This document shows positions 1 to 64,000 of a stretch of DNA of 64,000 nucleotides, one piece after another (within the stretch, counting starts at the first letter, position 1; each line of letters opens with the position of its first letter). Below the pieces are notes generated by a model that saw only the letters and a program-made list of their open reading frames with translations, was not told where the DNA came from and made no database searches. Source of the stretch: Desmonostoc muscorum LEGE 12446 (GTDB lineage Bacteria; Cyanobacteriota; Cyanobacteriia; Cyanobacteriales; Nostocaceae); NCBI RefSeq assembly GCF_015207005.2, contig NZ_JADEXS020000001.1, positions 620,001 to 684,000 on the forward strand, in the 5' to 3' direction. A program made the translations under genes and the position numbers.

Positions 1-477
1 AGTCGCATTGATTTGCCGCTGCAGCCAATTAACCTCAACTCACTAGTCAAGCAAGTGCTGAGGCAATTAGAAGTATCTCTGCAACAAAAGCAAGCCCAAG
101 TGACAATTACAGAACCTCTGCTGGAAGTTGTGGGAAACTACCGCACCGTGGAGCAGATTATCACCAATTTAGTAACCAATGCCATCAAGTTTGTAGCTCC
201 TGGAATTCAACCCCAAGTCAGAATATGGGCAGAACACCGCGAACCCTGGGTACGCTTGTGGTTAGAAGACAATGGCATAGGCATCTCACCACAGCATTGG
301 GAGCGGATTTTTGGTGTTTTCGAGCGTCTGCACAGCATCGAAGCCTACCCTGGCACTGGAATCGGACTAGCGATCGTCCGTAAAGGCATTGAACGCATGG
401 GCGGACAAGTAGGTATGGAGTCAGAAGTCTCCCAAGGTAGTCGCTTTTGGATAGAACTACCAGAATTTGTTAAATGA
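1..477 (+). CDS. Histidine kinase, C-terminal part (cut by window edge)
   Basis: The frame is open from the first base, so this is the 3' part of a larger gene. It encodes the ATP-binding (HATPase) domain of a sensor kinase. The N box (NLVTNAIKFV), G1 box (EDNGIGIS), F box (FGVFERL) and G2 box (GTGIGLAIV) appear in order, followed by the usual end, SRFWIELPEF. This domain phosphorylates a histidine on the dimerisation domain, which lies outside the window. The sensory input cannot be seen. Phytochrome-like cyanobacterial kinases often end this way, but that is only a guess. Confidence 0.88.
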   Translation, partial: SRIDLPLQPINLNSLVKQVLRQLEVSLQQKQAQVTITEPLLEVVGNYRTVEQIITNLVTNAIKFVAPGIQPQVRIWAEHREPWVRLWLEDNGIGISPQHWERIFGVFERLHSIEAYPGTGIGLAIVRKGIERMGGQVGMESEVSQGSRFWIELPEFVK

Positions 478-938
478 GAGCCTATTTACAGCAGATTGCA
501 GCTTGGTGAGGTACAGGTTATCGTAGGGGCGCACAGCTGTCATACGTATCAACTTAAGCCTGGCGAATAGAATTCGCGCGCCACTTGCTTCTCCCAAGGG
601 GAGACGCTGCGCGAACAAGTCGGCAGAGCCGACGGCAGTTGCTCATGGGGGAAACCCCCAGACGCTCGCGGACTCGCTAACGCTGTTGGCGTCTCCCCTT
701 GGGAGAAGACCGCACTGCCTCCCCAACGCAGTGGCTTGGCTACACAGGCTTTCGTCCGCCTACCTTGTCCTAACAGAAAATTAAGGGTTTTGAAACCTGC
801 GTAGGCAGGTAAAGTTTAGTGTAGACGCGGTTTCTAACCGCCCGTTTCGCGTTACTTGACACCAATGGCAAGATGCCCACCCCACAAGATTGGATAATTT
901 ATTTCTTGGTAATCCCTAACAATTTTCCACTCATAGGA
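478..938. repeat. Gene-free stretch with long inverted repeat of Nostoc-type interspersed elements
   Basis: No coding potential is visible. A perfect 19-nt inverted repeat (arms 589-607 and 689-707, core CTCCCAAGGGGAGACGC) encloses about 80 nt. The interior holds further palindromic pieces, including GGGGGAAACCCCC, and the motif GACGCTCGCGGACTCGCTA. A diverged reverse-strand copy of that motif lies near 46180-46240. These are interspersed repeats typical of filamentous cyanobacteria, and the left and right arms look like two facing copies. Confidence 0.6.
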
Positions 939-972
939 AAAGGCGATCCAGACTGAGACTGCGATCGCCTTT
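939..972 (-). terminator. Candidate terminator of phoX
   Basis: A 10-bp perfect stem (AAAGGCGATC pairing with GATCGCCTTT) encloses a 14-nt loop just beyond the phoX stop. Read on the minus strand it is followed by four T residues. One arm contains a HIP1 octamer, so the hairpin could be partly incidental. Confidence 0.4.
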
Positions 973-989
973 AATGTTTTGCTAATCCC

Positions 990-3332
990 TTAAATAAACG
1001 TGCTGCGAGAATTTTTCGGGCGGATACCAATTACAGATGGCCGGGGAACGCCTGTAGCTTGACCCTTACCACCATCAGCCTTGGAAATATTACTCGGCCA
1101 ACTACTACCACGAGGTAAACTCCGAGTTTGATTGAATGTACTACCATTCAAATCCAGTAATTCAATGCTGCGACTCAGAATCGTGCCATCATTAATTGGA
1201 CAATCTTCACCAGGATGTTGTACTGAAATAATCAGTGTATTCCCCACAAAACTTGGCCCTGTCATCTCACAACGCACTGGCCCATAGGCAAACGGTACCA
1301 CCTGTCCGGCATTTGCACCCCTGGTGGGGATAAAAAACAGCCAATTATTACCGAATACTCCTGTAAAATCAGAAACATTACCGCTAGCTGTGTGATCGAT
1401 TTTGGTTTGCTTACCTTCAGCACCCACATCAAAACCATTGTGAGTGCCAGTAGACATATCTGTGACTCCCCAAACATTTGCCCGATCGTCAAAAACTAAA
1501 TTATCGACGTTGGCAAAACCAGCACCATTCACAGAACCAGCTTCACCACCTTGGACAAATCTCTGCCATTTAAAGGTTAAACCCGTACCATCAGCGCTAT
1601 CTTCAATAATCTTGTACAGTCCTCCTGATTGCTGCGTCCCGTTAGCATCTGTACTTAACTTGGCAACTTGAAAAATTCGGGAATCAGGATAACCATCGCT
1701 ACCTGGGGCACCATCAGTATAGGCGATGAAAACTTCTTTGGTAGTTGGATGCACTTCTAAATCTTCTGGACGCGCTGTGGGAGTTCCCCCGACTAAGTTT
1801 GCAGCTAAAAAGGCGTCAGTGAGTACGGCACCTTGGCTAGAGTAGAAGTCAGATAGCTTTTTATTTTGATAATCAGGTAGTGCTTTGGCTTCATTAGTGC
1901 GATCGCATTTAAAGGTACCACCATCTTTGGTTTCACCTGCTATGCCATCACGTCTCGGTAGTGGTAAAAGACCTTCTTTTTGTGCTTTCTGCAACGCAGC
2001 AAATTCTACAGAAGATAGAACTGTCGGCGCAATTGGATTGGTAGCAGTACTTAAAAGTAACGGTATCCACTTACCTGTACCGTCTGGATTGTAGCGGGCA
2101 ACATATAAAGTTCCATTTTCCCACAACTTACTGTTGCTTTTACTCGTTGGCGACGAGATGGTACTAGCACTGACAAATTTCCAAGTGTGTCCCCCACGTC
2201 TGTCATCACCTAAGTAAGCAACCAATTTCTTGCCTTTTTCAGCACGCACAGCAACATTTTCATGACGGAAACGACCCAAGGAAGTATGTTTGCGGGGGCG
2301 AAATTTTGGATTCGTGGGATCAATTTCTACAATCCAGCCGTATTTTTCGCCAACTAATCCGAAAGTCTTACCAATAGTTTTATCTGTGTAACTTGCCTGA
2401 GTCCCATTAGCTTTGACTGCTTCGGTAACGCTGTTTTGGAAGTTTTCTTCCCCGGATAAAATTGTTCCCCAAGGAGTTTTACCGCCAGAACAATTGAAGG
2501 CAGTACCAATAATTTTGTTACCTACTTCATCAGAGGAAAGATTAAAAACTTGGCTTGCAGCTGGGCCAGTCCCAATTAAATAATTTTGGTCACCTTTTTG
2601 GTGGTTGCGACTTCCCCAAGCCGTGACATTTTTGTAGTCATCATTGCGTTGGCTATTGATTCCCAATCCTGAAAGACCGTGAATCCGGCGATTTTTGTCA
2701 TCTTTGACCACAACAAAACGTTTACTCGCATTCTGGCGAGAGATGCGGACAATCGAGCCGCCTTGGTTATATAAAAATTCCCCTTCAACTTCAATATTTC
2801 TGGTGGAGGGTAAAGCCCAACCAATGACGCTTTCAAAGGCGTCAGGTAGTCCTTTGACATCAGAGGAATCTTCCACTACTAAAGTAGAAAATGGAAAACT
2901 AATGTATTCATGATTGACCCATAAATACCCTACATGATTAGTTTTTCCAACGGGAATAAAGCCAGTGAAATCGTTGTTGTAGCCGAAATAATCATCTTTG
3001 TTAGGAAAAACGCGATCGCCCCAACTGACAATTACATAACGTTCGTACTCTGGCGGCACTACCACATCATCAAGAACGTTGTAGCTAGTTAACTTAACAT
3101 CCGCAGATGCATTAACTACATCTCCTTCACCAATTTTTGTTGGCAAGAAATTTTTCTGCTGTTGATAAATTGGTAGAGGATGTGGTAGGCGTACAGGTGT
3201 AAAGCCCAGTGGTGCGGTTTTTGCTTCTGCACTGTTGGCAACACCGTTTAGGAGTTTGTCTCCCAAAACAACAGCACCAGCACTGCCAGCAAAAAATATT
3301 AAAATTTGTCTGCGACTCAATTTAGACATCAA
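990..3332 (-). CDS. phoX: PhoX-family alkaline phosphatase, Tat-exported
   Basis: This 780-residue protein belongs to the PhoX/DUF839 family, Ca/Fe-dependent phosphomonoesterases that release phosphate from organic esters outside the cytoplasm. The N-terminus has a twin-arginine signal (SRRQILIF at about residues 6-13), a hydrophobic stretch and an Ala-rich cleavage region. The body shows family segments such as WVNHEYISFPF, TPWGTILSGEENFQN, GRFRHENVAV, YLGDDRRGGHTWKF and RPEDLEVHP. The length fits large cyanobacterial PhoX proteins. A Pho-box-like element lies upstream at 3595-3613. The gene stands alone and points away from the glycosyltransferase at 3707. Family assignment is confident; enzymatic activity is inferred. 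Confidence 0.92.
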   Translation of the reverse strand: MMSKLSRRQILIFFAGSAGAVVLGDKLLNGVANSAEAKTAPLGFTPVRLPHPLPIYQQQKNFLPTKIGEGDVVNASADVKLTSYNVLDDVVVPPEYERYVIVSWGDRVFPNKDDYFGYNNDFTGFIPVGKTNHVGYLWVNHEYISFPFSTLVVEDSSDVKGLPDAFESVIGWALPSTRNIEVEGEFLYNQGGSIVRISRQNASKRFVVVKDDKNRRIHGLSGLGINSQRNDDYKNVTAWGSRNHQKGDQNYLIGTGPAASQVFNLSSDEVGNKIIGTAFNCSGGKTPWGTILSGEENFQNSVTEAVKANGTQASYTDKTIGKTFGLVGEKYGWIVEIDPTNPKFRPRKHTSLGRFRHENVAVRAEKGKKLVAYLGDDRRGGHTWKFVSASTISSPTSKSNSKLWENGTLYVARYNPDGTGKWIPLLLSTATNPIAPTVLSSVEFAALQKAQKEGLLPLPRRDGIAGETKDGGTFKCDRTNEAKALPDYQNKKLSDFYSSQGAVLTDAFLAANLVGGTPTARPEDLEVHPTTKEVFIAYTDGAPGSDGYPDSRIFQVAKLSTDANGTQQSGGLYKIIEDSADGTGLTFKWQRFVQGGEAGSVNGAGFANVDNLVFDDRANVWGVTDMSTGTHNGFDVGAEGKQTKIDHTASGNVSDFTGVFGNNWLFFIPTRGANAGQVVPFAYGPVRCEMTGPSFVGNTLIISVQHPGEDCPINDGTILSRSIELLDLNGSTFNQTRSLPRGSSWPSNISKADGGKGQATGVPRPSVIGIRPKNSRSTFI

Positions 3333-3594
3333 ACTTTCCTCTGGTGTGACAGGAAAAACTTAGTAGAAACAAATTCTACTGAATTAACATCAGAAACTCT
3401 TAAGTTTATGAAATTCGCTGTGTTTAAAATAATTAAGAATCTATCGTTTTTGATAAATTAAAGATTAATTGCCTCGTTTATAGCGATTCTCATTTGAATG
3501 AACCATAGGGTAGTGTAGCACATCTGTACTCTAGGCAATTGCAAACCGCTATATATGCAGAAATATCTATTAGTTTACTAACCTTAGTTTATTA

Positions 3595-3613
3595 AAGTTA
3601 AGCTTAGGTTATA
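3595..3613 (-). promoter_or_regulatory. Candidate Pho box upstream of phoX
   Basis: On the minus strand this reads TATAACCT-AAG-CTTAACTT, two 8-nt units separated by 3 nt. The known cyanobacterial Pho box consensus is PyTTAAPyPyT in tandem with 3-nt spacing. The second unit matches 8 of 8 positions and the first 7 of 8. It lies about 265 nt upstream of the phoX start. The region is AT-rich, which raises the chance of a coincidental match. Confidence 0.4.
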
Positions 3614-3706
3614 TATTAATTAACTAAGAATTATTAAACCTGGCGTTCTACGTAAGCAGAATCAGGTAAGGAACAGAGTCAGTGCCCCATCTGTCCTATC
3701 CTGGAG

Positions 3707-4675
3707 ATGGGTAAATGTGTTATGGGTGAGACTGTGTTTTTCAGCGTTGTGATACCGACTTATAATCGCCAACCGATTTTAGAAAAGTGCCTCCGTGCTT
3801 TGGAGGTGCAGGAGTTAAATCAGCCAAGTTCGGTGACTGGTTACGAGATTGTCTTGGTGGATGATGGTTCTACTGATGGCACATTGGAGTGGTTAGCAGC
3901 ACACAAAGAAGAGTTTCCCCATGTGCGATGTTTTCAGCAAGATCATGCTGGCCCTGCGGCGGCGCGGAATTTGGGGGTAGAACAGGCGCAGGGAGACACA
4001 ATTATCTTTATTGATAGTGATTTAGTAGTGCTGAAGAATTTCCTGCAAGCTCATGGTAGCGCACTAGTGCAGGGAAAAGAGAAATTGGGGAGCGATCGCT
4101 TTTTCACCTACGGCGCAGTTATCAATACTTGCAATTTCGACAATCCAACGGCTGAACCCTACAAAGTCACAGATTTTTCAGCAGCTTTTTTTGCTACGGG
4201 AAATGTAGCAATACCGAAACATTGGCTAGAAAAAGCCGGACTTTTTGATACCAGTTTCCAACTCTATGGCTGGGAAGATTTAGAACTAGGTGTGCGGCTG
4301 AAAAACTTAGGTTTGACACTAATTAAATGTCCAGAAGCCGTTGGCTATCACTGGCATCCACCGTTTAACTTAGAACAAATCAAAAGCTTAATTGACAAAG
4401 AAATCCAACGCGGACGAATGGGAGTTTTGTTTTATCAAAAACACCCCACATGGGAAGTGCGAATGATGATTCAAATGACTTGGCTACATCGCTTACTTTG
4501 GGGTGTTCTTTCACTCAATGGCGCACTAAATGAACGGACTATGGCTCCTTTTTTGCAATGGTTAATTAATTTAGGTAAACCACAATTAGCTTTAGAAATT
4601 GCCCGAATCTTTCTCAACTGGTACAACGTCAAGGGTGTTTATGAAGCCTATGCTGAAATGCAGCAGACATCCTGA
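3707..4675 (+). CDS. Family 2 glycosyltransferase
   Basis: This 322-residue GT2 enzyme has a GT-A fold. It opens with FFSVVIPTYNRQPILEKCL, followed by EIVLVDDGSTDGT (nucleotide-sugar binding), GPAAARNLGVEQA and the metal-binding-type motif FIDSD. GWEDLELGVRL is the acceptor-side ED motif. There is no clear transmembrane anchor. It probably transfers a sugar to a polysaccharide or lipid carrier; donor and acceptor are unknown. Start ATG 3707 is used, but ATG 3722 in the same frame is equally possible and lies closer to the conserved strand. No partner glycan genes are adjacent. Confidence 0.85.
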   Translation: MGKCVMGETVFFSVVIPTYNRQPILEKCLRALEVQELNQPSSVTGYEIVLVDDGSTDGTLEWLAAHKEEFPHVRCFQQDHAGPAAARNLGVEQAQGDTIIFIDSDLVVLKNFLQAHGSALVQGKEKLGSDRFFTYGAVINTCNFDNPTAEPYKVTDFSAAFFATGNVAIPKHWLEKAGLFDTSFQLYGWEDLELGVRLKNLGLTLIKCPEAVGYHWHPPFNLEQIKSLIDKEIQRGRMGVLFYQKHPTWEVRMMIQMTWLHRLLWGVLSLNGALNERTMAPFLQWLINLGKPQLALEIARIFLNWYNVKGVYEAYAEMQQTS

Positions 4676-4804
4676 TGGAAAAAGTCAAAAATGCAGAGTT
4701 AATACCATTTGATCAAATATCTGATACAGATACATGAGTACAAACGAAAGTTTTACGCTTCCCTCTTATTTTGCTAAATTTACAACTTTTACACAAATCA
4801 AAAA

Positions 4805-6040
4805 TTAAAATTGACTCAATAACAAAAACGCTGTTTGAAATAGTCCCACAACAAAACCTAAAATACCACCTAAAGTGACGATCGCCTGCAATTCATTTTT
4901 CACAATTCCTTCGATCGCAGCTTCTAAATCAGCCGGTGAAGTTGATTTTACCCGGTCAACGATCACTTGATCAATGGACAAAATCGGAATTGCTTGTGCC
5001 ACAATTGCCTCTAAATCTTTTTCCAAATACTTCTCTAAAATGAAAGCCAATTCTTGACTCATCACTTCTAAAGAAGTATTGACAACAGGTGAAGTACTCA
5101 GACGATTCAACAGCACTACAGCAATATTTTCCCAATTAACAGAATCAGTTAACCCTTGTAGTAAATCACTGCCACTGGTTTGTACGTAATGGCGGACACT
5201 TTCGCGTGTGGTTTTTCGTAGTTGGCGGACAGTTCCAATTGGCAAGTTTTGTAATGATAAATTTTGCAGTAATTTGCGAATGCGATCGCGCATTTGCAAA
5301 TCTTGAGTCAATTCCTGCAAACGACTATTGGTAGCTTCTTTTTCATCTAAGCAAAAAGTCCTCAGTCGGGTGAGAGTATTACGTAAACCAAACAAATTTG
5401 CCACTACCCAATAAGTACCACTGGTTTTTTCCCGAAAGCCTTCATCAATTATTTGAATTGTGCGATCGGTCAAAAAATCAACTATTGCTTGCCGCAATGC
5501 ATCTGGCGGTAAAACTACTTGTAACAACCAATCAGCAAGGCGCGTGGCTTGTTCTTCAGTCAATTGAAATTCCAGCAATATCTGGTCAAAAATTTGATTG
5601 ATTTGCGCTTCTAAAAAGTCTTCCCGTCGTGACAAAACCTTCAGTAATCTTGGCAAGGATTCTCCTAATAAATCCCGCAAAATTCCCGCTACAATTTTAG
5701 CGCTTTTCTGGTTTTTATCTGTTTTGACTTGTTCGATCGCCATCCGCAACAACCAGAGAATTGCTCCTTGTACGCGTTCTGTTTGTAACAGACGCCGTGC
5801 CAGATTTTGCAATTCTTCTGGCGTTAATAGCGACCCCATAATTGTATTAGAAATTTTCCCAGCCAGACGTTCCTGGTTGCGGGGAATTAATCCAGGGGTG
5901 AAGGGTACTCTTCGTCCAGCAATGTAAATTGCTCGGTAGGGACGGAACAACATTTTGATGGCTATATCATTTGTGAAATAGCCAATAATTCCACCCAGTA
6001 TGGGGGGAGACACATAAAGCCAAAGATGAGACCAGTCCAC
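4805..6040 (-). CDS. DUF445 family membrane protein
   Basis: The protein has 411 residues. The N-terminus has a hydrophobic segment ([23 protein letters not shown]) leading into [25 protein letters not shown], which is characteristic of DUF445. A long helical middle follows, and a C-terminal membrane segment ([19 protein letters not shown]). The family is present across cyanobacteria; its function is unknown. It runs in the same direction as menG, about 170 nt downstream of it, with tandem repeats between. Confidence 0.85.
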
Positions 6041-6210
6041 AGGATTTTGGATTTTGGATTTTGGATTTTTAATTTTAGATTACAAATTAGGGATTGGGGA
6101 TTGGTAATTGGTGGTTATTAGTCATGAGTTATTTTTCAATAACCACTAAGGACTTTCTATTAGCTATTACCTATTCCGCAGTCCGCAATCCAAAATTGCA
6201 AATCTAAAAT
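6041..6210. repeat. Short tandem repeats between menG and the DUF445 gene
   Basis: Heptamer-type direct repeats (TTTTGGA units near 6050-6075) are followed by related degenerate units (AATCTAAAATTT types near 6190-6215). They are of the short tandemly repeated repetitive class seen in heterocystous cyanobacteria. No gene is visible. Confidence 0.6.
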
Positions 6211-6903
6211 TTAAAATTTGCTGACTACTAGCACTCCCATCATACCGTTCGCAATGGGGTAGTGTGTGGCAACGGCAAAACCAACTTCATGAGCTAACTC
6301 TACTTGCTTTTTGCCGATGGGAAAGCGGTCTAAGCTGGGACTGATGTAGGCATATTCTTCCTTTAAGCCCAAATAATCAGCAACTGGCACCACGAAATTG
6401 TCCAGATACCACTGCTGAAAGGTGCGTAGCTGGGGATTACTCGGTCGATGAAAATCTAAAATCGCGGCTTTAGCACCCGGCTTCAGGACGCGGTATAACT
6501 CTTGTAGACTGCGGGGAATATCTTTAACATTTCTTAAACCGTAGCCCATTGTTGCGGCATCAAATTGGTTATCGTCAAAGGGTAAATCTAGCACGTCAGC
6601 TTCTACCCAGTTGATAACAGGTTGGGGGTATTGCTTTTGTGAGCGTTCTTTGGCCGTTTCTAGCAGGTTTGGGGAAAAGTCTACTCCATACACCTGTCCG
6701 CTTGCTCCCACACGCCGTGCCAAACGTAAGGCTAAGTCACCACTACCGCAACACAAATCTAGTGCAGTATCACCGGATTTAGCGGCACTCCATTTCACTG
6801 CCATTTCTTTCCATATTCGGTGCTGTCCCGCACTCAACCAATCGTTCAATTGGTCATAAACTGGAGCAATGCGGTTAAAAATGGACTGAATTTCGTTAGT
6901 CAT
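6211..6903 (-). CDS. menG: MenG/UbiE-type phylloquinone (demethylmenaquinone) methyltransferase
   Basis: This 230-residue SAM-dependent methyltransferase shows the UbiE/MenG pattern. It starts with FNRIAPVYDQLND, then SAM motif I LDLCCGSGDLAL, then VYGVDFSPNLL, DVLDLPFDDNQFDAATMGYGLRNV and VLKPGAKAAILDFHRP. In cyanobacteria the enzyme adds the last methyl group of phylloquinone, the photosystem I electron carrier (2-phytyl-1,4-naphthoquinone methylation). The length is normal and catalytic segments look intact. Heptamer repeats (GTCATTG units, about 6905-6950) lie directly upstream. Confidence 0.93.
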   Translation of the reverse strand: MTNEIQSIFNRIAPVYDQLNDWLSAGQHRIWKEMAVKWSAAKSGDTALDLCCGSGDLALRLARRVGASGQVYGVDFSPNLLETAKERSQKQYPQPVINWVEADVLDLPFDDNQFDAATMGYGLRNVKDIPRSLQELYRVLKPGAKAAILDFHRPSNPQLRTFQQWYLDNFVVPVADYLGLKEEYAYISPSLDRFPIGKKQVELAHEVGFAVATHYPIANGMMGVLVVSKF

Positions 6904-6980
6904 TAGTTATTAGTCATTAGTCATTGGTCATTGGTCATTGGTCATTTACCATTGAACTTTGGACAAATGACTAATGACAA

Positions 6981-7937
6981 TTACACAATGGTTTGATGGC
7001 AGCGACTACTAGTCAGAGCGATCGCCACTAGTTGTGCTGATAGATCAATCAGCTTTAATTCATCTTCCCGCAAAATGCACGGTTGTTTCCACTGTAGCGA
7101 CAATACGCCCAATAATTGATTACGGTAGCTAATCGGCATCACTAAATGTGCTTGCACACCACTGTTTTGGTAGTGAATAACATCATTTAATTTAGCGTCT
7201 TTAAGTATATTCAAGGAAAGTTGTATTTGTTTTGTGGCGATCGCTTCTTGGGTGAGCGTATCTTGGTCAAGCCAATTTTCTACTGTACCTGTGTCGCTGT
7301 AATTTCCTTGAGTCGCAGCCAGAGTATTGCCATCTATAAGTTGTATAATACACCCTTGGGTGCCAAAAGTTTCACAAAAAGCCCTAGCAATTGGGGTAAG
7401 AGTTTCTTCTAAGCTAGAAGCTGCTTGAGTTACCTGCACCAAAACACTCAGCAGTGCCATTTGAGCATGAGCGCGACGTAGTTCTTCTGTACGCTGCTTG
7501 AGTAAATCGTAGGTTTCTGCTGCTCTTTGCACCACCGCCTTTAGTTCCCCTGGGTCCCAAGGCTTGGTAATATATTTATAGACTTGTCCGGCGTTAATCG
7601 CTTCTACCAAGTCTTCAATATCAGTAAACCCGGTGAGAATTATCCTAACTGTATCGGGAAACTGAGGTACAGTCTTACTGAGAAACTCAGTTCCTTTCAT
7701 TTCTGGCATCCGTTGGTCGGAGATAATCACCGCTACCTCCCCTTCTGCTGCCAAAACTTGTAAGGCATTCACCCCACTATCAGCTTTCAAAACATTAAAA
7801 TCGCGTCGAAAAGTGCGATAAAGCAGATCGAGATTATCTGGCTCATCGTCAACTACCAGAATTTTCAGTTTTTTTGGTCGTTCGAGAGTCATCACTTGAT
7901 ACTGGATTTTATCAATTTCGAGGCTAGGATTATCCAT
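6981..7937 (-). CDS. Response regulator with GAF output domain
   Basis: The protein has 318 residues. Residues about 24-140 form a receiver domain: acidic pair DD at 30-31, phospho-acceptor D74 in VIISDQRMPE, T102 in ILTGFT, and K125 in YITKPWDPGEL. A short helical linker follows, then a GAF domain (about 165-310; VLVQVTQAASSLEETL through LLGVLSLQW). There is no DNA-binding or kinase domain, so output probably goes through ligand or protein interaction. No cognate kinase is adjacent. ATG 7892 (residue 16) is an alternative start. Confidence 0.88.
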   Translation of the reverse strand: MDNPSLEIDKIQYQVMTLERPKKLKILVVDDEPDNLDLLYRTFRRDFNVLKADSGVNALQVLAAEGEVAVIISDQRMPEMKGTEFLSKTVPQFPDTVRIILTGFTDIEDLVEAINAGQVYKYITKPWDPGELKAVVQRAAETYDLLKQRTEELRRAHAQMALLSVLVQVTQAASSLEETLTPIARAFCETFGTQGCIIQLIDGNTLAATQGNYSDTGTVENWLDQDTLTQEAIATKQIQLSLNILKDAKLNDVIHYQNSGVQAHLVMPISYRNQLLGVLSLQWKQPCILREDELKLIDLSAQLVAIALTSSRCHQTIV

Positions 7938-8220
7938 AAGATATTTCCCTTAAATATTTCATTGATCTTGTTATATTCCATACCAAGCTTAATTGAGAAT
8001 AGCTGGATGTTCTCATGGGTTTTTACGGAGTAGAATCATATTTTTAGACACATTTAATTGTTCAGCACGGAAAAAATTACTTGCCGAAATATCTTGGTTA
8101 TCGAGTTGAACTTGTCACAGATCAACTCAACCCAGTAGCTCTGGGCAGTTCATGGATTAGAATAAAACTTGCTCATGAGGTATTAACCAACCTCTCAAAT
8201 TGAAGCTCACACACCGATTT

Positions 8221-9300
8221 ATGACTGATCTACCACCCAACGCTCAGAATCCCGAAAATACTAACAATGATGTAGCACAAGAGTTACTGCGAAAGTTGAG
8301 GCAAAAGCAAGGTAACTGGGTGGAATGGGGAACAGCGATCGCCTCGTTGCAAAAAACTGGCTACAATCCCCAAGAAATTTTTGAAGCCACTGGATTTGAG
8401 CCGATTCAACAAAATCAGGTGATTGTTGGTTCTCAAGTTTACAATTCTTTAGAAAAATTTGGAGTTTCCGAAGCCACGCGATCGCACTACAGCGCCCGTG
8501 GCAGTGATGTTTTATACGAACTGCGTTTGCTCACCCAAGAAGAACGCGCCGCCGCAGCTGAACTGATCTTCATCCACAAAGTCGATGCCGATGAAGCGCG
8601 GGAAGTTGCCAAAGCGATCAAAGAATTCTCTTATTTCCGCACCTTACCAGAAGGATTTTCCAGCCATCCTGGAGATGCAGTTGCTCACCAAGCTTGGAAA
8701 CTGGCACGCCAAAACTCAGATTTACAAGAGCGATCGCGCTTAATTGCCAAGGGTTTGCGTTTTGCTCACACGCCAGCAGCTAGGAAACAAATCGAACAAT
8801 TACTGACTGATTTTACCACTGTTCCCAAGCGTCCGGCTCCAATTTTACCCTTTTACCGCCTAGAATCTGAAGAACAATTGCCTCGAATCGTGCCAGTAGT
8901 GGGCGAGTTCCCAGTATCAGCACAAGACTTGCAGTCTGTGCCCGTAATCACAGAAATTGAACCATTTCGCATGGTCAAATTTGCCGGAGAACAAGCTTGG
9001 GTGCCGTTACCGGGTTGGCAAGTACTGTTAGCAGCAGAAGATCCAGTAGCGATTTTAGCTTCTAGCGATCGCTTCCCCAACCAAAGTCGAACAGAACCAG
9101 TGGTAATAGTAGTAGATCGTGCCCAACGACAATGGGATGTTTCCAACTACTTTGTCGTTGAAAACGCTGGTGAATTAGATTTTCAATGGTTTGAAACTGA
9201 GCCAGAAATTCCTCTACTAGGACGAATCATTATTATTGTTCGTGCTAAGAAAATTCTGGATGAAGAATTGACTAAAGATTCATGGCAGATTGACGAATAA
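8221..9300 (+). CDS. raf1: RuBisCO accumulation factor 1 (Raf1)
   Basis: Raf1 is a chaperone that helps assemble RbcL subunits into the RuBisCO core. The 359-residue protein has the alpha-helical N-terminal half (LLRKLRQKQGNWVEWG, LQKTGYNPQEIFEATGF, YELRLLTQEERAAAAELI) and the beta-rich dimerisation domain (residues about 210-355). These are the expected two domains and length. The frame extends 21 nt upstream to a TTG at 8200, but ATG 8221 (MTDLPPNA) is the natural start. Rubisco genes are not in this window. Confidence 0.92.
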   Translation: MTDLPPNAQNPENTNNDVAQELLRKLRQKQGNWVEWGTAIASLQKTGYNPQEIFEATGFEPIQQNQVIVGSQVYNSLEKFGVSEATRSHYSARGSDVLYELRLLTQEERAAAAELIFIHKVDADEAREVAKAIKEFSYFRTLPEGFSSHPGDAVAHQAWKLARQNSDLQERSRLIAKGLRFAHTPAARKQIEQLLTDFTTVPKRPAPILPFYRLESEEQLPRIVPVVGEFPVSAQDLQSVPVITEIEPFRMVKFAGEQAWVPLPGWQVLLAAEDPVAILASSDRFPNQSRTEPVVIVVDRAQRQWDVSNYFVVENAGELDFQWFETEPEIPLLGRIIIIVRAKKILDEELTKDSWQIDE

Positions 9301-9435
9301 AGTCAAATTTATTGGGCATGGGGCATGGGGTATGGGGTATGGGGAAGCAGGGGAAGCAGGGGAAGAAGAACTATTGATTATTGACTCATGCCCAATGCCC
9401 AATGCCCAATGCCCAACATCTTGTATAATAAGGAG

Positions 9436-9777
9436 ATGTTGAACAACCGTAATGACTCCCAAGCTAATCAAGCTGGTATGCTCTACAGACATGGCGACGT
9501 TCTACTCAGAAGAATTGCTAGCTTACCAGTCGGCGCTCAAAGACGCGTAGGTGCAACTCTGGCTCATGGTGAACTCACAGGACACAGCCATCGCATCCAC
9601 CAATCCCATGCTGTGCAGTTGTGGGCAAATGGTAGCGAGCTTTTTCTTGAAGTTAAAGAACCAACTGCCACTTTAGTTCATGAAGAACATCGGGCGATTG
9701 AATTACCCCAGGGTTTTTACCGTGTCTGGAGACAACGTGAATACCGCCCTGACGCTTACGTAGAGGTTGTGGACTAA
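9436..9777 (+). CDS. Small protein with GHSH motif, coupled to DUF6745-like gene
   Basis: A 113-residue protein (from ATG 9436) of unknown function. Visible motifs are YRHGDVLLRRI, LAHGELTGHSHRI and VHEEHRAIELPQGFYRVWRQREY. The clustered histidines could bind metal. Its stop codon overlaps the next start by one base (TAATG), so the pair is probably co-translated. The frame continues upstream to 9388 through tandem-repeat DNA (MPNAQCPMPN), which is unlikely to be coding. An AAGGAG lies directly before ATG 9436 with no spacer; ATG 9478 (MLYRHGD) is the alternative start. Confidence 0.7.
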   Translation: MLNNRNDSQANQAGMLYRHGDVLLRRIASLPVGAQRRVGATLAHGELTGHSHRIHQSHAVQLWANGSELFLEVKEPTATLVHEEHRAIELPQGFYRVWRQREYRPDAYVEVVD

Positions 9778-10475
9778 TGTTGAAGATGATGTCAGGTGGG
9801 CGCGTACCGAATAGACCAGTCAAGCAGCACCCACAGCAAAGCCACGAGCCTGTATCGGCGGAACGTGCTAGAAAACTCATCCTTGAGCATCGCGCATGGG
9901 ATGGGATGCGCGTTTTGGGTCATCTAGATTTGAGCGGTGCGTCGCAACTTTACAATTTACCTGAAAATCTCACCTGTGAAAGTCTGGATATCAGCGATTG
10001 TGTAAACCTCACGACCCTTGCCAAAGGTCTGCATGTCACCCATTGGATTGAGTTAGCAGGGAGTGGGATTACTAGTTTACCTGGAGGACATGGTTTCGTT
10101 CTGCGCTGGCGAGGTGTGCAGGTGAGTGATGCCATTGCCTTTGCGTCGGACTCCATAACCGGGCAAGATATCCTCAACATGGAGAACGTTGAACTGCGCC
10201 GGGTGCTGATTGAACGTTTGGGATATGAGAGATTTTTGCAGCAAGTGGGAGGGTTAGTCCGTCATCGGGATAGAGACGCTGGTGGAGAACGTCAACTTAT
10301 CTGCATTCCTTTTGAAGATGACGAGCCGTTTATGGTTTTGAAAGTGACTTGTCCATCTACAGGACATATTCATATTCTGCGCGTTCCCCCATATATGCAA
10401 AGCTGCCATCAAGCAGCCGCTTGGATTGCAGGCTTTGATAACCCAAATGATTATAGTCCGGCGATCGAGGCGTAA
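9777..10475 (+). CDS. DUF6745-like protein with leucine-rich-repeat-like N-terminus
   Basis: The protein has 232 residues. The N-terminal half has LRR-like strands (LGHLDLSGASQLYNLPENL, ESLDISDCVNLTTL, IELAGSGITSLPGG). The C-terminal half (about 120-225) resembles DUF6745: VLIERLGYERFLQQ, RDAGGERQL, FMVLKVTCPSTGHIHILRV and CHQAAAWIAGF. I recognise this pattern from uncharacterised proteins, often large ones with several repeats. No catalytic residues are evident. The function is unknown. It is coupled to the GHSH gene upstream. Confidence 0.65.
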   Translation: MLKMMSGGRVPNRPVKQHPQQSHEPVSAERARKLILEHRAWDGMRVLGHLDLSGASQLYNLPENLTCESLDISDCVNLTTLAKGLHVTHWIELAGSGITSLPGGHGFVLRWRGVQVSDAIAFASDSITGQDILNMENVELRRVLIERLGYERFLQQVGGLVRHRDRDAGGERQLICIPFEDDEPFMVLKVTCPSTGHIHILRVPPYMQSCHQAAAWIAGFDNPNDYSPAIEA

Positions 10476-10717
10476 TATCGGCGTAATATCAATTTTGGAT
10501 TTTGTGAAAAATTTAAATAACCTAACAGCTAGAACACCGATTCAGTAATAAAACACGAGACTGAGACATCCGATTTTTATGCTTTTTAAAACCAAATTTT
10601 CCTTGTTGCAACCCAAAGAAACCGGGCTTTTTCGTCATATAGCAACCGCAAAGGCGGTTTGGGCATAAACTGGAAATAGTTTCTTTGCTTTTGCTGGGGA
10701 GTGCGATCGCTGTACAT

Positions 10718-11164
10718 ATGCCTAAACCCTACAGTTACGACCTTCCTCAAAAGGTCATTCAAGCCATCGAACTCGATGGCTTAAAGAAAAGTGGATCTTG
10801 TCTGCTTTTTAATATCAGTCGCAACACCATAGACTGATGGCTGAAGCCACGAGCGGAAACAGGCAACTTCCAAGCCTTGCCCAATAAGCCTCCCGGTAAT
10901 GGTCATCAAATCACCGACTGGGAAAAATTCCGTGAGGAAAGCTTGATCTCATGGGGATAAAACGCAAGTTAATATGGCCTCACTTTGGGAAGGACAAATT
11001 AGCGATGCCTTCTCTACGAGACGCTACGCGAACGGCGAGCTTCGCTTACGCACCATCTCACAGGCATTGAAGAAAATTGGCTTCACTCGAGAAAAAAAAA
11101 GACCTACGGCTACGGTGAACGCGATGAAGACAAACGGCAGGCGTTTATAGCTAAACTAGAATGA
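10718..11164 (+). pseudogene. IS630-family transposase remnant (N-terminal half)
   Basis: The reading starts as MPKPYSYDLPQKVIQAIEL and continues as an IS630-type helix-turn-helix region (NISRNTID, then WLKPRAETGN, ITDWEKFRE, HGDKTQVNMASLWEGQISD, TISQALKKIGFTREKKK, TYGYGERDEDKRQAF). There is an in-frame TGA inside NTID-stop-WLK, a frameshift near 10945, and no DDE catalytic half. A 48-nt palindromic repeat sits in frame at 11007-11054. No terminal repeats are recognisable. This is a dead insertion sequence. Confidence 0.75.
11007..11054 (+). repeat. Interspersed repeat inserted in frame in the transposase remnant
   Basis: The 48 nt, with core CTACGAGACGCTACGCGAA, interrupt the transposase between the codons for QISD and TISQ. 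They keep the frame, adding 16 residues. The unit resembles other GAGACGC/GCGAAC palindromic pieces near 600-620. It belongs to a mobile interspersed repeat family of Nostoc-type genomes. Confidence 0.55.
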
Positions 11165-11258
11165 TGCAGTTCTGAGCTTGAATGATGAAGTGCGATCGCC
11201 AACTTTTATCCCAACTTTAACCTTATACCAAAATCAACAAGTCTCAGCAGCAGCAAAT

Positions 11259-12134
11259 CTACTCCAAAGATTCCATCAACTCAATGCACTTGTGCATCTG
11301 CTGGCGCATGGTTTCTCTATCACCATGAAACCTCCGTCCATGACCTGGTAGTACCCACTCGAAAGAGTAATTAGCCAAGTTACGCATTGATTTAGTTTGT
11401 TCTGACCAAGAATACCAGCAGAAACCGTGAAATGCAGCCAGTTGGTGCAAGCTTTCTGACCAAGCGAGATGATCGCCAGTAAAGAGAAACTTGTTTTTAT
11501 AAAGTAAAACTGTGTGTCCTTTGGTGTGACCTGGAACTGGAATAATTAATAAATCCTCAGTTAAGGCAAATGGTTCAAAACCAGTTAACTGTATTTCCAC
11601 ATTGCGAGTCCCCGCAAAAATATCATCAACGTGGAGGATACGTTGACACTGAAAATGTTCAGCAAACTTTTGATGATCTGCAACATCATCCTTGTGAGTT
11701 AGGTACATATAACGAATTCCACCCATCTCTTCTAAACGCTTGACTAAAGGCGGCGTAAATCGGGGAGAATCCACCAAAATATTACCTTCTGGAAGTTGAA
11801 TAAAATAGCTAGCAGCAGCGTAAGATTTCTCAGAATGATAGCCACAATGGGAAACATTATCCTCTACTAATTTGGGAAAACTTTGCTGAGCAACTTTGAT
11901 ATCTTTTGGTTTCTCAACTGTGCCAATAGAACTAGTAGGACAAGCCAAAAGTGCTTCCAGCGCTGCTAATCTTTGGGCTTCATTTGTTGGTTGATGATAA
12001 ACTGCTGACTGCTCATCAACACGAGAAAAAACTTCCGGAGTCATCCAGCGACAAGTATCACAATCAATACAGGTAGTATCTACATAAAAATCGCCGTTGA
12101 CATTTTCGACGCGACGCTGATTTAAATGAGCCAT
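11259..12134 (-). CDS. Ferredoxin-like plus metallo-beta-lactamase-fold hydrolase
   Basis: The protein has 291 residues. The N-terminal about 70 residues hold a ferredoxin-like segment with CIDCDTC and a later ACPTSSIG, consistent with one iron-sulphur cluster. The rest is an MBL fold: YMYLTHKDDVADH replaces the canonical HxHxDH, PVPGHTKGHTVLL carries the second metal histidine, FTGDHL follows, and VLPGHGRRF closes. Substrate unknown; glyoxalase-II-like or redox roles are possible. A MITE lies between this gene and the divergent kinase gene. Confidence 0.85.
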   Translation of the reverse strand: MAHLNQRRVENVNGDFYVDTTCIDCDTCRWMTPEVFSRVDEQSAVYHQPTNEAQRLAALEALLACPTSSIGTVEKPKDIKVAQQSFPKLVEDNVSHCGYHSEKSYAAASYFIQLPEGNILVDSPRFTPPLVKRLEEMGGIRYMYLTHKDDVADHQKFAEHFQCQRILHVDDIFAGTRNVEIQLTGFEPFALTEDLLIIPVPGHTKGHTVLLYKNKFLFTGDHLAWSESLHQLAAFHGFCWYSWSEQTKSMRNLANYSFEWVLPGHGRRFHGDRETMRQQMHKCIELMESLE

Positions 12135-12167
12135 ATTAAAACCTCGTGCTGGGGAGTGATAAACCCT

Positions 12168-12271
12168 ACAGCAGAATTCAGGAGTCAGAATTCAGAATTC
12201 AGAATTATAATACGCTCTCGGCCTAGCTACCAGACCTAGATGATTTACTCCACTAACTTGAAATCTGCTGT
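12168..12271 (+). mobile_element. MITE, copy A (104 bp)
   Basis: The sequence begins ACAGCAGAATTCA and ends TTGAAATCTGCTGT, which are complementary ends. It shares the internal block CCTAGAT and the right end CAACTTGAAATCTGCTGT-type sequence with copy B at 15220-15323, which is also exactly 104 bp. Both are bounded by T...A so that TA flanks a CAGCAG...CTGCTG element, consistent with a TA target duplication. No coding capacity. Confidence 0.7.
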
Positions 12272-12346
12272 ATATCACTACGCTAGCAAAAGTGACTCAA
12301 GATTGTAGAGGCCACTAGAAGTAAATCGACTTAAAAACAGAAAGTT

Positions 12347-13909
12347 ATGAAATCCACTAGGCAGAAAATGGGAAAACTTAACATGACACCATCTGCTGAT
12401 AAATTTCTAAATATGCTTTACTGTTCCAATCCCAGCTGCTCAAATCCCTTTAATCCTGATGACAATAAGTTTTGCATTAAGTGTGGGGAAACACTCACAC
12501 TATTATTCAGAAATCGTTTCCGGGTAATACGACTTTTGGGAGAGGGTGGATTTAGCAGAACTTATGAAGCTAGAGACGCAGATAGGATAGATGAACCTTG
12601 CGTAATTAAGCAATTTGTCCCGCAAGTTCAAGGAACGACTGCACTTGAGAAAGCCACGGAGTTATTTAAGCAAGAAGCAAAGCGACTATATGACTTAGGC
12701 GAACATCCACAAATTCCCCGCCTGATTGCTTATTTTGAGCAAGATAAGCGGTTGTATTTGGTGCAAGAGTTGATTGAGGGACAGAATTTATTACAAGAAT
12801 TGCAGCAACAGGGAGCCTTTAGCGAAGAAAAGATAAAACAGCTTTTAGTTGATATATTGCCTGTCCTGAAGCTCATCCATGAACGCGGTGTAATTCACCG
12901 AGACATTAAACCAGAAAATATCATGCGCCGCCGTCAGGATGGCAAGTTAATATTAATTGATTTTGGTGTTTCTAAACAGATTACGGCAAGTGCTTTAGGT
13001 GTTGGAACAACAGTTGGAACACCTGGATATGCACCAATCGAACAAATGCGTGGTCAAGTTTTCCCTGCAAGCGACCTTTATAGTTTGGGTGTAACTTGTA
13101 TTCGGCTGTTAACCCAATATTTACCAAAATCAGATGGTTCTGATGAACTTTATGATGTGCTTAGGGGTTGCTGGGTTTGGAGAAAATACTTACCACAAGA
13201 TAGAAGTATTACTCCTGATTTGGGGCAAATTTTAGATAAGTTAATTCAGGATTATCTGAAGGAACGCTATCAATCATCTGAGGAAGTCATAAAACTTGTT
13301 AATGCTGTTGGTTCTCCATCTTCTAAACCAAGATATAGAAAACATATAAAAACTACTACATCTAGTCAACCAAACTATCAAAGTTCGTCACATCATAATC
13401 TAAATGCAGCAGTTACAGCAAGTTTGACTAGGCTTAATGAGCTACTAGCTTCTGGCAGATGGCAAGATGCTAATGAAAAAACTTTTGATATTTTGCTTAC
13501 AATAGCTGATAGAGAAAAACAAGGTACACTCTATCTTGAAGATGTAGAAAAATTGTCTTGTCAAGAGCTTCGTACTATTGACAACCTCTGGACTAAATAT
13601 AGCAATGGACATTTTGGTTTAAGTATACAAAAACAAATTTGGCAAAAAAATATAAGAGTAAACCAAGAGGTTGATGAAGAAAGTTTGTGTCGTTTTGGAA
13701 CTAAAGTAGGATGGCTGCGCCCTAAAATAATCAGAAAGGAATTATTTGGTAATGCAGATTTGTTTTTTGAACAAAAGCCTCCTTTATGGTTTTATGACCT
13801 TACTTTCACTATAAAAGCTCCAAAGGGACATTTGCCATGTTTTGGAATTCTTGGTATGACATTAGTAGTAAGTTTAATCTTCTTACGATGTGAAGAGTGT
13901 GGACTTTAA
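12347..13909 (+). CDS. Ser/Thr protein kinase with zinc ribbon and GUN4 domain
   Basis: The 520-residue fusion has three parts. Residues about 26-46 form a zinc ribbon (C26, C31, C43, C46). Residues about 58-315 form a Hanks-type kinase with glycine loop GEGGFS, invariant K88 (VIKQF), HRDIKPEN at 184-191 and DFG at 205-207, all intact. Residues about 352-470 resemble GUN4, the porphyrin-binding partner of Mg-chelatase (LNELLASGRWQDANEKT, ELRTIDNLWTKYSNGHFG, KVGWLR). It may couple tetrapyrrole state to phosphorylation; this is inference. ATG 12368 and ATG 12383 are alternative starts. A HicB-like gene follows 27 nt downstream. Confidence 0.88.
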   Translation: MKSTRQKMGKLNMTPSADKFLNMLYCSNPSCSNPFNPDDNKFCIKCGETLTLLFRNRFRVIRLLGEGGFSRTYEARDADRIDEPCVIKQFVPQVQGTTALEKATELFKQEAKRLYDLGEHPQIPRLIAYFEQDKRLYLVQELIEGQNLLQELQQQGAFSEEKIKQLLVDILPVLKLIHERGVIHRDIKPENIMRRRQDGKLILIDFGVSKQITASALGVGTTVGTPGYAPIEQMRGQVFPASDLYSLGVTCIRLLTQYLPKSDGSDELYDVLRGCWVWRKYLPQDRSITPDLGQILDKLIQDYLKERYQSSEEVIKLVNAVGSPSSKPRYRKHIKTTTSSQPNYQSSSHHNLNAAVTASLTRLNELLASGRWQDANEKTFDILLTIADREKQGTLYLEDVEKLSCQELRTIDNLWTKYSNGHFGLSIQKQIWQKNIRVNQEVDEESLCRFGTKVGWLRPKIIRKELFGNADLFFEQKPPLWFYDLTFTIKAPKGHLPCFGILGMTLVVSLIFLRCEECGL

Positions 13910-13936
13910 AATCTAGTATTTATCGAAGGATAAGGT

Positions 13937-14125
13937 ATGACTGAAATTGTATTTCTCGTTGAAGACGATCCAGATGGTGGTTATACAGCTAGAGGTTTAA
14001 CCGAGTCAATTTTTACTGAGGCTGACGATATAGAAACGCTACGGAAAATGCTCTTTGATGCGGTTCAATGCCATTTTCCGAATGAACAAAACCGTCCTAA
14101 AATTATTCGGCTACACTATGAGTGA
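13937..14125 (+). CDS. HicB-like small protein
   Basis: A 62-residue protein of the HicB-like family (IVFLVEDDPDGGYTARGLTESIFTEAD). Family members adopt a partial RNase-H-like fold and often act as antitoxins of HicA. No HicA toxin is adjacent, so it is either an orphan antitoxin or a domesticated regulator. An AAGGATAAGGT stretch upstream provides a plausible ribosome-binding site. Confidence 0.65.
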   Translation: MTEIVFLVEDDPDGGYTARGLTESIFTEADDIETLRKMLFDAVQCHFPNEQNRPKIIRLHYE

Positions 14126-14187
14126 AATTTTACTTTTAATTGCAAATCCACGACTGTAATTATGTATAATTTTTAATTTCTGAAAAT

Positions 14188-14218
14188 GCGATCGCGCCCT
14201 TTTACCAAACGCGATCGC
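14188..14218. terminator. HIP1-based hairpin between convergent genes
   Basis: GCGATCGCG (14188-14196) pairs perfectly with CGCGATCGC (14210-14218) around a 13-nt loop. It lies between the convergent hicB-like gene and ctaB, where a bidirectional terminator would be expected. It lacks a strong T tract. Confidence 0.3.
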
Positions 14219-14233
14219 TAAAATTTGTCTCCC

Positions 14234-15187
14234 CTAACTAATAAAGTGCAGTTTATTAATTACTGCACTAATTAGATGATGAGTAACGGGAAGACTATCA
14301 ATTACCATCCCCAGACACAACAGCATCATGTAGGAAATGGAATAGAGAAACAATTCTCTAGCAACAGTACGATCTTCTGGATTTTGCAACAACCGCCAAG
14401 ATTTGTGGATAAATAATCCTCCAAGACTCACAGCGATCGCAGCATAAAGAACTCCACTCGCACCTAAGGGATAAACTAATAACACCGTTGCAACTACAGT
14501 AGTCAAGGTATAATACCAAATTTGCCGTACTGTTGCCGTATCCCCTTTAACTACTGGTAGCATCGGTATCCCGACTTTAGCGTAGTCGTCCCGAATCATC
14601 AGAGCTAATGCCCAGAAATGGGGCGGTGTCCACAAAAAGACGATGGCAAAAATTAACCACGCTGCCCAGCTTAAGGTACCTGTAACAGCAGCCCAACCCA
14701 CCAAAGCCGGAATTGCCCCAGCAGCACCACCAATGACAATATTTTGGGTACTGTGGCGTTTTAGCCAGTGAGTGTAGACCAAAATATAAAAGACAATGCC
14801 AGAGAAAGCTAGCACAGCGGCTAACAGGTTGGCAAAAACTGCCAGTAGTGTAAACGAAATTGTTGCTAGAGCGATCGCAAAAATTAGAGCATCACGCGGC
14901 TGCACCTTACCGGAAGGCATGGGACGATGGCGTGTCCGCTCCATGTCATAATCAATATCTCGGTCATAAATACAGTTAATTGTCTGGGCGCTTGCAGCAG
15001 CCAAAGTGCCACCAGTCAGAGTTACTAGCAACAGCAATGGGTCTACCTGTCCCTTAGCAGCAATCCACATACTGCCAGCTGTGGTAATCAAAAGCAACGG
15101 AATAATCCGAGGCTTAGTTAGCTGGTAGTAACTTTGAATTACTTGGAGAAAAGTTTCGTGGTGGCGAGAGACATTAGTCTCAATCAT
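14234..15187 (-). CDS. ctaB: Protoheme IX farnesyltransferase (heme O synthase)
   Basis: A 317-residue UbiA-family membrane enzyme that attaches farnesyl to heme B, the first step to heme A of cytochrome oxidase. The prenyl-diphosphate binding motif [19 protein letters not shown] is intact, as is the family segment [30 protein letters not shown]. About eight or nine hydrophobic segments are visible. It is co-directional with ctaA, about 300 nt downstream of it, and divergent from coxBAC. Confidence 0.95.
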
Positions 15188-15219
15188 GTTGGCTCTGGTT
15201 CCTTATTTTTCAACAACTT

Positions 15220-15323
15220 ACAGCAGAATTCAGGAGTCAGGAGTCAGAATTCAGAATTAGAATAGGTTCGACTCCTCGCTTTGAGACCTAGATCATGTAC
15301 TTCCCCAACTTGAAATCTGCTGT
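15220..15323 (+). mobile_element. MITE, copy B (104 bp)
   Basis: Second copy of the element at 12168-12271. It has the same length and the same ends (ACAGCAGAATTCAGGAGTCAG at the left, CAACTTGAAATCTGCTGT at the right) with TA-type boundaries. It lies between ctaA and ctaB. The middle of the two copies has diverged. Confidence 0.7.
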
Positions 15324-15493
15324 ATGTGCAGCCCCCGCTCAAGCTGGCTCTTTGGGTCAAACGAAAATACTTTTCCACACCTGCATCATCAGTGCTAAGT
15401 GCTGAGTGAGGAGTGAGTTGTGAGGGGTGGTGGGGTGGTGGGCGTAGTTTCGATCATCTCCCCATCTCCCTATCTCCCCATCTCCCCATCTCC

Positions 15494-16429
15494 CTACTCA
15501 GCACTCAGCACTCTTGACTCAGCACTTACTGAGTCACGCAATGATAGAACTGTAAAAGCCACTAAAGTACCGAGCAAAGCAGCTCCTACAGCTTGGTGAG
15601 AGACGGTGAGAGGCTCGACTTGGAGGTGTAATTTGAAAGTGGCGACTCCCAACAAGATTTGTAAGCTTAACAATGCCCCAGCCATATTTGCCAGTCGCCG
15701 CAAGGCTGGATGTAGCGCCGGTGTACGCCAACTGAAAAATACCATTGCCAAGGTTGCCACGGTTGGCGGCACCAAACCAGCAATATGACTGTACATTACG
15801 TTACAAAGTTGAGAATCGCCGAAGCATTGGTGTAACGCCCAGCGAGATCCTACTAAAGCACCCAAGAGACTTTGCAGGTAAACCAAAACAGCAGCAGTTA
15901 AACCTACCCAAGGCAACTTACCAACGGTTCCAGTTCCCTGATAGGGTGTGAGTGTCGTGCCAATAATCAAGAGGGTGGTGAAAAACAATAGCGCCGTTCC
16001 CAAATGGGCGGTAACGATATCAAACCGCAACAATTGGGTGACGGTGAGTCCTCCCAAGACGCCTTGAAAGACGATTAAAAACAGGGCGAATGTGGATGCC
16101 CAAGGCAGCCATTTGGGTAAAGAGCGACGGTGCCACCAGGATAAACCAAAAAGTGCGATCGCGCTTACACCAATCAAAGCTGCATCTAATCTGTGAAACC
16201 ACTCTAAGAATACCTGGAAATTCATTTGCTTAGCTGGCACCAGTTCGCCATAGCACAAGGGCCAATCTGGACAAGCAAGCCCAGCATTCATCACACGGGT
16301 GGCAGAGCCGATTGCCATCAAAATCAAAGTGGCTATGGACATTCTCCACACCAAGCGACGAATCATTTCCTTGGGCTTTTGCTGCTCAACTGCCGCTTCA
16401 TTTTGTTGTTGTAGGACAATTTCGTTCAT
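15494..16429 (-). CDS. ctaA: Heme A synthase (COX15/CtaA)
   Basis: This membrane protein of 311 residues from ATG 16429 oxidises heme O to heme A. It has the conserved SATRVMNAGLACPDWPLCYG start, WFHRLDAALIGV and FQGVLGGLTVTQLL, then LHQCFGDSQLC and the second-half segments VSHQAVGAALLGTL. Eight hydrophobic segments are present, with the paired histidines expected for heme ligation. The frame opens at 16483, but the start at MNEIVLQQQ fits the family better. It probably forms one unit with ctaB. Confidence 0.92.
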   Translation of the reverse strand: MNEIVLQQQNEAAVEQQKPKEMIRRLVWRMSIATLILMAIGSATRVMNAGLACPDWPLCYGELVPAKQMNFQVFLEWFHRLDAALIGVSAIALFGLSWWHRRSLPKWLPWASTFALFLIVFQGVLGGLTVTQLLRFDIVTAHLGTALLFFTTLLIIGTTLTPYQGTGTVGKLPWVGLTAAVLVYLQSLLGALVGSRWALHQCFGDSQLCNVMYSHIAGLVPPTVATLAMVFFSWRTPALHPALRRLANMAGALLSLQILLGVATFKLHLQVEPLTVSHQAVGAALLGTLVAFTVLSLRDSVSAESRVLSAE

Positions 16430-16831
16430 GAACAGTACCTTATGCCCGCTCTTGGTGGATCTCTTAAAATTCTCAATTTTCAATACTGACCCATCTCCAC
16501 CCTAGCGTACAGGCTAGGGATTTATAGATTGGCACTCACTTATACTTTGAATCACTCTCGCTATGTTTTGCCTGAAGCTTTAGGTATTTTTCAAGATGTG
16601 AAAAATCGATTAGTGGCAGTTAATTTAACCATCCTAAATTTTTCCTTAAATTTTTTACTGATTTCCATCTGTTTTTGGGAATATCTGTTAGTCACCTTCT
16701 ACTCAAAATTAGTAAAATAGTCAGAAAAATTAATAAAAACTTCAGACATTTTGACCCGATGTCTTACAGCCTAGACTACCTTAGTAAGTGAGCAGCTTTG
16801 AGATAACGTAGTAAATTCAATTAAGTAAGCC
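16430..16831. other. Divergent intergenic region between ctaA and coxB
   Basis: About 400 nt with no convincing gene. It must hold the promoters of ctaA-ctaB (leftward) and coxBAC (rightward). An open frame at 16529-16720 is AT-rich and has no recognisable features. I could not identify a specific operator. Confidence 0.5.
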
Positions 16832-17920
16832 GTGAAGATTCCAAGTTCAATCTGGACATTACTCATTGGCATCGTACTAACTCTAGCCAGTATTTGGTAC
16901 GGTCAAAATCATGGTCTGTTGCCAGCAGCAGCCTCTGATGAAGCCGTCTTAGTCGATGGTCTGTTCAATGCGATGATGATCGTTTCTACAGGTATATTCC
17001 TGATCGTCGAAGGTGTTTTGATTTACTCTGCATTTAAATACCGTCGGCGTGCAGGTGACAATGAAGACGGCCCACCAGTCGAGGGCAATGTACCTTTAGA
17101 AATACTCTGGACGGCGATCCCAGCAATTATCGTTATCGGTATTTCTGTTTACAGTTTTGATGTGTACAACGAAATCGGTGGTTTCGATCCCCATGCCATC
17201 CATGAAGCCCCGATTACTCAAGAGTCAATGACAATGCATGGGCATGGAACTGCCATAGCTGCGACTTTGAGCGATACACCTCCTGGCAGCGAACCCAACC
17301 TCAATCAAGAAAAATCTGATCAGGCGATGCAAGACCCAGCCACAGCAGAGGTTCGCAATGCTGACCAAATTCCCCAAAAGCAGAATGCTCCGGGTGTCGG
17401 TAGTGTTGCTCCCACAATTGGAGGCAGTCCTGATAAAGCAGGTAAACCACCAGCATTGGAAGTCAACGTCACCGGTTTACAGTATGCCTGGATTTTCACC
17501 TATCCGGAAACAGGAATAACCACAGGTGAGATGCACGTCCCCATCGGCAAAGAAGTGCGAGTCAATATGACAGCCAACGATGTCATCCATGCCTTCTGGG
17601 TGCCAGAATTTCGTCTCAAACAAGATGTAATCCCCGGTCGGCAAAGTGAGATTCGCTTCACGCCTAACACAGTAGGTGATTATACTCTCATCTGTGCTGA
17701 ACTTTGTGGCCCCTACCACGGCGCCATGAGAACATCGGTGGTAGTTGAGTCACAAGAAGCATTTGAGAAATGGCAACAAGAGCAGTTAACTGCCAGCAAA
17801 GAAACGCTTAACCAAGCTGTTGCCGTTAACCCTGCGGATTTATCCCCAAATGAATTTCTCGCTCCTTACACCAAGGACATGGGAGTTCACCCCGAAATCC
17901 TCCATCAAATTCACCATTAG
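16832..17920 (+). CDS. coxB: Cytochrome c oxidase subunit II
   Basis: The 362-residue CtaC/CoxB starts at GTG 16832. It has an N-terminal signal or anchor (SSIWTLLIGIVLTLASIWYG), a second membrane segment (ALFNAMMIVSTG-type region, about 50-70) and a cupredoxin domain. The CuA motif CAELCGPYHGAM is intact, with the preceding histidine in VIHAFWVPEF. The subunit accepts electrons from cytochrome c6 or plastocyanin. Residues about 125-205 form a low-complexity linker rich in His, Pro and Gln. It is the first gene of coxBAC. Confidence 0.95.
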   Translation: MKIPSSIWTLLIGIVLTLASIWYGQNHGLLPAAASDEAVLVDGLFNAMMIVSTGIFLIVEGVLIYSAFKYRRRAGDNEDGPPVEGNVPLEILWTAIPAIIVIGISVYSFDVYNEIGGFDPHAIHEAPITQESMTMHGHGTAIAATLSDTPPGSEPNLNQEKSDQAMQDPATAEVRNADQIPQKQNAPGVGSVAPTIGGSPDKAGKPPALEVNVTGLQYAWIFTYPETGITTGEMHVPIGKEVRVNMTANDVIHAFWVPEFRLKQDVIPGRQSEIRFTPNTVGDYTLICAELCGPYHGAMRTSVVVESQEAFEKWQQEQLTASKETLNQAVAVNPADLSPNEFLAPYTKDMGVHPEILHQIHH

Positions 17921-17924
17921 TCAA

Positions 17925-17980
17925 TTGTTATTTAGTCAAAATCTAATGACTAATGACTAATGACTAATGACTAATGACTA
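17925..17980 (+). repeat. Heptamer tandem repeat between coxB and coxA
   Basis: Repeats of ACTAATG (about six units, roughly 17942-17980) run directly up to the coxA start. They occupy the position where a ribosome-binding site is expected, and no clear purine-rich site is visible. Confidence 0.65.
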
Positions 17981-19723
17981 ATGACTATGACACAAGCTCA
18001 GTTGCAAGAAACTGCCAATATCCCCGTCCTTGTTGACGAACCAGGGAGCAGAAAATGGCAGGACTTCTTTGGTTTTCAAACCGACCATAAGGTGATTGGG
18101 ATTCAATACCTAGTCACTTCGTTTATTTTCTATTGCATTGGTGGCGTGATGGCTGACTTGGTTCGCACAGAACTGCGAACCCCAGAAGTAGATTTTGTCA
18201 CGCCAGAAGTTTACAACAGTCTGTTCACGCTCCACGCCACGATCATGATTTTCTTGTGGATCGTGCCAGCAGGAGCCGGGTTTGCTAACTATCTAATTCC
18301 CCTGATGATTGGGGCTAAAGATATGGCATTTCCTCGGCTGAACGCTGTTGCCTTTTGGATGATTCCCCCTGCGGGTGTGTTGCTCATCGCCAGTTTAGTG
18401 GTTGGTGATGCGCCCGATGCAGGTTGGACTTCTTACCCTCCCCTGAGCTTGGTAACAGGTCAAGTGGGTGAAGGCATTTGGATTATGAGTGTCCTGCTGC
18501 TGGGTACGTCCTCAATTTTGGGGTCGATTAATTTCCTCGTCACACTGCTGAAGATGCGTATCCCCGGCATGGGTGTTCATCAAATGCCCTTGTTTTGTTG
18601 GGCGATGTTTGCCACTTCGGCGCTAGTTTTGGTATCGACTCCAGTATTAGCAGCAGGTCTGATTCTGCTTTCCTTTGACTTAATTGCTGGGACGACATTT
18701 TTTAACCCCACTGGTGGTGGCGACCCGGTAGTTTACCAACACATGTTCTGGTTTTACTCCCATCCAGCGGTTTATATCATGATTTTGCCCTTTTTTGGGG
18801 CAATTTCGGAAATTATCCCCATTCATTCCCGCAAACCGATTTTTGGTTATAAAGCGATCGCCTACTCATCTTTGGCTATCAGCTTTTTAGGGCTAATCGT
18901 CTGGGCACACCACATGTTTACCAGCGGTATCCCCGGTTGGTTGCGGATGTTCTTTATGATCACCACCATGATCATTGCCGTACCCACAGGAATTAAAATA
19001 TTCAGCTGGTTGGCAACCATGTGGGGCGGAAAAATTCAGCTCAACTCCGCCATGTTATTCGCCATTGGCTTTGTCGGTACCTTCGTAATCGGCGGCATCA
19101 GTGGCGTGATGTTGGCAGCAGTGCCCTTTGATATTCACGTCCACGACACCTATTTTGTAGTTGCACACTTGCACTATGTCCTCTTTGGTGGTAGCGTACT
19201 GGGAATTTTTGCTGCCATCTACCACTGGTTCCCGAAAATGACGGGACGGATGGTGAACGAATTTTGGGGTAAGGTTCATTTTGCCTTGACAATTATTGGT
19301 TTAAACATGACCTTCTTACCCATGCACAAGCTGGGATTAATGGGCATGAACCGCCGTATTGCTCAATATGACCCCAAATTTACTTTACTGAATGAAATCT
19401 GCACGTATGGTTCTTATATACTCGCAGTTTCGACATTCCCCTTCATTTTCAATGCCATTTGGAGTTGGTTGTACGGAGAGAAAGCTGGTAATAATCCCTG
19501 GAGGGCACTAACCTTAGAGTGGATGACTACCTCACCACCAGCGATCGAGAATTTCGATGGAACCCCAGTACTAGCTACAGGTCCCTACGACTACGGCTTG
19601 GAAAAGGCTAAAGAAGGTGTACCCCTATCTGACCCCAATCCAGTCTTGTCAGCTGGCCCCAACTCGGTATTAAGAGCAGAACCCGACCCAGCGTTTGCTG
19701 CTAATCCCGAAGATCGCCAATAA
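17981..19723 (+). CDS. coxA: Cytochrome c oxidase subunit I
   Basis: The 580-residue heme-copper oxidase catalytic subunit. It has about twelve membrane segments, LHATIMIFLW (heme-a ligand region), FWFYSHPAVYIMILPFFG (CuB His and cross-linked Tyr), AHHMFTSGIPGW and HVHDTYFVVAHLHYVLFGG (heme a and a3 ligands). All ligand motifs are intact, so it should be active in thylakoid or plasma-membrane respiration. The C-terminus has a hydrophilic extension rich in Pro and Asn. Confidence 0.96.
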   Translation: MTMTQAQLQETANIPVLVDEPGSRKWQDFFGFQTDHKVIGIQYLVTSFIFYCIGGVMADLVRTELRTPEVDFVTPEVYNSLFTLHATIMIFLWIVPAGAGFANYLIPLMIGAKDMAFPRLNAVAFWMIPPAGVLLIASLVVGDAPDAGWTSYPPLSLVTGQVGEGIWIMSVLLLGTSSILGSINFLVTLLKMRIPGMGVHQMPLFCWAMFATSALVLVSTPVLAAGLILLSFDLIAGTTFFNPTGGGDPVVYQHMFWFYSHPAVYIMILPFFGAISEIIPIHSRKPIFGYKAIAYSSLAISFLGLIVWAHHMFTSGIPGWLRMFFMITTMIIAVPTGIKIFSWLATMWGGKIQLNSAMLFAIGFVGTFVIGGISGVMLAAVPFDIHVHDTYFVVAHLHYVLFGGSVLGIFAAIYHWFPKMTGRMVNEFWGKVHFALTIIGLNMTFLPMHKLGLMGMNRRIAQYDPKFTLLNEICTYGSYILAVSTFPFIFNAIWSWLYGEKAGNNPWRALTLEWMTTSPPAIENFDGTPVLATGPYDYGLEKAKEGVPLSDPNPVLSAGPNSVLRAEPDPAFAANPEDRQ

Positions 19724-19859
19724 AGTTAGGAGTTATGAGTTATGAGTGATGAGTTATGACTTGAGTAAAGTTGTTAGTTCAAAATTTCTAACTCCTAACT
19801 CCTAACTCCTAACTCCTAACTCCCCACTCCCCATTCCCCACCTACATTTATCAAGATTC
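19724..19859 (+). repeat. Short tandem repeats between coxA and coxC
   Basis: Repeats of GAGTTAT-type and then CTAACTC units (about 19735-19825), again of the heptamer class. No gene. Confidence 0.6.
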
Positions 19860-20486
19860 ATGCAAAGTCAGACAATTGACCCAGCTAAAACTGAACTGAA
19901 TCATCACCACGCAGCAGAAGCAACAGTTGGTCATCATGAAGAACACCCAGATCATCGCTTGTTTGGGCTGTTTGTCTTCCTGATTGCTGAAGGGATGATT
20001 TTTATGGGGCTGTTCGGAGCCTACTTGGCTTTCCGTGCTACCTTACCTGTTTGGCCTCCAGCAGGTACCCCAGAATTAGAACTATTGCTACCCGGAGTTA
20101 ATACCATCAATCTAATTTCTAGTAGTTTTGTCATGCACAATGCTGACACTGCTATCAAAAAGAATGATACGCGGGGTGCGCGGATTTGGTTAGCAATTAC
20201 CGCTGCAATGGGTGCTATTTTCTTGGCAGGACAAGTATATGAATATACTCATTTAGAATTTGGTTTAACTACCAATTTATTTGCCAGTGCATTTTATGTT
20301 TTGACTGGTTTTCACGGGCTACACGTTACCATCGGCGTTTTAGCCATTGTTGCCGTGTTGTGGCGATCGCGCGTTAAAGGTCATTACAGTAGCGAAAAAC
20401 ACTTTGGCATTGAAGCCGCTGAAATTTACTGGCACTTTGTTGATGTGATTTGGATTATTTTGTTCGGATTACTGTATTTACTGTGA
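19860..20486 (+). CDS. coxC: Cytochrome c oxidase subunit III
   Basis: A 208-residue membrane protein of the CoxC/CtaE family with five hydrophobic segments. It has DHRLFGLFVFLIAEGMIFMGLFGAYLAFR, VINTINLISSSF-type helix and TGFHGLHVTIGV, ending FGIEAAEIYWHFVDVIWIILF. It completes the coxBAC unit. A terminator-like hairpin follows. Confidence 0.94.
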   Translation: MQSQTIDPAKTELNHHHAAEATVGHHEEHPDHRLFGLFVFLIAEGMIFMGLFGAYLAFRATLPVWPPAGTPELELLLPGVNTINLISSSFVMHNADTAIKKNDTRGARIWLAITAAMGAIFLAGQVYEYTHLEFGLTTNLFASAFYVLTGFHGLHVTIGVLAIVAVLWRSRVKGHYSSEKHFGIEAAEIYWHFVDVIWIILFGLLYLL

Positions 20487-20528
20487 GTATTAATTATTAG
20501 TTGTTCACTCCACGCGAACAACTTGATC

Positions 20529-20555
20529 AGCTCCCTTTGGGGGGCTTTTTTATTT
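20529..20555 (+). terminator. Intrinsic terminator after coxBAC
   Basis: AGCTCCC pairs with GGGGGCT around a short TTTGG loop and is followed by TTTTTTATTTTG. It is a GC-rich stem with a T tract about 45 nt after the coxC stop. Confidence 0.65.
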
Positions 20556-21120
20556 TGATAGCTCACCCAAACATTAAGTTTTAATTGCTTCGAGTCTTGT
20601 ATTTACTTTATCTCTCAAAGCTTGTATAATTTTTGTTTATTTCTCGGTTAAAACTTCAATTTCAAGCTAAAAGTCATCTAAAAGACCTAAGCAGTAATTT
20701 AAATCACCATACTATCCTATTTGGCTACTAGCATCATAAAAATTCCACTTTCCATAGGCAGGAAATTAATTAGTATTCCTTGATACATTTTTTAAATTAC
20801 GGATCTTTTATTTAAGAAATCTAGTTTCAAGTCACTGACTAGGCTGGTGAAGTTTGAAAAATATTTCAAGCCTACCATCATATGAAGCAGGGAAAAATTT
20901 ATTTTAACTAAGGTTATTTTTTGCTAAAATTAGTCAATAAGTCTTTGTAATGTTAAATAAACAATAATTTAAGCGGCAAACCATAAAACTGCCCTAAAGT
21001 ATATGAACTCTGGGAAGATGATTGCCTCAAAACTAAAAAATCAAGCGGTAAATATTCATCGTATTACCCAAGCTCCGACAAGCTCTGAATGGTCAGCAAT
21101 TAGCAGATAGTATACGCCAC
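20556..21120. other. AT-rich gene-free region
   Basis: About 565 nt with no open frame that looks coding and no clear repeat. It separates coxBAC from the kinase gene and presumably contains the kinase promoter. Confidence 0.5.
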
Positions 21121-22401
21121 ATGAGCCAGAATCCTCTCATCAGAAAAACATTCAGGAGTAGCTTTGAGACTGTTAAAGTGTTGGGAAGCCCAGAATCTGG
21201 CGGAAATTACTCGCTAGCAAGTGCAATACGTACAACTACAATACGTAACAGATATCAACATTCTCTTGTCAGAAAAACACTTAGGAATCGCTTTGAGATT
21301 CTCAAACAGTTGGGAAGCGGAGGATCTGGCGATACCTATTTAGCTGTAGACCTAGATTTACCAGGGCGACCGCATTGTGTTGTCAAACATTTCCACCCAA
21401 AAGATCCTAATCCTACTGTTGGTGCGATCGCTAAAAAATTATTTGCTCGAGAAGCAGAAGTTTTATATCAGCTAGGCAATGACCACGAGCAAATTCCGAG
21501 ACTGTTTGCCCATTTTGATGAAGATGGTGATTTCTATTTAGTCCAAGAATATATTGACGGTCATCCTTTGACTCAAGAAATTATCCCAGGTCAACGTTTG
21601 AGCCAAAATGCAGTCTTGAATTTATTAACAGACATCTTAGAAGTGTTAGTCTTCGTGCATGAACATAACATCATTCACCGAGATATTAAGCCCCAAAATT
21701 TAATGCGGCGGCACTCCGATGGCAAGATTGTGTTAATCGACTTTGGGAGTATTAAAAAAATTGGTGCTTTAGGAGCTGGCTTAACGGTTGTAGTCGGAAC
21801 TCCTGGTTATATGCCAAGCGAACAGGCTAAAGGAAAACCAAAGCTTTCCAGCGATATCTATGCAGTAGGTATGATTGGCATTCAAGCTCTCACAGGCTTA
21901 ATGCCTGACCAATTACAAGAAGATCCCAATAGCGGAGAACTTATCTGGCGTCATCACGCGCAGGTAAGCGACGGTTTCGCAGATATTTTAGACAGAATGG
22001 TTTGCGATCGCCATAGTCAGCGTTACCAATCTGCCGCAGAAGCTCTGCAAGCGCTTGATTCTGATTTGCCCCAATTAGAGTCATCACAATCTGGTCGTCT
22101 AAAGCAAAATAGTCTCGATAGCTATTTCCTAGCTTATAGAAATTTTATTTTGTTACTGGGGATCGGACTTGGTGCTAGCACTAGTTTGATAGTAATTATT
22201 GTAATCTATACATTTCTTAATACAAGTACATCCCTCCCATACCAACCTACTCAATTAAAAAATATCATCCAAAAATTTATTCATGAGTCACGTTTAACTA
22301 ATATTAATACCTTAACCGCCCAAAGAGGAGTTGATAAAAGCAATTGCACCATTGCAAATACTACCCAGCAAATTAAATTTAACCACATTACAACCAGTTA
22401 A
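21121..22401 (+). CDS. Membrane-anchored Ser/Thr protein kinase with duplicated N-terminus
   Basis: The 426-residue Hanks-type kinase has glycine loop GSGGSGDTY at 65-73, K89 (VVKHF), HRDIKPQN at 186-193 and DFG at 207-209. The catalytic set is complete. A single membrane helix (about 341-365, LLLGIGLGASTSLIVIIVIY) leaves a short C-terminal tail of about 60 residues outside. Residues about 6-31 repeat residues about 49-74 (LIRKTFRSSFETVKVLGS versus LVRKTLRNRFEILKQLGS) with an exact 129-nt offset. This is an in-frame duplication that adds a second, degenerate glycine loop. No cognate phosphatase is adjacent. Confidence 0.88.
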   Translation: MSQNPLIRKTFRSSFETVKVLGSPESGGNYSLASAIRTTTIRNRYQHSLVRKTLRNRFEILKQLGSGGSGDTYLAVDLDLPGRPHCVVKHFHPKDPNPTVGAIAKKLFAREAEVLYQLGNDHEQIPRLFAHFDEDGDFYLVQEYIDGHPLTQEIIPGQRLSQNAVLNLLTDILEVLVFVHEHNIIHRDIKPQNLMRRHSDGKIVLIDFGSIKKIGALGAGLTVVVGTPGYMPSEQAKGKPKLSSDIYAVGMIGIQALTGLMPDQLQEDPNSGELIWRHHAQVSDGFADILDRMVCDRHSQRYQSAAEALQALDSDLPQLESSQSGRLKQNSLDSYFLAYRNFILLLGIGLGASTSLIVIIVIYTFLNTSTSLPYQPTQLKNIIQKFIHESRLTNINTLTAQRGVDKSNCTIANTTQQIKFNHITTS

Positions 22402-22818
22402 TCATCTAACTAAGGCTAGGCAAATAAAGGTAACTGACGGGAATGATGATTTGTCATTTGTCCTTCATAATTTATAAGGGTTTTAGGCATATTTACGTTT
22501 TTTAATATAGTTTGGTTTATTCCTGCACACTTAGTTATTTGGAAGATGTTTGATAAGTAGTAGTTGATGTATAAAAGCTTTAAATCGTCCTAAATCCTCC
22601 TTAAGAAAGACGACTTTGATTAGGTTATTCCCACCTTGGAAGGACTTAGTTGAGAAGATACTAGTATATAAGATGTCAGACTTACAGTAATTAAAAAACT
22701 GGGTATTAAGTGGCTGATTCAAGCTTTACTTAAAACTTAAAATATCGAGACATTTTTATAGTGTAAATACTGATAAATTCCTGTAATATGAATACAATCA
22801 ATAAAAAAAATTAAAGAT
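22402..22818. other. Gene-free region
   Basis: About 417 nt, AT-rich, with no convincing open frame or repeat. It probably carries the promoter of the PstS-like gene. Confidence 0.45.
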
Positions 22819-23898
22819 ATGGACAATACAAACCAAAAAAAAGCTTTAATTAACGGTGAAATTGCCCTCTTTCTTAGAGGTTTGATTATTGGTAAAGTAC
22901 TGACACTGATGGTTATTGGCGGATTGCTTTGGTGGTTACTCAAGCCAAACTTACTATCCCGTGGCAGTGCTGACTCTTACTCTTCTAATCAAAGTTTAAA
23001 GATTCCTTCTAGTGGGGGATCTACTTTTGAGACAATTACCGATGTCCCCACAGGCTCATTTAACTACGGTGGTAGTACAGCTTGGGCATCTATCCGGCAA
23101 TTGGTAGATTCTCAGATCCAAAGCGATCGCCCTGAACTACAATTACGCTATGTAGACCCTGCTAAGAATAGCCCTGGTTCTAGCTCAGGTATTCAGATGT
23201 TGCTTGATGGACAACTAGACTTTGCTCAGTCTTCCCGTCCCCTCACAGATGAAGAAAAAGCAATTGCAACACAACGAGGCTTCACCCTTGAGCAACGTCA
23301 GGTAGGTATTGATGGAATAGCAGTGGTGGTCAATCCATCACTGAAAGTACCTGGTTTAACTGTTGACCAATTGCAGCAGATTTATTCCGGGCAAATTACT
23401 AACTGGGAGCAAGTAGGCGGGCCAAATCTGCCCATTACACCTTTATCCCAACGACCAGAAAACGCAGATACAGTAATATTCTCTAGCAATAACAACTCGA
23501 AGGGGCAAGCATCTAGCTCCAATGTACAGTATGTCTACTCGACTACAGATGCAGTGCGCCAACTCAGCAAAACCCCTGGTGGCGTGTATTACGCCTCTGC
23601 TCGTTCAGTGATACCTCAGTGTAGTGTGAAGGCTTTGCCATTGGGCCGCACTTCTGGTGAGTTAATTCCCCCCTACCGTGAACCTCTGGTGTCACCGGAA
23701 AATTGCTTACGTCAGCGTAATCAAGTAAATACTGAGGCTATTAGAAATGGTAGCTATCCAATTACCGCTGAAATGTTTGTGATTATTAAGCAGAATAAAG
23801 GGCGAGAACAGCAAATAGGGGATACCTACGCCAAACTTTTATTAACTGAACAGGGACAACAAGCAATTGAGCAAGCTGGTTTCGTTGGGGTTCAGTAA
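22819..23898 (+). CDS. PstS-like phosphate-binding protein, membrane anchored
   Basis: The protein has 359 residues. An N-terminal membrane segment (LTLMVIGGLLWWLLKP, about 32-47) precedes a periplasmic-binding-protein fold of the PstS type: GSFNYGGSTAWASIRQLV, SSGIQMLLDGQLDFAQSSRPL, GIDGIAVVVNPSL, LTVDQLQQIYSGQITNW and GGVYYASA. No Pst permease or ATPase genes are adjacent. It may act as a phosphate scavenger or a sensor with the upstream kinase; both roles are inference. Confidence 0.82.
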   Translation: MDNTNQKKALINGEIALFLRGLIIGKVLTLMVIGGLLWWLLKPNLLSRGSADSYSSNQSLKIPSSGGSTFETITDVPTGSFNYGGSTAWASIRQLVDSQIQSDRPELQLRYVDPAKNSPGSSSGIQMLLDGQLDFAQSSRPLTDEEKAIATQRGFTLEQRQVGIDGIAVVVNPSLKVPGLTVDQLQQIYSGQITNWEQVGGPNLPITPLSQRPENADTVIFSSNNNSKGQASSSNVQYVYSTTDAVRQLSKTPGGVYYASARSVIPQCSVKALPLGRTSGELIPPYREPLVSPENCLRQRNQVNTEAIRNGSYPITAEMFVIIKQNKGREQQIGDTYAKLLLTEQGQQAIEQAGFVGVQ

Positions 23899-23921
23899 TT
23901 TTCAGCTAAATAGACCACGCG

Positions 23922-23949
23922 GTAGGGGCGCAAAGCCTTGCGCCCCTAC
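23922..23949. repeat. Perfect 12-bp hairpin after the PstS-like gene
   Basis: GTAGGGGCGCAA pairs with TTGCGCCCCTAC around AGCC. There is no T tract, so it is more likely an interspersed palindromic repeat than a terminator. Related GTAGGGGCGCA sequence occurs near 521. Confidence 0.55.
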
Positions 23950-23969
23950 GACAGATGTGGTGCAAATAG

Positions 23970-24203
23970 ATGAAAACTGCTGTAACTGAACCGTATTGGA
24001 TTATGGACAATTGCGCTCGCTATAAAAAAGTAGAAAGAGTGAATGATGTTCCTTGGTTTATGATTGCAGTTATTTATCAACTCGAAGCTAGTGGTAATTT
24101 CAATACACGCGAAATCCAATATTCACTCCACAGCATAAGAGGTAAATTGGCGCTTAAAAGGAGAATGAAACCCAATGACGATATCAGAACGGGGTACACC
24201 TAA
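23970..24203 (+). pseudogene. Fragment resembling a lysozyme-like protein
   Basis: The first about 46 codons read YWIMDNCARYKKVERV and then VPWFMIAVIYQLEASGNFNT. This resembles the start of a lysozyme-like domain (VPWxxIAVIHxLE with a catalytic-type Glu) known from phage and cyanobacterial proteins. After NFNT the similarity stops and the frame runs into the 3' end of xisI on the other strand. I read it as a truncated relic rather than an intact gene. Confidence 0.35.
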
Positions 24204-24458
24204 CTCAACCAATCGTTCAGCAACAGACTCTTCTGTACCGTTATACTGAATCCATATTTTCCCATTTTGAATATCAAAATGCATAACCGGGCCAAACACT
24301 CGCTTATCTCCTTGCCAGCCAACGTAAGCTAATTGATAATGATCGTTTTCGCTATCAATAATTAGTTGGGAATTGACTGTATCGGTGTTATTTGTAATTT
24401 GTGCATGTTCTGTCAATATTTGTTTTATTAGTTGTCGATAATGTTTTATCTTATCCAT
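24123..24458 (-). CDS. xisI: XisI family protein
   Basis: A 111-residue protein matching XisI: MDKIKHYRQLIKQILTEHA, YQLAYVGWQGDKRVFGPVMH, KIWIQYNGTE, VAERLVELGVPRSDIVIGF. In Anabaena XisI and XisH are required for excision of the fdxN element during heterocyst differentiation; many genomes carry extra pairs of unknown role. The start overlaps the end of the xisH frame (ATG inside the last codons). Full length and intact. Confidence 0.9.
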   Translation of the reverse strand: MDKIKHYRQLIKQILTEHAQITNNTDTVNSQLIIDSENDHYQLAYVGWQGDKRVFGPVMHFDIQNGKIWIQYNGTEESVAERLVELGVPRSDIVIGFHSPFKRQFTSYAVE

Positions 24459-24862
24459 TGCCTAATCTCCTCCTGTTTAGGATCGTATACTATTAACTTA
24501 ACTTGGTAACGTTGAAGGGCACGTTGGACGAAGGGGAGTTGAAAAAAATCTTGATGAGTTTCGCTAGGGACAGCTAAGTATACGATTCTGTCTGCTTATT
24601 GTTCTTCTAAAGCTTGGCAGTAATTGAGATATTGTCCGAGTGCAGTATGAAATTCACTGATATCTGAATCTGCAATAAAACTCTTAATTCCAACAGCTAT
24701 TTTCTCTGTATTACGTTCTGCGGCGATCGCATTTTCAGCCGCTAAATCTATTTGTAGTTTAATTGCTTCACTAATGCGAATTGTAAAAGGATCGTGAGTA
24801 ATTATCCAACCATCTTTAATTAACGCTTTTTTTAGCTGTTGATGGAAAACATCTTTAGCCAT
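24446..24862 (-). pseudogene. xisH: XisH family gene with one in-frame stop
   Basis: The frame starts MAKDVFHQQLKKALIKDGW and continues HDPFTIRISEAIKLQIDLAAE and EKIAVGIKSF, an endonuclease-like XisH core (D, ExK-type residues). At 24596-24598 a TAA interrupts it after ALEEQ. The same frame then continues as ADRIVYLAVPSETHQDFF, RYQVKLIVYDP and EEIRQWIR to 24446. An uninterrupted protein would have 138 residues, the usual XisH length. Either an 88-residue truncated protein is made or the gene is dead. Confidence 0.82.
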
Positions 24863-24964
24863 TTTGCTGTCTCTAAATCAGAGTTTCAAAATGAAAATAT
24901 CCCATTCTTTTATGATATCTTAGGTAAAATTCACAAGACTTTGATATCCAAGCTTCATCAGATG

Positions 24965-26038
24965 TTACTTACGTTTGACTGGAATTCCCCAAATCTTGAC
25001 TTTTTGATCGAATCCACCACTGGCTAATATTTGCCCATTTGGACTAAAAGCGATCGCACTTACCCAATCGGTATTTCCAGTCAATGTATTTATTAACTCA
25101 CCTGAAGTTATATTCCACAACTTAATGCCATCTCTGCCGGCACTAGCAAGGGTTTCTCCGTCCGGGTTAATGGCGATCGCATTTACCCAATTATTATGTC
25201 CTGTAAGGGTGCGGAGTAATTCTCCTGTATTCACATTCCACACTTTAACGGTGCGATCGCGGCTAGCACTAACTAATGTTTGTCCGTCCGGTGTAAAGCT
25301 AACGGCAGTAACAGAATTAGTATGAGCTACTGATTCACTAATTAATTTACCACTACTCAGGCTCCACAGCTTAATTACACCTTTATTGTCGCCACTAGCC
25401 AAGGTTTGCCCATCAGGACTAATAGCTACGGTATAAATTAAATTGTTAAAGCGTACTAAAGTACCGAGTGGGCGCTGCTGTAACAAATCCCACAAGCGGA
25501 TTCCATCTAAAGCGCCACTAATTAAAACTTTACTGTCAGGAGATACCGCTAAAGATAATACGTTACTGGTATGTCCTACAAAAGAGCGGCTAAAGCTAAA
25601 TTTAAAATTTTTCACATTCCAGAGGTTAATCGTGTTGTCACTACTACAACTGACGAGGGTTCGACCATCTGGCGAAATTATTAAAGATTCTACGGCGGTT
25701 TTGTGTGCTTTGTTAATATCCCCTAATTTTTTGCCGTTGGCTGGATTCCAAAGGCGAATTATACCCTCGTTTTCTGCGCCTCCACTAAGAAGAATTCTGC
25801 TATCTGGAGTGAACGCCAGGGATTTAACGGTTCCGTTATGTCCTTTGAGGCTGTAAAGTAGCTGAAAATTCGCAAAATTATTTGTAGTTTCGGAGTTTGG
25901 TGCAAATTCAATAGCAGCATCAGCCTGACGAATATAAAACCCTTCCCAAGTGGTTACTGGAAGGGCAACAGCTGCCATAAAAGCCAAGATAATATACCGA
26001 CGCCAGAAATTACCCCCACCTCTTCCCTCACTCCTCAC
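24965..26038 (-). CDS. WD40-repeat protein with N-terminal membrane segment
   Basis: The protein has 357 residues. The N-terminus has a single hydrophobic segment (YIILAFMAAVALPVTTW). Residues about 60-355 form seven WD40 repeats, each with the pattern SPDGxxLxSxSxDxxIKLW (for example SPDGRTLVSCSSDNTINLW and TPDGQTLVSASRDRTVKVW). It would fold as one seven-bladed propeller, probably exported or facing the periplasm. Such propellers mediate protein interactions; no partner is evident. Confidence 0.88.
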   Translation of the reverse strand: MRSEGRGGGNFWRRYIILAFMAAVALPVTTWEGFYIRQADAAIEFAPNSETTNNFANFQLLYSLKGHNGTVKSLAFTPDSRILLSGGAENEGIIRLWNPANGKKLGDINKAHKTAVESLIISPDGRTLVSCSSDNTINLWNVKNFKFSFSRSFVGHTSNVLSLAVSPDSKVLISGALDGIRLWDLLQQRPLGTLVRFNNLIYTVAISPDGQTLASGDNKGVIKLWSLSSGKLISESVAHTNSVTAVSFTPDGQTLVSASRDRTVKVWNVNTGELLRTLTGHNNWVNAIAINPDGETLASAGRDGIKLWNITSGELINTLTGNTDWVSAIAFSPNGQILASGGFDQKVKIWGIPVKRK

Positions 26039-26145
26039 TATTTTTCCTCACTTTTTGATTAGGTATAAAAAAACATATGGAAATAAATTTTGTAGAGTTA
26101 TGAATTATCACTCATAACTCCTAATAGACGCGATGAATCGCGTCT

Positions 26146-26442
26146 CTACAGAGGTGGTTTTTTCTTAGAAACGCTTAGCATTGGTAAAGGCGGACTAGAA
26201 GAACGAGAGGGCAAGTAATGTTGTACTACAGGCTCCTCTGGTAAAGGACGACGCTGTTGGATACGCCACAATTTCAAGCCTAGTGCTATCCCTGCCGTTC
26301 CCAAACCAAAAGCAAACAACGACCAGCTATCATCCAATCCGCCAATCAGGGCATCTACCAGTCCCATCGTAATCAATATAGTGATTAGTGGTTCTTTTCG
26401 GTAGGTTGACTTCAAAAAACGAGGTAATACAGCGTTCATCAC
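26146..26442 (-). CDS. Small membrane protein of unknown function
   Basis: 98 residues with two hydrophobic segments (about 18-37 and 40-57) and a basic, Pro/Ser-rich tail. ATG 26442 (MMNAVLPRFL) has no strong ribosome-binding site. I recognise similar small cyanobacterial proteins but no function. Confidence 0.55.
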   Translation of the reverse strand: MMNAVLPRFLKSTYRKEPLITILITMGLVDALIGGLDDSWSLFAFGLGTAGIALGLKLWRIQQRRPLPEEPVVQHYLPSRSSSPPLPMLSVSKKKPPL

Positions 26443-26803
26443 AGCTTGATTGGTTCCAGTTTACCTTTTGTGTATATTTACCAAGAATACCTCACCCATA
26501 TTTTGCCTTTTTCATGAAAGGCATAAACTAATTTAATATGACTTTCTTGAGTAGGGGAGGAAGTCTACTCATTAACCTTCTTACATGTGCTAGTTGCAAG
26601 TTGCGGATATTTCAGTCAGTAATAGGTATTTGGATTCCTCTGTTGGTTACATTCTACGGCAACAATTTACGAATAAATCTAATTAAAGTGTTGAGGGCGA
26701 AGTACTTGGCTATCAATATATTAAAGTCAAAACCAACTGGTTGTTCCAGCTGGTTGAAACTCTCCTAAATACTAGCTTACAATTTGTGTGCTTGTTGGTG
26801 GCA
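26443..26803. other. Gene-free region between small membrane protein and hli
   Basis: About 360 nt. An open frame at 26538-26768 has no recognisable features and poor codon use, so I do not call it. No repeats stand out. Confidence 0.4.
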
Positions 26804-26974
26804 CTACTTCAGACCCAGCCATGATAGCACCCCTTGATTGGTGACGTATTCAATCACCAACATCAAGCCAAAGCCAATCATTGCAGCTCGACCATTCAAG
26901 CGCTCAGCATATTCGTTAAAGCCAAACTTAGGCTGGTCTAGTTTAGGTGTAATTGTCGGTTGTGGTTGTGTCAT
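26804..26974 (-). CDS. hli: High-light-inducible protein (HLIP/Scp)
   Basis: A 56-residue gene. The translation ends a Pro-rich N-terminus with FGFNEYAERLNGRAAMIGF, then LMLVIEYVTNQGVLSWLGL. The ExxNGRAAMIGF signature is the one-helix chlorophyll-binding motif of Hli proteins, which bind chlorophyll and carotenoid and protect photosystem assembly under light stress. It is a single gene; its promoter lies in the region to its right. Confidence 0.9.
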   Translation of the reverse strand: MTQPQPTITPKLDQPKFGFNEYAERLNGRAAMIGFGLMLVIEYVTNQGVLSWLGLK

Positions 26975-27492
26975 TTTTTAGAAACCTCTTTTCGGCAAAC
27001 GGGACTTAATATTGGACTGTGTGGTATTGGTCAGGCAAGGGGTAATATCATGTCCGGTTTTATCACTAAGACTGATGCGGGGACACGGGGACACGGGGAC
27101 ACGGGTACGCACAGAGATTTTAACGATAAGTGATTAAACGGAGTTGATATAAAGCTAAAGGAATTAATTTCTTTTTTTCCTTAACCTTTGGCCTGTTTTG
27201 GGAGATGATGAGCGATCGCAGTGCTTGAATACCAAGATGACTTGAGCAATTCAGCCACAGCTTCCTAAAAGGGAGCCATACAACCGCCTTTTTAATAAAT
27301 TGTTACTATTCTTTATATATTGTATAAATACTTGGGCAATAGTCAAGGGTAAGAGTTTACAGCTATTCAGATTAAATTGACAGGCTCAAGATTGAGAATA
27401 GCTACTTCTAATACAGCTATCCGCAATAGTTCAGTAGCAAGCTTGAGATTGGCAGGCTACAGTTAAACAAAAAAAATTATCTGAGGCGATAT
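26975..27492. other. Intergenic region between hli and ald
   Basis: About 518 nt between divergent genes, so it holds both promoters. A tandem repeat of ACACGGGG units lies at about 27080-27107. No coding frame. Confidence 0.5.
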
Positions 27493-28584
27493 ATGGAAAT
27501 CGGCGTCCCCAAGGAAAATAAAGATCAAGAATTTCGGGTAGGTTTAAGTCCTTCGAGTGTGCGGGTGCTGCGAGAAAATGGTCATAGCATCTTCGTCCAG
27601 ACACAAGCAGGTAGTGGTGCTGGGTTCACAGATGACGACTACACAAGTGCTGGAGCCGAAATTGTTCCCACACCAGAAGCGGTTTGGAATCGGGAATTAG
27701 TTGTGAAGGTCAAAGAGCCGCTGAAATCTGAGTATAATTTTTTGCAGAAAGGGCAGATATTATTTACTTATTTACACTTAGCAGCCGATCGCCAATTAAC
27801 GGAGCATTTAATTGATTGTGGCACTTGTGCGATCGCCTACGAAACTGTAGAACAACCAGGCGCTAACAGACTACCCCTACTCACCCCCATGAGCGTGATT
27901 GCCGGTCGGCTTGCGGTACAATTTGGGGCGAGATTTCTAGAACGTCAGCAAGGCGGTAGAGGTGTGCTTTTGGGTGGTGTACCTGGAGTCAAACCAGGTA
28001 AAGTAGTAATTCTCGGTGGCGGCGTTGTCGGCACAGAAGCAGCTAAAATTGCCGTGGGTATGGGTGCTAGCGTGCAGATTTTAGATGTGAGTGTGGAGCG
28101 GTTGTCTTACTTAGAAACCTTATTTGGCTCTAGAGTCGAATTGCTTTACAGCAACTCAGCTCATATTGAAGCCGCAGTTAAGGAAGCAGATTTGCTCATT
28201 GGTGCAGTTTTAGTACTGGGACGCAGGGCACCAATCTTAGTATCCCGCGAATTGGTCAAACAAATGTATCCTGGTTCAGTAATAGTTGATGTTGCTGTTG
28301 ACCAAGGCGGTTGTGTGGAAACCTTACATACCACATCTCACACAAATCCGGTATACATCGAAGAGGGTGTGGTACATTATGGCGTTCCCAATATGCCAGG
28401 AGCAGTACCTTGGACAGCAACTCAGGCACTCAATAACAGTACATTACCTTATGTTGTCCAGTTGGCGAATTTGGGAATTAAGGCATTGGAAGTTAACCCA
28501 GCCTTAGCTAAAGGTGTGAATGTGCAGAATCATAAATTAGTGCATCCTGCTGTGCAAGAAGTGTTCCCTGATTTGGTAAGTTAG
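27493..28584 (+). CDS. ald: Alanine dehydrogenase
   Basis: A 363-residue NAD-dependent alanine dehydrogenase, interconverting alanine with pyruvate and ammonia. Motifs: MEIGVPKENKDQEFRVGLSP, VVKVKEPLKSEY, FTYLHLAADR, the Rossmann motif VVILGGGVVGTEAAKIAVGMGA, and HYGVPNMPGAVPWTAT. The length is typical. In heterocystous strains alanine is an important nitrogen carrier. Stands alone. Confidence 0.95.
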   Translation: MEIGVPKENKDQEFRVGLSPSSVRVLRENGHSIFVQTQAGSGAGFTDDDYTSAGAEIVPTPEAVWNRELVVKVKEPLKSEYNFLQKGQILFTYLHLAADRQLTEHLIDCGTCAIAYETVEQPGANRLPLLTPMSVIAGRLAVQFGARFLERQQGGRGVLLGGVPGVKPGKVVILGGGVVGTEAAKIAVGMGASVQILDVSVERLSYLETLFGSRVELLYSNSAHIEAAVKEADLLIGAVLVLGRRAPILVSRELVKQMYPGSVIVDVAVDQGGCVETLHTTSHTNPVYIEEGVVHYGVPNMPGAVPWTATQALNNSTLPYVVQLANLGIKALEVNPALAKGVNVQNHKLVHPAVQEVFPDLVS

Positions 28585-28896
28585 AGGTTATACAGGCGAG
28601 GGTTAGAAACTGCGATCGCTTAAATTAATGGTGGTAGCCCTCAGCAATTAGACTAATTTCGTTGCCAAATGCGCGGATGGATAGCTGTAGAAAATCAAGA
28701 CAAGCAAAAAATGGCTGCATCTCAATGTGTACAAGGTTTTGAGGACTATAGGACTTTTAAACCATCCGCGCACCTTACGGAGACTGGGTTTCAGTGATTT
28801 GCATCTTGTGTAAATACCATTTGCTGTGTTATGATTCTTTCATCCGCGCAACTGCATCTTGAAAACCGAATACAGCAAGCCTTTCAGATGCCAGCA
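28585..28896 (+). promoter_or_regulatory. CRISPR leader candidate
   Basis: About 310 nt without a gene, directly upstream of the first repeat. The repeats end in GATTGAAAC, the usual 3' end, so crRNA should be transcribed on the plus strand with the leader here. CCATCCGCGCA and relatives occur near 28758 and 28842, with a reverse complement (GCGCGGATGG) near 28671 that could fold with them. The promoter was not pinpointed. Confidence 0.5.
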
Positions 28897-29370
28897 ATTG
28901 CAATTAACTAAACTCCCTATTAGGGATTGAAACGCTGGGTACACGCTGGCAGAAGCGGATGATCTCAGATTGCAATTAACTAAACTCCCTATTAGGGATT
29001 GAAACTTGGCGGCATTGCCAATCCCAATAAACTTTCCGAAATTGCAATTAACTAAACTCCCTATTAGGGATTGAAACTAAGTTTTCATGGCGCGGATAGG
29101 CGCGGCGGGGCTAGGTAAGATTGCAATTAACTAAACTCCCTATTAGGGATTGAAACCGAGTTGCAGCAATATCAACCACGGGGAAAGTAAATTGCAATTA
29201 ACTAAACTCCCTATTAGGGATTGAAACTTTTAATATGAAAGTGTCGAACCGTTAGACAGGAATTGCAATTAACTAAACTCCCTATTAGGGATTGAAACAG
29301 GTATGATGGCAGGAACCGAGGAAGGCAAAAAAGATTGCAATTAACTAAACTCCCTATTAGGGATTGAAAC
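28897..29370 (+). CRISPR. CRISPR array, leader-proximal part (7 repeats)
   Basis: Seven identical 37-nt repeats start at 28897, 28969, 29041, 29120, 29191, 29262 and 29334. Each begins ATTGCAATTAACTAAAC and ends TATTAGGGATTGAAAC. The six complete spacers are 35, 35, 42, 34, 34 and 35 nt. The seventh spacer begins at 29371 and is cut at 29393 by the transposon. Repeats show no decay even at the transposon side. No cas genes are in the window, so the effector type is unknown. Confidence 0.98.
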
Positions 29371-29388
29371 GCGAGTCTTGGCTTTTCA

Positions 29389-29393
29389 CGTAG
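29389..29393. repeat. Target-site duplication, left copy
   Basis: CGTAG directly precedes the left terminal TGT of the transposon. The identical pentamer directly follows its right terminal ACA at 32757-32761. Five bases is the duplication length of Tn7-like elements. Confidence 0.93.
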
Positions 29394-29951
29394 TGTCACT
29401 TTACCGACATGATGGCAGTAAAGTGGAAGCAGACGATGGCAGTAAATGCACCTCAAAGGTTGATTACTTCGTGATGTAGAAAATGCGCTGGCAGAAAATC
29501 CATGAAAGAGTGGAAGCAGACGATGGCAGTAAGTATAAAAATGGAAGCACAATCGTGGCAGTAAGTATGTGCCACCAGTAAAAATCAAGAAAACCCTTAT
29601 GTATCAACGGTTGTTAGGTTTACTGTATAAAAGCATTTACCCTACTTTAGGAGTGAGAATGTGAATATGGAAGTAGAAAATGCCGATGACATCAGTAGCA
29701 ATGCGGTAAAAATAGCAGATAATATCATATACAAATACTGGGAAAAAACCAATTTTAATGATTGTTTATTCAGACTGTAGAAAGCAGGAAATAGCAGTCC
29801 AGGCAAAGGTTGTAAAGACTAATAGGATGGTTTTATGGAAGTAGGTAGTGTCAGTAAGTAGAAAGAATTAACGATTCTTAAATTTTGGAAGAAAAATATT
29901 GGCTTAAATATAAGTATGCAATTAAGGTAGAAATTGCATACCGAGGTAGCA
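29394..29951. repeat. Left end of the transposon with TnsB-type binding sites
   Basis: Sites of the form TGGAAGCA-n5/6-TGGCAGTAA follow one another: the terminal repeat 29394-29421, then 29423-29445, 29510-29534 and 29541-29566. More degenerate sites lie at about 29474-29497 and 29835-29859 (TGGAAGTAGGTAGTGTCAGT). All have the same orientation. Beyond the sites the region is AT-rich. A tiny frame from ATG 29667 (37 codons) is the only candidate gene and I cannot support it. Confidence 0.75.
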
Positions 29952-30777
29952 ATGTTGACAGAAGGTGAGTTTAGCTCATGGTCTGCATCACTCTCATTGT
30001 CATCACAGCAGTATGGAATGATTCAAAGTATACGGAGTTCTCCACCTTCCAGACGAGTCAGGGGAAGGGTTGGGAATGTTGTCGGGCGATATCCCAGTAA
30101 AAAAATGGGAGTGATAATTCAGTTTGAGAGCCACCGGAACGAATTGGCACGAATATATGAAATGGAATATGACCCAGAGGTTTTAGAATATTACGACCAA
30201 CCACCAAAAATCAAATTGCAATACTGCTGTTTAAATGGAAGACAAATAGGAGTATTACATACACCAGACTTTTTTGTAATTAGACGAGATCAGGCAGGTT
30301 GGTCAGAATGTAAAACAGCAGATGAACTGGAAAAATTAGCATCAAAAATGCCAAATCGTTACCAGTCAGATAGTAACGGCAATTGGCGATGTCCCCCAGG
30401 AGAAGAGTTTGCCAAAAATTGGGGATTATATTATCAAGTTTGCTCCGACCAAGAAATTAATTGGAGGAAACAGAGAAATCTCTATTTTTTAGAAGATTAT
30501 TTATCGGATAAATTAGAAGTTCCCACACAAGAGATAGTTGAAACAATCAAAATAATCTCCGCTAGTCCAGGAATAAAATTATCAGAGTTAATTGCAGCAG
30601 GAATCAATGCAGATTACATATATAAATTGATAGCAGACCAAAGGATATATGTGGACTTAGAATCATCCGCGCTATGCTCAGAAGCAGAAAGAGTGAGTTT
30701 TAAAATTCCCTATAAAACCACCAGAGACCAGAAAAATTATTCCCGAAGAAATTCAACCATATGAGGAGTTTTGGTAA
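29952..30777 (+). pseudogene. tnsA: TnsA(B) relic: endonuclease half kept, transposase core deleted
   Basis: The open frame runs to 30764. Counting from TTG 29934, its residues include TnsA nuclease motifs: IIQFESHRNE, HTPDFFV (D112) and GWSECKT (E125, K127). A winged-helix-like tail follows (ISASPGIKLSELIAAGINADY). ATG 29952 is the better start. At about 30690-30720 the similarity jumps. In the +1 frame the DNA reads KPPETRKIIPEEIQPYEEFW then TAA at 30775-30777, a plausible TnsB C-terminus coupled to the tnsC ATG by TAATG. The whole DDE integrase region is missing, so an ancestral fused TnsAB lost its middle. Confidence 0.8.
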
Positions 30778-31438
30778 TGCATTCTCCCGCAGGCTTATCC
30801 CAAGAGTTATTAACAGCATCTGATGCGGATAAAATAAATTATTTTACTAACTTTACAGTAGTACATCGGCTTTTAAAGCAAGCTTATGAAGAATTGTTAG
30901 ATGCGGTGAACAATCCAGGGGGTGCATCATTAATTTTCTTGTTTGGTCCTACAGGTGTGGGAAAAACAACCCTCTTATCTCAAGTAATGAAAATCATCTT
31001 TGAACAAAACCAAGGTTTAATGATGCAAGATTTAGCATATCTTCCCATTGCGGGAGTAGAAGCGCGTTCTCCAGACAGCGGTTCTTTTGATTGGAAAGAT
31101 TACTACAAAAGCGTTTTAATTGCTTTAAGAGAACCATTTGCTGATTATAAGGTTAGAGTATCTAGTAGTCGGGTTTATGCTAGTGGTAGCGAACAAAAAA
31201 CAGTAAAAGTTAAGCCTAACCTCGGTGATTTACGAGCTGATGTAGAGTATATATTTAGACAGAGACAGTTAAAAATTTTTCTAGTTGATGAAGCGCAACG
31301 TTTTGCCAAAATAGCTTAAATGAGGAAGTAGCTGACAACCATTCATCGGCAGATTCGGCAACGAAAATCAAACGCCAAAAACACTATCCTGGCGAACGAA
31401 ATCCCAAAAGAGATATTGTTGGAGGTGGAAATGCTTGA
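30777..31438 (+). pseudogene. tnsC: TnsC relic: truncated AAA+ ATPase
   Basis: From ATG 30777 the protein has the TnsC N-terminus, Walker A (FLFGPTGVGKTT) and Walker B (KIFLVDEAQRF), then stops at 31319 just after FAKIA. In the neighbouring frame from 31319 the DNA reads NEEVADNHSSADSATK and RNPKRDIVGGGNA to TGA 31436-31438. It overlaps the tniQ start, as intact tnsC-tniQ pairs do. The sensor and C-terminal half are therefore deleted with a frame change. The 180-residue product could bind but probably not properly hydrolyse ATP. Confidence 0.82.
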
Positions 31439-32642
31439 TAATCAATTGAACTTAAAACCCCCTTGGTATACTCAACAAATAGATGTACCACAACGTAGTC
31501 ATTTATATCCTTTAAAACCACTATTATTAGGAACAGCGTTTACTGAAAGTTTGACCAGCTACATTACACGTTTAGCTGCAACTCACCAAATTCCCACAGG
31601 AATTTTACTGGCTCAGGAATTAGCCCCTAAAATTAATCGCTATAAAGGACCAAATCCAGATAGTTTATCACAGATATTTTTCCACATCTTTTTTAACCAA
31701 ACAGGTGCATGGAATGGAACTGGAACTATGGCACTTGAGCCTTTATTAGTTTTACAAAAGCTAACTCAACAGCCTATCTTAAAATATTTAACATTAATAC
31801 CTTGGTCAAAAGTTGTACCAACTAGAAATCTCTTGCGTAAATATAAGGCTTGGTGTCCGTTATGTTATTCGGAATGGAGCAACAATGGTCTTCCACTTTA
31901 CGAGCCATTAATTTGGTCTATTTCAACAGTTAAAATTTGTTCTAGACATCAGTATCCTTTAATGAATTATTGTCCCAACTGTGGTCAAAATGTTTACTTG
32001 TTAGCTTGGAATACTAAAAATGGATTTTGCTGTAGATGTCATTATTGGTTGGGTACAGCTTGTTCAATGCTAGAATCAAAATTCTATCATACCGAAGAAG
32101 GAGAATGGCACAATTTTGTTGCCCAACAAGTTGGAGAACTAATTGCTCAAACACCATATTTAATTGAACCACCAAATCGAGAATCAGTCGCTCTAGCTAT
32201 AAATAAGTGTATTGATGTTGTGACTCAGGGTAATGCTAAAGCTTTTGCCGAACAAATGCATTTAAGTCTTACTGTTCCTAGAGATTGGCGTGTTGGCAAT
32301 GCATTGCCTCAACTTAATAAACTATTACGTGTATGCTACCGATTATCAATTTCTCTAATTGATGTTTATCTCGGCCGCCTTAATCTTGATAGCTCTATAG
32401 TTTTAAAGGATTTACCATTATCCGAACAATACTCTCAAACTAATCGCCCATTTGATCTAAATAAAGTGCGTTCCTTTTTAGAACTACATCAAGAATCTTT
32501 TCCACCCCAATCGCTCAAACACCTTGCATTCCAAATTGGTTATGACTCAGCTGATTTGTCCCGACACTTACCCGATTTGTGTCGTCGAATATCTGCACGT
32601 TATAAATTACACACCAAATCTTGTTTAAAACCCCGTGTATAA
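31431..32642 (+). CDS. tniQ: TniQ/TnsD-family target-selection protein
   Basis: The 403-residue protein from ATG 31431 has a GGAGGTGG ribosome-binding site just upstream (the frame opens at TTG 31416). The N-terminal TniQ domain is clear: LGTAFTESLTSYITRLAATHQIPTG. Zinc-binding cysteines and histidine follow in AWCPLCYSEW, CSRHQYPLMNYCPNCG and GFCCRCHYWLG. A C-terminal helical region ends with a TnsD-like fold (LKHLAFQIGYDSADLSRHL). TniQ links a target-recognition module to TnsC; in CRISPR-associated transposons it binds Cascade or the tracrRNA complex. It is undamaged, unlike its neighbours. Confidence 0.9.
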   Translation: MLDNQLNLKPPWYTQQIDVPQRSHLYPLKPLLLGTAFTESLTSYITRLAATHQIPTGILLAQELAPKINRYKGPNPDSLSQIFFHIFFNQTGAWNGTGTMALEPLLVLQKLTQQPILKYLTLIPWSKVVPTRNLLRKYKAWCPLCYSEWSNNGLPLYEPLIWSISTVKICSRHQYPLMNYCPNCGQNVYLLAWNTKNGFCCRCHYWLGTACSMLESKFYHTEEGEWHNFVAQQVGELIAQTPYLIEPPNRESVALAINKCIDVVTQGNAKAFAEQMHLSLTVPRDWRVGNALPQLNKLLRVCYRLSISLIDVYLGRLNLDSSIVLKDLPLSEQYSQTNRPFDLNKVRSFLELHQESFPPQSLKHLAFQIGYDSADLSRHLPDLCRRISARYKLHTKSCLKPRV

Positions 32643-32681
32643 TATTTATGATCTTCCGTGCCTTTATACTTTCTTTCCTTT

Positions 32682-32756
32682 GTGGAAGCACTTCATGGCA
32701 GTGCCCTTGTGGAAGCACTTCGTGGCAGTTACTGCCATCAAGTGGTTCAAGTAACA
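32682..32756. repeat. Right end of the transposon with TnsB-type sites
   Basis: Two sites on the plus strand (32682-32703 and 32709-32731, both GTGGAAGCACTTC-R-TGGCAGT) precede the terminal inverted repeat, whose site lies on the minus strand (32729-32756). The last two face each other and form the palindrome TGGCAGTTACTGCCA. The end is about 75 bp and shorter than the left end. Confidence 0.78.
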
Positions 32757-32761
32757 CGTAG
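32757..32761. repeat. Target-site duplication, right copy
   Basis: CGTAG, identical to 29389-29393, directly outside the right terminal repeat. Confidence 0.93.
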
Positions 32762-32951
32762 TTCTTCCAGCAATTGCAATTAACTAAACTCCCTATTAGG
32801 GATTGAAACATTTACGGCAACGCCGCCGGAACCCGACGTATAACATTGCAATTAACTAAACTCCCTATTAGGGATTGAAACCAAAAAGCGGAGAGTAAGC
32901 ATTGCACCCATTGGATTGCAATTAACTAAACTCCCTATTAGGGATTGAAAC
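32762..32951 (+). CRISPR. CRISPR array, leader-distal part (3 repeats)
   Basis: The last 11 nt of the interrupted spacer (32762-32772) are followed by three repeats at 32773, 32845 and 32915, each identical over 37 nt to the seven upstream of the transposon. The spacers between them are 35 and 33 nt. It is the continuation of the same array, now separated from the leader by 3.4 kb. Confidence 0.97.
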
Positions 32952-32971
32952 TTGTAAATCGGCTTCAATAT

Positions 32972-33682
32972 TTATGAAGAACTACAAAAATTATTAAGAT
33001 AGTTATAAAGTTCACGAAATAAAGGGCATTTTCGTTGAACTTCAGATAGATTGAGATACGCTAATAGCTCAGGTGTATGCAATCCTTTAGAAAAGCGCGT
33101 TGAACTGCTATCAAATTCATCTAAAACACTTGAATCGATTAGTGCTTGTGATAGTTTTTGTTGACAACAATCTCTTTCAATATCGTACTCACTAAAGGAT
33201 TCTGGATTATCAAAAGGAATATTGATTTGCGTACTCAGCCACCAACGCATACGCTGATGTCTACCTCTAAAGTCGGGATGTTGAGCTACTGAGTTATTCC
33301 AATCTGCGATAATCCAAGCTTCGAGTTCGGGAGCAGCAAACCCAATAAATATTGGAATATCAGAATATGCTGATATCGCTGACAATATTCTTTCTCTTTC
33401 CTGTATCGGATCGCGGCAATCTAAATCATCAAAAACTAAAATTAAATCACATACATTCGGTTCATATTGTAAAGCAATAGATAGCTCTCGCTTGATTTGC
33501 TCAATTAAACTCTGACCTGTCCTTCCATAACTATTTATCTTATTAGGTTTGGGGCCAGGTTTCTGATTAATTGGTGTTTTTCGTTTAAATGAACATCCAG
33601 GAAAGTTTTTTTCTAAAAAAGGAATTAGTCCTCTAACTTCAGCTTCCCCACCCCCAGCGAAAACCCATACTACCACGGCCAT
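32972..33682 (-). CDS. TOPRIM-like DUF4276-type protein
   Basis: A 236-residue protein with a TOPRIM-like layout. WVFAGGGEAEVRG at the start supplies the acidic motif 1, LILVFDDLDCRD is the DxD motif, and APELEAWIIADW follows, a combination I associate with DUF4276. TOPRIM domains of this kind act as metal-dependent nucleases in OLD-like and PARIS-like systems. It overlaps the ATPase gene by 13 nt, so the two are translated together. Its stop lies only 20 nt from the last CRISPR repeat. A defence role is inference. Confidence 0.7.
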   Translation of the reverse strand: MAVVVWVFAGGGEAEVRGLIPFLEKNFPGCSFKRKTPINQKPGPKPNKINSYGRTGQSLIEQIKRELSIALQYEPNVCDLILVFDDLDCRDPIQERERILSAISAYSDIPIFIGFAAPELEAWIIADWNNSVAQHPDFRGRHQRMRWWLSTQINIPFDNPESFSEYDIERDCCQQKLSQALIDSSVLDEFDSSSTRFSKGLHTPELLAYLNLSEVQRKCPLFRELYNYLNNFCSSS

Positions 33683-34980
33683 CCTCCAATACTGGGATCG
33701 CCAACACGGTATAAATCACCTAGTTCCCATCCTTGTTCTAGCTTGTCATTAAGCATTTCTTTGGAGAGTGTTTTGATAGAAGAATGCGTTTTATCTTCTG
33801 AATAAAAACAAAAAACATTTTCTAAACAATCTGTGAAATGGTCTAAAAGATCGGGGCTGTGTGTAGTGATAATTACTTGGGTTTTGCCAGCAGCTTTTTT
33901 AATCCACTCTGCTAAAATTGGCATCCATGATACGTGCAATCCTAATTCTGGTTCATCAATTACTAGTAATGAAGGAAGAACTGGTGAATGTAATATAGTA
34001 GCCCAACAAAGCATCCGCACAGTTCCATCTGACATTTCATTGAGATAAAAGGCTTCTTTGATGTCATGAAAATACCACTCTAATGTCAAAGACAAACGAC
34101 CAGAACGGATAGGTCTAAGACGACGAGTCTTTGGTAAGATAGCCTTCATTGCTTGGTTAATACTCTCCTCAAAATCTATATATTGCAGAATTAAATTATC
34201 CAAAACTAGAGGTAAATTATCTCCTGAAGGCGATAAATAAATATCACTTCCTCCTATTTTAGGCTCTGCCATTCTAATAAGATTTAAATCCATATTATTG
34301 GCATTATAAAACTGCCATTTTGAAACTAATTCAATTAAATCTCTTCTAATTTTATAAACAGGTGTATTTTCAGGAGGATATTGGCTATCTTCAAGCAATC
34401 TAGGTATAGCAGTAAGACCTAAAAAATTACTTGGTATATTATCTAAACCTTCAAAATGAGTTTTTGGCTGACCTGGTGCATCATAAACTGATACAGCCCC
34501 TTTGCCAAATTCTCTGTCATGAAACTTATAATAATAAAAGGGAAATGAAGTTGAGTCCTGTAAATTTTCCCCACTATATAAATATTCTTCTGCGATACTA
34601 ACACCTCTTGCCTGATCTCTATTAACAAAAATTTTTAAATCAAGTATGCTGCTATCTCTTGTAGGTGTATCAATTTGTGAATTGTGAGAAAAACTAAAAC
34701 AGTATGCAATTCTTACTCTAGCAGGACTTTCTACACTAACATCTAAAATTCTATTACCACCAATTTGGGTAATTGCATCTTCAAAACTACTGACGCTTCG
34801 ACTTTCATCAGGAATTTTAGTTAGACTATCTTTTAAAAATTTTAAGCAGCTGATGAAATTGCTTTTACCTGAACCATTTGAACCTATAAAAATATTTAGA
34901 TTTTTGAGTATAACTATCTGATTTAAAGATAAATTTTTATAATTGTTAGTAACAAGAAAGCGAAGAAGGGGTTGATTCAT
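33670..34980 (-). CDS. AAA/ABC-type ATPase (AAA_21-like)
   Basis: The 436-residue ATPase has Walker A IFIGSNGSGKSNF, ABC-like signature LNEMSDGTVRML, Walker B LLVIDEPELGLH and switch histidine VIITTHSPDLLDHF. All are intact. This is the RecF/SMC-like ATPase type found in OLD, Septu and PARIS-style defence modules. It is upstream of and overlaps the TOPRIM-like gene. Together they look like a sensor ATPase plus effector nuclease pair. Confidence 0.85.
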   Translation of the reverse strand: MNQPLLRFLVTNNYKNLSLNQIVILKNLNIFIGSNGSGKSNFISCLKFLKDSLTKIPDESRSVSSFEDAITQIGGNRILDVSVESPARVRIAYCFSFSHNSQIDTPTRDSSILDLKIFVNRDQARGVSIAEEYLYSGENLQDSTSFPFYYYKFHDREFGKGAVSVYDAPGQPKTHFEGLDNIPSNFLGLTAIPRLLEDSQYPPENTPVYKIRRDLIELVSKWQFYNANNMDLNLIRMAEPKIGGSDIYLSPSGDNLPLVLDNLILQYIDFEESINQAMKAILPKTRRLRPIRSGRLSLTLEWYFHDIKEAFYLNEMSDGTVRMLCWATILHSPVLPSLLVIDEPELGLHVSWMPILAEWIKKAAGKTQVIITTHSPDLLDHFTDCLENVFCFYSEDKTHSSIKTLSKEMLNDKLEQGWELGDLYRVGDPSIGGWPW

Positions 34981-35177
34981 GACATTAAAAAAAGTCTATA
35001 GTAAATTGGCAAATAGATAACACTATTTTTTCAATTCTATAGCTTCATTGGTTATGACGAGCAATAAATACTTTCATTCAACCTTGGCTAAACCTACACA
35101 AGTATAAACTTTTGGTGTATTGTCAACAGCCCCACAACGTCTATTCTAAGAAGGGGACTAGCTAATGGAGAATATTC

Positions 35178-36623
35178 ATGGAATTTTTATCCGATTCCGT
35201 GGTGCTATCACGGATGCAATTTGCGCTCACTGCGATATTCCATATGCTTTGGCCTGTCTTGACTACAGGAATGGGAATTTATCTGGTTATCGTCGAGGGA
35301 CTATGGCTAAAAACTCGTAATCCAGACTACTACCTCCATGCCCGCTTTTGGTCTAAATTTTATCTCTTGAATTTTGGCATTGGTGTGGCAACGGGTATCC
35401 CGATGGAATTCCAGTTTGGCACTAATTGGGCACCGTTTTCGGAAGCAGCGGGCAATTTTTTTGGTAGTGTGATTGGGTTTGAAGCTTCCTGGGCATTCAT
35501 GCTGGAAGCTGCTTTTTTAGGTATTATGTTATTCGGCTGGGAACGGGTTAATCCGGCTATTCATTATCTTTCAACAATTTTAGTTGCCGTTGGTGCTAAC
35601 CTATCAACTGTATGGATTTTGACAGCAAATTCCTGGATGCAAACTCCGGCGGGTGGGGAATTAGTCAATGGCAAATTTATTGTCCACGATTATTTTCAAG
35701 CAATATTAAATCCTTTCATGCTTAATAGTGTGCTGCACATGTTCTTTGCCACACTAGAAACTTCGTTGTTTGTGATTGGTGGAATTAGTGCTTGGTATAT
35801 TCTCAAACAACGCCATGCAGGTTTCTTTTCACGGTCATTGAAGATTGCTTTAGCAGCTGCGATCGCAGTTGCTCCATTACAAATATACATCGGGCATTTG
35901 AGCGGCGAACAAGTCTATCACTATCAACCCACAAAACTGGCAGCAATGGAAGCACAGTGGGAATCTTCACCTGCGGGACAACCGGCAGATTGGAGTCTTG
36001 TAGCCATACCCAATGAAAAAGCCCAGAAAAATGATTGGGAAATCACCGTTCCCAATGCACTGGGATACATTCTGGAATTCAAAAAGAATCTTTCTGAACC
36101 ATTGCGTGGCTTGAAGGAGTGGAAACCAGAAGATCGTCCTCATTTAGTGGGTTTGATTTACTACGCTTTCCGCACAATGATTGCCATTGGGTTTTTCTTC
36201 GCTGGATTAATGTTATTGAGTACCCTGCAATGGTTACGCGGTAAACTCTCAGCAGAAAACATTACTCAACAGCGATGGTTAATGCGGGCTTGGATATTGG
36301 CAGCTCCTTTAGGATACATTGCCGTAGAATCAGGCTGGATTGTGCGCTGTGTTGGAAGACAACCGTGGACACTCTACGGGCAAATTCGCACAGTTGATGC
36401 AGCTTCTCGTCTACCTGCGAGTAATGTCTTAGTGTCACTAACTGCCTTTGCCACAGTCTACAGCCTTTTATTTATCGCAGTTTTGTACTTTGGTAGCCGC
36501 ATTCTCCGCAGAGGTCCAAATCTCGACTTACCAATTCCAGGTATGGAAACCACCAAACCCGCAGTAGATACTACTCCTGGTGAGTTTGTTCCAGATGAAC
36601 GCCCTGTAGAAGCACAGCAGTGA
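35178..36623 (+). CDS. cydA: Cytochrome bd quinol oxidase subunit I
   Basis: A 481-residue CydA. The N-terminus [19 protein letters not shown] carries a heme b595 His, and [39 protein letters not shown] and [20 protein letters not shown] are family signatures. The Q-loop is of the short type. The enzyme oxidises quinol and reduces oxygen to water without proton pumping. It forms a unit with cydB, despite 244 nt of tandem repeats between them. Confidence 0.94.
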
Positions 36624-36867
36624 AAATTGGGGACTGGGGGCTGGGGACTGGGGACTGGTTGGGGACTGGGGACTGGGGACTGGAGACTGGGGACTGGGGA
36701 CTGGGGAAGAGTTTTCCTAACCCAATACCCAATACCCAATACCCAGTCCCCAATACCCAATACCCAATACCCAATACCCAATGCCCAATACCCAATACCC
36801 AATACCCAATACTCAATACCCAATACCCAGTCCCCAATACCCAGTCCCCAATCTTATAGGAGATTTT
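36624..36867 (+). repeat. Long tandem repeats between cydA and cydB
   Basis: GGGGACT units (about 36629-36708) are followed by ATACCCA/AGTCCCC-type units (about 36722-36850). The G-rich and C-rich blocks can pair, giving a large potential hairpin in the cydAB message. AGGAG at about 36859 is the cydB ribosome-binding site. Confidence 0.75.
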
Positions 36868-37881
36868 ATGGAGACCCTAGAGTATTTTTTGCCGCAAGTA
36901 TGGTTTGTGATTTTAGCTTTTTTCCTATTCCTTTATGTAATGCTAGATGGATTTGATTTAGGGGTGGGGATATTATCTCTTACCTCTTCAGATGAAGAAC
37001 GTCGAAGCATTTTGATGACTAGTTTAAGCAATATTTGGGATGCTAATGAAACCTGGCTAGTTTTGATGGGAGGGGGTCTTTTTGGTGCATTTCCTTTAGC
37101 TTATGCCACAATTTTGAATGCTTTATACATTCCAATTTTTTTAATGATATTTGGGTTTATTTTTCGTGGTGTGGCATTTGAGTTTCGTGAATTATCAAAC
37201 CGCAAATTATTTTGGAATTTCGCTTTTGGTGCTGGAAGTTTTATCGCTGCACTCGGTCAAGGATTCGCCCTTGGTGCTGTGCTGGCGGGGATTAATGTTG
37301 ATGATACAGGACACTTTATTGGTACAACTTGGGACTGGCTAAATATTCCATCAGTCTTGGTAGCTTTAACTTTGATTCAAGGATATGTGTTAATTGGTTC
37401 AACTTATCTGATTTGGAAAACTACAGGAGAATTGCAGGAAACTCACTATAAAACTGCCAAAATTGCTGCTTGGACAACTTTAATTGGTGCGATTTTCATT
37501 ACAATTACAACGCCGATAATTTATGAAAATACGCGGTCGCGGTTGTTTGAGCAACCTTTAGTTTATATCTTTGCAGTCATTCCCTTGGTGGGAGTTTTGT
37601 TGATTTGGCAACTTCTGAAGAGTCTGAATCGCAAACAAGAAAGAGCGCCTTTTATTTTGACAATTCTGCTATTTGTGTTGTCGTTCATCGGCTTGGGATT
37701 AATTGTCTTCCCTTACATCATTCCTAATAAAATTACCATCTATCAAGCTGCTGCTGACCCCAGTTCGCTGGTGATTATGATCATTTTTATTGGCTTTCTC
37801 ATTCCTGTGATGCTGTTTTACAACCTTTACCAGTACATTGTTTTTCGAGGTAAGGTGACTGGCGGTAGCTATGGGGAATAA
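36868..37881 (+). CDS. cydB: Cytochrome bd quinol oxidase subunit II
   Basis: The 337-residue CydB starts at ATG 36868 behind AGGAG. It begins [35 protein letters not shown] and [18 protein letters not shown]. The frame is open further upstream (36781) only because the tandem repeat is coding-like. Nine or so membrane segments. Partner of CydA. Confidence 0.94.
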
Positions 37882-37976
37882 AGAAATTTTACTGTAAAGA
37901 TTCACAAGTCAGGAATCAAAATCCACAATGATTGGAAAATCAAGGTCGCTATAGCTGATTAATTGTATTCAAATTA

Positions 37977-38531
37977 TTAAGCTAATAATTCGTCTACAGC
38001 TATACTAAAGCCCAATAATATTTTTTGAGTCCTAACTACATCACCAGCTTTAAACCCTAAAACTTGATTATCAGTCATGACCAAAACTAACTGACTCTCA
38101 GGAAATACTAGCCAAATTTCCTGGCAACCAGACTGTAAATATTCCTGGGCTTTTAAAAATAATTCTTCAGCTAAATCAGTCGGTGAAACTATTTCTGCAA
38201 TTAATGGAAAACTTTGTGGCAATGTGGCAACATTGCCAAATTGAGCTACTAAATCCGGCGTTAGATAAGCTACATCAGGACGACGCCCTTGTTTATATGT
38301 GCGACAAGGTACTTCAGTGTAAACTTTGCCACCTACTTGATTAGAATTAATATAACTTCTCCAGTAAAAGCTGAGATTAACTTCAATTTCACTATGTTTT
38401 AATGTCATCCCTGTTTTTTCTACCAGTTGTCCATCCACCCACTCCATCCCATCTGGAGGATTTACCATGAAATCTTCTAAAGAATGGATTTCGGGAATCG
38501 ATACAATTTCGTCATGTTTGGAAACTAACAT
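37977..38531 (-). CDS. Uma2 family endonuclease
   Basis: A 184-residue member of the Uma2/DUF820 family (PD-(D/E)XK fold). Motifs: EWVDGQLVEK (E motif), RRPDVAYLTPDL (PD), PLIAEIVSPTD (E) and YLQSGCQEIWLVFP. These single genes are widespread in cyanobacteria; their biological role is unclear. Confidence 0.87.
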   Translation of the reverse strand: MLVSKHDEIVSIPEIHSLEDFMVNPPDGMEWVDGQLVEKTGMTLKHSEIEVNLSFYWRSYINSNQVGGKVYTEVPCRTYKQGRRPDVAYLTPDLVAQFGNVATLPQSFPLIAEIVSPTDLAEELFLKAQEYLQSGCQEIWLVFPESQLVLVMTDNQVLGFKAGDVVRTQKILLGFSIAVDELLA

Positions 38532-38602
38532 TGCAAGCCTCCACTTTGATTAATTAAATATACAATGTATTGAAGAAGAATTCAGGAGTCAGAATCAATA
38601 TT

Positions 38603-39658
38603 TCAAATCATTACCAAATTATCTTCGGCTTCTTCCTCTAATTCATAACCATTAGCCAGTTTGGCAATTGCTTGGTCAATCATTGCTAAACCCTGATCTA
38701 CGGTTTCAACTACACTTAATTGTCCTCGTAATTCAGCAGCACCGACAAAACCTTTAGCATACCAAGTCATGTGTTTACGGGCTTGACGAACGCCGCGATC
38801 GCCTTTATATTCCCACAAGGCTTGCAAATGATCTCTGGCACATTCCAACCTTTCAATTGGGGTTGGTGGCGGTAATATTTCCCCAGTTTTTAAGAAGCGA
38901 TCGATTTCTCCCACCAAAAACGGATAACCCAAAGTTCCACGAGAACACATCACACCATCAGCGCCAGTTTCTTCTAAACATTTCACCGCCGCCTCAATAG
39001 AAAAAATATCTCCGTTCGCAATCACTGGAATAGAAAGTACTTCCTTAACACGCGCAATCCATTCCCAACGGGCATTACCATTGTATCCTTGGGCGCGGGT
39101 GCGTCCGTGTACTGTAATCATTTTTGCCCCTGCATCTTCCATACGTTTGGCAAAGTCGAGAATCGTAATTTCTTTGTCATTCCAGCCAATACGGGTTTTC
39201 ACTGTCACAGGTACATCAACAGCTTTCACCACTTCTCGGACAATTGCCTCTGCGATTTCTGGTTGGCGTAACAGAGAAGAACCGCCCCCATTTTTAGTGA
39301 TTTTATTTACCGGACAACCCATATTAATATCAACAGTATCAGCCCCTTCTGCAACCGCCTTGATTGCTGCTTCTGCCAGGAAATCTGGACGACAATCAAA
39401 TAATTGAATGCTAATTGGGCGTTCGTTGGGGTCTACCTCCATGATTTTGGGCAACTGTTTAACATAATGCAAGCCGGTAGCATTGACCATTTCGGTATAC
39501 ATCATCGAATCGGGTGCATAACGACGTACAAGGCGGCGAAACACCAAATCTGTGACCCCAGATAAAGGCGACTGGAGAACCCGGCTTTTGACCTCGAAGG
39601 AGCCAATTTTTAAAGGTTGAGAGAGTCTAGCTTGGAGAATGGGAGACAGGGAAATCAT
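38603..39658 (-). CDS. dusB: tRNA-dihydrouridine synthase
   Basis: The 351-residue flavoenzyme (from ATG 39658, MISLSPILQ) reduces uridine in tRNA. It has VLQSPLSGVTDLVFRRLVRR, MYTEMVNATGL, ISIQLFDCRPDFL, the active-site segment DINMGCPVNKITKNGGGSSLLR (with the catalytic Cys), VTVKTRIGWND and ITVHGRTRAQGY. ATG 39697 is an alternative. The dusB label is by similarity of layout. Confidence 0.9.
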   Translation of the reverse strand: MISLSPILQARLSQPLKIGSFEVKSRVLQSPLSGVTDLVFRRLVRRYAPDSMMYTEMVNATGLHYVKQLPKIMEVDPNERPISIQLFDCRPDFLAEAAIKAVAEGADTVDINMGCPVNKITKNGGGSSLLRQPEIAEAIVREVVKAVDVPVTVKTRIGWNDKEITILDFAKRMEDAGAKMITVHGRTRAQGYNGNARWEWIARVKEVLSIPVIANGDIFSIEAAVKCLEETGADGVMCSRGTLGYPFLVGEIDRFLKTGEILPPPTPIERLECARDHLQALWEYKGDRGVRQARKHMTWYAKGFVGAAELRGQLSVVETVDQGLAMIDQAIAKLANGYELEEEAEDNLVMI

Positions 39659-39762
39659 AGGACAAATTAAAAATTCAAAATTGCTTGCGATCGCCAAAAA
39701 TTGTCAGAATATTAAAAACTATTTACTGATAATCTTAATTACATCCTCTCATTTTTTTGAAG

Positions 39763-39876
39763 TACAGCGGATTTCAAGGAAAGTGAAGTACACAACGATT
39801 CGTCTCAACGTCAGGTATCAAGCTGGTTTTACTTCTGAATTCTGAATTCTGAATTCAGAATTCAGAATTCTGTTGT
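39763..39876. mobile_element. Possible third, degenerate MITE copy (reverse)
   Basis: It begins TACAGCGGATTTCAAGG, the complement of the right end of copies A and B. It ends TTCAGAATTCTGTTGT, the complement of their left end. About 114 nt. Weaker than the other two. Confidence 0.4.
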
Positions 39877-39888
39877 GATTAATTTTGT

Positions 39889-40698
39889 TTAGGCATCTTG
39901 ACTTGGAGGCTGTTTTTGGATTTCTTGCTGTACCTCCTCTAAACTCAAACCTAACTCTTTTGCTGTTTGTTCAAAACTCAATCCCAACCTCAACAACAAA
40001 GAAATCATTCTGAACTTTTCTTCACGCGCTCCTTCTTGCTTGCCTTCTTGCTTGCCTTCTTGATAAACTCGTGTTTGCTTCAAATCACTTAACCCAAACA
40101 TACCTTCAATCTCCTCCCGACTCATAGTTGGAAACTTATAAACCAAAATTGTCTCTATTAATTCTAATAACTGCCGCCGCTGTGGTTCAATGTTGATTTC
40201 TTGCTGGGTTCTGTCTATTAACTCTCTGGCAGCTATAATTGCCGTATCCTCATCATCGACTACTAATTTCATCGTAGCAATTCCAACTGGCAATGATGCA
40301 GTTTCACCTAATTCATTAAGATAAATGCGAGTTATGCGCTGGCTGGCAAAAAATTCACTGTAATTCTTGATGTCTGCTGTATCTAAACTGCGATTGGGAT
40401 AGATGACTACTCCCCGCCAAGAATTTTTCGGTTGATTTTGACGTAAGTATAAAGAAATTTCTGAAATTAGCCGCGAGTAAATTTCTGTATCGGTTTGAAA
40501 TTGGACTTCAACAAAGTAAATCGGAGCTTCTTCCCCTTGTGTTGGCAGAAAAACACCATCTATGCGGAATGCAGTTTGCTTGATTTCAATTGAAGAGAAT
40601 TTATAACCTTCTGCTGTTTGAGGTGGGTTGCCAATTAATTCAAAAAAGATGTCAGGAAATTCTTGAAAAAGGCGATAAAAAATGCTGTCAGTTTTCAC
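39889..40698 (-). CDS. Rpn family recombination-promoting nuclease (DUF2887-like)
   Basis: A 269-residue PD-(D/E)XK protein: FYRLFQEFPDIFFELIG, FRIDGVFLP (D), PIYFVEVQFQTD (ExQ), ISLYLRQNQPKNSWRG. The C-terminus repeats GKQEGKQEG and ends with a helix-turn-helix-like segment (SFEQTAKELGLSLEEVQQEI). Rpn proteins are related to transposase nucleases and stimulate RecA-independent recombination. Confidence 0.85.
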   Translation of the reverse strand: MKTDSIFYRLFQEFPDIFFELIGNPPQTAEGYKFSSIEIKQTAFRIDGVFLPTQGEEAPIYFVEVQFQTDTEIYSRLISEISLYLRQNQPKNSWRGVVIYPNRSLDTADIKNYSEFFASQRITRIYLNELGETASLPVGIATMKLVVDDEDTAIIAARELIDRTQQEINIEPQRRQLLELIETILVYKFPTMSREEIEGMFGLSDLKQTRVYQEGKQEGKQEGAREEKFRMISLLLRLGLSFEQTAKELGLSLEEVQQEIQKQPPSQDA

Positions 40699-40838
40699 GC
40701 TTGATGTATTGCACAGATGTGAGTCTTTACGATTTTATCGTCAAATGCATACTAACAAATTTTGTTCAATTAGACTTAACTAAATTTGAGCTTTGAGTTG
40801 GAATAAATGACATTATTATGTCAATTGGTAACTGATCC

Positions 40839-40930
40839 AGGACTTACGCAAAAGATAAGGAAAGTAGCGGTAATTCATGAATTACCGCAACGCTTGAATA
40901 AGGTTTTCGGTCACGCATTGCGTAAGTCCT
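40839..40930. mobile_element. 92-bp MITE with perfect ends and central palindrome
   Basis: Terminal inverted repeats AGGACTTACGCA (40839-40850) and TGCGTAAGTCCT (40919-40930) are perfect. A perfect 22-nt palindrome, GCGGTAATTCA-TGAATTACCGC, lies at 40867-40888. GATC occurs just outside both ends. No coding capacity. The remainder of the gap 40699-41054 holds no gene that I can support. Confidence 0.7.
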
Positions 40931-41054
40931 GCGATCTACAACGCCACTCTTTCAATACAACACTAGACCACAGCAAAAAACCAAATCAAATGATTTTAGC
41001 TACAACCAAATGATAAATTAATTATGCAGTTAATATAGAGCTAGTATTTGATTT

Positions 41055-41318
41055 ATGATTCTGAACAAAATCAAAACCCTGCAAGCACCAGAAATCGAGG
41101 AATTAGAAGATTCAGATTTAATCACAGTAGTAGGGGGGGTTACTGCTGACGATGACGTTCAAATCAAAGTGCCGAATGTGGGGAGGATATCTTTGAATTT
41201 TTCAGTACACGTAATTAAGGATACAGGACTTCTAACTATTGACGAGGCTGTTTTAATCAACGCCCCAGGTGGATTAGAAGCTGGCGTGGGTCAGAACTCC
41301 CATAGTGTAAGTTTATAG
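41055..41318 (+). CDS. Candidate double-glycine leader peptide (secreted, bacteriocin-like)
   Basis: The 87-residue protein begins with a hydrophilic, helical leader (MILNKIKTLQ, then EIEELEDSDL) ending in ITVVGG at residues 23-28. This is the classic double-glycine processing site recognised by peptidase-containing ABC transporters. The predicted mature part is 59 residues with no cysteine, mildly hydrophobic (ISLNFSVHVI, LLTIDEAVLI). No transporter or modification gene lies nearby, so export would need a distant transporter. The family is not recognised. Confidence 0.55.
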   Translation: MILNKIKTLQAPEIEELEDSDLITVVGGVTADDDVQIKVPNVGRISLNFSVHVIKDTGLLTIDEAVLINAPGGLEAGVGQNSHSVSL

Positions 41319-41676
41319 CCCTTCTACAATTAAATTTTCTTCGGCGCAGGCCGATCAGGTGCGCGGCTGTTGCTCCTGGGGAACTGGGGGAACAGCTTCT
41401 TCCAATGAGTCAACTGTTGGGGGGTTGGGAGTCAGGAGTAGCCCTTTCAAGGTGACTAACCAAGATATGTTGTTTCAGCCCTATCATCCTGAGTTCTCGC
41501 CTCAGATTTTGATTTTTTTAAGGTTGAAATCACCAATTTTCGTTATGAATTTCACCATCTTGAAAAGGCTAGGAGTCAGGAGTTACTCTTTGTGATTTTA
41601 ACTCGAATATGATACTAGTAAGCCGACTGCCGATCGCGCCGCCGGCATTACAAACCCATGATAATTCAGTTGCAAT
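41319..41676. other. Gene-free region
   Basis: About 358 nt. A frame at 41359-41595 looks like random sequence. It includes part of a degenerate CTCCTGGGGAAC repeat. Nothing else is visible. Confidence 0.4.
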
Positions 41677-42546
41677 CTAGCCGCGAGTTGCACTTTGAGG
41701 AGGATGGGAGACAACCTTTTTGGCTAAACCTAAAGTCTGCAACACTTGGATACTCCACCAAGTAATATCAATTTCCCACCAAGATAAGCCTGATTTCGCC
41801 ATGTGGGGATAAGTATGATGGTTGTTGTGCCATCCTTCTCCATAGGTGACGAGGGATACCCACCACAGATTACGAGCGCCATCATTGGCATCAAAGGTGC
41901 GATAACCCCACAGATGTGATGCAGAGTTGACAAACCAAGTTGAGTGCCAAAGCAAGACGCATCTGACAAACATTCCGTAAATCACAAAAGACCATCCTCC
42001 CAAGGCATACAGCAGCAGCCCGAAGGGAATTTGCAACAGTAAGAAGTAGCGATCTAACCAGCGATAGAAGGGTTGTCTTGCTAGATCGGGGGCATATTTT
42101 TGATAGGTTTCATAGTCAAAAAACTCTGGACGTGGGTAAAAAATCCACAGCATATGACTCCACCAAAATCCTCGTTGAGCAGAGTAGGGGTCTAGGTTGA
42201 TATCTTCGGTGTGGGCGTGATGCTGGCGGTGTCCGCCCACCCAAAAAATTGGTCCCCCTTGCAAAGCCATCGCTCCAATCAGGGCGATCGCATACTCTAA
42301 CCACTTGGGAACTTGGAAACTCTTGTGGCTCAGTAGTCGGTGATATCCCAGGCAAATACCAATACTCCCGAATAACCAGTGGAGAAACACCAGTAAACCT
42401 AATGCTGACCAAGAAAAGAACCAAGGAGCCAGAAATGCTAAGACATGAAATGTAGTAAAAAATACTACATTAGTCCAACTGAGTTGGGGGGAATTTCCTT
42501 TCTCAGGGATGATGCCTTTGCCGAACGCTCCAAAATTTGCAGTCAT
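41677..42546 (-). CDS. desC: Acyl-lipid desaturase (delta-9, DesC-like)
   Basis: A 289-residue membrane desaturase (from ATG 42546; the frame opens at 42606). Three histidine boxes bind the di-iron centre: H69RLLSH74, H106RQHH110 and H240NNHH244. Hydrophobic helices flank them. DesC introduces the first double bond into stearate on lipids. It is divergent from the TetR-like gene at 42707, which probably regulates it. Confidence 0.88.
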   Translation of the reverse strand: MTANFGAFGKGIIPEKGNSPQLSWTNVVFFTTFHVLAFLAPWFFSWSALGLLVFLHWLFGSIGICLGYHRLLSHKSFQVPKWLEYAIALIGAMALQGGPIFWVGGHRQHHAHTEDINLDPYSAQRGFWWSHMLWIFYPRPEFFDYETYQKYAPDLARQPFYRWLDRYFLLLQIPFGLLLYALGGWSFVIYGMFVRCVLLWHSTWFVNSASHLWGYRTFDANDGARNLWWVSLVTYGEGWHNNHHTYPHMAKSGLSWWEIDITWWSIQVLQTLGLAKKVVSHPPQSATRG

Positions 42547-42636
42547 AAAAATTCCTGTTGATGGACGATCCAGCGATTTGCCTTTTCTCCCCAGGGTTTT
42601 TCCCAATCTGTACAGCAGTTAGTTACAGTAGAGTCA

Positions 42637-42653
42637 AGCAAGTATCGCTTACA
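42637..42653. promoter_or_regulatory. Operator-like imperfect palindrome
   Basis: AGCAAGTATCGCTTACA, a diverged copy of the perfect palindrome at 42683-42699, in the intergenic region of the desaturase and the TetR-like gene. Confidence 0.5.
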
Positions 42654-42682
42654 TTTTTATCCTAGCAATACTCTGATATTCG

Positions 42683-42699
42683 TGCAAGTATCACTTGCA
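42683..42699. promoter_or_regulatory. Operator-like perfect palindrome
   Basis: TGCAAGT-ATC-ACTTGCA, two 7-nt half-sites with a 3-nt centre, ending 7 nt before the TetR-like start. TetR regulators bind such palindromes, so autoregulation is likely. Confidence 0.6.
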
Positions 42700-42706
42700 T
42701 ATTTCT

Positions 42707-43936
42707 ATGTCCTCTCAACTCATATCAACTCGTCAACGCTTGATCCAAGCTGCACTTGAGTTATTTACTGCTCAGGGAGTCAGCGCTACCACAACCCGCC
42801 AAATAGCTGAAAAAGCTGAAGTCAACGAGGTGACTTTGTTTCGGAATTTTGGCAATAAACATGGGCTACTTTTGGCTGTGCTGGAAGAGTCCGCAGCCTT
42901 CAAAAATCTCGGTGAGTCCTTGGTACGGCGGGCAACCCCTCCCGGTAATGTCTACCAAGCTCTGAAAGATTATGCAAGTGATACATTACATGCTTTGGAA
43001 CGAGTGCCAGAGTTTGTTCGCTCTGTGGTGGGGGAAGCCGACCAATTCCCGGCGGAAAATCGCCGTGCCTTAGGCAGGGGGGTAACAGAGGCAAACCGTT
43101 ATGTGGCGCAGTATTTAGCTACTATTATCGAGCAAGGACACTTAAATACGTATCTACCCGCAGAGAAATTAGCTAGTTTGCTCAATGGGATGATTTTGGG
43201 ATATGCCGTAATTGAATTTACCAGTGAATTTCATGAACTTTGGGAAGATCGGGATGATTTTCTGGAGAATTTAGTAGAGTTGTTTTTACATGGAGCTATG
43301 TCATCCCCAGCGGAATCAGCAACTAACTCTTTACAAGGAAGCGTAATGCCCACAGAAGTAGCTGATTTGCCTGCTAATTTAGTTCATGAAATTCTGCAAC
43401 AAGCCAGGAAATCTGGAGTACGAGATTATGCTTTGGCTTATGTTTTATTTGGTGCTGGGTTATCCGCCACAGAAATAATTAGCTTAGAGCGATCGCAACA
43501 AATCTACGATCCTCAGGGACACTTCCTGCAAATTACAATTCCCGGATTTGTCCGGCAAGTACCTGTCAATCAGTGGATTTTGGGCAAACGCTACGGCTCT
43601 TACACTAATAATCCTTTAATTAAATGGCTCAAAAGTCGTAAAGATAATCAAACAGCCATGTTTCTCAATGAAACAGCCAAGCCAATTTCCGAATCAGAAC
43701 TTCAAACACGTTGGCAAATATGGAGTCAAGGATTATTAACTCCCCAAGGACAACCCCCAGCCATCGCCCAAGCACAACAAACCTGGCGAGTAGAAATGTT
43801 AATGCGGGGAATTAGCTTAGAAAACCTGAGTATTTTAACAGGTTGCGATCGCGCCCAATTACAACCCTATGCCCGCCGAGCCAAAGAAAAAGCCGCCCTA
43901 GAGCAAGCGACTCGTTTGGATCATAAACCGGCATAG
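42707..43936 (+). CDS. TetR-family regulator fused to a recombinase-like domain
   Basis: The 409-residue protein starts at ATG 42707. Its first 200 residues are a normal TetR repressor: HTH ATTTRQIAEKAEVNEVTLFRNFGNK and an all-helical ligand domain. Residues about 220-405 follow the layout of a tyrosine recombinase catalytic domain (ALAYVLFGAGLSATEIISLER, RQVPVNQWILGK, PISESELQTRWQIW, MRGISLENLSILTGCDRAQLQPYARRAKEK). The catalytic Arg, His and Tyr are not clear, so it is probably an inactive, DNA-binding or dimerising relic. Divergent from desC. Confidence 0.75.
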   Translation: MSSQLISTRQRLIQAALELFTAQGVSATTTRQIAEKAEVNEVTLFRNFGNKHGLLLAVLEESAAFKNLGESLVRRATPPGNVYQALKDYASDTLHALERVPEFVRSVVGEADQFPAENRRALGRGVTEANRYVAQYLATIIEQGHLNTYLPAEKLASLLNGMILGYAVIEFTSEFHELWEDRDDFLENLVELFLHGAMSSPAESATNSLQGSVMPTEVADLPANLVHEILQQARKSGVRDYALAYVLFGAGLSATEIISLERSQQIYDPQGHFLQITIPGFVRQVPVNQWILGKRYGSYTNNPLIKWLKSRKDNQTAMFLNETAKPISESELQTRWQIWSQGLLTPQGQPPAIAQAQQTWRVEMLMRGISLENLSILTGCDRAQLQPYARRAKEKAALEQATRLDHKPA

Positions 43937-44155
43937 GGGAGTTAAAATAATTCGTAATTGATAATTCGTAATTCGTAATTGAATGAGGACTTAGGCAAAA
44001 ACTCTGTGAAACTCTTATTTCTCTGTGCGCTGTGACTTGAAAATGCTGCTTCGATGAGTATCTATATAGATCCGTCTCACATCACATTTTCATGCTTGGC
44101 TGTGAAATACGAATTACGAATTACGAATTACGAATTACGAATTACGAATTACGAA
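43937..44155 (+). repeat. Heptamer tandem repeats after the TetR-like gene
   Basis: TTCGTAA units (about 43950-43980) and, near the end of the next gene, six or seven tandem ATTACGA units (about 44108-44157). The two blocks are complementary. Confidence 0.7.
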
Positions 44156-45937
44156 TTAATTCAACGGCTCCATAATGACTCTTAAGCCTTTGCTAGAGAG
44201 TGTTTTGAGCATTTCTTTAGCGTTATATTCACTGTCAAATACTCCTGCTTGCATCACTTTTTGACCTTCCCAGACTGTGGGAAAGGCACCAGGAGCAAGC
44301 GATCGCACTAAATCTCGCTCTTTATCTGTTACTAATGTGACCACTACGCGATAACGTATACCGTACTGTGTTCCGGAGTTTCCCCTGTAGGAGATATTTG
44401 TAGAACTTGCAACTGGTACTTTTGGCAGATTGCGAGTATCGTCAATGGGGACATTGCCATTAGGAACTGGCAACAGTGCTTGATTACCTGTGCTGGGAAC
44501 TGCTGGCTGTGCTACAGAACTGGATGAATACTGAGGTGCAGTAAACTCAACCGTGTTGGGATCAATCTGCACATAATTAAACTGCCGTGTCTCAGGCGGC
44601 TGTGCTGGGGTGAAAGTTGCAGCTTGAGTAGCTGACAAGCTGCTAGGAGTAGGAAATCCGGCGACTTTAGAGGTAGGTGGTTGTTGATTGGATATAGGGG
44701 GCGAAAGCTGCACGCTGGCTGGTTGCAATGGCAATAGTTGACTGTTTAATTGTGCAGGAACAAGATTATCTCCTGAAACACTGTTGTTAGTTGGGACGTT
44801 GGTAGTTTCTGAGACTTCAGGAGCCGAAAAAGTGATTTCTCCTGATGCTGGTATTTCTTGCACCACATTGTTGGCGACAGGAGCAGGTTGAGAATTTTCG
44901 GCTGCTGGTGCTGTTGTACCGTTGATATCTACATTATTAGTGACGCGATCGCTCACCAGGTTATTGCCAGCAGCAGAAATCACTTGCTTGGCGACGCTGG
45001 CGTTAATGTCGTAGCGGGCATTATTTTGAAATTGATTACCCCCAGGTTCAGATGCGTTGCCTAAATCTGGCATTGCTTGGGCGATCGCTACTAAACCATC
45101 TTCTTTGCTACCTTGAATAACATTATTCCGTAAAATCGGGCGGGCATTCGCTTGGACTACAATTCCCGCTCTATTATTTTCAATTTGATTGCTTACGACT
45201 ACAGGAGCAGCATTTTGGGCAATATTGATGCCAAAACCGGTTTCGTGAAAGACATTTTCCTTGACTTCGGGGCGGGAGTTGCCGGCAATTGTCATCCCAT
45301 TGGCGCCATTACGATGGAAGTAATTTTTGCTAATGGTGGGTGCAGCATTTCCACTGATAGAAATCCCATCTTGTGTGCTACCAGCAAAGCTATTTTCCAC
45401 AACTACCGGATTGCTAGATTCAATCCACAAACCATAACCACGAGGGTTTGAGTTTGTCACTGTCACCCCGGTCAGTACCGTTTGGTTTGCCGCAACAATT
45501 GTCACATTTTGACCGGCAAAACTGCGACTTAGGTAATCACCGCCTCCCTGAATGATGATATCTTTGCCTTGATTACTGGGGTTGCCTTGAATGGAAACAC
45601 CTGGTTTGAGCATTAAGGGGAATACCTCTCCCGTCTCGGTGCTATAAGTGCCCGTGGAGAGCATAATTACCGTATTAGGATTAGCTAATCGCAATGCTTG
45701 GGTAATGGTTTTCACCGGAGCGGATTCGCTACCATTACCTGCACTGTCATCTCCAGTATTGGGATTGACAAACAGCACGTTCATCTGAGAATTGGTATTT
45801 TCACCGACAGGTGCGGAATTTGGTGTTGATGGCATTTGAGCGATCGCACTATTCAGGCTTGTGCCCAGGAACGCCATACTTATCGACCCCAAAAGCATAG
45901 TCAAAAATAATACTCGGCTTCGGCAGATTGAAAGCAT
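44156..45937 (-). CDS. Secreted beta-helix (DUF1565) protein with SPOR-like C-terminus
   Basis: About 593 residues from ATG 45937, whose first codons (MLSICRSRVLFLTMLLG) form a clean signal peptide ending NSAIAQ. The frame extends to GTG 46024. Residues about 55-340 are a right-handed beta-helix (NPNTGDDSAGNGSESAPVKTI, then repeated NPVVVENSFAG, APTISKNYF, RPEVKENVF and APVVVSNQI). A Pro/Gln/Asn-rich linker follows. The end (RYRVVVTLVTDKERDLVRSL, AGVFDSEYNAKEMLKTL) resembles a SPOR peptidoglycan-binding domain. It is probably a cell-wall-associated protein. Confidence 0.83.
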   Translation of the reverse strand: MLSICRSRVLFLTMLLGSISMAFLGTSLNSAIAQMPSTPNSAPVGENTNSQMNVLFVNPNTGDDSAGNGSESAPVKTITQALRLANPNTVIMLSTGTYSTETGEVFPLMLKPGVSIQGNPSNQGKDIIIQGGGDYLSRSFAGQNVTIVAANQTVLTGVTVTNSNPRGYGLWIESSNPVVVENSFAGSTQDGISISGNAAPTISKNYFHRNGANGMTIAGNSRPEVKENVFHETGFGINIAQNAAPVVVSNQIENNRAGIVVQANARPILRNNVIQGSKEDGLVAIAQAMPDLGNASEPGGNQFQNNARYDINASVAKQVISAAGNNLVSDRVTNNVDINGTTAPAAENSQPAPVANNVVQEIPASGEITFSAPEVSETTNVPTNNSVSGDNLVPAQLNSQLLPLQPASVQLSPPISNQQPPTSKVAGFPTPSSLSATQAATFTPAQPPETRQFNYVQIDPNTVEFTAPQYSSSSVAQPAVPSTGNQALLPVPNGNVPIDDTRNLPKVPVASSTNISYRGNSGTQYGIRYRVVVTLVTDKERDLVRSLAPGAFPTVWEGQKVMQAGVFDSEYNAKEMLKTLSSKGLRVIMEPLN

Positions 45938-46024
45938 TGTTGATTCGATAAACCCCCGTTTTGCAGACATAAAATCTACTGTACGGTACTTAGAAAACAC
46001 ATTAATTAGAATCATATTTAACAC

Positions 46025-46894
46025 AGCCCCTTAGAACTAACAATAAATTCTTATACTCTTAGAGAGTATTATGCCGATAATATTACTCATATATTCACTA
46101 ATTGGCGATAGATATTTAATACAGAGTTATAGATTAAATAATTCGTAATTCGTAATTCGTAATTCGTAATTAAGTTTTGCATTAGCGTAGCGGTAGCGAG
46201 TCCGCAAGCGTCTGGGGATTTTAACCCCACTGCAAAACTTGTCGCTTGATAGAAGCGGGGGACTTAAACCCACAGAATTTGTTAAAAAAATTGGGAGATG
46301 GGCATGTTGAATTTTTGCATTTACTCCTGCTCTGCTGCTGTTGGTGTTCCTATGCTCCTTTAGCTTTTTTAATGGATTCAGTAACTACACATTTGTGTAA
46401 GATAATTGGTGTTCCAGAAGAGTGGGATAAATTGGGGCAAACGGGGGAGATTTTGGAAGTTGGTAAATTACACCGCAACTATGCAAGATCGGAATTTTTT
46501 TGATGTATTTCTTGGAGTGCCTAATCAACTGCAATCTTCATTCGTATTCCGATAATTAAAATATCGTCTGAATCATGCTAAAAACCTGATTTACTAACTC
46601 TTGCATAATCTAAAATCTAAAATCCAAAATCTAAAATCGTACAACTTTTGCCTTGTTCGATGATGCTATTGCTTTTGCTGACTGCGGATTTTGTGTTGTA
46701 TCCGCTTTTGGGAGTTCTTTGTGAGGTCGTAGTCTACCGTAAAATACTTGACTAACCTTAGTGCTAAACTGTAGCCTCAAACTACCCCGATCGCTGCTTA
46801 TAAGAACATGGGATAATTTAACATGACCTGATTTATACGTTATTTTGCGTAGATTTAGTCAAAAAACGAGTAAAAGAAGCAAATTAATTAACTT
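46025..46894. other. Long region without supported gene
   Basis: About 870 nt. It contains TTCGTAA heptamer repeats (46142-46172) and an interspersed palindromic repeat (about 46180-46240) resembling that near 650-690. Frames at 46246-46503 and from ATG 46660 (31 codons) lack recognisable features. The end should carry the thiE promoter; I see no thiamine riboswitch. Confidence 0.45.
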
Positions 46895-48010
46895 ATGGTT
46901 ACTAGGACATATGATAATTCACATTTCGATGAAAGTACTAACGGGGTTGTTGTAATGGTCGAGCCATACAGCCAAAAAGAGCAAGTACAGCAAGTTGTTT
47001 ACCGGATTTTAGACGCCAATTTGGACCGCGCTCGTGAAGGCTTGCGAATTATTGAAGAATGGTGTCGCTTTGGATTGAATAATGCCCAGTTGTCCCTAGA
47101 ATGTAAGCGCTTGCGACAAGAAGTAGCCAAATGGCATACCCCGGAATTGCGGGCGGCGCGGGATACACCAGGCGATCCTGGGACTGAGTTAACCCATCCT
47201 CAGGAAGAAGAACGAGCTAGTATAAAATCGGTGTTGCAGGCTAACTTTTGTCGGATAGAAGAAGCCTTGCGAGTGCTGGAAGAATACGGCAAGCTTTATC
47301 ACCCAACTATGGCTAAAGCTAGTAAGCAGATGCGCTATCAGGTGTATACCCTAGAAAGTAATTTAATGGGTCATCAACGCCATCAATTATTATGGCGATC
47401 GCGTTTGTATCTTGTTACTTCCCCTAGTGATACTTTATTGAACACCGTGGAAGCTGCACTCAAAGGTGGATTAACACTCCTACAATACCGCGACAAAACC
47501 GCTGATGATTCTTTGCGTCTGGAACAAGCTAGGAAACTGCGCCAGTTATGCCACATTTACGGTGCTTTGTTTATCGTTAACGATCGCGTAGATTTGGCTT
47601 TGGCGGTGGATGCCGATGGAGTACATCTCGGACAACAAGATATGTCCATCACCGTTGCTAGGCAATTACTCGGTTCCCAGCGTTTAATAGGTCTTTCTAC
47701 CACAAATCAAGAAGAAATGCAACGTGCAATTGCGGAAAACGTAGATTATATCGGCGTCGGGCCAGTTTATGAAACTCCCACAAAAGTAGGTAAGGCAGCA
47801 GCAGGCTTAGAATATGTCAGCTATGCTGCGAAAAATTGTTCAATTCCCTGGTTTGCCATTGGGGGAATAGATGCAAATAATATTAATGATGTCATCGATG
47901 CAGGAGCTGAACGTGTAGCAGTAGTGCGATCGCTCATGCAAGCTGAACAACCTACCCTAGTAACCCAATATTTGCTTTCCCAACTCAATCGCATTAAACC
48001 AGAATTGTAA
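46895..48010 (+). CDS. thiE: Thiamine phosphate synthase with cyanobacterial N-terminal domain
   Basis: The 371-residue protein has an N-terminal domain of about 160 residues (RILDANLDRAREGLRIIEEW, CRIEEALRVLEEYGK), typical of cyanobacterial ThiE. The ThiE barrel follows (LYLVTSPSD, LLQYRDKTADD, FIVNDRVDLALAVDADGVHLGQQD, YIGVGPVYETPTK, AIGGI). It joins the pyrimidine and thiazole halves of thiamine. ATG 46955 (VEPYSQ) is an alternative start. thiS follows. Confidence 0.92.
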   Translation: MVTRTYDNSHFDESTNGVVVMVEPYSQKEQVQQVVYRILDANLDRAREGLRIIEEWCRFGLNNAQLSLECKRLRQEVAKWHTPELRAARDTPGDPGTELTHPQEEERASIKSVLQANFCRIEEALRVLEEYGKLYHPTMAKASKQMRYQVYTLESNLMGHQRHQLLWRSRLYLVTSPSDTLLNTVEAALKGGLTLLQYRDKTADDSLRLEQARKLRQLCHIYGALFIVNDRVDLALAVDADGVHLGQQDMSITVARQLLGSQRLIGLSTTNQEEMQRAIAENVDYIGVGPVYETPTKVGKAAAGLEYVSYAAKNCSIPWFAIGGIDANNINDVIDAGAERVAVVRSLMQAEQPTLVTQYLLSQLNRIKPEL

Positions 48011-48128
48011 ATTAGTCATTAGTCATTAGCCATTAGTCATTAGTCATTAGTCCAAAGTGAATAACCAATGCCCAATGCCCAATGCCCAATGCCCCATTCC
48101 CCATTCCCCATTCCCCATTCCCCAATTT
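48011..48128 (+). repeat. Tandem repeats between thiE and thiS
   Basis: ATTAGTC units followed by CAATGCC and CCCATTC units run across the gap. They are heptamer-class repeats. The upstream open frame of thiS through them (from 48057) is an artefact. Confidence 0.65.
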
Positions 48129-48341
48129 ATGTCTAATGAGATTACGGTTCAGATAAATGGTGAAACCCGTAGCTGTTCGTCTGAGAGTCTTTTACCCGAT
48201 TTACTGCAACAGTTGGGTTTCAATCCTCGCTTGGTGGCGGTGGAGTATAACGGCGAAATCTTACACCGCCAATTTTGGCCAGAAACAAAAGTGCAATCTG
48301 GCGATCGCTTAGAAGTGGTTACTATTGTTGGTGGTGGTTAA
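48129..48341 (+). CDS. thiS: Sulphur carrier protein ThiS
   Basis: A 70-residue ubiquitin-like protein from ATG 48129. NEITVQINGETRSC opens, then LPDLLQQLGFNPRLVAVEYNGEIL and the C-terminal GG (VVTIVGGG), the site adenylated and thiocarboxylated to donate sulphur for thiazole. It forms a unit with thiE and its last 4 nt overlap the end of the convergent beta-lactamase-like gene. Confidence 0.92.
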   Translation: MSNEITVQINGETRSCSSESLLPDLLQQLGFNPRLVAVEYNGEILHRQFWPETKVQSGDRLEVVTIVGGG

Positions 48342-49243
48342 TTAATTTCAGCCAGTAAACCCAGATCCTTGAGGCTGCGTCGTGTAATTTCGATGCGGGC
48401 GGGTGCATCTTCTGGTTTATACATGTCAAGGGTTGTGGCGAAAAAGTAAACGTTTTTGTTTTGTTCTAGATAACCCACAAACCAACCAATATTTGGTTTG
48501 GAACTCGTTAACCATCCTGTCTTTCCCCGCAATGTGTAGTCTGGAGTTTGTTCGCGGATCATAATGTCTTTGACAAGATTTATTGTTCGTTGAGAGAAAG
48601 GCAAATCGCCTTGATACAACTGTTGCAAAAACTTAATTTGCTCTTTGGGTGTAATTTGTAATGGCTGTTGTAGCCAAAAGCGATCGATGTCTGCGGCGGT
48701 GCCAATCTGACGGTTACCGTAGCCTACTTTATTAATAAATTGCTGCATTTTTTCATATCCAGCCCTACGCGCTAATACTTGATAGAACCAAACAGTTGAA
48801 TTCTTAAAAGCTTGACGCAAATTGGTATCATGATTCCAAGCATCAATTTCTCGCCCAATTCCATCCCAAGTAAGAACGGCTACATCATCAGGAATTACAC
48901 CTGTTTCTAGCGCCACCAGAGAGTTAAAAATCTTGAATGTGGAAGCTGGAGCGATCGCATTTCCATTACGTTGAGGATTGTGTTCATAAGTGCGCTTGTT
49001 TTGGGAGTCGTAAATCAAGATTGAACCTTCACGCCCAAATTCTTGAAAGTGTCGCCCTAAATTTGGTGTTTTCACACTCAGCATTGCTGGACGTTGAGTT
49101 GAAGCAGGTTGAGCCAGTAGATACATTCTCCCAAAGCTCATCACGCTCAATACAGCAAAACATCCAATAACCGTGAAAAGAAGAGATTGCTTTCGCTGAG
49201 TCCATCCAAGAAATTGCGATATGGCAAACAAGATATTTTTCAT
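48338..49243 (-). CDS. Class D beta-lactamase-like serine hydrolase
   Basis: The 301-residue protein has an N-terminal membrane anchor (SLLFTVIGCFAVLSVMSFG). Class D motifs are complete: S101-T-F-K104 (active serine and carbamoylatable lysine), S149-T-V151, YGN 175-177 and KTG 241-243. WFVGYLEQ follows. The family includes OXA-type enzymes and BlaR-like penicillin sensors. It may be a penicillin-binding housekeeping protein rather than a resistance enzyme. Confidence 0.83.
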   Translation of the reverse strand: MKNILFAISQFLGWTQRKQSLLFTVIGCFAVLSVMSFGRMYLLAQPASTQRPAMLSVKTPNLGRHFQEFGREGSILIYDSQNKRTYEHNPQRNGNAIAPASTFKIFNSLVALETGVIPDDVAVLTWDGIGREIDAWNHDTNLRQAFKNSTVWFYQVLARRAGYEKMQQFINKVGYGNRQIGTAADIDRFWLQQPLQITPKEQIKFLQQLYQGDLPFSQRTINLVKDIMIREQTPDYTLRGKTGWLTSSKPNIGWFVGYLEQNKNVYFFATTLDMYKPEDAPARIEITRRSLKDLGLLAEIN

Positions 49244-49346
49244 TGCAGATTAACCGAATCACAAGCGAGATTCTACACCGCAATCTTGCTCGTTTCCGGA
49301 AATACAGCAAAATTCAGAATTCAGTAAATCGTAAATAGATCGCGCT

Positions 49347-49374
49347 GTAGGGTAGCACAGCTGTGCTACCCTAC
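49347..49374. repeat. Perfect 28-bp palindrome
   Basis: GTAGGGTAGCACAG and its complement CTGTGCTACCCTAC are directly joined. The palindrome lies between two minus-strand genes, downstream of the GT4 gene. It has no T tract after it on the minus strand, so it is probably a repeat. A similar GGGTAGTGTAGCACA occurs near 3507. Confidence 0.6.
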
Positions 49375-49403
49375 GGTGGGATGTTTTTTTAATTGGAAGT
49401 CTC

Positions 49404-50636
49404 TTACAAAATCGTGTTTTTGGCTTCTGATTTGTACAGCGAACGGTGAAGAGTTCTACGATTAGCTAATTCTTTACCTTTGCGACCAAGCTGTTCGCGT
49501 AGCTGCTGGTCTTTGCACAACCGATTAAAAGCTTGAAAAACCTCATAACCAGAATTAGGATTTACGAGTATCCCATTTTCCTGATGTGTAACTGTGTCTA
49601 AAACACTACCTAAACGAGGAGCAATTACAGGTTTACCGAAGTAACTTGCTTCTAAATAAACGATACCAAAACCTTCTATATTATGAGGTTTTGTATCTAA
49701 TAAACTCAGCATAGCAAATATGTCACAGGCTGCATAATAACCTGCTAATTCGTTCTCTGGAACATATCCAGCAAAGTGTACCCGTTTATCTACCCGCAGG
49801 CGATGTGCGAGAGATTTCAGTTGAGATTCACAAGGCCCTTGACCGCAAAGTATGTAGTGGACATCCACCCCAAAAGTTAGCAATAGTGGAATATTATCAA
49901 TTACGCGATCAAAACTTTTATGTTTTACTAGCCTTCCTACCGAGAGAATAACTATTGATGTTTCGGGAATGTTGTAGCTTTGACGCACACGCACACGTAA
50001 ATCATCAAGGCTATTTAACGTTGCATTGCCAAATTTTTCTGGTCTGATTACTGGGTTGATAACATGGGTTGGGGTATTTAATCGCAAAGCAGTTCTGAGA
50101 TAGTTTTGTGTATAAGAACTGTTACAAATAATGCCTTCGGCTCTATGAAGTGTTAATTTAAATAGCGATCGCCACACCGGATTATGTAATGGACTCAGAA
50201 GATCGTTGCCATGCACATAGATAAAAAAACGAATCGGTAAAAGATAGCTCAATAGCAACAGTGAAGGAAAGTCATAGCCGTGGCCCCATTCAATATAACG
50301 GTAGTGATAGCGAAAATAAAGTTTAATTGCTAGCACAAACGAGCAGATAATATTCACCAAAGGCTTGAGAACATTTCCTAAACAGCCACTACCCCAGTAT
50401 TTAACATTAGGCCAGCGATATACAGGAAACTGTTGATTTTCGTCAAATACTTTATCTCCTGAACAACCAGCCGCCAGCACAATCACTCGTTCTGGATCTT
50501 GGAGACAGCGATTGTAGATATATTCCCCAATAACAGCTTGTTTCGGTAGGAAGATTCGGGATATCACCAGAATATCCGGATGTGCAGTTTCGTCTCTAAT
50601 TGTGGCTGTGAGTTGAGAAATATGTTCCATAATCAA
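49404..50636 (-). CDS. Family 4 glycosyltransferase
   Basis: A 410-residue GT-B enzyme of the GT4 type: YIEWGHGYDFPSLLLLSYL, FFIYVHGNDLLSPL, AEGIICNSSYTQNYL, SIVILSVGRLVKHKSFDRVI, ILCGQGPCESQLKSLA, VHFAGYVPENELAGYYAACDIFAML and the EX7E region GFGIVYLEASYFGKPVIAPRLG. It has an intact donor site. It probably builds an exopolysaccharide or glycolipid; no other glycan genes are adjacent. Confidence 0.87.
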   Translation of the reverse strand: MIMEHISQLTATIRDETAHPDILVISRIFLPKQAVIGEYIYNRCLQDPERVIVLAAGCSGDKVFDENQQFPVYRWPNVKYWGSGCLGNVLKPLVNIICSFVLAIKLYFRYHYRYIEWGHGYDFPSLLLLSYLLPIRFFIYVHGNDLLSPLHNPVWRSLFKLTLHRAEGIICNSSYTQNYLRTALRLNTPTHVINPVIRPEKFGNATLNSLDDLRVRVRQSYNIPETSIVILSVGRLVKHKSFDRVIDNIPLLLTFGVDVHYILCGQGPCESQLKSLAHRLRVDKRVHFAGYVPENELAGYYAACDIFAMLSLLDTKPHNIEGFGIVYLEASYFGKPVIAPRLGSVLDTVTHQENGILVNPNSGYEVFQAFNRLCKDQQLREQLGRKGKELANRRTLHRSLYKSEAKNTIL

Positions 50637-51413
50637 CTTGAGAACTAGATTTTAAAATATTTTTTGTATTTATTTACAATTGAGATGACTTTGAAAGCCA
50701 CAATAATTATTGTTTGTTTTTTTCTGTAATGCAGTAGATAAATTCTAAGCTGATTTCAGAACATTAGCCAGTAATAGTTAGTTTTGATTTGTGTCTATTT
50801 AGATTTTTACTGGCAAATTTCTCATGACTTGAGAATTTCTGTGCATGATAAACAACAAATATGAAGCTACCACTTGCAGCTAAATCGCTCGACGAGCAAC
50901 TGTTGCGAAAATTATCAAATTTAGCTACCTTCAACAGAATATCTAAAATAATCTCGACAGTCGTGCCAAAATGCCAAAATCTCTGTTATCTGGAAAATAG
51001 GGAGTGGGGAGTAGGGTCAAGAGATTTTGATGGTTTTAGTGTGTAATTTATTACAGAAAATCTAGATTGCAACAAAATATTTAGCGCCAACTATTAAAAA
51101 AATCAGTCAAAATAATCACTAAAATTTCAAATCATCTGTATAATTCAAAACTGTAGTCAGAAAGTGCTAGTCGCAGACATAGTAACAATTACTCGTATGC
51201 GTAGCCCGTCGTAGACATCGCCAATTTCTCTCATCAGAACATGTCTTCAAGTACGGTTCCCCTGTAGAGAAATCCCCCCTGCGATCGCTGCCTACCCGAT
51301 ATAAGACGCGGTAGAGTGAATGTGTAGCCGATAAAGGGGAGTGTTAAGTACCCCAAGAATCCCAAGAACATAGGAAAAAATCATAAAAATTTCCATTTTG
51401 AAGCGATTGTATT
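50637..51413. other. Gene-free region
   Basis: About 777 nt. A frame at 50861-51046 shows no recognisable features. A CGTAGCCCGTCGTAGACATCG-type interspersed repeat lies near 51200. It presumably contains the promoter of the DUF1517 gene. Confidence 0.4.
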
Positions 51414-52382
51414 ATGCGTAAAAAACTACAACAAACCATCAAACCGCTGCTAAAAATCTTCTTTGCTCTCAGCTTGGTGTTAACATTGGCTCTCAGTCAT
51501 GCTGATGGAGCATTAGCCGCTAGTGGTGGACGAATTGGTGGTGGCTCATTTAGAGTACCTTCCAGCCGGACCTATACACCGCGTACTTACGCACCTCCAG
51601 GCGGAGGCGGATATTATCCCGGTGGTGGTGGTTTTGGCTTTCCCTTCATAATTCCTTTTTGGGGAATTGGAGGCGGATTTGGTGGTCTATTTAGCATTTT
51701 AATATTTTTGGCGATCGCTAATTTCTTAGTCCAAAGCTTCCGCCGCGTCTCCAGTGGTGAAACAGAAGAAGCCGGTTACAGCACCAACTCCTCAGTTTCC
51801 GTGACTCGTTTGCAAGTGGGTTTGTTAGCTCAAGCACGTGATTTGCAAAATGAACTCAACCACATTGCTGAAACTGCTGATACCAACTCCCCAGAGGGGA
51901 GAGCAGAAATTCTCCAAGAAGCCAGCCTAGCTTTACTCCGCCATCCAGAGTATTGGGTATATGCAGGTGGTGATACCCAACAAGCTCGGTTAAATTCAGC
52001 TGAAGCACAGTTCAACCGCTTATCATTAGCAGAACGCAGCAAGTTTAGCGAAGAAACTCTGACTAACGTCAACAACCAGCTAAAAGCAGCCCTCGCCAAA
52101 GAAGCTTTACCCCCGGCTGATGAACTCGATAACCCCACTCGTCTAATTACCGAAGGCCCTGGCGAATACATTATCGTCACCTTACTAGCGGCGACATTAG
52201 GCAAATCTGAAATGCCAAAAATTAACAGCGCCGATGATTTGCGTCAAGCCTTGCGGCAAATTGGTAGCATCCCCGGTGATAAACTTCTAGCAATTGAAGT
52301 TCTTTGGACTCCCCAAGCCGAAGGTGATACCCTGACATCTGATGATGTCTTAGCAAATTATTCTGATTTGAGATTGGTTTAA
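51414..52382 (+). CDS. DUF1517 family membrane protein
   Basis: A 322-residue protein with a signal sequence (FFALSLVLTLALSHADGALAA), a Gly/Pro/Tyr-rich segment (about 38-70), a membrane helix (FSILIFLAIANFLVQSF) and a conserved C-terminal domain (VSVTRLQVGLLAQARDLQ, LLRHPEYWVYAGGD, GPGEYIIVTLLAATLG, LLAIEVLWTPQAEGDTL). The family is conserved in cyanobacteria and chloroplasts. Function unknown, perhaps thylakoid related. Confidence 0.88.
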   Translation: MRKKLQQTIKPLLKIFFALSLVLTLALSHADGALAASGGRIGGGSFRVPSSRTYTPRTYAPPGGGGYYPGGGGFGFPFIIPFWGIGGGFGGLFSILIFLAIANFLVQSFRRVSSGETEEAGYSTNSSVSVTRLQVGLLAQARDLQNELNHIAETADTNSPEGRAEILQEASLALLRHPEYWVYAGGDTQQARLNSAEAQFNRLSLAERSKFSEETLTNVNNQLKAALAKEALPPADELDNPTRLITEGPGEYIIVTLLAATLGKSEMPKINSADDLRQALRQIGSIPGDKLLAIEVLWTPQAEGDTLTSDDVLANYSDLRLV

Positions 52383-52458
52383 ATCTTCCCCATCTCCTGG
52401 GCTAGGAGGCCACGGCCTACAGACAAGTTGAAAAGTCTGATTCATATCTAGCTTTAAT

Positions 52459-52511
52459 CTGGTAGGGTGTCTTATTCATGAGGGTACGACACCTTACCAG
52501 ATTTTTAGTTT
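52459..52511 (+). terminator. Terminator-like hairpin after the DUF1517 gene
   Basis: CTGGTAGGGTGTC pairs with GACACCTTACCAG (one G-T pair) and is followed by ATTTTTAGTTT. The loop is about 16 nt. Confidence 0.55.
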
Positions 52512-52878
52512 AAGTTAATTTTTCTTGATTACGATTGTTATGCTGAAAAATGACCTAGACGCGTAGCAGTTGTTGTTAGACTTCAATGGAACTTAGAGAT
52601 TTGTCAATGAAACCTAATTGACCAATGCTGCATCCCCGACTCCCGATTCCCGATTCCCTACTCCCCTCTATTCACCGCGCCAATTTTAGATTTTAGATTT
52701 TAGATTTTAGATTATTTCGGTTCATGCCCCGCCCCTTGTGGGCGGAATAAATCCAAAATTTAAAATTCTTGCATCCCCAAGCCCCGTACCGCGAGTGGCG
52801 CGGGGTGAATCCAAAATCGTAAATCTAAAATCCAAAATTCGTTGACCAAGTAGCTCACTAATAAAAAGAGGTAATCTT
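52512..52878. repeat. Gene-free region with tandem repeats
   Basis: TTTTAGA units (52683-52713) and related AAAATCTAAAAT units, plus inverted copies with CCCCGCCCC-type spacer. No gene is visible. Confidence 0.5.
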
Positions 52879-53133
52879 ATGACTACATCTGTAAATACCA
52901 CCAAAGTCTACGATGAAATTATAGAGTTTATTGCTGCTGGCACCACTCCCCAAAGTGTTATCGATTTCAAACTCTCAGATGCAGCCAAAGACCGTTTAGA
53001 GGATTTGGTTTATCGGGCAAAAACTGAAGGTCTTACTGGAAGTGACCAGCAAGAGTTAGATCATTTCCTCACGTTAGAGCATATTATGACTTTAGCAAAA
53101 GCAAAAGCTCGTACATACGTTAACCCTAAGTAA
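52879..53133 (+). CDS. Small conserved protein upstream of HNH gene
   Basis: 84 residues, hydrophilic and mostly helical (VYDEIIEFIAAGTTPQSVIDFKLS, RLEDLVYRAKTEGLTGSDQQELDHFL). AGAGG lies 10 nt upstream of the ATG. It occupies the position of a partner protein 10 nt before the HNH frame. An antitoxin- or immunity-type role is possible; the family was not identified further. Confidence 0.65.
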   Translation: MTTSVNTTKVYDEIIEFIAAGTTPQSVIDFKLSDAAKDRLEDLVYRAKTEGLTGSDQQELDHFLTLEHIMTLAKAKARTYVNPK

Positions 53134-53142
53134 GTATTTAAT

Positions 53143-53586
53143 ATGTCTCGTCCATATATTAATGCAGAACTGCGGCGTTTAGTTGCCGATCGCGCTGAGC
53201 ATATTTGCGAATACTGTCTCGTCTCTGAATCAAATAGATGATCAGGTTGTCAAGTTGACCATATAATCAGTGTCAAACACGGCGGCGCTACAACAGCAGA
53301 TAATCTTTGCTATGCCTGTATTTTCTGTAACCTGCAAAAAGGGACAGATTTAGGCTCAATTAATTGGCAAACTGCGGAACTTGTGCGTTTTTTTAACCCA
53401 CGCAGAGACTTTTGGGGTGAGCATTTTCGACTAGATGAGGCTGTGATTGTGCATCAAACAGAGATTGGAGAAGTCACCGCACGTATCCTAGATTTTAACA
53501 GCGATGAAAGGATTGTAGAGCGACGAGCTTTGATAGCATCTGGTCAGTATCCATCAGCATCGGCACTAAAACAGATAAATAAGTAG
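53143..53586 (+). pseudogene. HNH endonuclease gene with one in-frame stop
   Basis: The frame reads MSRPYINAELRRLVADRAEH, ICEYCLVSESNR, then TGA at 53239-53241, then SGCQVDHIISVKHGGATTADN, YACIFCNLQKGTDLG and FFNPRRDFWGEHF. This is an HNH nuclease (zinc CxxC pairs and the DHIIS motif) of 147 residues. The single TGA separates the first CxxC from the catalytic core. A shorter product could start downstream but would lack half of the zinc ligands. Confidence 0.78.
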
Positions 53587-54320
53587 GTTCTGATGTGTGT
53601 AGACTTGAAGAACTTGTCCGGGATTATTAGACTTGTCGCTAAATAAGAGACTTGTCGCTAAATAAGAAGCCTTTGAACTCCGTTAATCACTCTCTACAAG
53701 TTTCGTGACTAGGGTAGCATAGCTTTACGCCGCTACAGCAATCAGCAATTATTTAATTGCTATGAGAATATCTACTTATTATGCCACTCTAAGATTTTGT
53801 GTTGGTTTTTTCCACACATCTATATAATAAGAAAACATCTCTTATGAGCGATAGCGATATTTGAAAACGTATACATACATACAGACAGCAAATCCTAAAA
53901 GAAAATAAAGAAACCTGTCTTTCGCCTAACCAAATAATAGGATAATAATAGTAATACGATATACAGAAATTTCACTTTTATCCTTATCTAACCCATACTT
54001 GAGTGCATTTGAGTACAGCTTAATAAAACGCAAAATATATTGAATAAATCTTTGCAAAGTCTTACAGGTAAAGTTTCTTGTAGCGAGTACAGAAAATCTT
54101 AAACCCTCCCCCAAAAAGACTAGTACCCCCATCCCTAAACACTAGTACCCCTATCCCAAGATAAATTTTAAGGTTATCTTAGGTGGGGGTTTTGGCGTTT
54201 GAGTACAACCTTAATAAATCCAATAAATCCAATCAACATTGGGTTAACTATCGAGTTGGAAGTGGTCTGATATAAGCATAAAAATAGCACATGGCTCTTT
54301 CAACCAGATAGACAGTAGCG
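53587..54320. other. Long gene-free region with direct repeats
   Basis: About 734 nt. AGACTTGTCGCTAAATAAG occurs twice in tandem (53629-53647, 53648-53666). ACTAGTACCCC-Y-ATCCC occurs twice (about 54119 and 54142). A leftward frame at 53926-54132 is AT-rich and not supported. It should hold the cysE promoter. Confidence 0.45.
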
Positions 54321-55082
54321 ATGCAACAGTCCTTAGACAGAGTTACGAATTCTCAAACTCAGAAAATACAGGATTCAAAACAGAAATCCTTGCTCAAAAC
54401 ATTACTCTCTGGAGGTTTTTTTGAGCCATTATTGAGTGATTTTCGCATTATCTTTGAGCGCGATCCAGCAGCACGCAATTGGCTGGAGGTAGTGTTTTGC
54501 TATCCTGGATTGCACGCACTCTGTTTGCATCGTCTTGCTCACTGGTTACATTGTCGAGGAGTGGGTTTTATTCCCCGCTTGATTTCTCACGTGGGGCGAT
54601 TTTTAACCGGAATTGAAATTCACCCCGGTGCAGAGATTGGTCAGGGTGTATTTATCGACCACGGAATGGGGGTTGTGATTGGCGAAACTGCGATCGTCGG
54701 AGACTATACGCTGATTTATCAAGGCGTCACCCTTGGCGGAACTGGTAAAGAAAGCGGTAAGCGTCATCCCACAGTCGGAAAAAATGTTGTGGTGGGTGCG
54801 GGTGCGAAAGTTTTGGGTAATCTGCAAATTGGCGATCGCGTTCGGATTGGCGCAGGTTCCATTGTTTTGCGGAATATCCCCAGCGATTGTACTGTAGTCG
54901 GTGTTCCAGGTCGAATTATTTCTCGCAATCAAAGCGCTAGCCTTTCTCCTCTAGAACATGGAAAGCTACCCGATGTAGAAGCAACCGTGATTCGTTCTTT
55001 GCTCTCACGCATCGAACAACTCGAAAAACAACTGCAAACTTTAGAAGTCAGAACTCAGGAATCAGGAGTCAGAACTCAGTAG
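54321..55082 (+). CDS. cysE: Serine O-acetyltransferase (CysE/NifP)
   Basis: The 253-residue enzyme makes O-acetylserine for cysteine synthesis. [22 protein letters not shown] opens, then HRLAHWLH and the left-handed beta-helix ([53 protein letters not shown]). GVPGRIISR ends it. It is upstream of nifV-nifZ-nifT. In other diazotrophs this homologue is called NifP and boosts cysteine for FeS clusters, so that role is likely. Confidence 0.92.
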
Positions 55083-55240
55083 TTATTGGTCATTAGTCAG
55101 ACAATTTTGAATTTTAGATTTTGGATTTTGGATTGACCCCACGGATCAATCCGAGGGCTTGTACCATCAAGCAATCATTGGTCATTTGCAAAGGACAAAT
55201 GACAAAGGACTACTGACAAAAGACAAAGGACAAAGGACAA

Positions 55241-55486
55241 ATGACAAATGATACTTTAGGCGAACAAGTTTTGCAGATTCCTTTGAGCGATCGCTGGCGA
55301 ATCTATCACCGTTTGCAAGAATTAAAGATTAAGAGTTCCTGTCTTCCCGATGGTTCTTTACGGGTGCAAGTAAACAATTTGCTAGAAGCGATTTTAATTC
55401 GCAGTACGGTTATGCAATTTCTAGCTTCTCGTCATGAATTAGTCGAATGGCTAGAGCGTTGTTGGCAATATAGTGATGAATCCTGA
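55241..55486 (+). CDS. Conserved hypothetical protein (Asr1405-type)
   Basis: 81 residues: VLQIPLSDRWRIYHRLQELKI, LPDGSLRVQVNNLLEAILI and a helical tail. I recall similar proteins next to nifV in other heterocystous cyanobacteria. Function unknown. It lies between cysE and nifV in the same direction. Confidence 0.75.
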   Translation: MTNDTLGEQVLQIPLSDRWRIYHRLQELKIKSSCLPDGSLRVQVNNLLEAILIRSTVMQFLASRHELVEWLERCWQYSDES

Positions 55487-55765
55487 GTCTTGAATATTGT
55501 TAAAAGACCTAATCTAGACAATATTAATCCTGAATTCATCACACAAGCATAGCTCTTTGTAGACATGCATAAATATTGAACAGGTTTAGAAGTTGAAGTT
55601 ACTGTCTGCTAGCAAATTCTATTGCAAACTGAGAGGAACTCCTACAGCATGGCGGAGATAACTATCCGGTTAATGTTCTCAGATTTCTTACCCCATGCCC
55701 AATGCCCAAGATAGGAATTTCTTATTTTTAATTCTTTCCCAACTGAAGAAATTGAAAGTTCGACT

Positions 55766-55963
55766 ATGCCGATTCGTAACAGAGATTTAAAACTCCTCAA
55801 TTTTTTGCACCATGAACTTGAACTTTCAAATGCGGATATTGCTGTAGCGCTACGACACCGTGAGTTAGAAAATGGCCCCTTACCGATGCTTCTCTGGCAG
55901 TATGGCTTAGTTAACTTAGAACAGTTAGAAAAGATTTTTGACTGGTTAGCAGAACAAAGTTAA
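55766..55963 (+). CDS. DUF2949 family protein
   Basis: 65 residues: LKLLNFLHHELELSNADIAVAL and PMLLWQYGLVNLEQLEKIFDW. It is a small helical cyanobacterial protein of unknown function, in line with the nif genes. Confidence 0.75.
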   Translation: MPIRNRDLKLLNFLHHELELSNADIAVALRHRELENGPLPMLLWQYGLVNLEQLEKIFDWLAEQS

Positions 55964-56163
55964 CTAATTTGTAGCTAAGAATTCAGAATTCAGAATTCAA
56001 AATTCAGAATTTATGAGACATAGAGACCACCCAGTTGATAATTTGAAGAAAATCAAGCAGCCTGAATAACCTTGATTTTCCAGTCATTCTGATTCCTGAA
56101 TGCGGAGATTTGTACCGGGAATAAATTACACACTAATGCTCTAAAGAAATCTGAGGTAACGAG

Positions 56164-56280
56164 ATGATCACTACTTTAATTGCTGGATTTTGTGTTTTAC
56201 TTTGTACAGGATTTGCTAATAGCTATATTAGTTCTTTGCTACTCGAACAAATTTCAACTGACATCGGTAAAAAAGATTAG
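56164..56280 (+). CDS. Possible 38-residue membrane peptide
   Basis: ATG 56164 is preceded by GAGGTAACGAG. It codes for a hydrophobic stretch (TLIAGFCVLLCTGFANSYI) and an acidic-basic tail (STDIGKKD). It could be a single-pass small protein in the nifV upstream region. Only the frame and the hydrophobic profile support it. Confidence 0.3.
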   Translation: MITTLIAGFCVLLCTGFANSYISSLLLEQISTDIGKKD

Positions 56281-56452
56281 TAAATTATACCAGTTTTTGG
56301 TTCTTTGCCATACAGATGTGATGTTGCTAATTGGGCAATAATTGAGGATCATGTATCCTACATATGTATTGTGATATTTTTAGCATTTACCATCACTGGG
56401 AATAGTAGAGAGAAACGATATTGAGAATACTTCCAAGAGAGGGATATTTGCA

Positions 56453-57586
56453 ATGAATCAAATCATAATTAATGACACTACATTGCGTGATGGTGAACAA
56501 GCAGCGGGTGTTGCTTTCAACTTAAAAGAAAAAGTGGCGATCGCCAAGTTTCTCGATGCCATTGGTATCCCCGAATTAGAAGTTGGGATACCAGCAATGG
56601 GTGACGAAGAAACACGGGCAATTTCCGCAATTTGTGACTTGGGTTTGCAAGCAAAACTCTTGGGGTGGAACCGCGCTGTCATCTCAGATATTAAGGCTTC
56701 CATCGCCTGCGGTCTCAACCGAGTGCATATCGCCATCCCCGTCTCTGGTATCCAAATTGCCACTAAATTTCACGGTCAGTGGCGGGTAAGTCTACAAAAA
56801 CTCAAAGACTCCATCAGCTTCGCCGTTGATCGCGGTCTTTGGGTAGCAGTCGGCGGAGAAGATTCTTCTAGGGCTGATGAAAGTTTCGTCTTAGATGTAG
56901 CACTCTCCGCCCAAGAATGGGGTGCATCCCGCTTCCGCTTCTGCGACACCGTAGGAGTTCTCGATCCGTTTACCACCTACACAAAAGTCAAGCAACTCGT
57001 TTCAGCTTTGACAATTCCCCTAGAAATCCACACCCACAATGATTTTGGTCTAGCAACAGCCAATGCTCTTGCTGGGATCAAAGCCGGAGCCGCATCTGTG
57101 AATACCACAGTCAACGGCTTGGGTGAAAGGGCGGGAAATGCAGCCCTAGAAGAAGTTGTCATGGCGATTAAACGCATCTACGGCGTAAATTTGGGAATTG
57201 AGACTTCCGGCTTGCTAGAACTGTCTCAACTAGTTGCAGCCGCATCAGGTGCAGATGTTCCACCTTGGAAAGCCATCGTTGGTGAAAATACCTTCGCCCA
57301 CGAATCCGGAATTCATGCTCACGGCGTTCTGCAAAACCCTCTCACCTACGAACCATTTGCGCCCGAAGAAGTGGGTTGCGAACGACGTTTAGTAGTAGGT
57401 AAACATTCGGGAAGACATTTAGTTTCCAACTTACTAGAACAGTATGGAATTTTCTTAAACTCACAAGAAACCCAGTCAGTTTTAGACGCAGTGCGGCATC
57501 AGTCAGTACAGAAAAAACGCAGCCTCACCACAGAAGAAGTGTTGAATTTGGCCAGAGAACAGAGGTATTCTCATGCAACGCGATGA
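56453..57586 (+). CDS. nifV: Homocitrate synthase NifV
   Basis: The 377-residue enzyme condenses 2-oxoglutarate and acetyl-CoA to homocitrate, the organic ligand of FeMo-co in nitrogenase. It has [51 protein letters not shown], the metal site [16 protein letters not shown] and [13 protein letters not shown]. The length is typical. Overlaps nifZ by 14 nt, so they form an operon. Confidence 0.95.
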
Positions 57587-57860
57587 ATTAGAGCTAGACT
57601 TGCCACCCGTTTTTGAAATTGGTGAAAAAGTCAGACTTCGCAAACTAATTAAAAACGATGGTACCTTTCCTGGTAAAGAAGTCGGCCAAGTTTTAGCTAA
57701 GAAAGGAGATATTGGCTACATAGCAAGTATAGGCACATATTTGCAGAGTTCCTATATATATGCTGTGCATTTCTTAGAAACAGGGATTGTCGTCGGCTGT
57801 AAGAAAAAAGAACTAGAATCTGTTGAGGAATCTCATGAAAGTAATGTTACGCGTGAATGA
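57573..57860 (+). CDS. nifZ: NifZ
   Basis: A 95-residue protein: [63 protein letters not shown]. NifZ helps form the P-cluster of the MoFe protein. It is joined to nifV (14-nt overlap) and nifT (26-nt overlap). Confidence 0.93.
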
Positions 57861-58038
57861 TGCCGGCACTTTAGTAGTTTACGTTGCTAAAAAAGACCTG
57901 GAAGAAGAAGTAGTCAAACAAACTGATGGCAATGAAGGTAAGATTCTCACCTTAGCAAATGGCTGGGAATTAGAATTTCGTGAATTACCAGACGTAGCGA
58001 ATTTACCGCAAACTGTGGAAGCAAAACGGCTTTCGTAA
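57835..58038 (+). CDS. nifT: NifT/FixU
   Basis: The 67-residue protein starts at ATG 57835 ([35 protein letters not shown]). The frame opens 12 nt upstream. NifT is a small conserved nif-cluster protein of unclear role. Its start overlaps nifZ. Confidence 0.93.
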   Translation: MKVMLRVNDAGTLVVYVAKKDLEEEVVKQTDGNEGKILTLANGWELEFRELPDVANLPQTVEAKRLS

Positions 58039-58164
58039 GAGTGGGGAGTGGGGAGTGGGGAGTGGGGAGTGGGGGAGAATAACTAATGCCCAATCCCCAT
58101 TTTTTATTCCTCATTCCCTATTCCCTATTCCCCATTCCCTATTCCCTATTATTTTTAATCAATC
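58039..58164 (+). repeat. Tandem repeats after nifT
   Basis: GTGGGGA units (58041-58075) followed by TTCCCTA units (58112-58152). Heptamer repeats, partly complementary. Confidence 0.65.
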
Positions 58165-58710
58165 ATGGGTAACAAATATTTCACGTTATCAGAATTGAAC
58201 CTTGAAGGACAGTTTTTAGGTTTTGTTGGTGCCCAACCAAAGAAATATAAATATTTGCAATTGGCAGTTGCAGATGGAACTATGGAAATTAAATTGCCAA
58301 AAGAGTTGCGTCGTTCTCTGAGTTTATTGTTAGTTCCTGGTGAGCAAATTCGCGTTTTTGCTCACAGTCAGTTAGAGTCGCACACAGGTGAAATTAAAAT
58401 CAAAGCCTATCAAATCACACCAATTGGCACTTGTCCAATTCAAAGTTTGCCACTCCCACCGAAAGCCAAGATTATGGTGTGTCAAAAGTCGGGTTGCCTC
58501 AAGCGTGGCGGTAAGGGGTTATTATCAGAACTAGAAAAAACTTTGTGCGATCGCGGTTTATTAGACAAAGTTACCATTGAACATACCAGTTGCCAAAAAT
58601 GTTGCAGCAGCGCCCCCAACTGTGTTTTACACCTTGGTAAAAAGAAATACAAGAATATTCATCCTGAAGCGATCGCATCTTTGTTAGAAAGTCATTTAAC
58701 TGAAAATTAA
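58165..58710 (+). CDS. Thioredoxin-like [2Fe-2S] ferredoxin domain protein
   Basis: A 181-residue protein. The N-terminal half is OB-like (FLGFVGAQPKKYKYLQL, GEIKIKAYQITPI). The C-terminal half is a thioredoxin-like [2Fe-2S] domain with cysteines in VCQKSGCLKRGG and TSCQKCCSSAPNCVLH. It may serve electron transfer. It is next to the nif genes in the same direction but 127 nt away, behind repeats. Confidence 0.8.
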   Translation: MGNKYFTLSELNLEGQFLGFVGAQPKKYKYLQLAVADGTMEIKLPKELRRSLSLLLVPGEQIRVFAHSQLESHTGEIKIKAYQITPIGTCPIQSLPLPPKAKIMVCQKSGCLKRGGKGLLSELEKTLCDRGLLDKVTIEHTSCQKCCSSAPNCVLHLGKKKYKNIHPEAIASLLESHLTEN

Positions 58711-58847
58711 TAGCTTTTTCTAGCTATTTTTCAAATAATACGCAATTTTTTAGGGGTAAAAATTTTATCCCTATTTGTTGTTGGTATTGTCTTTAATCAG
58801 CTACAGCTATATTAAGATAAAAATAACTCTGCATTCTCGTAGTTGTC

Positions 58848-59447
58848 ATGAGCCTCACCACTGCTAAACGCTTTACTGTAGCTGAATACCACCGTCTAAC
58901 AGAACTCGGCTTCTTTGCAGAGAATGACCGAGTAGAGCTAATTAAGGGTGAAATAGTCCAGATGGGAGCTAAAGGTACACCGCACTCTGTTTGCAAAACA
59001 CGCCTTGAGCGAGAATTATATAAACTAGTAGGCGATCGCGCAACCCTGCGAGGACAACAACCAATTACTTTGTCTAACAATAGTGAGCCTGAACCAGATA
59101 GAGTAATTGCAAAAAATAGAGATGATGACTATCTAGCGAATCATCCCAGTCCATCTGATATTTTACTCTTAATTGAGATTGCCGACTCATCCTTAAAATA
59201 TGACCAAGAGGAAAAGCTACCTATTTATGCACAAGCAGGTATTTTTGATTATTGGATATTTAATTTAGTAGATAATTATCTGGAATCTTATAGCGAACCT
59301 TATCAAGCTTTGCAAGGTAAGTTTGGTTATCGTCGCAAAGTTATTTATCTGCCAAATGAATTAGTTAACCTGCCATCTTTCGCTGATTTAGTTGTGGATT
59401 TATCTAAAATTTTTTCTATAGATTGTTTCCAAAATCATGCATATTAA
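58848..59447 (+). CDS. Uma2 family endonuclease
   Basis: A 199-residue DUF820 protein: FTVAEYHRLTELGFFAENDRVELIKGEIVQM (E motif), NSEPEPDRVIAKNRDDDY (PD), ILLLIEIADSSLKYDQEEKLPIY and GIFDYWIFNL. PD-(D/E)XK fold. One of three in this window. Confidence 0.9.
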   Translation: MSLTTAKRFTVAEYHRLTELGFFAENDRVELIKGEIVQMGAKGTPHSVCKTRLERELYKLVGDRATLRGQQPITLSNNSEPEPDRVIAKNRDDDYLANHPSPSDILLLIEIADSSLKYDQEEKLPIYAQAGIFDYWIFNLVDNYLESYSEPYQALQGKFGYRRKVIYLPNELVNLPSFADLVVDLSKIFSIDCFQNHAY

Positions 59448-59456
59448 ATTTAAAAT

Positions 59457-59720
59457 CTACTCATCTTGATAAACATCTCTTCGATGCCCTAATCTCACAA
59501 CTTTAATTATCAGTACCTCATCTTGAATCTCGTACAAAATACTATAATTACCAACACGAATACGATATTTATTGTCGGCATTTTCTAGTTTGACAACGCC
59601 GCTAGGACGAGTATTTTCAGCCAGAGCTAAAATTTTATCGTTAAATCTATCTCGAATATCAGCAGATAATTTTTTTAATTCTTTTGCAGCCCTGGTAGAA
59701 ATTTATATTTGATAAGTCAC
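59457..59720 (-). pseudogene. RelE/ParE-type toxin gene with early stop
   Basis: From GTG 59720 the frame reads VTYQI, TAA at 59703-59705, then ISTRAAKELKKLSADIRD, VVKLENADNKYRIRVGNYSIL and VVRLGHRRDVYQD. This is a complete RelE/ParE fold of about 87 residues broken at codon 6. No good start lies just after the stop. The gene begins inside the end of the antitoxin gene, as is usual for such pairs. Confidence 0.78.
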
Positions 59721-59920
59721 GATTCTAATTCTTGCTTATACTGTTCCCAAGTAATAGTAGGTTCATTTTCCGCTTCTTCAAAGGCTTTAAGATCCTCTTC
59801 GTCCTCTGTTTTCCGAATATCTAACAGTTCTAGAACATCTTCTAAAGTGTCTTCATAAGCATCTTCTAGTCTTTTATAGATTGCTTTTAACAACTCTTGT
59901 CTTTTAGTTGTGGTTTCCAT
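59717..59920 (-). CDS. Antitoxin partner of the broken RelE/ParE toxin
   Basis: A 67-residue acidic protein from ATG 59920 (METTTKRQELL), with an AGGTTA site upstream. The frame opens at 59944. The C-terminus is highly acidic (KTEDEEDLKAFEEAENEP), typical of antitoxins that wrap the toxin. Overlaps the toxin start by 4 nt. Confidence 0.72.
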   Translation of the reverse strand: METTTKRQELLKAIYKRLEDAYEDTLEDVLELLDIRKTEDEEDLKAFEEAENEPTITWEQYKQELES

Positions 59921-60157
59921 AATTAACCTCTGCAACTGCAACATTTTTCATTAATTTCCGCTTGAGTCATTCTTGTGGCAAACAGACTCATTAAGAATTT
60001 TTTATCGGCCAAATTACTAATTATTTCATTATAGTGCGTATACTTGCTATAATAGTTTAATATAATTGAAGATTATTGCTATTTACCGCTGATACTGATA
60101 TCCTCGTTAATGTGAAGTCAGCGGAGGTTTATTAGTAGATTTTCCCTATAAATCGTC

Positions 60158-60883
60158 ATGCTAGACTACAACACACCTGAGTATCTTCCTTCCTCAAAAG
60201 AGTTACCTTGCTCCGACGATACACCTGTGGACAATGAACTACAAAACCTGATTCCCAACTTATTAAAAGCAATCTTAGCTTTAATTTGGCAAGACCGATG
60301 GGACTGGTTTTTTGGTGTTGATATGGGCATTTACGATCGCACACGTCAAATTCGGCGAACTCCCATAATTCCCGATGGTTTTCTCAGCATAGGAGTACCA
60401 CGCCGCAAGAACGATCCTAAGGGAAGGTTAAGCTATGTTTTGTTAGAAGAAAATAACGTTTCTCCGATATTGGTATTGGAAGTTGTTTCTCAAACCTACG
60501 GCGGAGAATATGATAAAAAAAAGACCGATTATGCTCAGTTGGGCGTGCTGTATTATGTCATTTACAACCCTGATTATTATCAGCGTGATAAACATGAATC
60601 TTTTGAGGTTTATCGCTTAGAAAATGGTGAATATGTGCGCCAGCTTGGTGAACCTGTATGGATATCTGAAATAGCCTTAGGAATTGGTACAGGTGAAGGT
60701 ATCCATGAAGGATGGCAGCGCCACTGGCTATACTGGTTTGATGAGCAAGGTAATAGATTTCCCACTCCAGAAGAACTTGCAGAACAAGCAAGTATTCGCG
60801 CCCAACAGGAACGACAGCAACGAGAATTAGCAGAACAACTCTTGCAGCGTTACCGAGAACGCTTTGGTGAATTGCCTGAATAG
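60158..60883 (+). CDS. Uma2 family endonuclease
   Basis: A 241-residue DUF820 member: PDGFLSIGVPRR, ILVLEVVSQTYGGEYDKKKTDYAQLGVLYYVIYNP, then a Gln/Glu-rich C-terminal helix (AEQASIRAQQERQQREL) that could be a coiled coil. Confidence 0.88.
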   Translation: MLDYNTPEYLPSSKELPCSDDTPVDNELQNLIPNLLKAILALIWQDRWDWFFGVDMGIYDRTRQIRRTPIIPDGFLSIGVPRRKNDPKGRLSYVLLEENNVSPILVLEVVSQTYGGEYDKKKTDYAQLGVLYYVIYNPDYYQRDKHESFEVYRLENGEYVRQLGEPVWISEIALGIGTGEGIHEGWQRHWLYWFDEQGNRFPTPEELAEQASIRAQQERQQRELAEQLLQRYRERFGELPE

Positions 60884-60897
60884 ATAACTCACTAAAT

Positions 60898-61530
60898 TCA
60901 GTCTTCTTGTTTTGTTTGCCGCTCTTTATCTAAAATTATATTTGCCCAAGCTTCAAGACTACGATCGTCTTGGGGCAAAACTGGCATCAGTCCATCAAGT
61001 TTTGTCTTTAATTGCTCAATATTCAAAGATAATAAATCCTTGACAAGATGAATGATTGCCTTGTTGCGAGAGGTTGCCTTTATTGTTGATAAGCCTATAT
61101 CTGATGCAAAATTCCGAATATCTTGCAGAGTTGGTAAGAGAGTTTTGTCCATCAGGCTATGATAAAGTTTGACAAGCAATACTGATTTATCAAGATCTGT
61201 TTTTTCTAGCTCCTTTAAGAATGACGGATAAGAGACACTTGCTGGTAAACTGCCTCTTGCTGACTGACTCTCTTTTTTTTGAGATATTTTAGCTTTTTTG
61301 GTTAATGATGAGCGAGGTGTTTTCAAACTTTGATTGCTTGGTGTTGGCTTTATTTGCTGAGTTATACCTGTTGAACTTATTGTGTTCGTACTGGAGAGAA
61401 CCGAAACTAAGTGTTCTATAAATTTTGGCGAGGACAGAAGCTCAGCAAGACTCTTAGAAAACTCTGGACTGTGCTTGTTGAGAAGTTTAGCAATTTCTAT
61501 TAGTAGTTCAAATTCTGGTTGATCCGTCAC
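60898..61530 (-). CDS. ParA partner protein, unknown family
   Basis: 210 residues with a helical N-terminus, a Ser/Thr/Lys-rich middle (about 55-95, PSNQSLKTPRSSLTKKAKIS) that is probably disordered and basic, and a helical C-terminus. Its start overlaps the end of the parA-like gene by 4 nt. The position suggests a ParB-like adaptor, but no ParB motif is seen. Confidence 0.65.
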   Translation of the reverse strand: MTDQPEFELLIEIAKLLNKHSPEFSKSLAELLSSPKFIEHLVSVLSSTNTISSTGITQQIKPTPSNQSLKTPRSSLTKKAKISQKKESQSARGSLPASVSYPSFLKELEKTDLDKSVLLVKLYHSLMDKTLLPTLQDIRNFASDIGLSTIKATSRNKAIIHLVKDLLSLNIEQLKTKLDGLMPVLPQDDRSLEAWANIILDKERQTKQED

Positions 61531-62369
61531 AGACTAATCCTCTTAGCAAATTCTTCTGCAAAGTTCATAAAACGTGCTTTTTGAACTGTACGAGCATATG
61601 AAGTGTTAATAATTGGCTTACCCTCCCTTGCACCTTTGGGAAATGATTTAGAGTAAGGAACCTCTGCTTGAAATACATACCAACCCTGTTTAGAAGCTAA
61701 ATCTCGTACCATGTTTTTTGATAGTTGTTCTTCTGGATAATAATTCTCTGCGGCATTAAAAACCACTCCCGCAAGGCTCAAATTATGCTCCTCATTTTCG
61801 TTCTTAAAATCATTCATAGAATTTACCAAAAGGGGGAGTCCAATAGCAGAAAGATACTCTGGCTTTACTGGAACTAGCAGATAGTCACTGGCAAGATACG
61901 CGGCTGTAGTCAAGACTGACTCAGTTGGGGCACAGTCAATTAGTATCAAATCATATTCATTAGACCTCTTGGCAAGTATTCTGGAAAGTTGTCTCTCCTT
62001 TTGTGCAGGGTTCTTCAGGGAGAAAGCGAGTTCAAGTCTTGAGGGTATAAGGTCTATCCTGCTGTTACTGACAAAAGTAACAACATTATGAATAGGTTTG
62101 TGTGGCTCAATAATTTTGCTAAGTCCTGTAGGTGTACGTGTGTTCTGTTCAAAAATATCCCATGTAGTTGGCTTGCCATTATCAAGTATTGCCTTATACT
62201 TACTCACGCCAAGTAAGTATTGACTTGCATTGAACTGTGGGTCAAGATCAACAACCAAAACTTTCTGTGACCAATGTCTGTATGCAGCAAAGTGCCAAGC
62301 AAGATTAACAGTGAGGGTTGACTTGCCAACGCCACCCTTCATATTGATAATGGAAACTTTTTTAGCCAT
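61527..62369 (-). CDS. ParA-family ATPase
   Basis: The 280-residue protein has the deviant Walker A NMKGGVGKSTLTVNLA, Walker A' VLVVDLDPQFNASQYLLG and Walker B YDLILIDCAPTES. It belongs to the ParA/Soj family, which positions DNA or protein cargo on the nucleoid. It is paired with the downstream unknown gene. There is no replication gene nearby, so a plasmid origin is not indicated. The Walker A lysine is present. Confidence 0.9.
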   Translation of the reverse strand: MAKKVSIINMKGGVGKSTLTVNLAWHFAAYRHWSQKVLVVDLDPQFNASQYLLGVSKYKAILDNGKPTTWDIFEQNTRTPTGLSKIIEPHKPIHNVVTFVSNSRIDLIPSRLELAFSLKNPAQKERQLSRILAKRSNEYDLILIDCAPTESVLTTAAYLASDYLLVPVKPEYLSAIGLPLLVNSMNDFKNENEEHNLSLAGVVFNAAENYYPEEQLSKNMVRDLASKQGWYVFQAEVPYSKSFPKGAREGKPIINTSYARTVQKARFMNFAEEFAKRISL

Positions 62370-62483
62370 GTATAATCCTTTTAAGGTTTAGAGGATGTAT
62401 CGTTTTCTGATGCATCAAATCTGATTGTATATATAGAAATATAGGATTTGAGGTATCTGAAGCAATTGTCCTTGCCATCCTTT

Positions 62484-63875
62484 TCAAATCAATCCTTCCA
62501 ACGCGTGTTGCAAATCATTCGTTACATCTGCAACAGCTTGCCTAGCACCCAAACGATTCTCTTTATATGCCGGGTAACGTTCAGAAATAGATATGGGTTC
62601 ACCCACAGTTATTTTGACTTGTTCCTTCCCTAATTGTGGACGCTGGACAGCTTTACCGCCTTGAATTTTAGCAATCATTTTCCATAGAATTAGAGTTGTT
62701 TCCGCAAATCTTTCTACTGTTGGTTTTTCTTTAATATAATTACCAGAAACAGCCACAAAACTTTCTACTAAACGCATGTGCCACATCCGCGCATTGGCTT
62801 CTTCGGCAACGCGATCGCCTAAAGCTTTTTCCACAACAGATACTCCTTTAACATCCTTAAATTCTTCTCTAAATATATAATTCCAACCAGCTTGTTCTAC
62901 TCGCCGACAGCGGTCACTCAAACTACCTTTTGACTGCAAATCAAAATACTGTTCTGAAATTAACAACGCTGCATTCAACAAAGCTTGTAAACGAACTGCT
63001 AACGCTTGATTTCTATCTGGAATTTGCTCATTGACAATCTTGGCATCTGGCAGTTTTTGATGATAGAAACGCGTGTAAAATACTTCCATCAGCGAAAGTA
63101 AATGTTCCGCCAAAGTTAATAACCGGGGATAAAGCGTTTCTACAGCAGCAACATTGCCTGGTTGTGGTGGATTCACAGGTAAACCACTAGCTGCTTCCAA
63201 TTCACTTAAAAGATTAGCGATCGCATCCCAAGGAGCATCAACATAACTATACTTAATCCCAACTGGTACAATTAAAACCTGTTGGTCACGTCCAGCTTTT
63301 TGCAAATCCTCAGCACACCAAAAGCCTAACTGGGCAATACCAGGTTCCAAGGGGCTGATAATCTCCGACAACCCATTGGTAGCACCTTCTGGCGCCGCAG
63401 CCATCGGAAAGTTTCCATTAGCAAACAAGTCACGCGCCGAACGTAACCCCGTCCAATCAGCCTTACCCCGCTGAATGGGAGTACCACCCAAACTAGACAT
63501 AATCCAGCCAATGTGAGAACCTGCCCATAGAGGAATGCCGCGATCGTAGATAAAATGAGCATGAATCGGAAGTTGTAGCGCTGTGCCTTGCGATCGTGCT
63601 ACCTTTGGCACGAGTTGAGACAGCAAGTAGCCCAAACCAAGTGGATCGTCGGTTTTAGGATGGCGAAAAGCCAGCATAAAACGGATCTTACCCTCCTGGA
63701 ACTGGTGATAGAGATCTACCAAAACTTCTACGTTGTCTGCTTCAATTTTGGTAATAGGTGTTTGCCAGTTTATCCAACTCGGTAACAACAGATGGACAAC
63801 TCGTAGAAATAAGGGGTTGAACGCTGGAGGAATAAATTCTAAAGGTGGCTGTGCTTGATAAATTACATTAGACAA
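62484..63875 (-). CDS. PlsC-type glycerolipid acyltransferase
   Basis: A 463-residue protein with acyltransferase motifs: FMLAFRHPKTDDPLG (HX4D), GTPIQRGKADWTG, AAAPEGATNGLS (EGT-like) and LIVPVGIKYSY. The remaining about 200 residues are a helical C-terminal extension. It probably makes phosphatidate. This longer cyanobacterial form differs from the short PlsC; the exact acceptor is uncertain. Confidence 0.82.
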   Translation of the reverse strand: MSNVIYQAQPPLEFIPPAFNPLFLRVVHLLLPSWINWQTPITKIEADNVEVLVDLYHQFQEGKIRFMLAFRHPKTDDPLGLGYLLSQLVPKVARSQGTALQLPIHAHFIYDRGIPLWAGSHIGWIMSSLGGTPIQRGKADWTGLRSARDLFANGNFPMAAAPEGATNGLSEIISPLEPGIAQLGFWCAEDLQKAGRDQQVLIVPVGIKYSYVDAPWDAIANLLSELEAASGLPVNPPQPGNVAAVETLYPRLLTLAEHLLSLMEVFYTRFYHQKLPDAKIVNEQIPDRNQALAVRLQALLNAALLISEQYFDLQSKGSLSDRCRRVEQAGWNYIFREEFKDVKGVSVVEKALGDRVAEEANARMWHMRLVESFVAVSGNYIKEKPTVERFAETTLILWKMIAKIQGGKAVQRPQLGKEQVKITVGEPISISERYPAYKENRLGARQAVADVTNDLQHALEGLI

Positions 63876-63895
63876 GGTTGTTTTCTCCTAAAGTG

Positions 63896-64000
63896 ACTGG
63901 GGAGTGGGGATTGGGGAATGGGGGAGATGAGGGAGATGAGGGAGATGAGGGAGATGAGGGAGATGAGGGAGTGAGAATAACTCCTAACTCCTAACTCTTG
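63896..64000. repeat. Tandem repeats at the window end
   Basis: About five GGGAGATGA units (63922-63969), followed by CTAACTC units. No gene. Confidence 0.65.

Follow-up and report, generated by a model that had tools for sequence, protein, structure and literature searches.

The window, a stretch of 64,000 nucleotides from Desmonostoc muscorum LEGE 12446, contains a CRISPR array of identical 37-nt repeats and unique spacers, one of which is split by a 3,363-bp element with TGT...ACA ends (Table 1). As the sequence-only reading had described, seven repeats lie to the left of this element and three identical ones to the right; the element is bordered by two copies of CGTAG, and the 23-nt and 11-nt parts on its two sides join to a 34-nt spacer. 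The spacer length of 33-35 nt that was given as normal holds for seven of the eight intact spacers, the eighth having 42 nt, and the 28-bp inverted repeats are present at both ends but are imperfect, with 83% complementarity over about 28 bp.

Table 1. Coordinates of the array, the element and the proposed attachment site in the window.
Feature	Position	Strand	Remarks
Left array part, seven 37-nt repeats	28897..29370	+	Rfam RF01318 CRISPR-DR5, 48.3 bits
Split spacer, left 23 nt including target duplication	29371..29393	+	
5-bp target-site duplication CGTAG, left copy	29389..29393	.	
Non-autonomous Tn7-like element, 3,363 bp, TGT...ACA	29394..32756	+	Four identical copies; internal-deletion derivative of 5,731-bp parent type
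Left terminal inverted repeat	29394..29421	+	Imperfect
Two identical 24-nt sub-terminal repeats, left end	29422-29445, 29509-29532 (span 29422..29532)	+	Presumed TnsB binding sites
tnsA part of tnsAB fusion	29934..30764	+	PF08722, E 1.2e-8; TnsB part deleted
Truncated tnsC/tniB	30771..31319	+	PF13401, E 1.4e-8; C-terminal half deleted
tniQ, intact, 403 aa	31431..32642	+	PF06527, E 7.7e-16; proposed target selector
Two further sub-terminal repeats, right end	32681..32731	+	71% like the left ones
Right terminal inverted repeat, tniQ-proximal end	32729..32756	-	Faces proposed attachment repeat
5-bp target-site duplication CGTAG, right copy	32757..32761	.	
Split spacer, right 11 nt	32762..32772	+	
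Right array part, three repeats	32773..32951	+	Rfam RF01318 CRISPR-DR5, 48.3 bits
Downstream repeat, proposed attachment site	32773..32809	+	
Anchor motif GGATTGAAAC	32800-32809		Ends 53 bp from element end

A second genome of the same species (G464) supports the proposal that one Tn7-like element inserted into an array that already existed: in it, sequences matching the flanks of the locus (98.7% along 1,585 bp and 98.6% along 3,707 bp) enclose one continuous array without the element; the opposing scenario, two separate half-arrays found elsewhere, is absent from this one same-species genome. The G464 array and the window array have no spacers in common, and three scans of viral contigs gave no exact protospacer match to the three joined spacers.

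The ends, the sub-terminal repeats and the 5-bp target duplication are those of Tn7-like elements, and from knowledge of Tn7 ends the 24-nt repeats are presumed to bind TnsB. The tnsA part corresponds to residues 1-263 of an intact 894-aa TnsAB, and the truncated TnsC keeps its Walker A and B motifs, as judged by eye. TniQ belongs to the TniQ/TnsD family, having a PF06527 domain with zinc-finger cysteines; it was aligned with 47 of 106 proteins (48 rows in all), and residues 6-399 of its 403 align with the solved TnsD chain 8v32_J (E 8e-80). No TnsB domain was found in the window element. According to a working definition in the available portion of PMC11406308, a Tn7-like transposon carries TnsB and TnsC with TnsA and/or TniQ; by gene content the window copy, without TnsB and with a truncated TnsC, falls outside this definition, and the intact relative from Calothrix sp. 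336/3, with TnsA, rve and Mu-transpos_C, falls within it. Judged by its sequence, the window copy is a non-autonomous derivative, in which TnsB and most of TnsC are deleted and TniQ is intact, and which, lacking TnsB, should therefore not move alone, a point absent from the sequence-only reading. CRISPR-associated transposons (CASTs) harbour a CRISPR array together with cas effector genes; the window copy and the intact Calothrix 336/3 copies, in which no genes other than tns/tni were found, do not belong to them.

The same genome possesses four full copies of the element that are 100% identical, the window copy included, and one truncated copy. All five sit in CRISPR arrays, no further copy was found outside arrays in this genome, and the target duplications differ between copies (CGTAG, TCTCT and AGCCC). 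The repeat-end pattern GGGATKGAAAC occurs 85 times in the genome, 63 of them (counted from the listing) within seven arrays that make up a few kb of 9.64 Mb. No clear helper transposase was found in the genome: two relatives on contig 2 (L055 and L056) are fragmentary, and the ends of a CAST-like element (L054) differ by eye from those of the array element.

Distribution and spacing of the array-associated insertions

Seventeen insertions of this clade were collected, five from the window genome, three each from Calothrix 336/3 and PCC 7113, two from UBA8803, and one each from Richelia, Iningainema, G520 and Coleofasciculus, so that seven other cyanobacterial genomes are represented. They derive from cut-off searches of overlapping genome sets (388, 217, 388 and 20) and one genome-contig scan, and the census is incomplete; in the class-level search one of 388 genomes, the window genome itself, was within the 1e-125 cut-off, and no relatives were found in viral contigs. 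The second UBA8803 insertion is a 73-bp left-end remnant only, and a 48-bp end-like stretch in the same genome (L164), without terminal TGTCA, was not counted. Fourteen of the 17 insertions lie in arrays. The right junction was available for 15 (12 in arrays) and both junctions for 14, of which eight show a matching 5-bp duplication, with GAAGA, CCTTC and ATAAA among those in other genomes; the six without one are copy 4 of the window genome, G520, two Calothrix 336/3 copies, UBA8803 and Richelia. The Richelia contig looks chimeric.

The three Calothrix 336/3 copies are intact, identical to one another and 5,731 bp long, and their TnsAB, TnsC and TniQ occupy about 5.1 kb; for one of them the right junction presumes a circular chromosome record (L174 joined to L182). 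Continuous alignment indicated intact genes in Coleofasciculus, G152 and LEGE 05292 as well. The PCC 7113 copies were rejected as intact, autonomous elements: the chromosomal copy (5,450 bp) is interrupted by frame breaks in its tnsAB and tnsC genes, and the two on plasmids (5,108 bp) are without 342 bp that it has where tnsAB meets tnsC. Deleted copies such as that of the window would presumably be mobilised in trans by an intact relative.

None of the seven junctions in the closest sister lineage (G152 and Phormidium LEGE 05292) lies in an array, and by one screening rule no array flanks the element at any of 19 comparator TniQ/TnsD loci, which include near-duplicates (one element is represented three times, as L177-L179). 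The screen also gave short tandem-repeat matches at L096 and L100, which lie some 6 kb away from the element and were not regarded as CRISPR arrays. The TniQ tree comprises 26 rows, namely the window TniQ and those ORFs of at least 200 aa from 21 chosen loci that match it over 250 residues or more; the row labelled 'Coleofasc_array' is named after the clade and not after the insertion site.

The landing in a spacer, first read as a one-off event, appears to be the habit of the clade, given the share of insertions in arrays and their geometry. The 12 array insertions whose right junction is available all have the same orientation, with 48-53 bp between the tniQ-proximal end and the 3' end of the downstream repeat (sd 1.7; offsets partly hand-counted, and for Richelia the best scored window ends at 52 and the repeat at 53). 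This count omits the three copies outside arrays, together with copy 5 of the window genome and one UBA8803 remnant, each known from its left end alone. If positions were uniform, all 12 would fall within a single 6-nt interval of a 72-nt unit with a chance of about 1.6e-11. The offset is kept in four array copies that have a clean right flank and no duplication (52, 52, 51 and 48). Repeat-like sequences stand at the same offset beside two non-array insertions, GAATGGAATC on the PCC 7113 chromosome and GGAAGGAAAC in Coleofasciculus, each with a background of 6e-4 in window DNA. The third, Calothrix 336/3 copy L173, does not differ in sequence from the two copies in arrays and has no convincing repeat-like site at the offset, the best having 3 mismatches (background 0.05).

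Proposed recognition of the repeat and competing explanations

Insertion at a fixed distance from a recognised DNA sequence is the mark of a TnsD-type selector, here read from sequence only, and homing of the TniQ/TnsD type to CRISPR-repeat DNA very probably explains these insertions. The sole TniQ of these TnsAB-TnsC-TniQ transposons would act like TnsD, and we infer that it recognises the repeat directly, binding double-stranded repeat DNA chiefly in the final ~10 bp, which correspond to the crRNA 5' handle. Bound TniQ would then recruit TnsC and the transposase, and insertion would take place ~45-50 bp upstream of the repeat end (measured from the middle of the duplication), with the tniQ end toward the repeat, and therefore inside the preceding spacer.

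That the upstream repeat, or a hairpin or cruciform formed by a repeat, is recognised in place of the end of the downstream repeat is very improbable. Every array insertion for which both sides are known has a repeat on either side, and a hairpin is present in many of the repeats, but the left-side distances to the upstream repeat spread over 12-31 (n=13, sd 5.0), one in UBA8803 being only 12 nt; anchoring at 22-27 nt, as seen in the window genome, was dropped for the tighter downstream distance. Moreover, the Iningainema and UBA8803 repeats have by eye no hairpin adjoining the handle and still give offsets of 50 and 48, the repeat-like sites of the non-array insertions are on the right side, and in the tRNA-homing sisters described below the tniQ end likewise faces the target.

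An RNA-guided route, in which a CAST-like complex with host crRNAs would mistake array spacers for its targets, the position of insertion being set by a constant distance to the matching spacer, is very improbable. The CAST-like element of the window genome encodes TnsAB, TnsC, TnsD and a Cas6-like ORF (labelled by eye), and array spacers necessarily match the crRNAs of the host; against this, the intact Calothrix 336/3 element has no room for cas genes because of the space its three genes fill, the two non-array insertions have their repeat-like motif at the usual offset, and the spacing is more variable toward the upstream spacer than toward the downstream repeat.

Near-random insertion, with survival only in harmless arrays, could be reconciled with the scattered sites of the G152/LEGE 05292 sister lineage, the non-coding nature of arrays and the position of L173, but is contradicted by the constant offset; the single orientation, the tiny share of the genome that arrays occupy and the absence of an extra non-array copy in the window genome also speak against it, and we give it hardly any credence. 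Least credible is the copying of one ancestral insertion between arrays by recombination or gene conversion, which would suit the 100% identity of copies in the window genome and in Calothrix 336/3 and the insertions without duplications, but which the distinct duplications contradict, since these, with their different flanking repeats and spacers, point to separate transposition events.

The homing to repeat DNA proposed here was probably retargeted from recognition of the tRNA T-arm. In eight tRNA-homing sisters an antisense T-arm sequence, mostly GGATTCGAAC, ends at 51-54 bp on the same strand, its counterpart at the CRISPR repeat end being GGATTGAAAC; the likeness is weaker at two of these sites (AGACTCGAAC, background 0.22). 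On balance we lean towards a wider scenario, in which the family arose from tRNA-homing ancestors, took repeat DNA as attachment site through the likeness of T-arm and crRNA-handle end, and spread into arrays of many types, both chromosomal and plasmid-borne, breaking the arrays it used as multi-copy landing pads.

Comparison with known Tn7-like systems

Canonical Tn7 (attTn7, glmS) shares with the array clade the combination of TnsABC and a TnsD-type selector, the 5-bp duplication and the fixed distance; unlike the array clade it targets glmS coding DNA, and its TnsA and TnsB are separate proteins. The downstream CRISPR repeat overlaps the position of the TnsD footprint on attTn7 (+23 to +58 in the accessible part of PMC2918618). 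The Tn5053 family and Tn5469 also have a single TniQ and no second pathway, but the former targets resolvase (res) sites, and Tn5469 is described as probably lacking specificity (excerpts of PMC11406308).

The nearest likeness is with the tRNA-homing TnsAB-fusion branch, relatives of type I-B2 and I-D CASTs (8v32/9bw1, structures that probably come from the work in PMC12585508), which has the TnsAB fusion, TnsC and TnsD/TniQ and the same facing of the tniQ-proximal end toward its target. The TnsD of the L054 element, the tRNA-homing element of the window genome, is nearly identical to the solved chain. The branch differs in having a tRNA gene as target instead of a CRISPR repeat, in a TnsD of 454-501 aa compared with the array TniQ of 403 aa, which is without its C-terminal part, and in a second full TniQ at four of its eight loci. 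The array clade may offer a natural case of target retargeting beside a solved TnsD, and predicts a compact protein-guided inserter with an anchor motif of ~10 bp.

Among the matches listed from the literature searched, whose accessible parts include PMC10293859, PMC11406308, PMC8649781, PMC11656645, PMC12669027, PMC2918618 and PMC12585508 and whose scope excludes the Hsieh and Peters survey, there was no report of homing to CRISPR arrays or repeats, and within that literature this appears to be a homing class of Tn7-like transposons without counterpart. Bacterial immune memory would be the landing site of a small Tn7-like family in filamentous cyanobacteria, which adds a possible route for the disruption of CRISPR memory in these organisms. 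CASTs have a Tn7-like core and TniQ in common with the array clade, but they carry CRISPR-Cas and use a guide RNA, whereas the array clade has no cas genes and CRISPR DNA would be its target; the usual relation between CRISPR and transposon would be turned round, with the immune array serving as target and not as guide.

The split array and its element

Array, element and target duplication were confirmed as the sequence-only reading had described them, including CGTAG on either flank. The ten identical 37-nt repeats (Rfam CRISPR-DR5) are divided 7 + 3 by the element. Its terminal inverted repeats are imperfect, and it has four 24-nt sub-terminal repeats, of which two are identical to each other and the other two are 71% like these. 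The joined half-spacers give the predicted 34 nt, and the normal spacer length of 33-35 nt held for the intact spacers (n = 8) except one of 42 nt. A candidate two-gene defence system immediately adjoins the array.

Features of the split array region (window positions)
Feature	Position	Strand	Remarks
Tn7-like element	29394-32756		3,363 bp, TGT...ACA
TnsA part	29934-30764
TniB/TnsC	30771-31319		truncated after Walker B
TniQ	31431-32642		intact, 403 aa
AAA ATPase	within 32972-34980	-	PF13304; PADLOC HEC-01A, E 7e-47
DUF4276 protein	within 32972-34980	-	PADLOC HEC-01B, E 1e-6

An uninterrupted array holding the joined spacer had been proposed as a check. The unbroken locus was found in another genome of the species (G464), where flanks matching the window (98.7% across 1,585 bp to the left and 98.6% across 3,707 bp to the right) border a single continuous array. 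Almost all of its 45 repeats have the same sequence as the window repeats; the element is absent from this locus, and the two arrays have no spacer in common. G464 thus demonstrates an unbroken array at this locus but not an intact version of the split spacer.

The reference element of Calothrix sp. 336/3 (5,731 bp, three identical copies) encodes a TnsAB of 894 aa (TnsA, rve and Mu-transpos_C domains), a TnsC of 398 aa and a TniQ of 408 aa. Relative to it, the window copy has no TnsB and lacks most of TnsC because of two internal deletions (copy positions 1273/1342 = Calothrix 1274/3183, and 1919/1967 = 3761/4332). The copy in genome G520 (2,546 bp) is shortened by one deletion of another kind (Calothrix 810 to 3997), and both plasmid copies of Allocoleopsis franciscana PCC 7113 miss 342 bp at the tnsAB/tnsC border. 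These three distinct deletion types lie in or across tnsAB and tnsC, each with both ends and an intact tniQ, whose retention hints that it is worth keeping in cis.

Array insertions and the downstream repeat

TniQ searches placed the clade in eight genomes: Desmonostoc muscorum LEGE 12446, Richelia sp. SL_2_1, G520, Calothrix sp. 336/3, Iningainema tapete, PCC 7113, UBA8803 and Coleofasciculus sp. LEGE 07092. CRISPR arrays hold 14 of the 17 insertions, counting one 73-bp left-end remnant in UBA8803 (contig 480), which abuts an apparent end, judged by eye, of a further Tn7-like element (TTTAAGTCACA). Of the three PCC 7113 copies, two are in plasmid arrays, one adjoining type III-B genes. The Richelia contig probably merges two copies, since its element has different repeats on the two sides.

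The LEGE 12446 genome (9.64 Mb) carries four full copies, 100% identical, and one truncated copy, all in CRISPR arrays and in one orientation (five arrays, four repeat types). This genome contains 85 matches to the repeat-end pattern GGGATKGAAAC, versus 12 to a control pattern; by hand count, 63 of the 85 make up seven arrays, a number covering only arrays with this repeat end, and five of the seven contain a copy. Duplications are clear in three copies (CGTAG, TCTCT, AGCCC) and lacking in one; the fifth has no right half. This copy (L053, 3409-4400) is cut within tnsC and followed, by eye, by an apparent other transposase gene, with no additional array seen to its right.

The right offset, counted from the first base past ...ACA up to and including the final base of the downstream repeat, was obtained for the 12 array insertions that have a right junction: LEGE 12446 (53, 52, 53, 52), Richelia (53), G520 (52), Calothrix (51, 52), Iningainema (50), PCC 7113 (49, 50) and UBA8803 (48). 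Its constancy, kept also in array copies without duplication, whereas left-side distances spread from 12 to 31, argues from sequence geometry that the anchor is the downstream repeat. The repeats otherwise differ, and their common part is the end only (GGATTGAAAC, GGATGGAAAC, GAATGGAAAC and close forms).

Non-array insertions and tRNA-homing sisters

Two of the three non-array insertions have a repeat-like site at the expected offset, GAATGGAATC on the PCC 7113 chromosome and GGAAGGAAAC in Coleofasciculus (background frequency 6e-4 each); the third (Calothrix, L173) has neither a convincing site there nor a duplication, and no tRNA genes occur in the stretch searched at the three loci. In the sister lineage (G152 and Phormidium sp. 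LEGE 05292), none of seven junctions lies in an array; G152 has CAATGGAAAA at the offset (background 0.006), and the three LEGE 05292 right junctions have no motif there. LEGE 05292 is multi-copy, with three right and three left junctions at scattered sites, and the specificity of the sister lineage may for this reason be relaxed.

In the next branch, a tRNA gene search found tRNA-Val or tRNA-Ala adjoining 8 of 12 loci, the tniQ/tnsD end toward the gene, and no adjoining tRNA gene at L102 and L177-L179. The latter three, all in G409, are TnsAB-type copies with a 554-aa TniQ frame and neither tRNA gene nor array alongside. The right flanks of the eight tRNA sisters contain the antisense T-arm on the same strand and at about the same offset as the repeats, as GGATTCGAAC or GGATTTGAAC ending at 51-54 (6/8) or AGACTCGAAC ending at 52 (2/8). 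One sister (L054) is in the LEGE 12446 genome itself, its TnsD nearly identical to the solved chain 8v32_J. This CAST-like element beside tRNA-Val (L054 4902-11658; C1, about 4.107-4.114 Mb) has TnsAB (898 aa), TnsC, TnsD and, by eye, a Cas6-like ORF; a stop within its TniQ fragment suggests decay. In the TniQ tree the array clade groups with the G152/LEGE 05292 lineage in a single branch (100/100), separate from the tRNA TnsDs. We infer that array homing descended from T-arm homing, aided by the likeness of repeat end and T-arm, a direction of which the midpoint root gives no proof.

Proposed mechanism and known Tn7-like targets

We propose that TniQ would bind repeat DNA and recruit TnsC, after which TnsAB would join the element ends to the preceding spacer, duplicating 5 bp. 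Deleted copies presumably used TnsAB and TnsC provided in trans by a relative, which was not found in the LEGE 12446 genome. Recombination between two copies within one array would account for missing duplications.

The targets named in the passages searched in reviews and surveys are glmS, tRNA, parE, comM and resolvase sites, with no mention of CRISPR repeats; our claim of novelty is limited to this literature, because such elements may be mentioned in the survey of cyanobacteria by Hsieh and Peters. A cyanobacterial I-B CAST is reported to form a TnsC-TnsD-att complex with bent att DNA (PMC12585508), and the TnsD footprint of Tn7 on attTn7 covers +23 to +58, with zero at the midpoint of the duplication (PMC2918618). 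In these coordinates the downstream repeat of the window lies at +14 to +50, and the anchor motif occupies +41 to +50.
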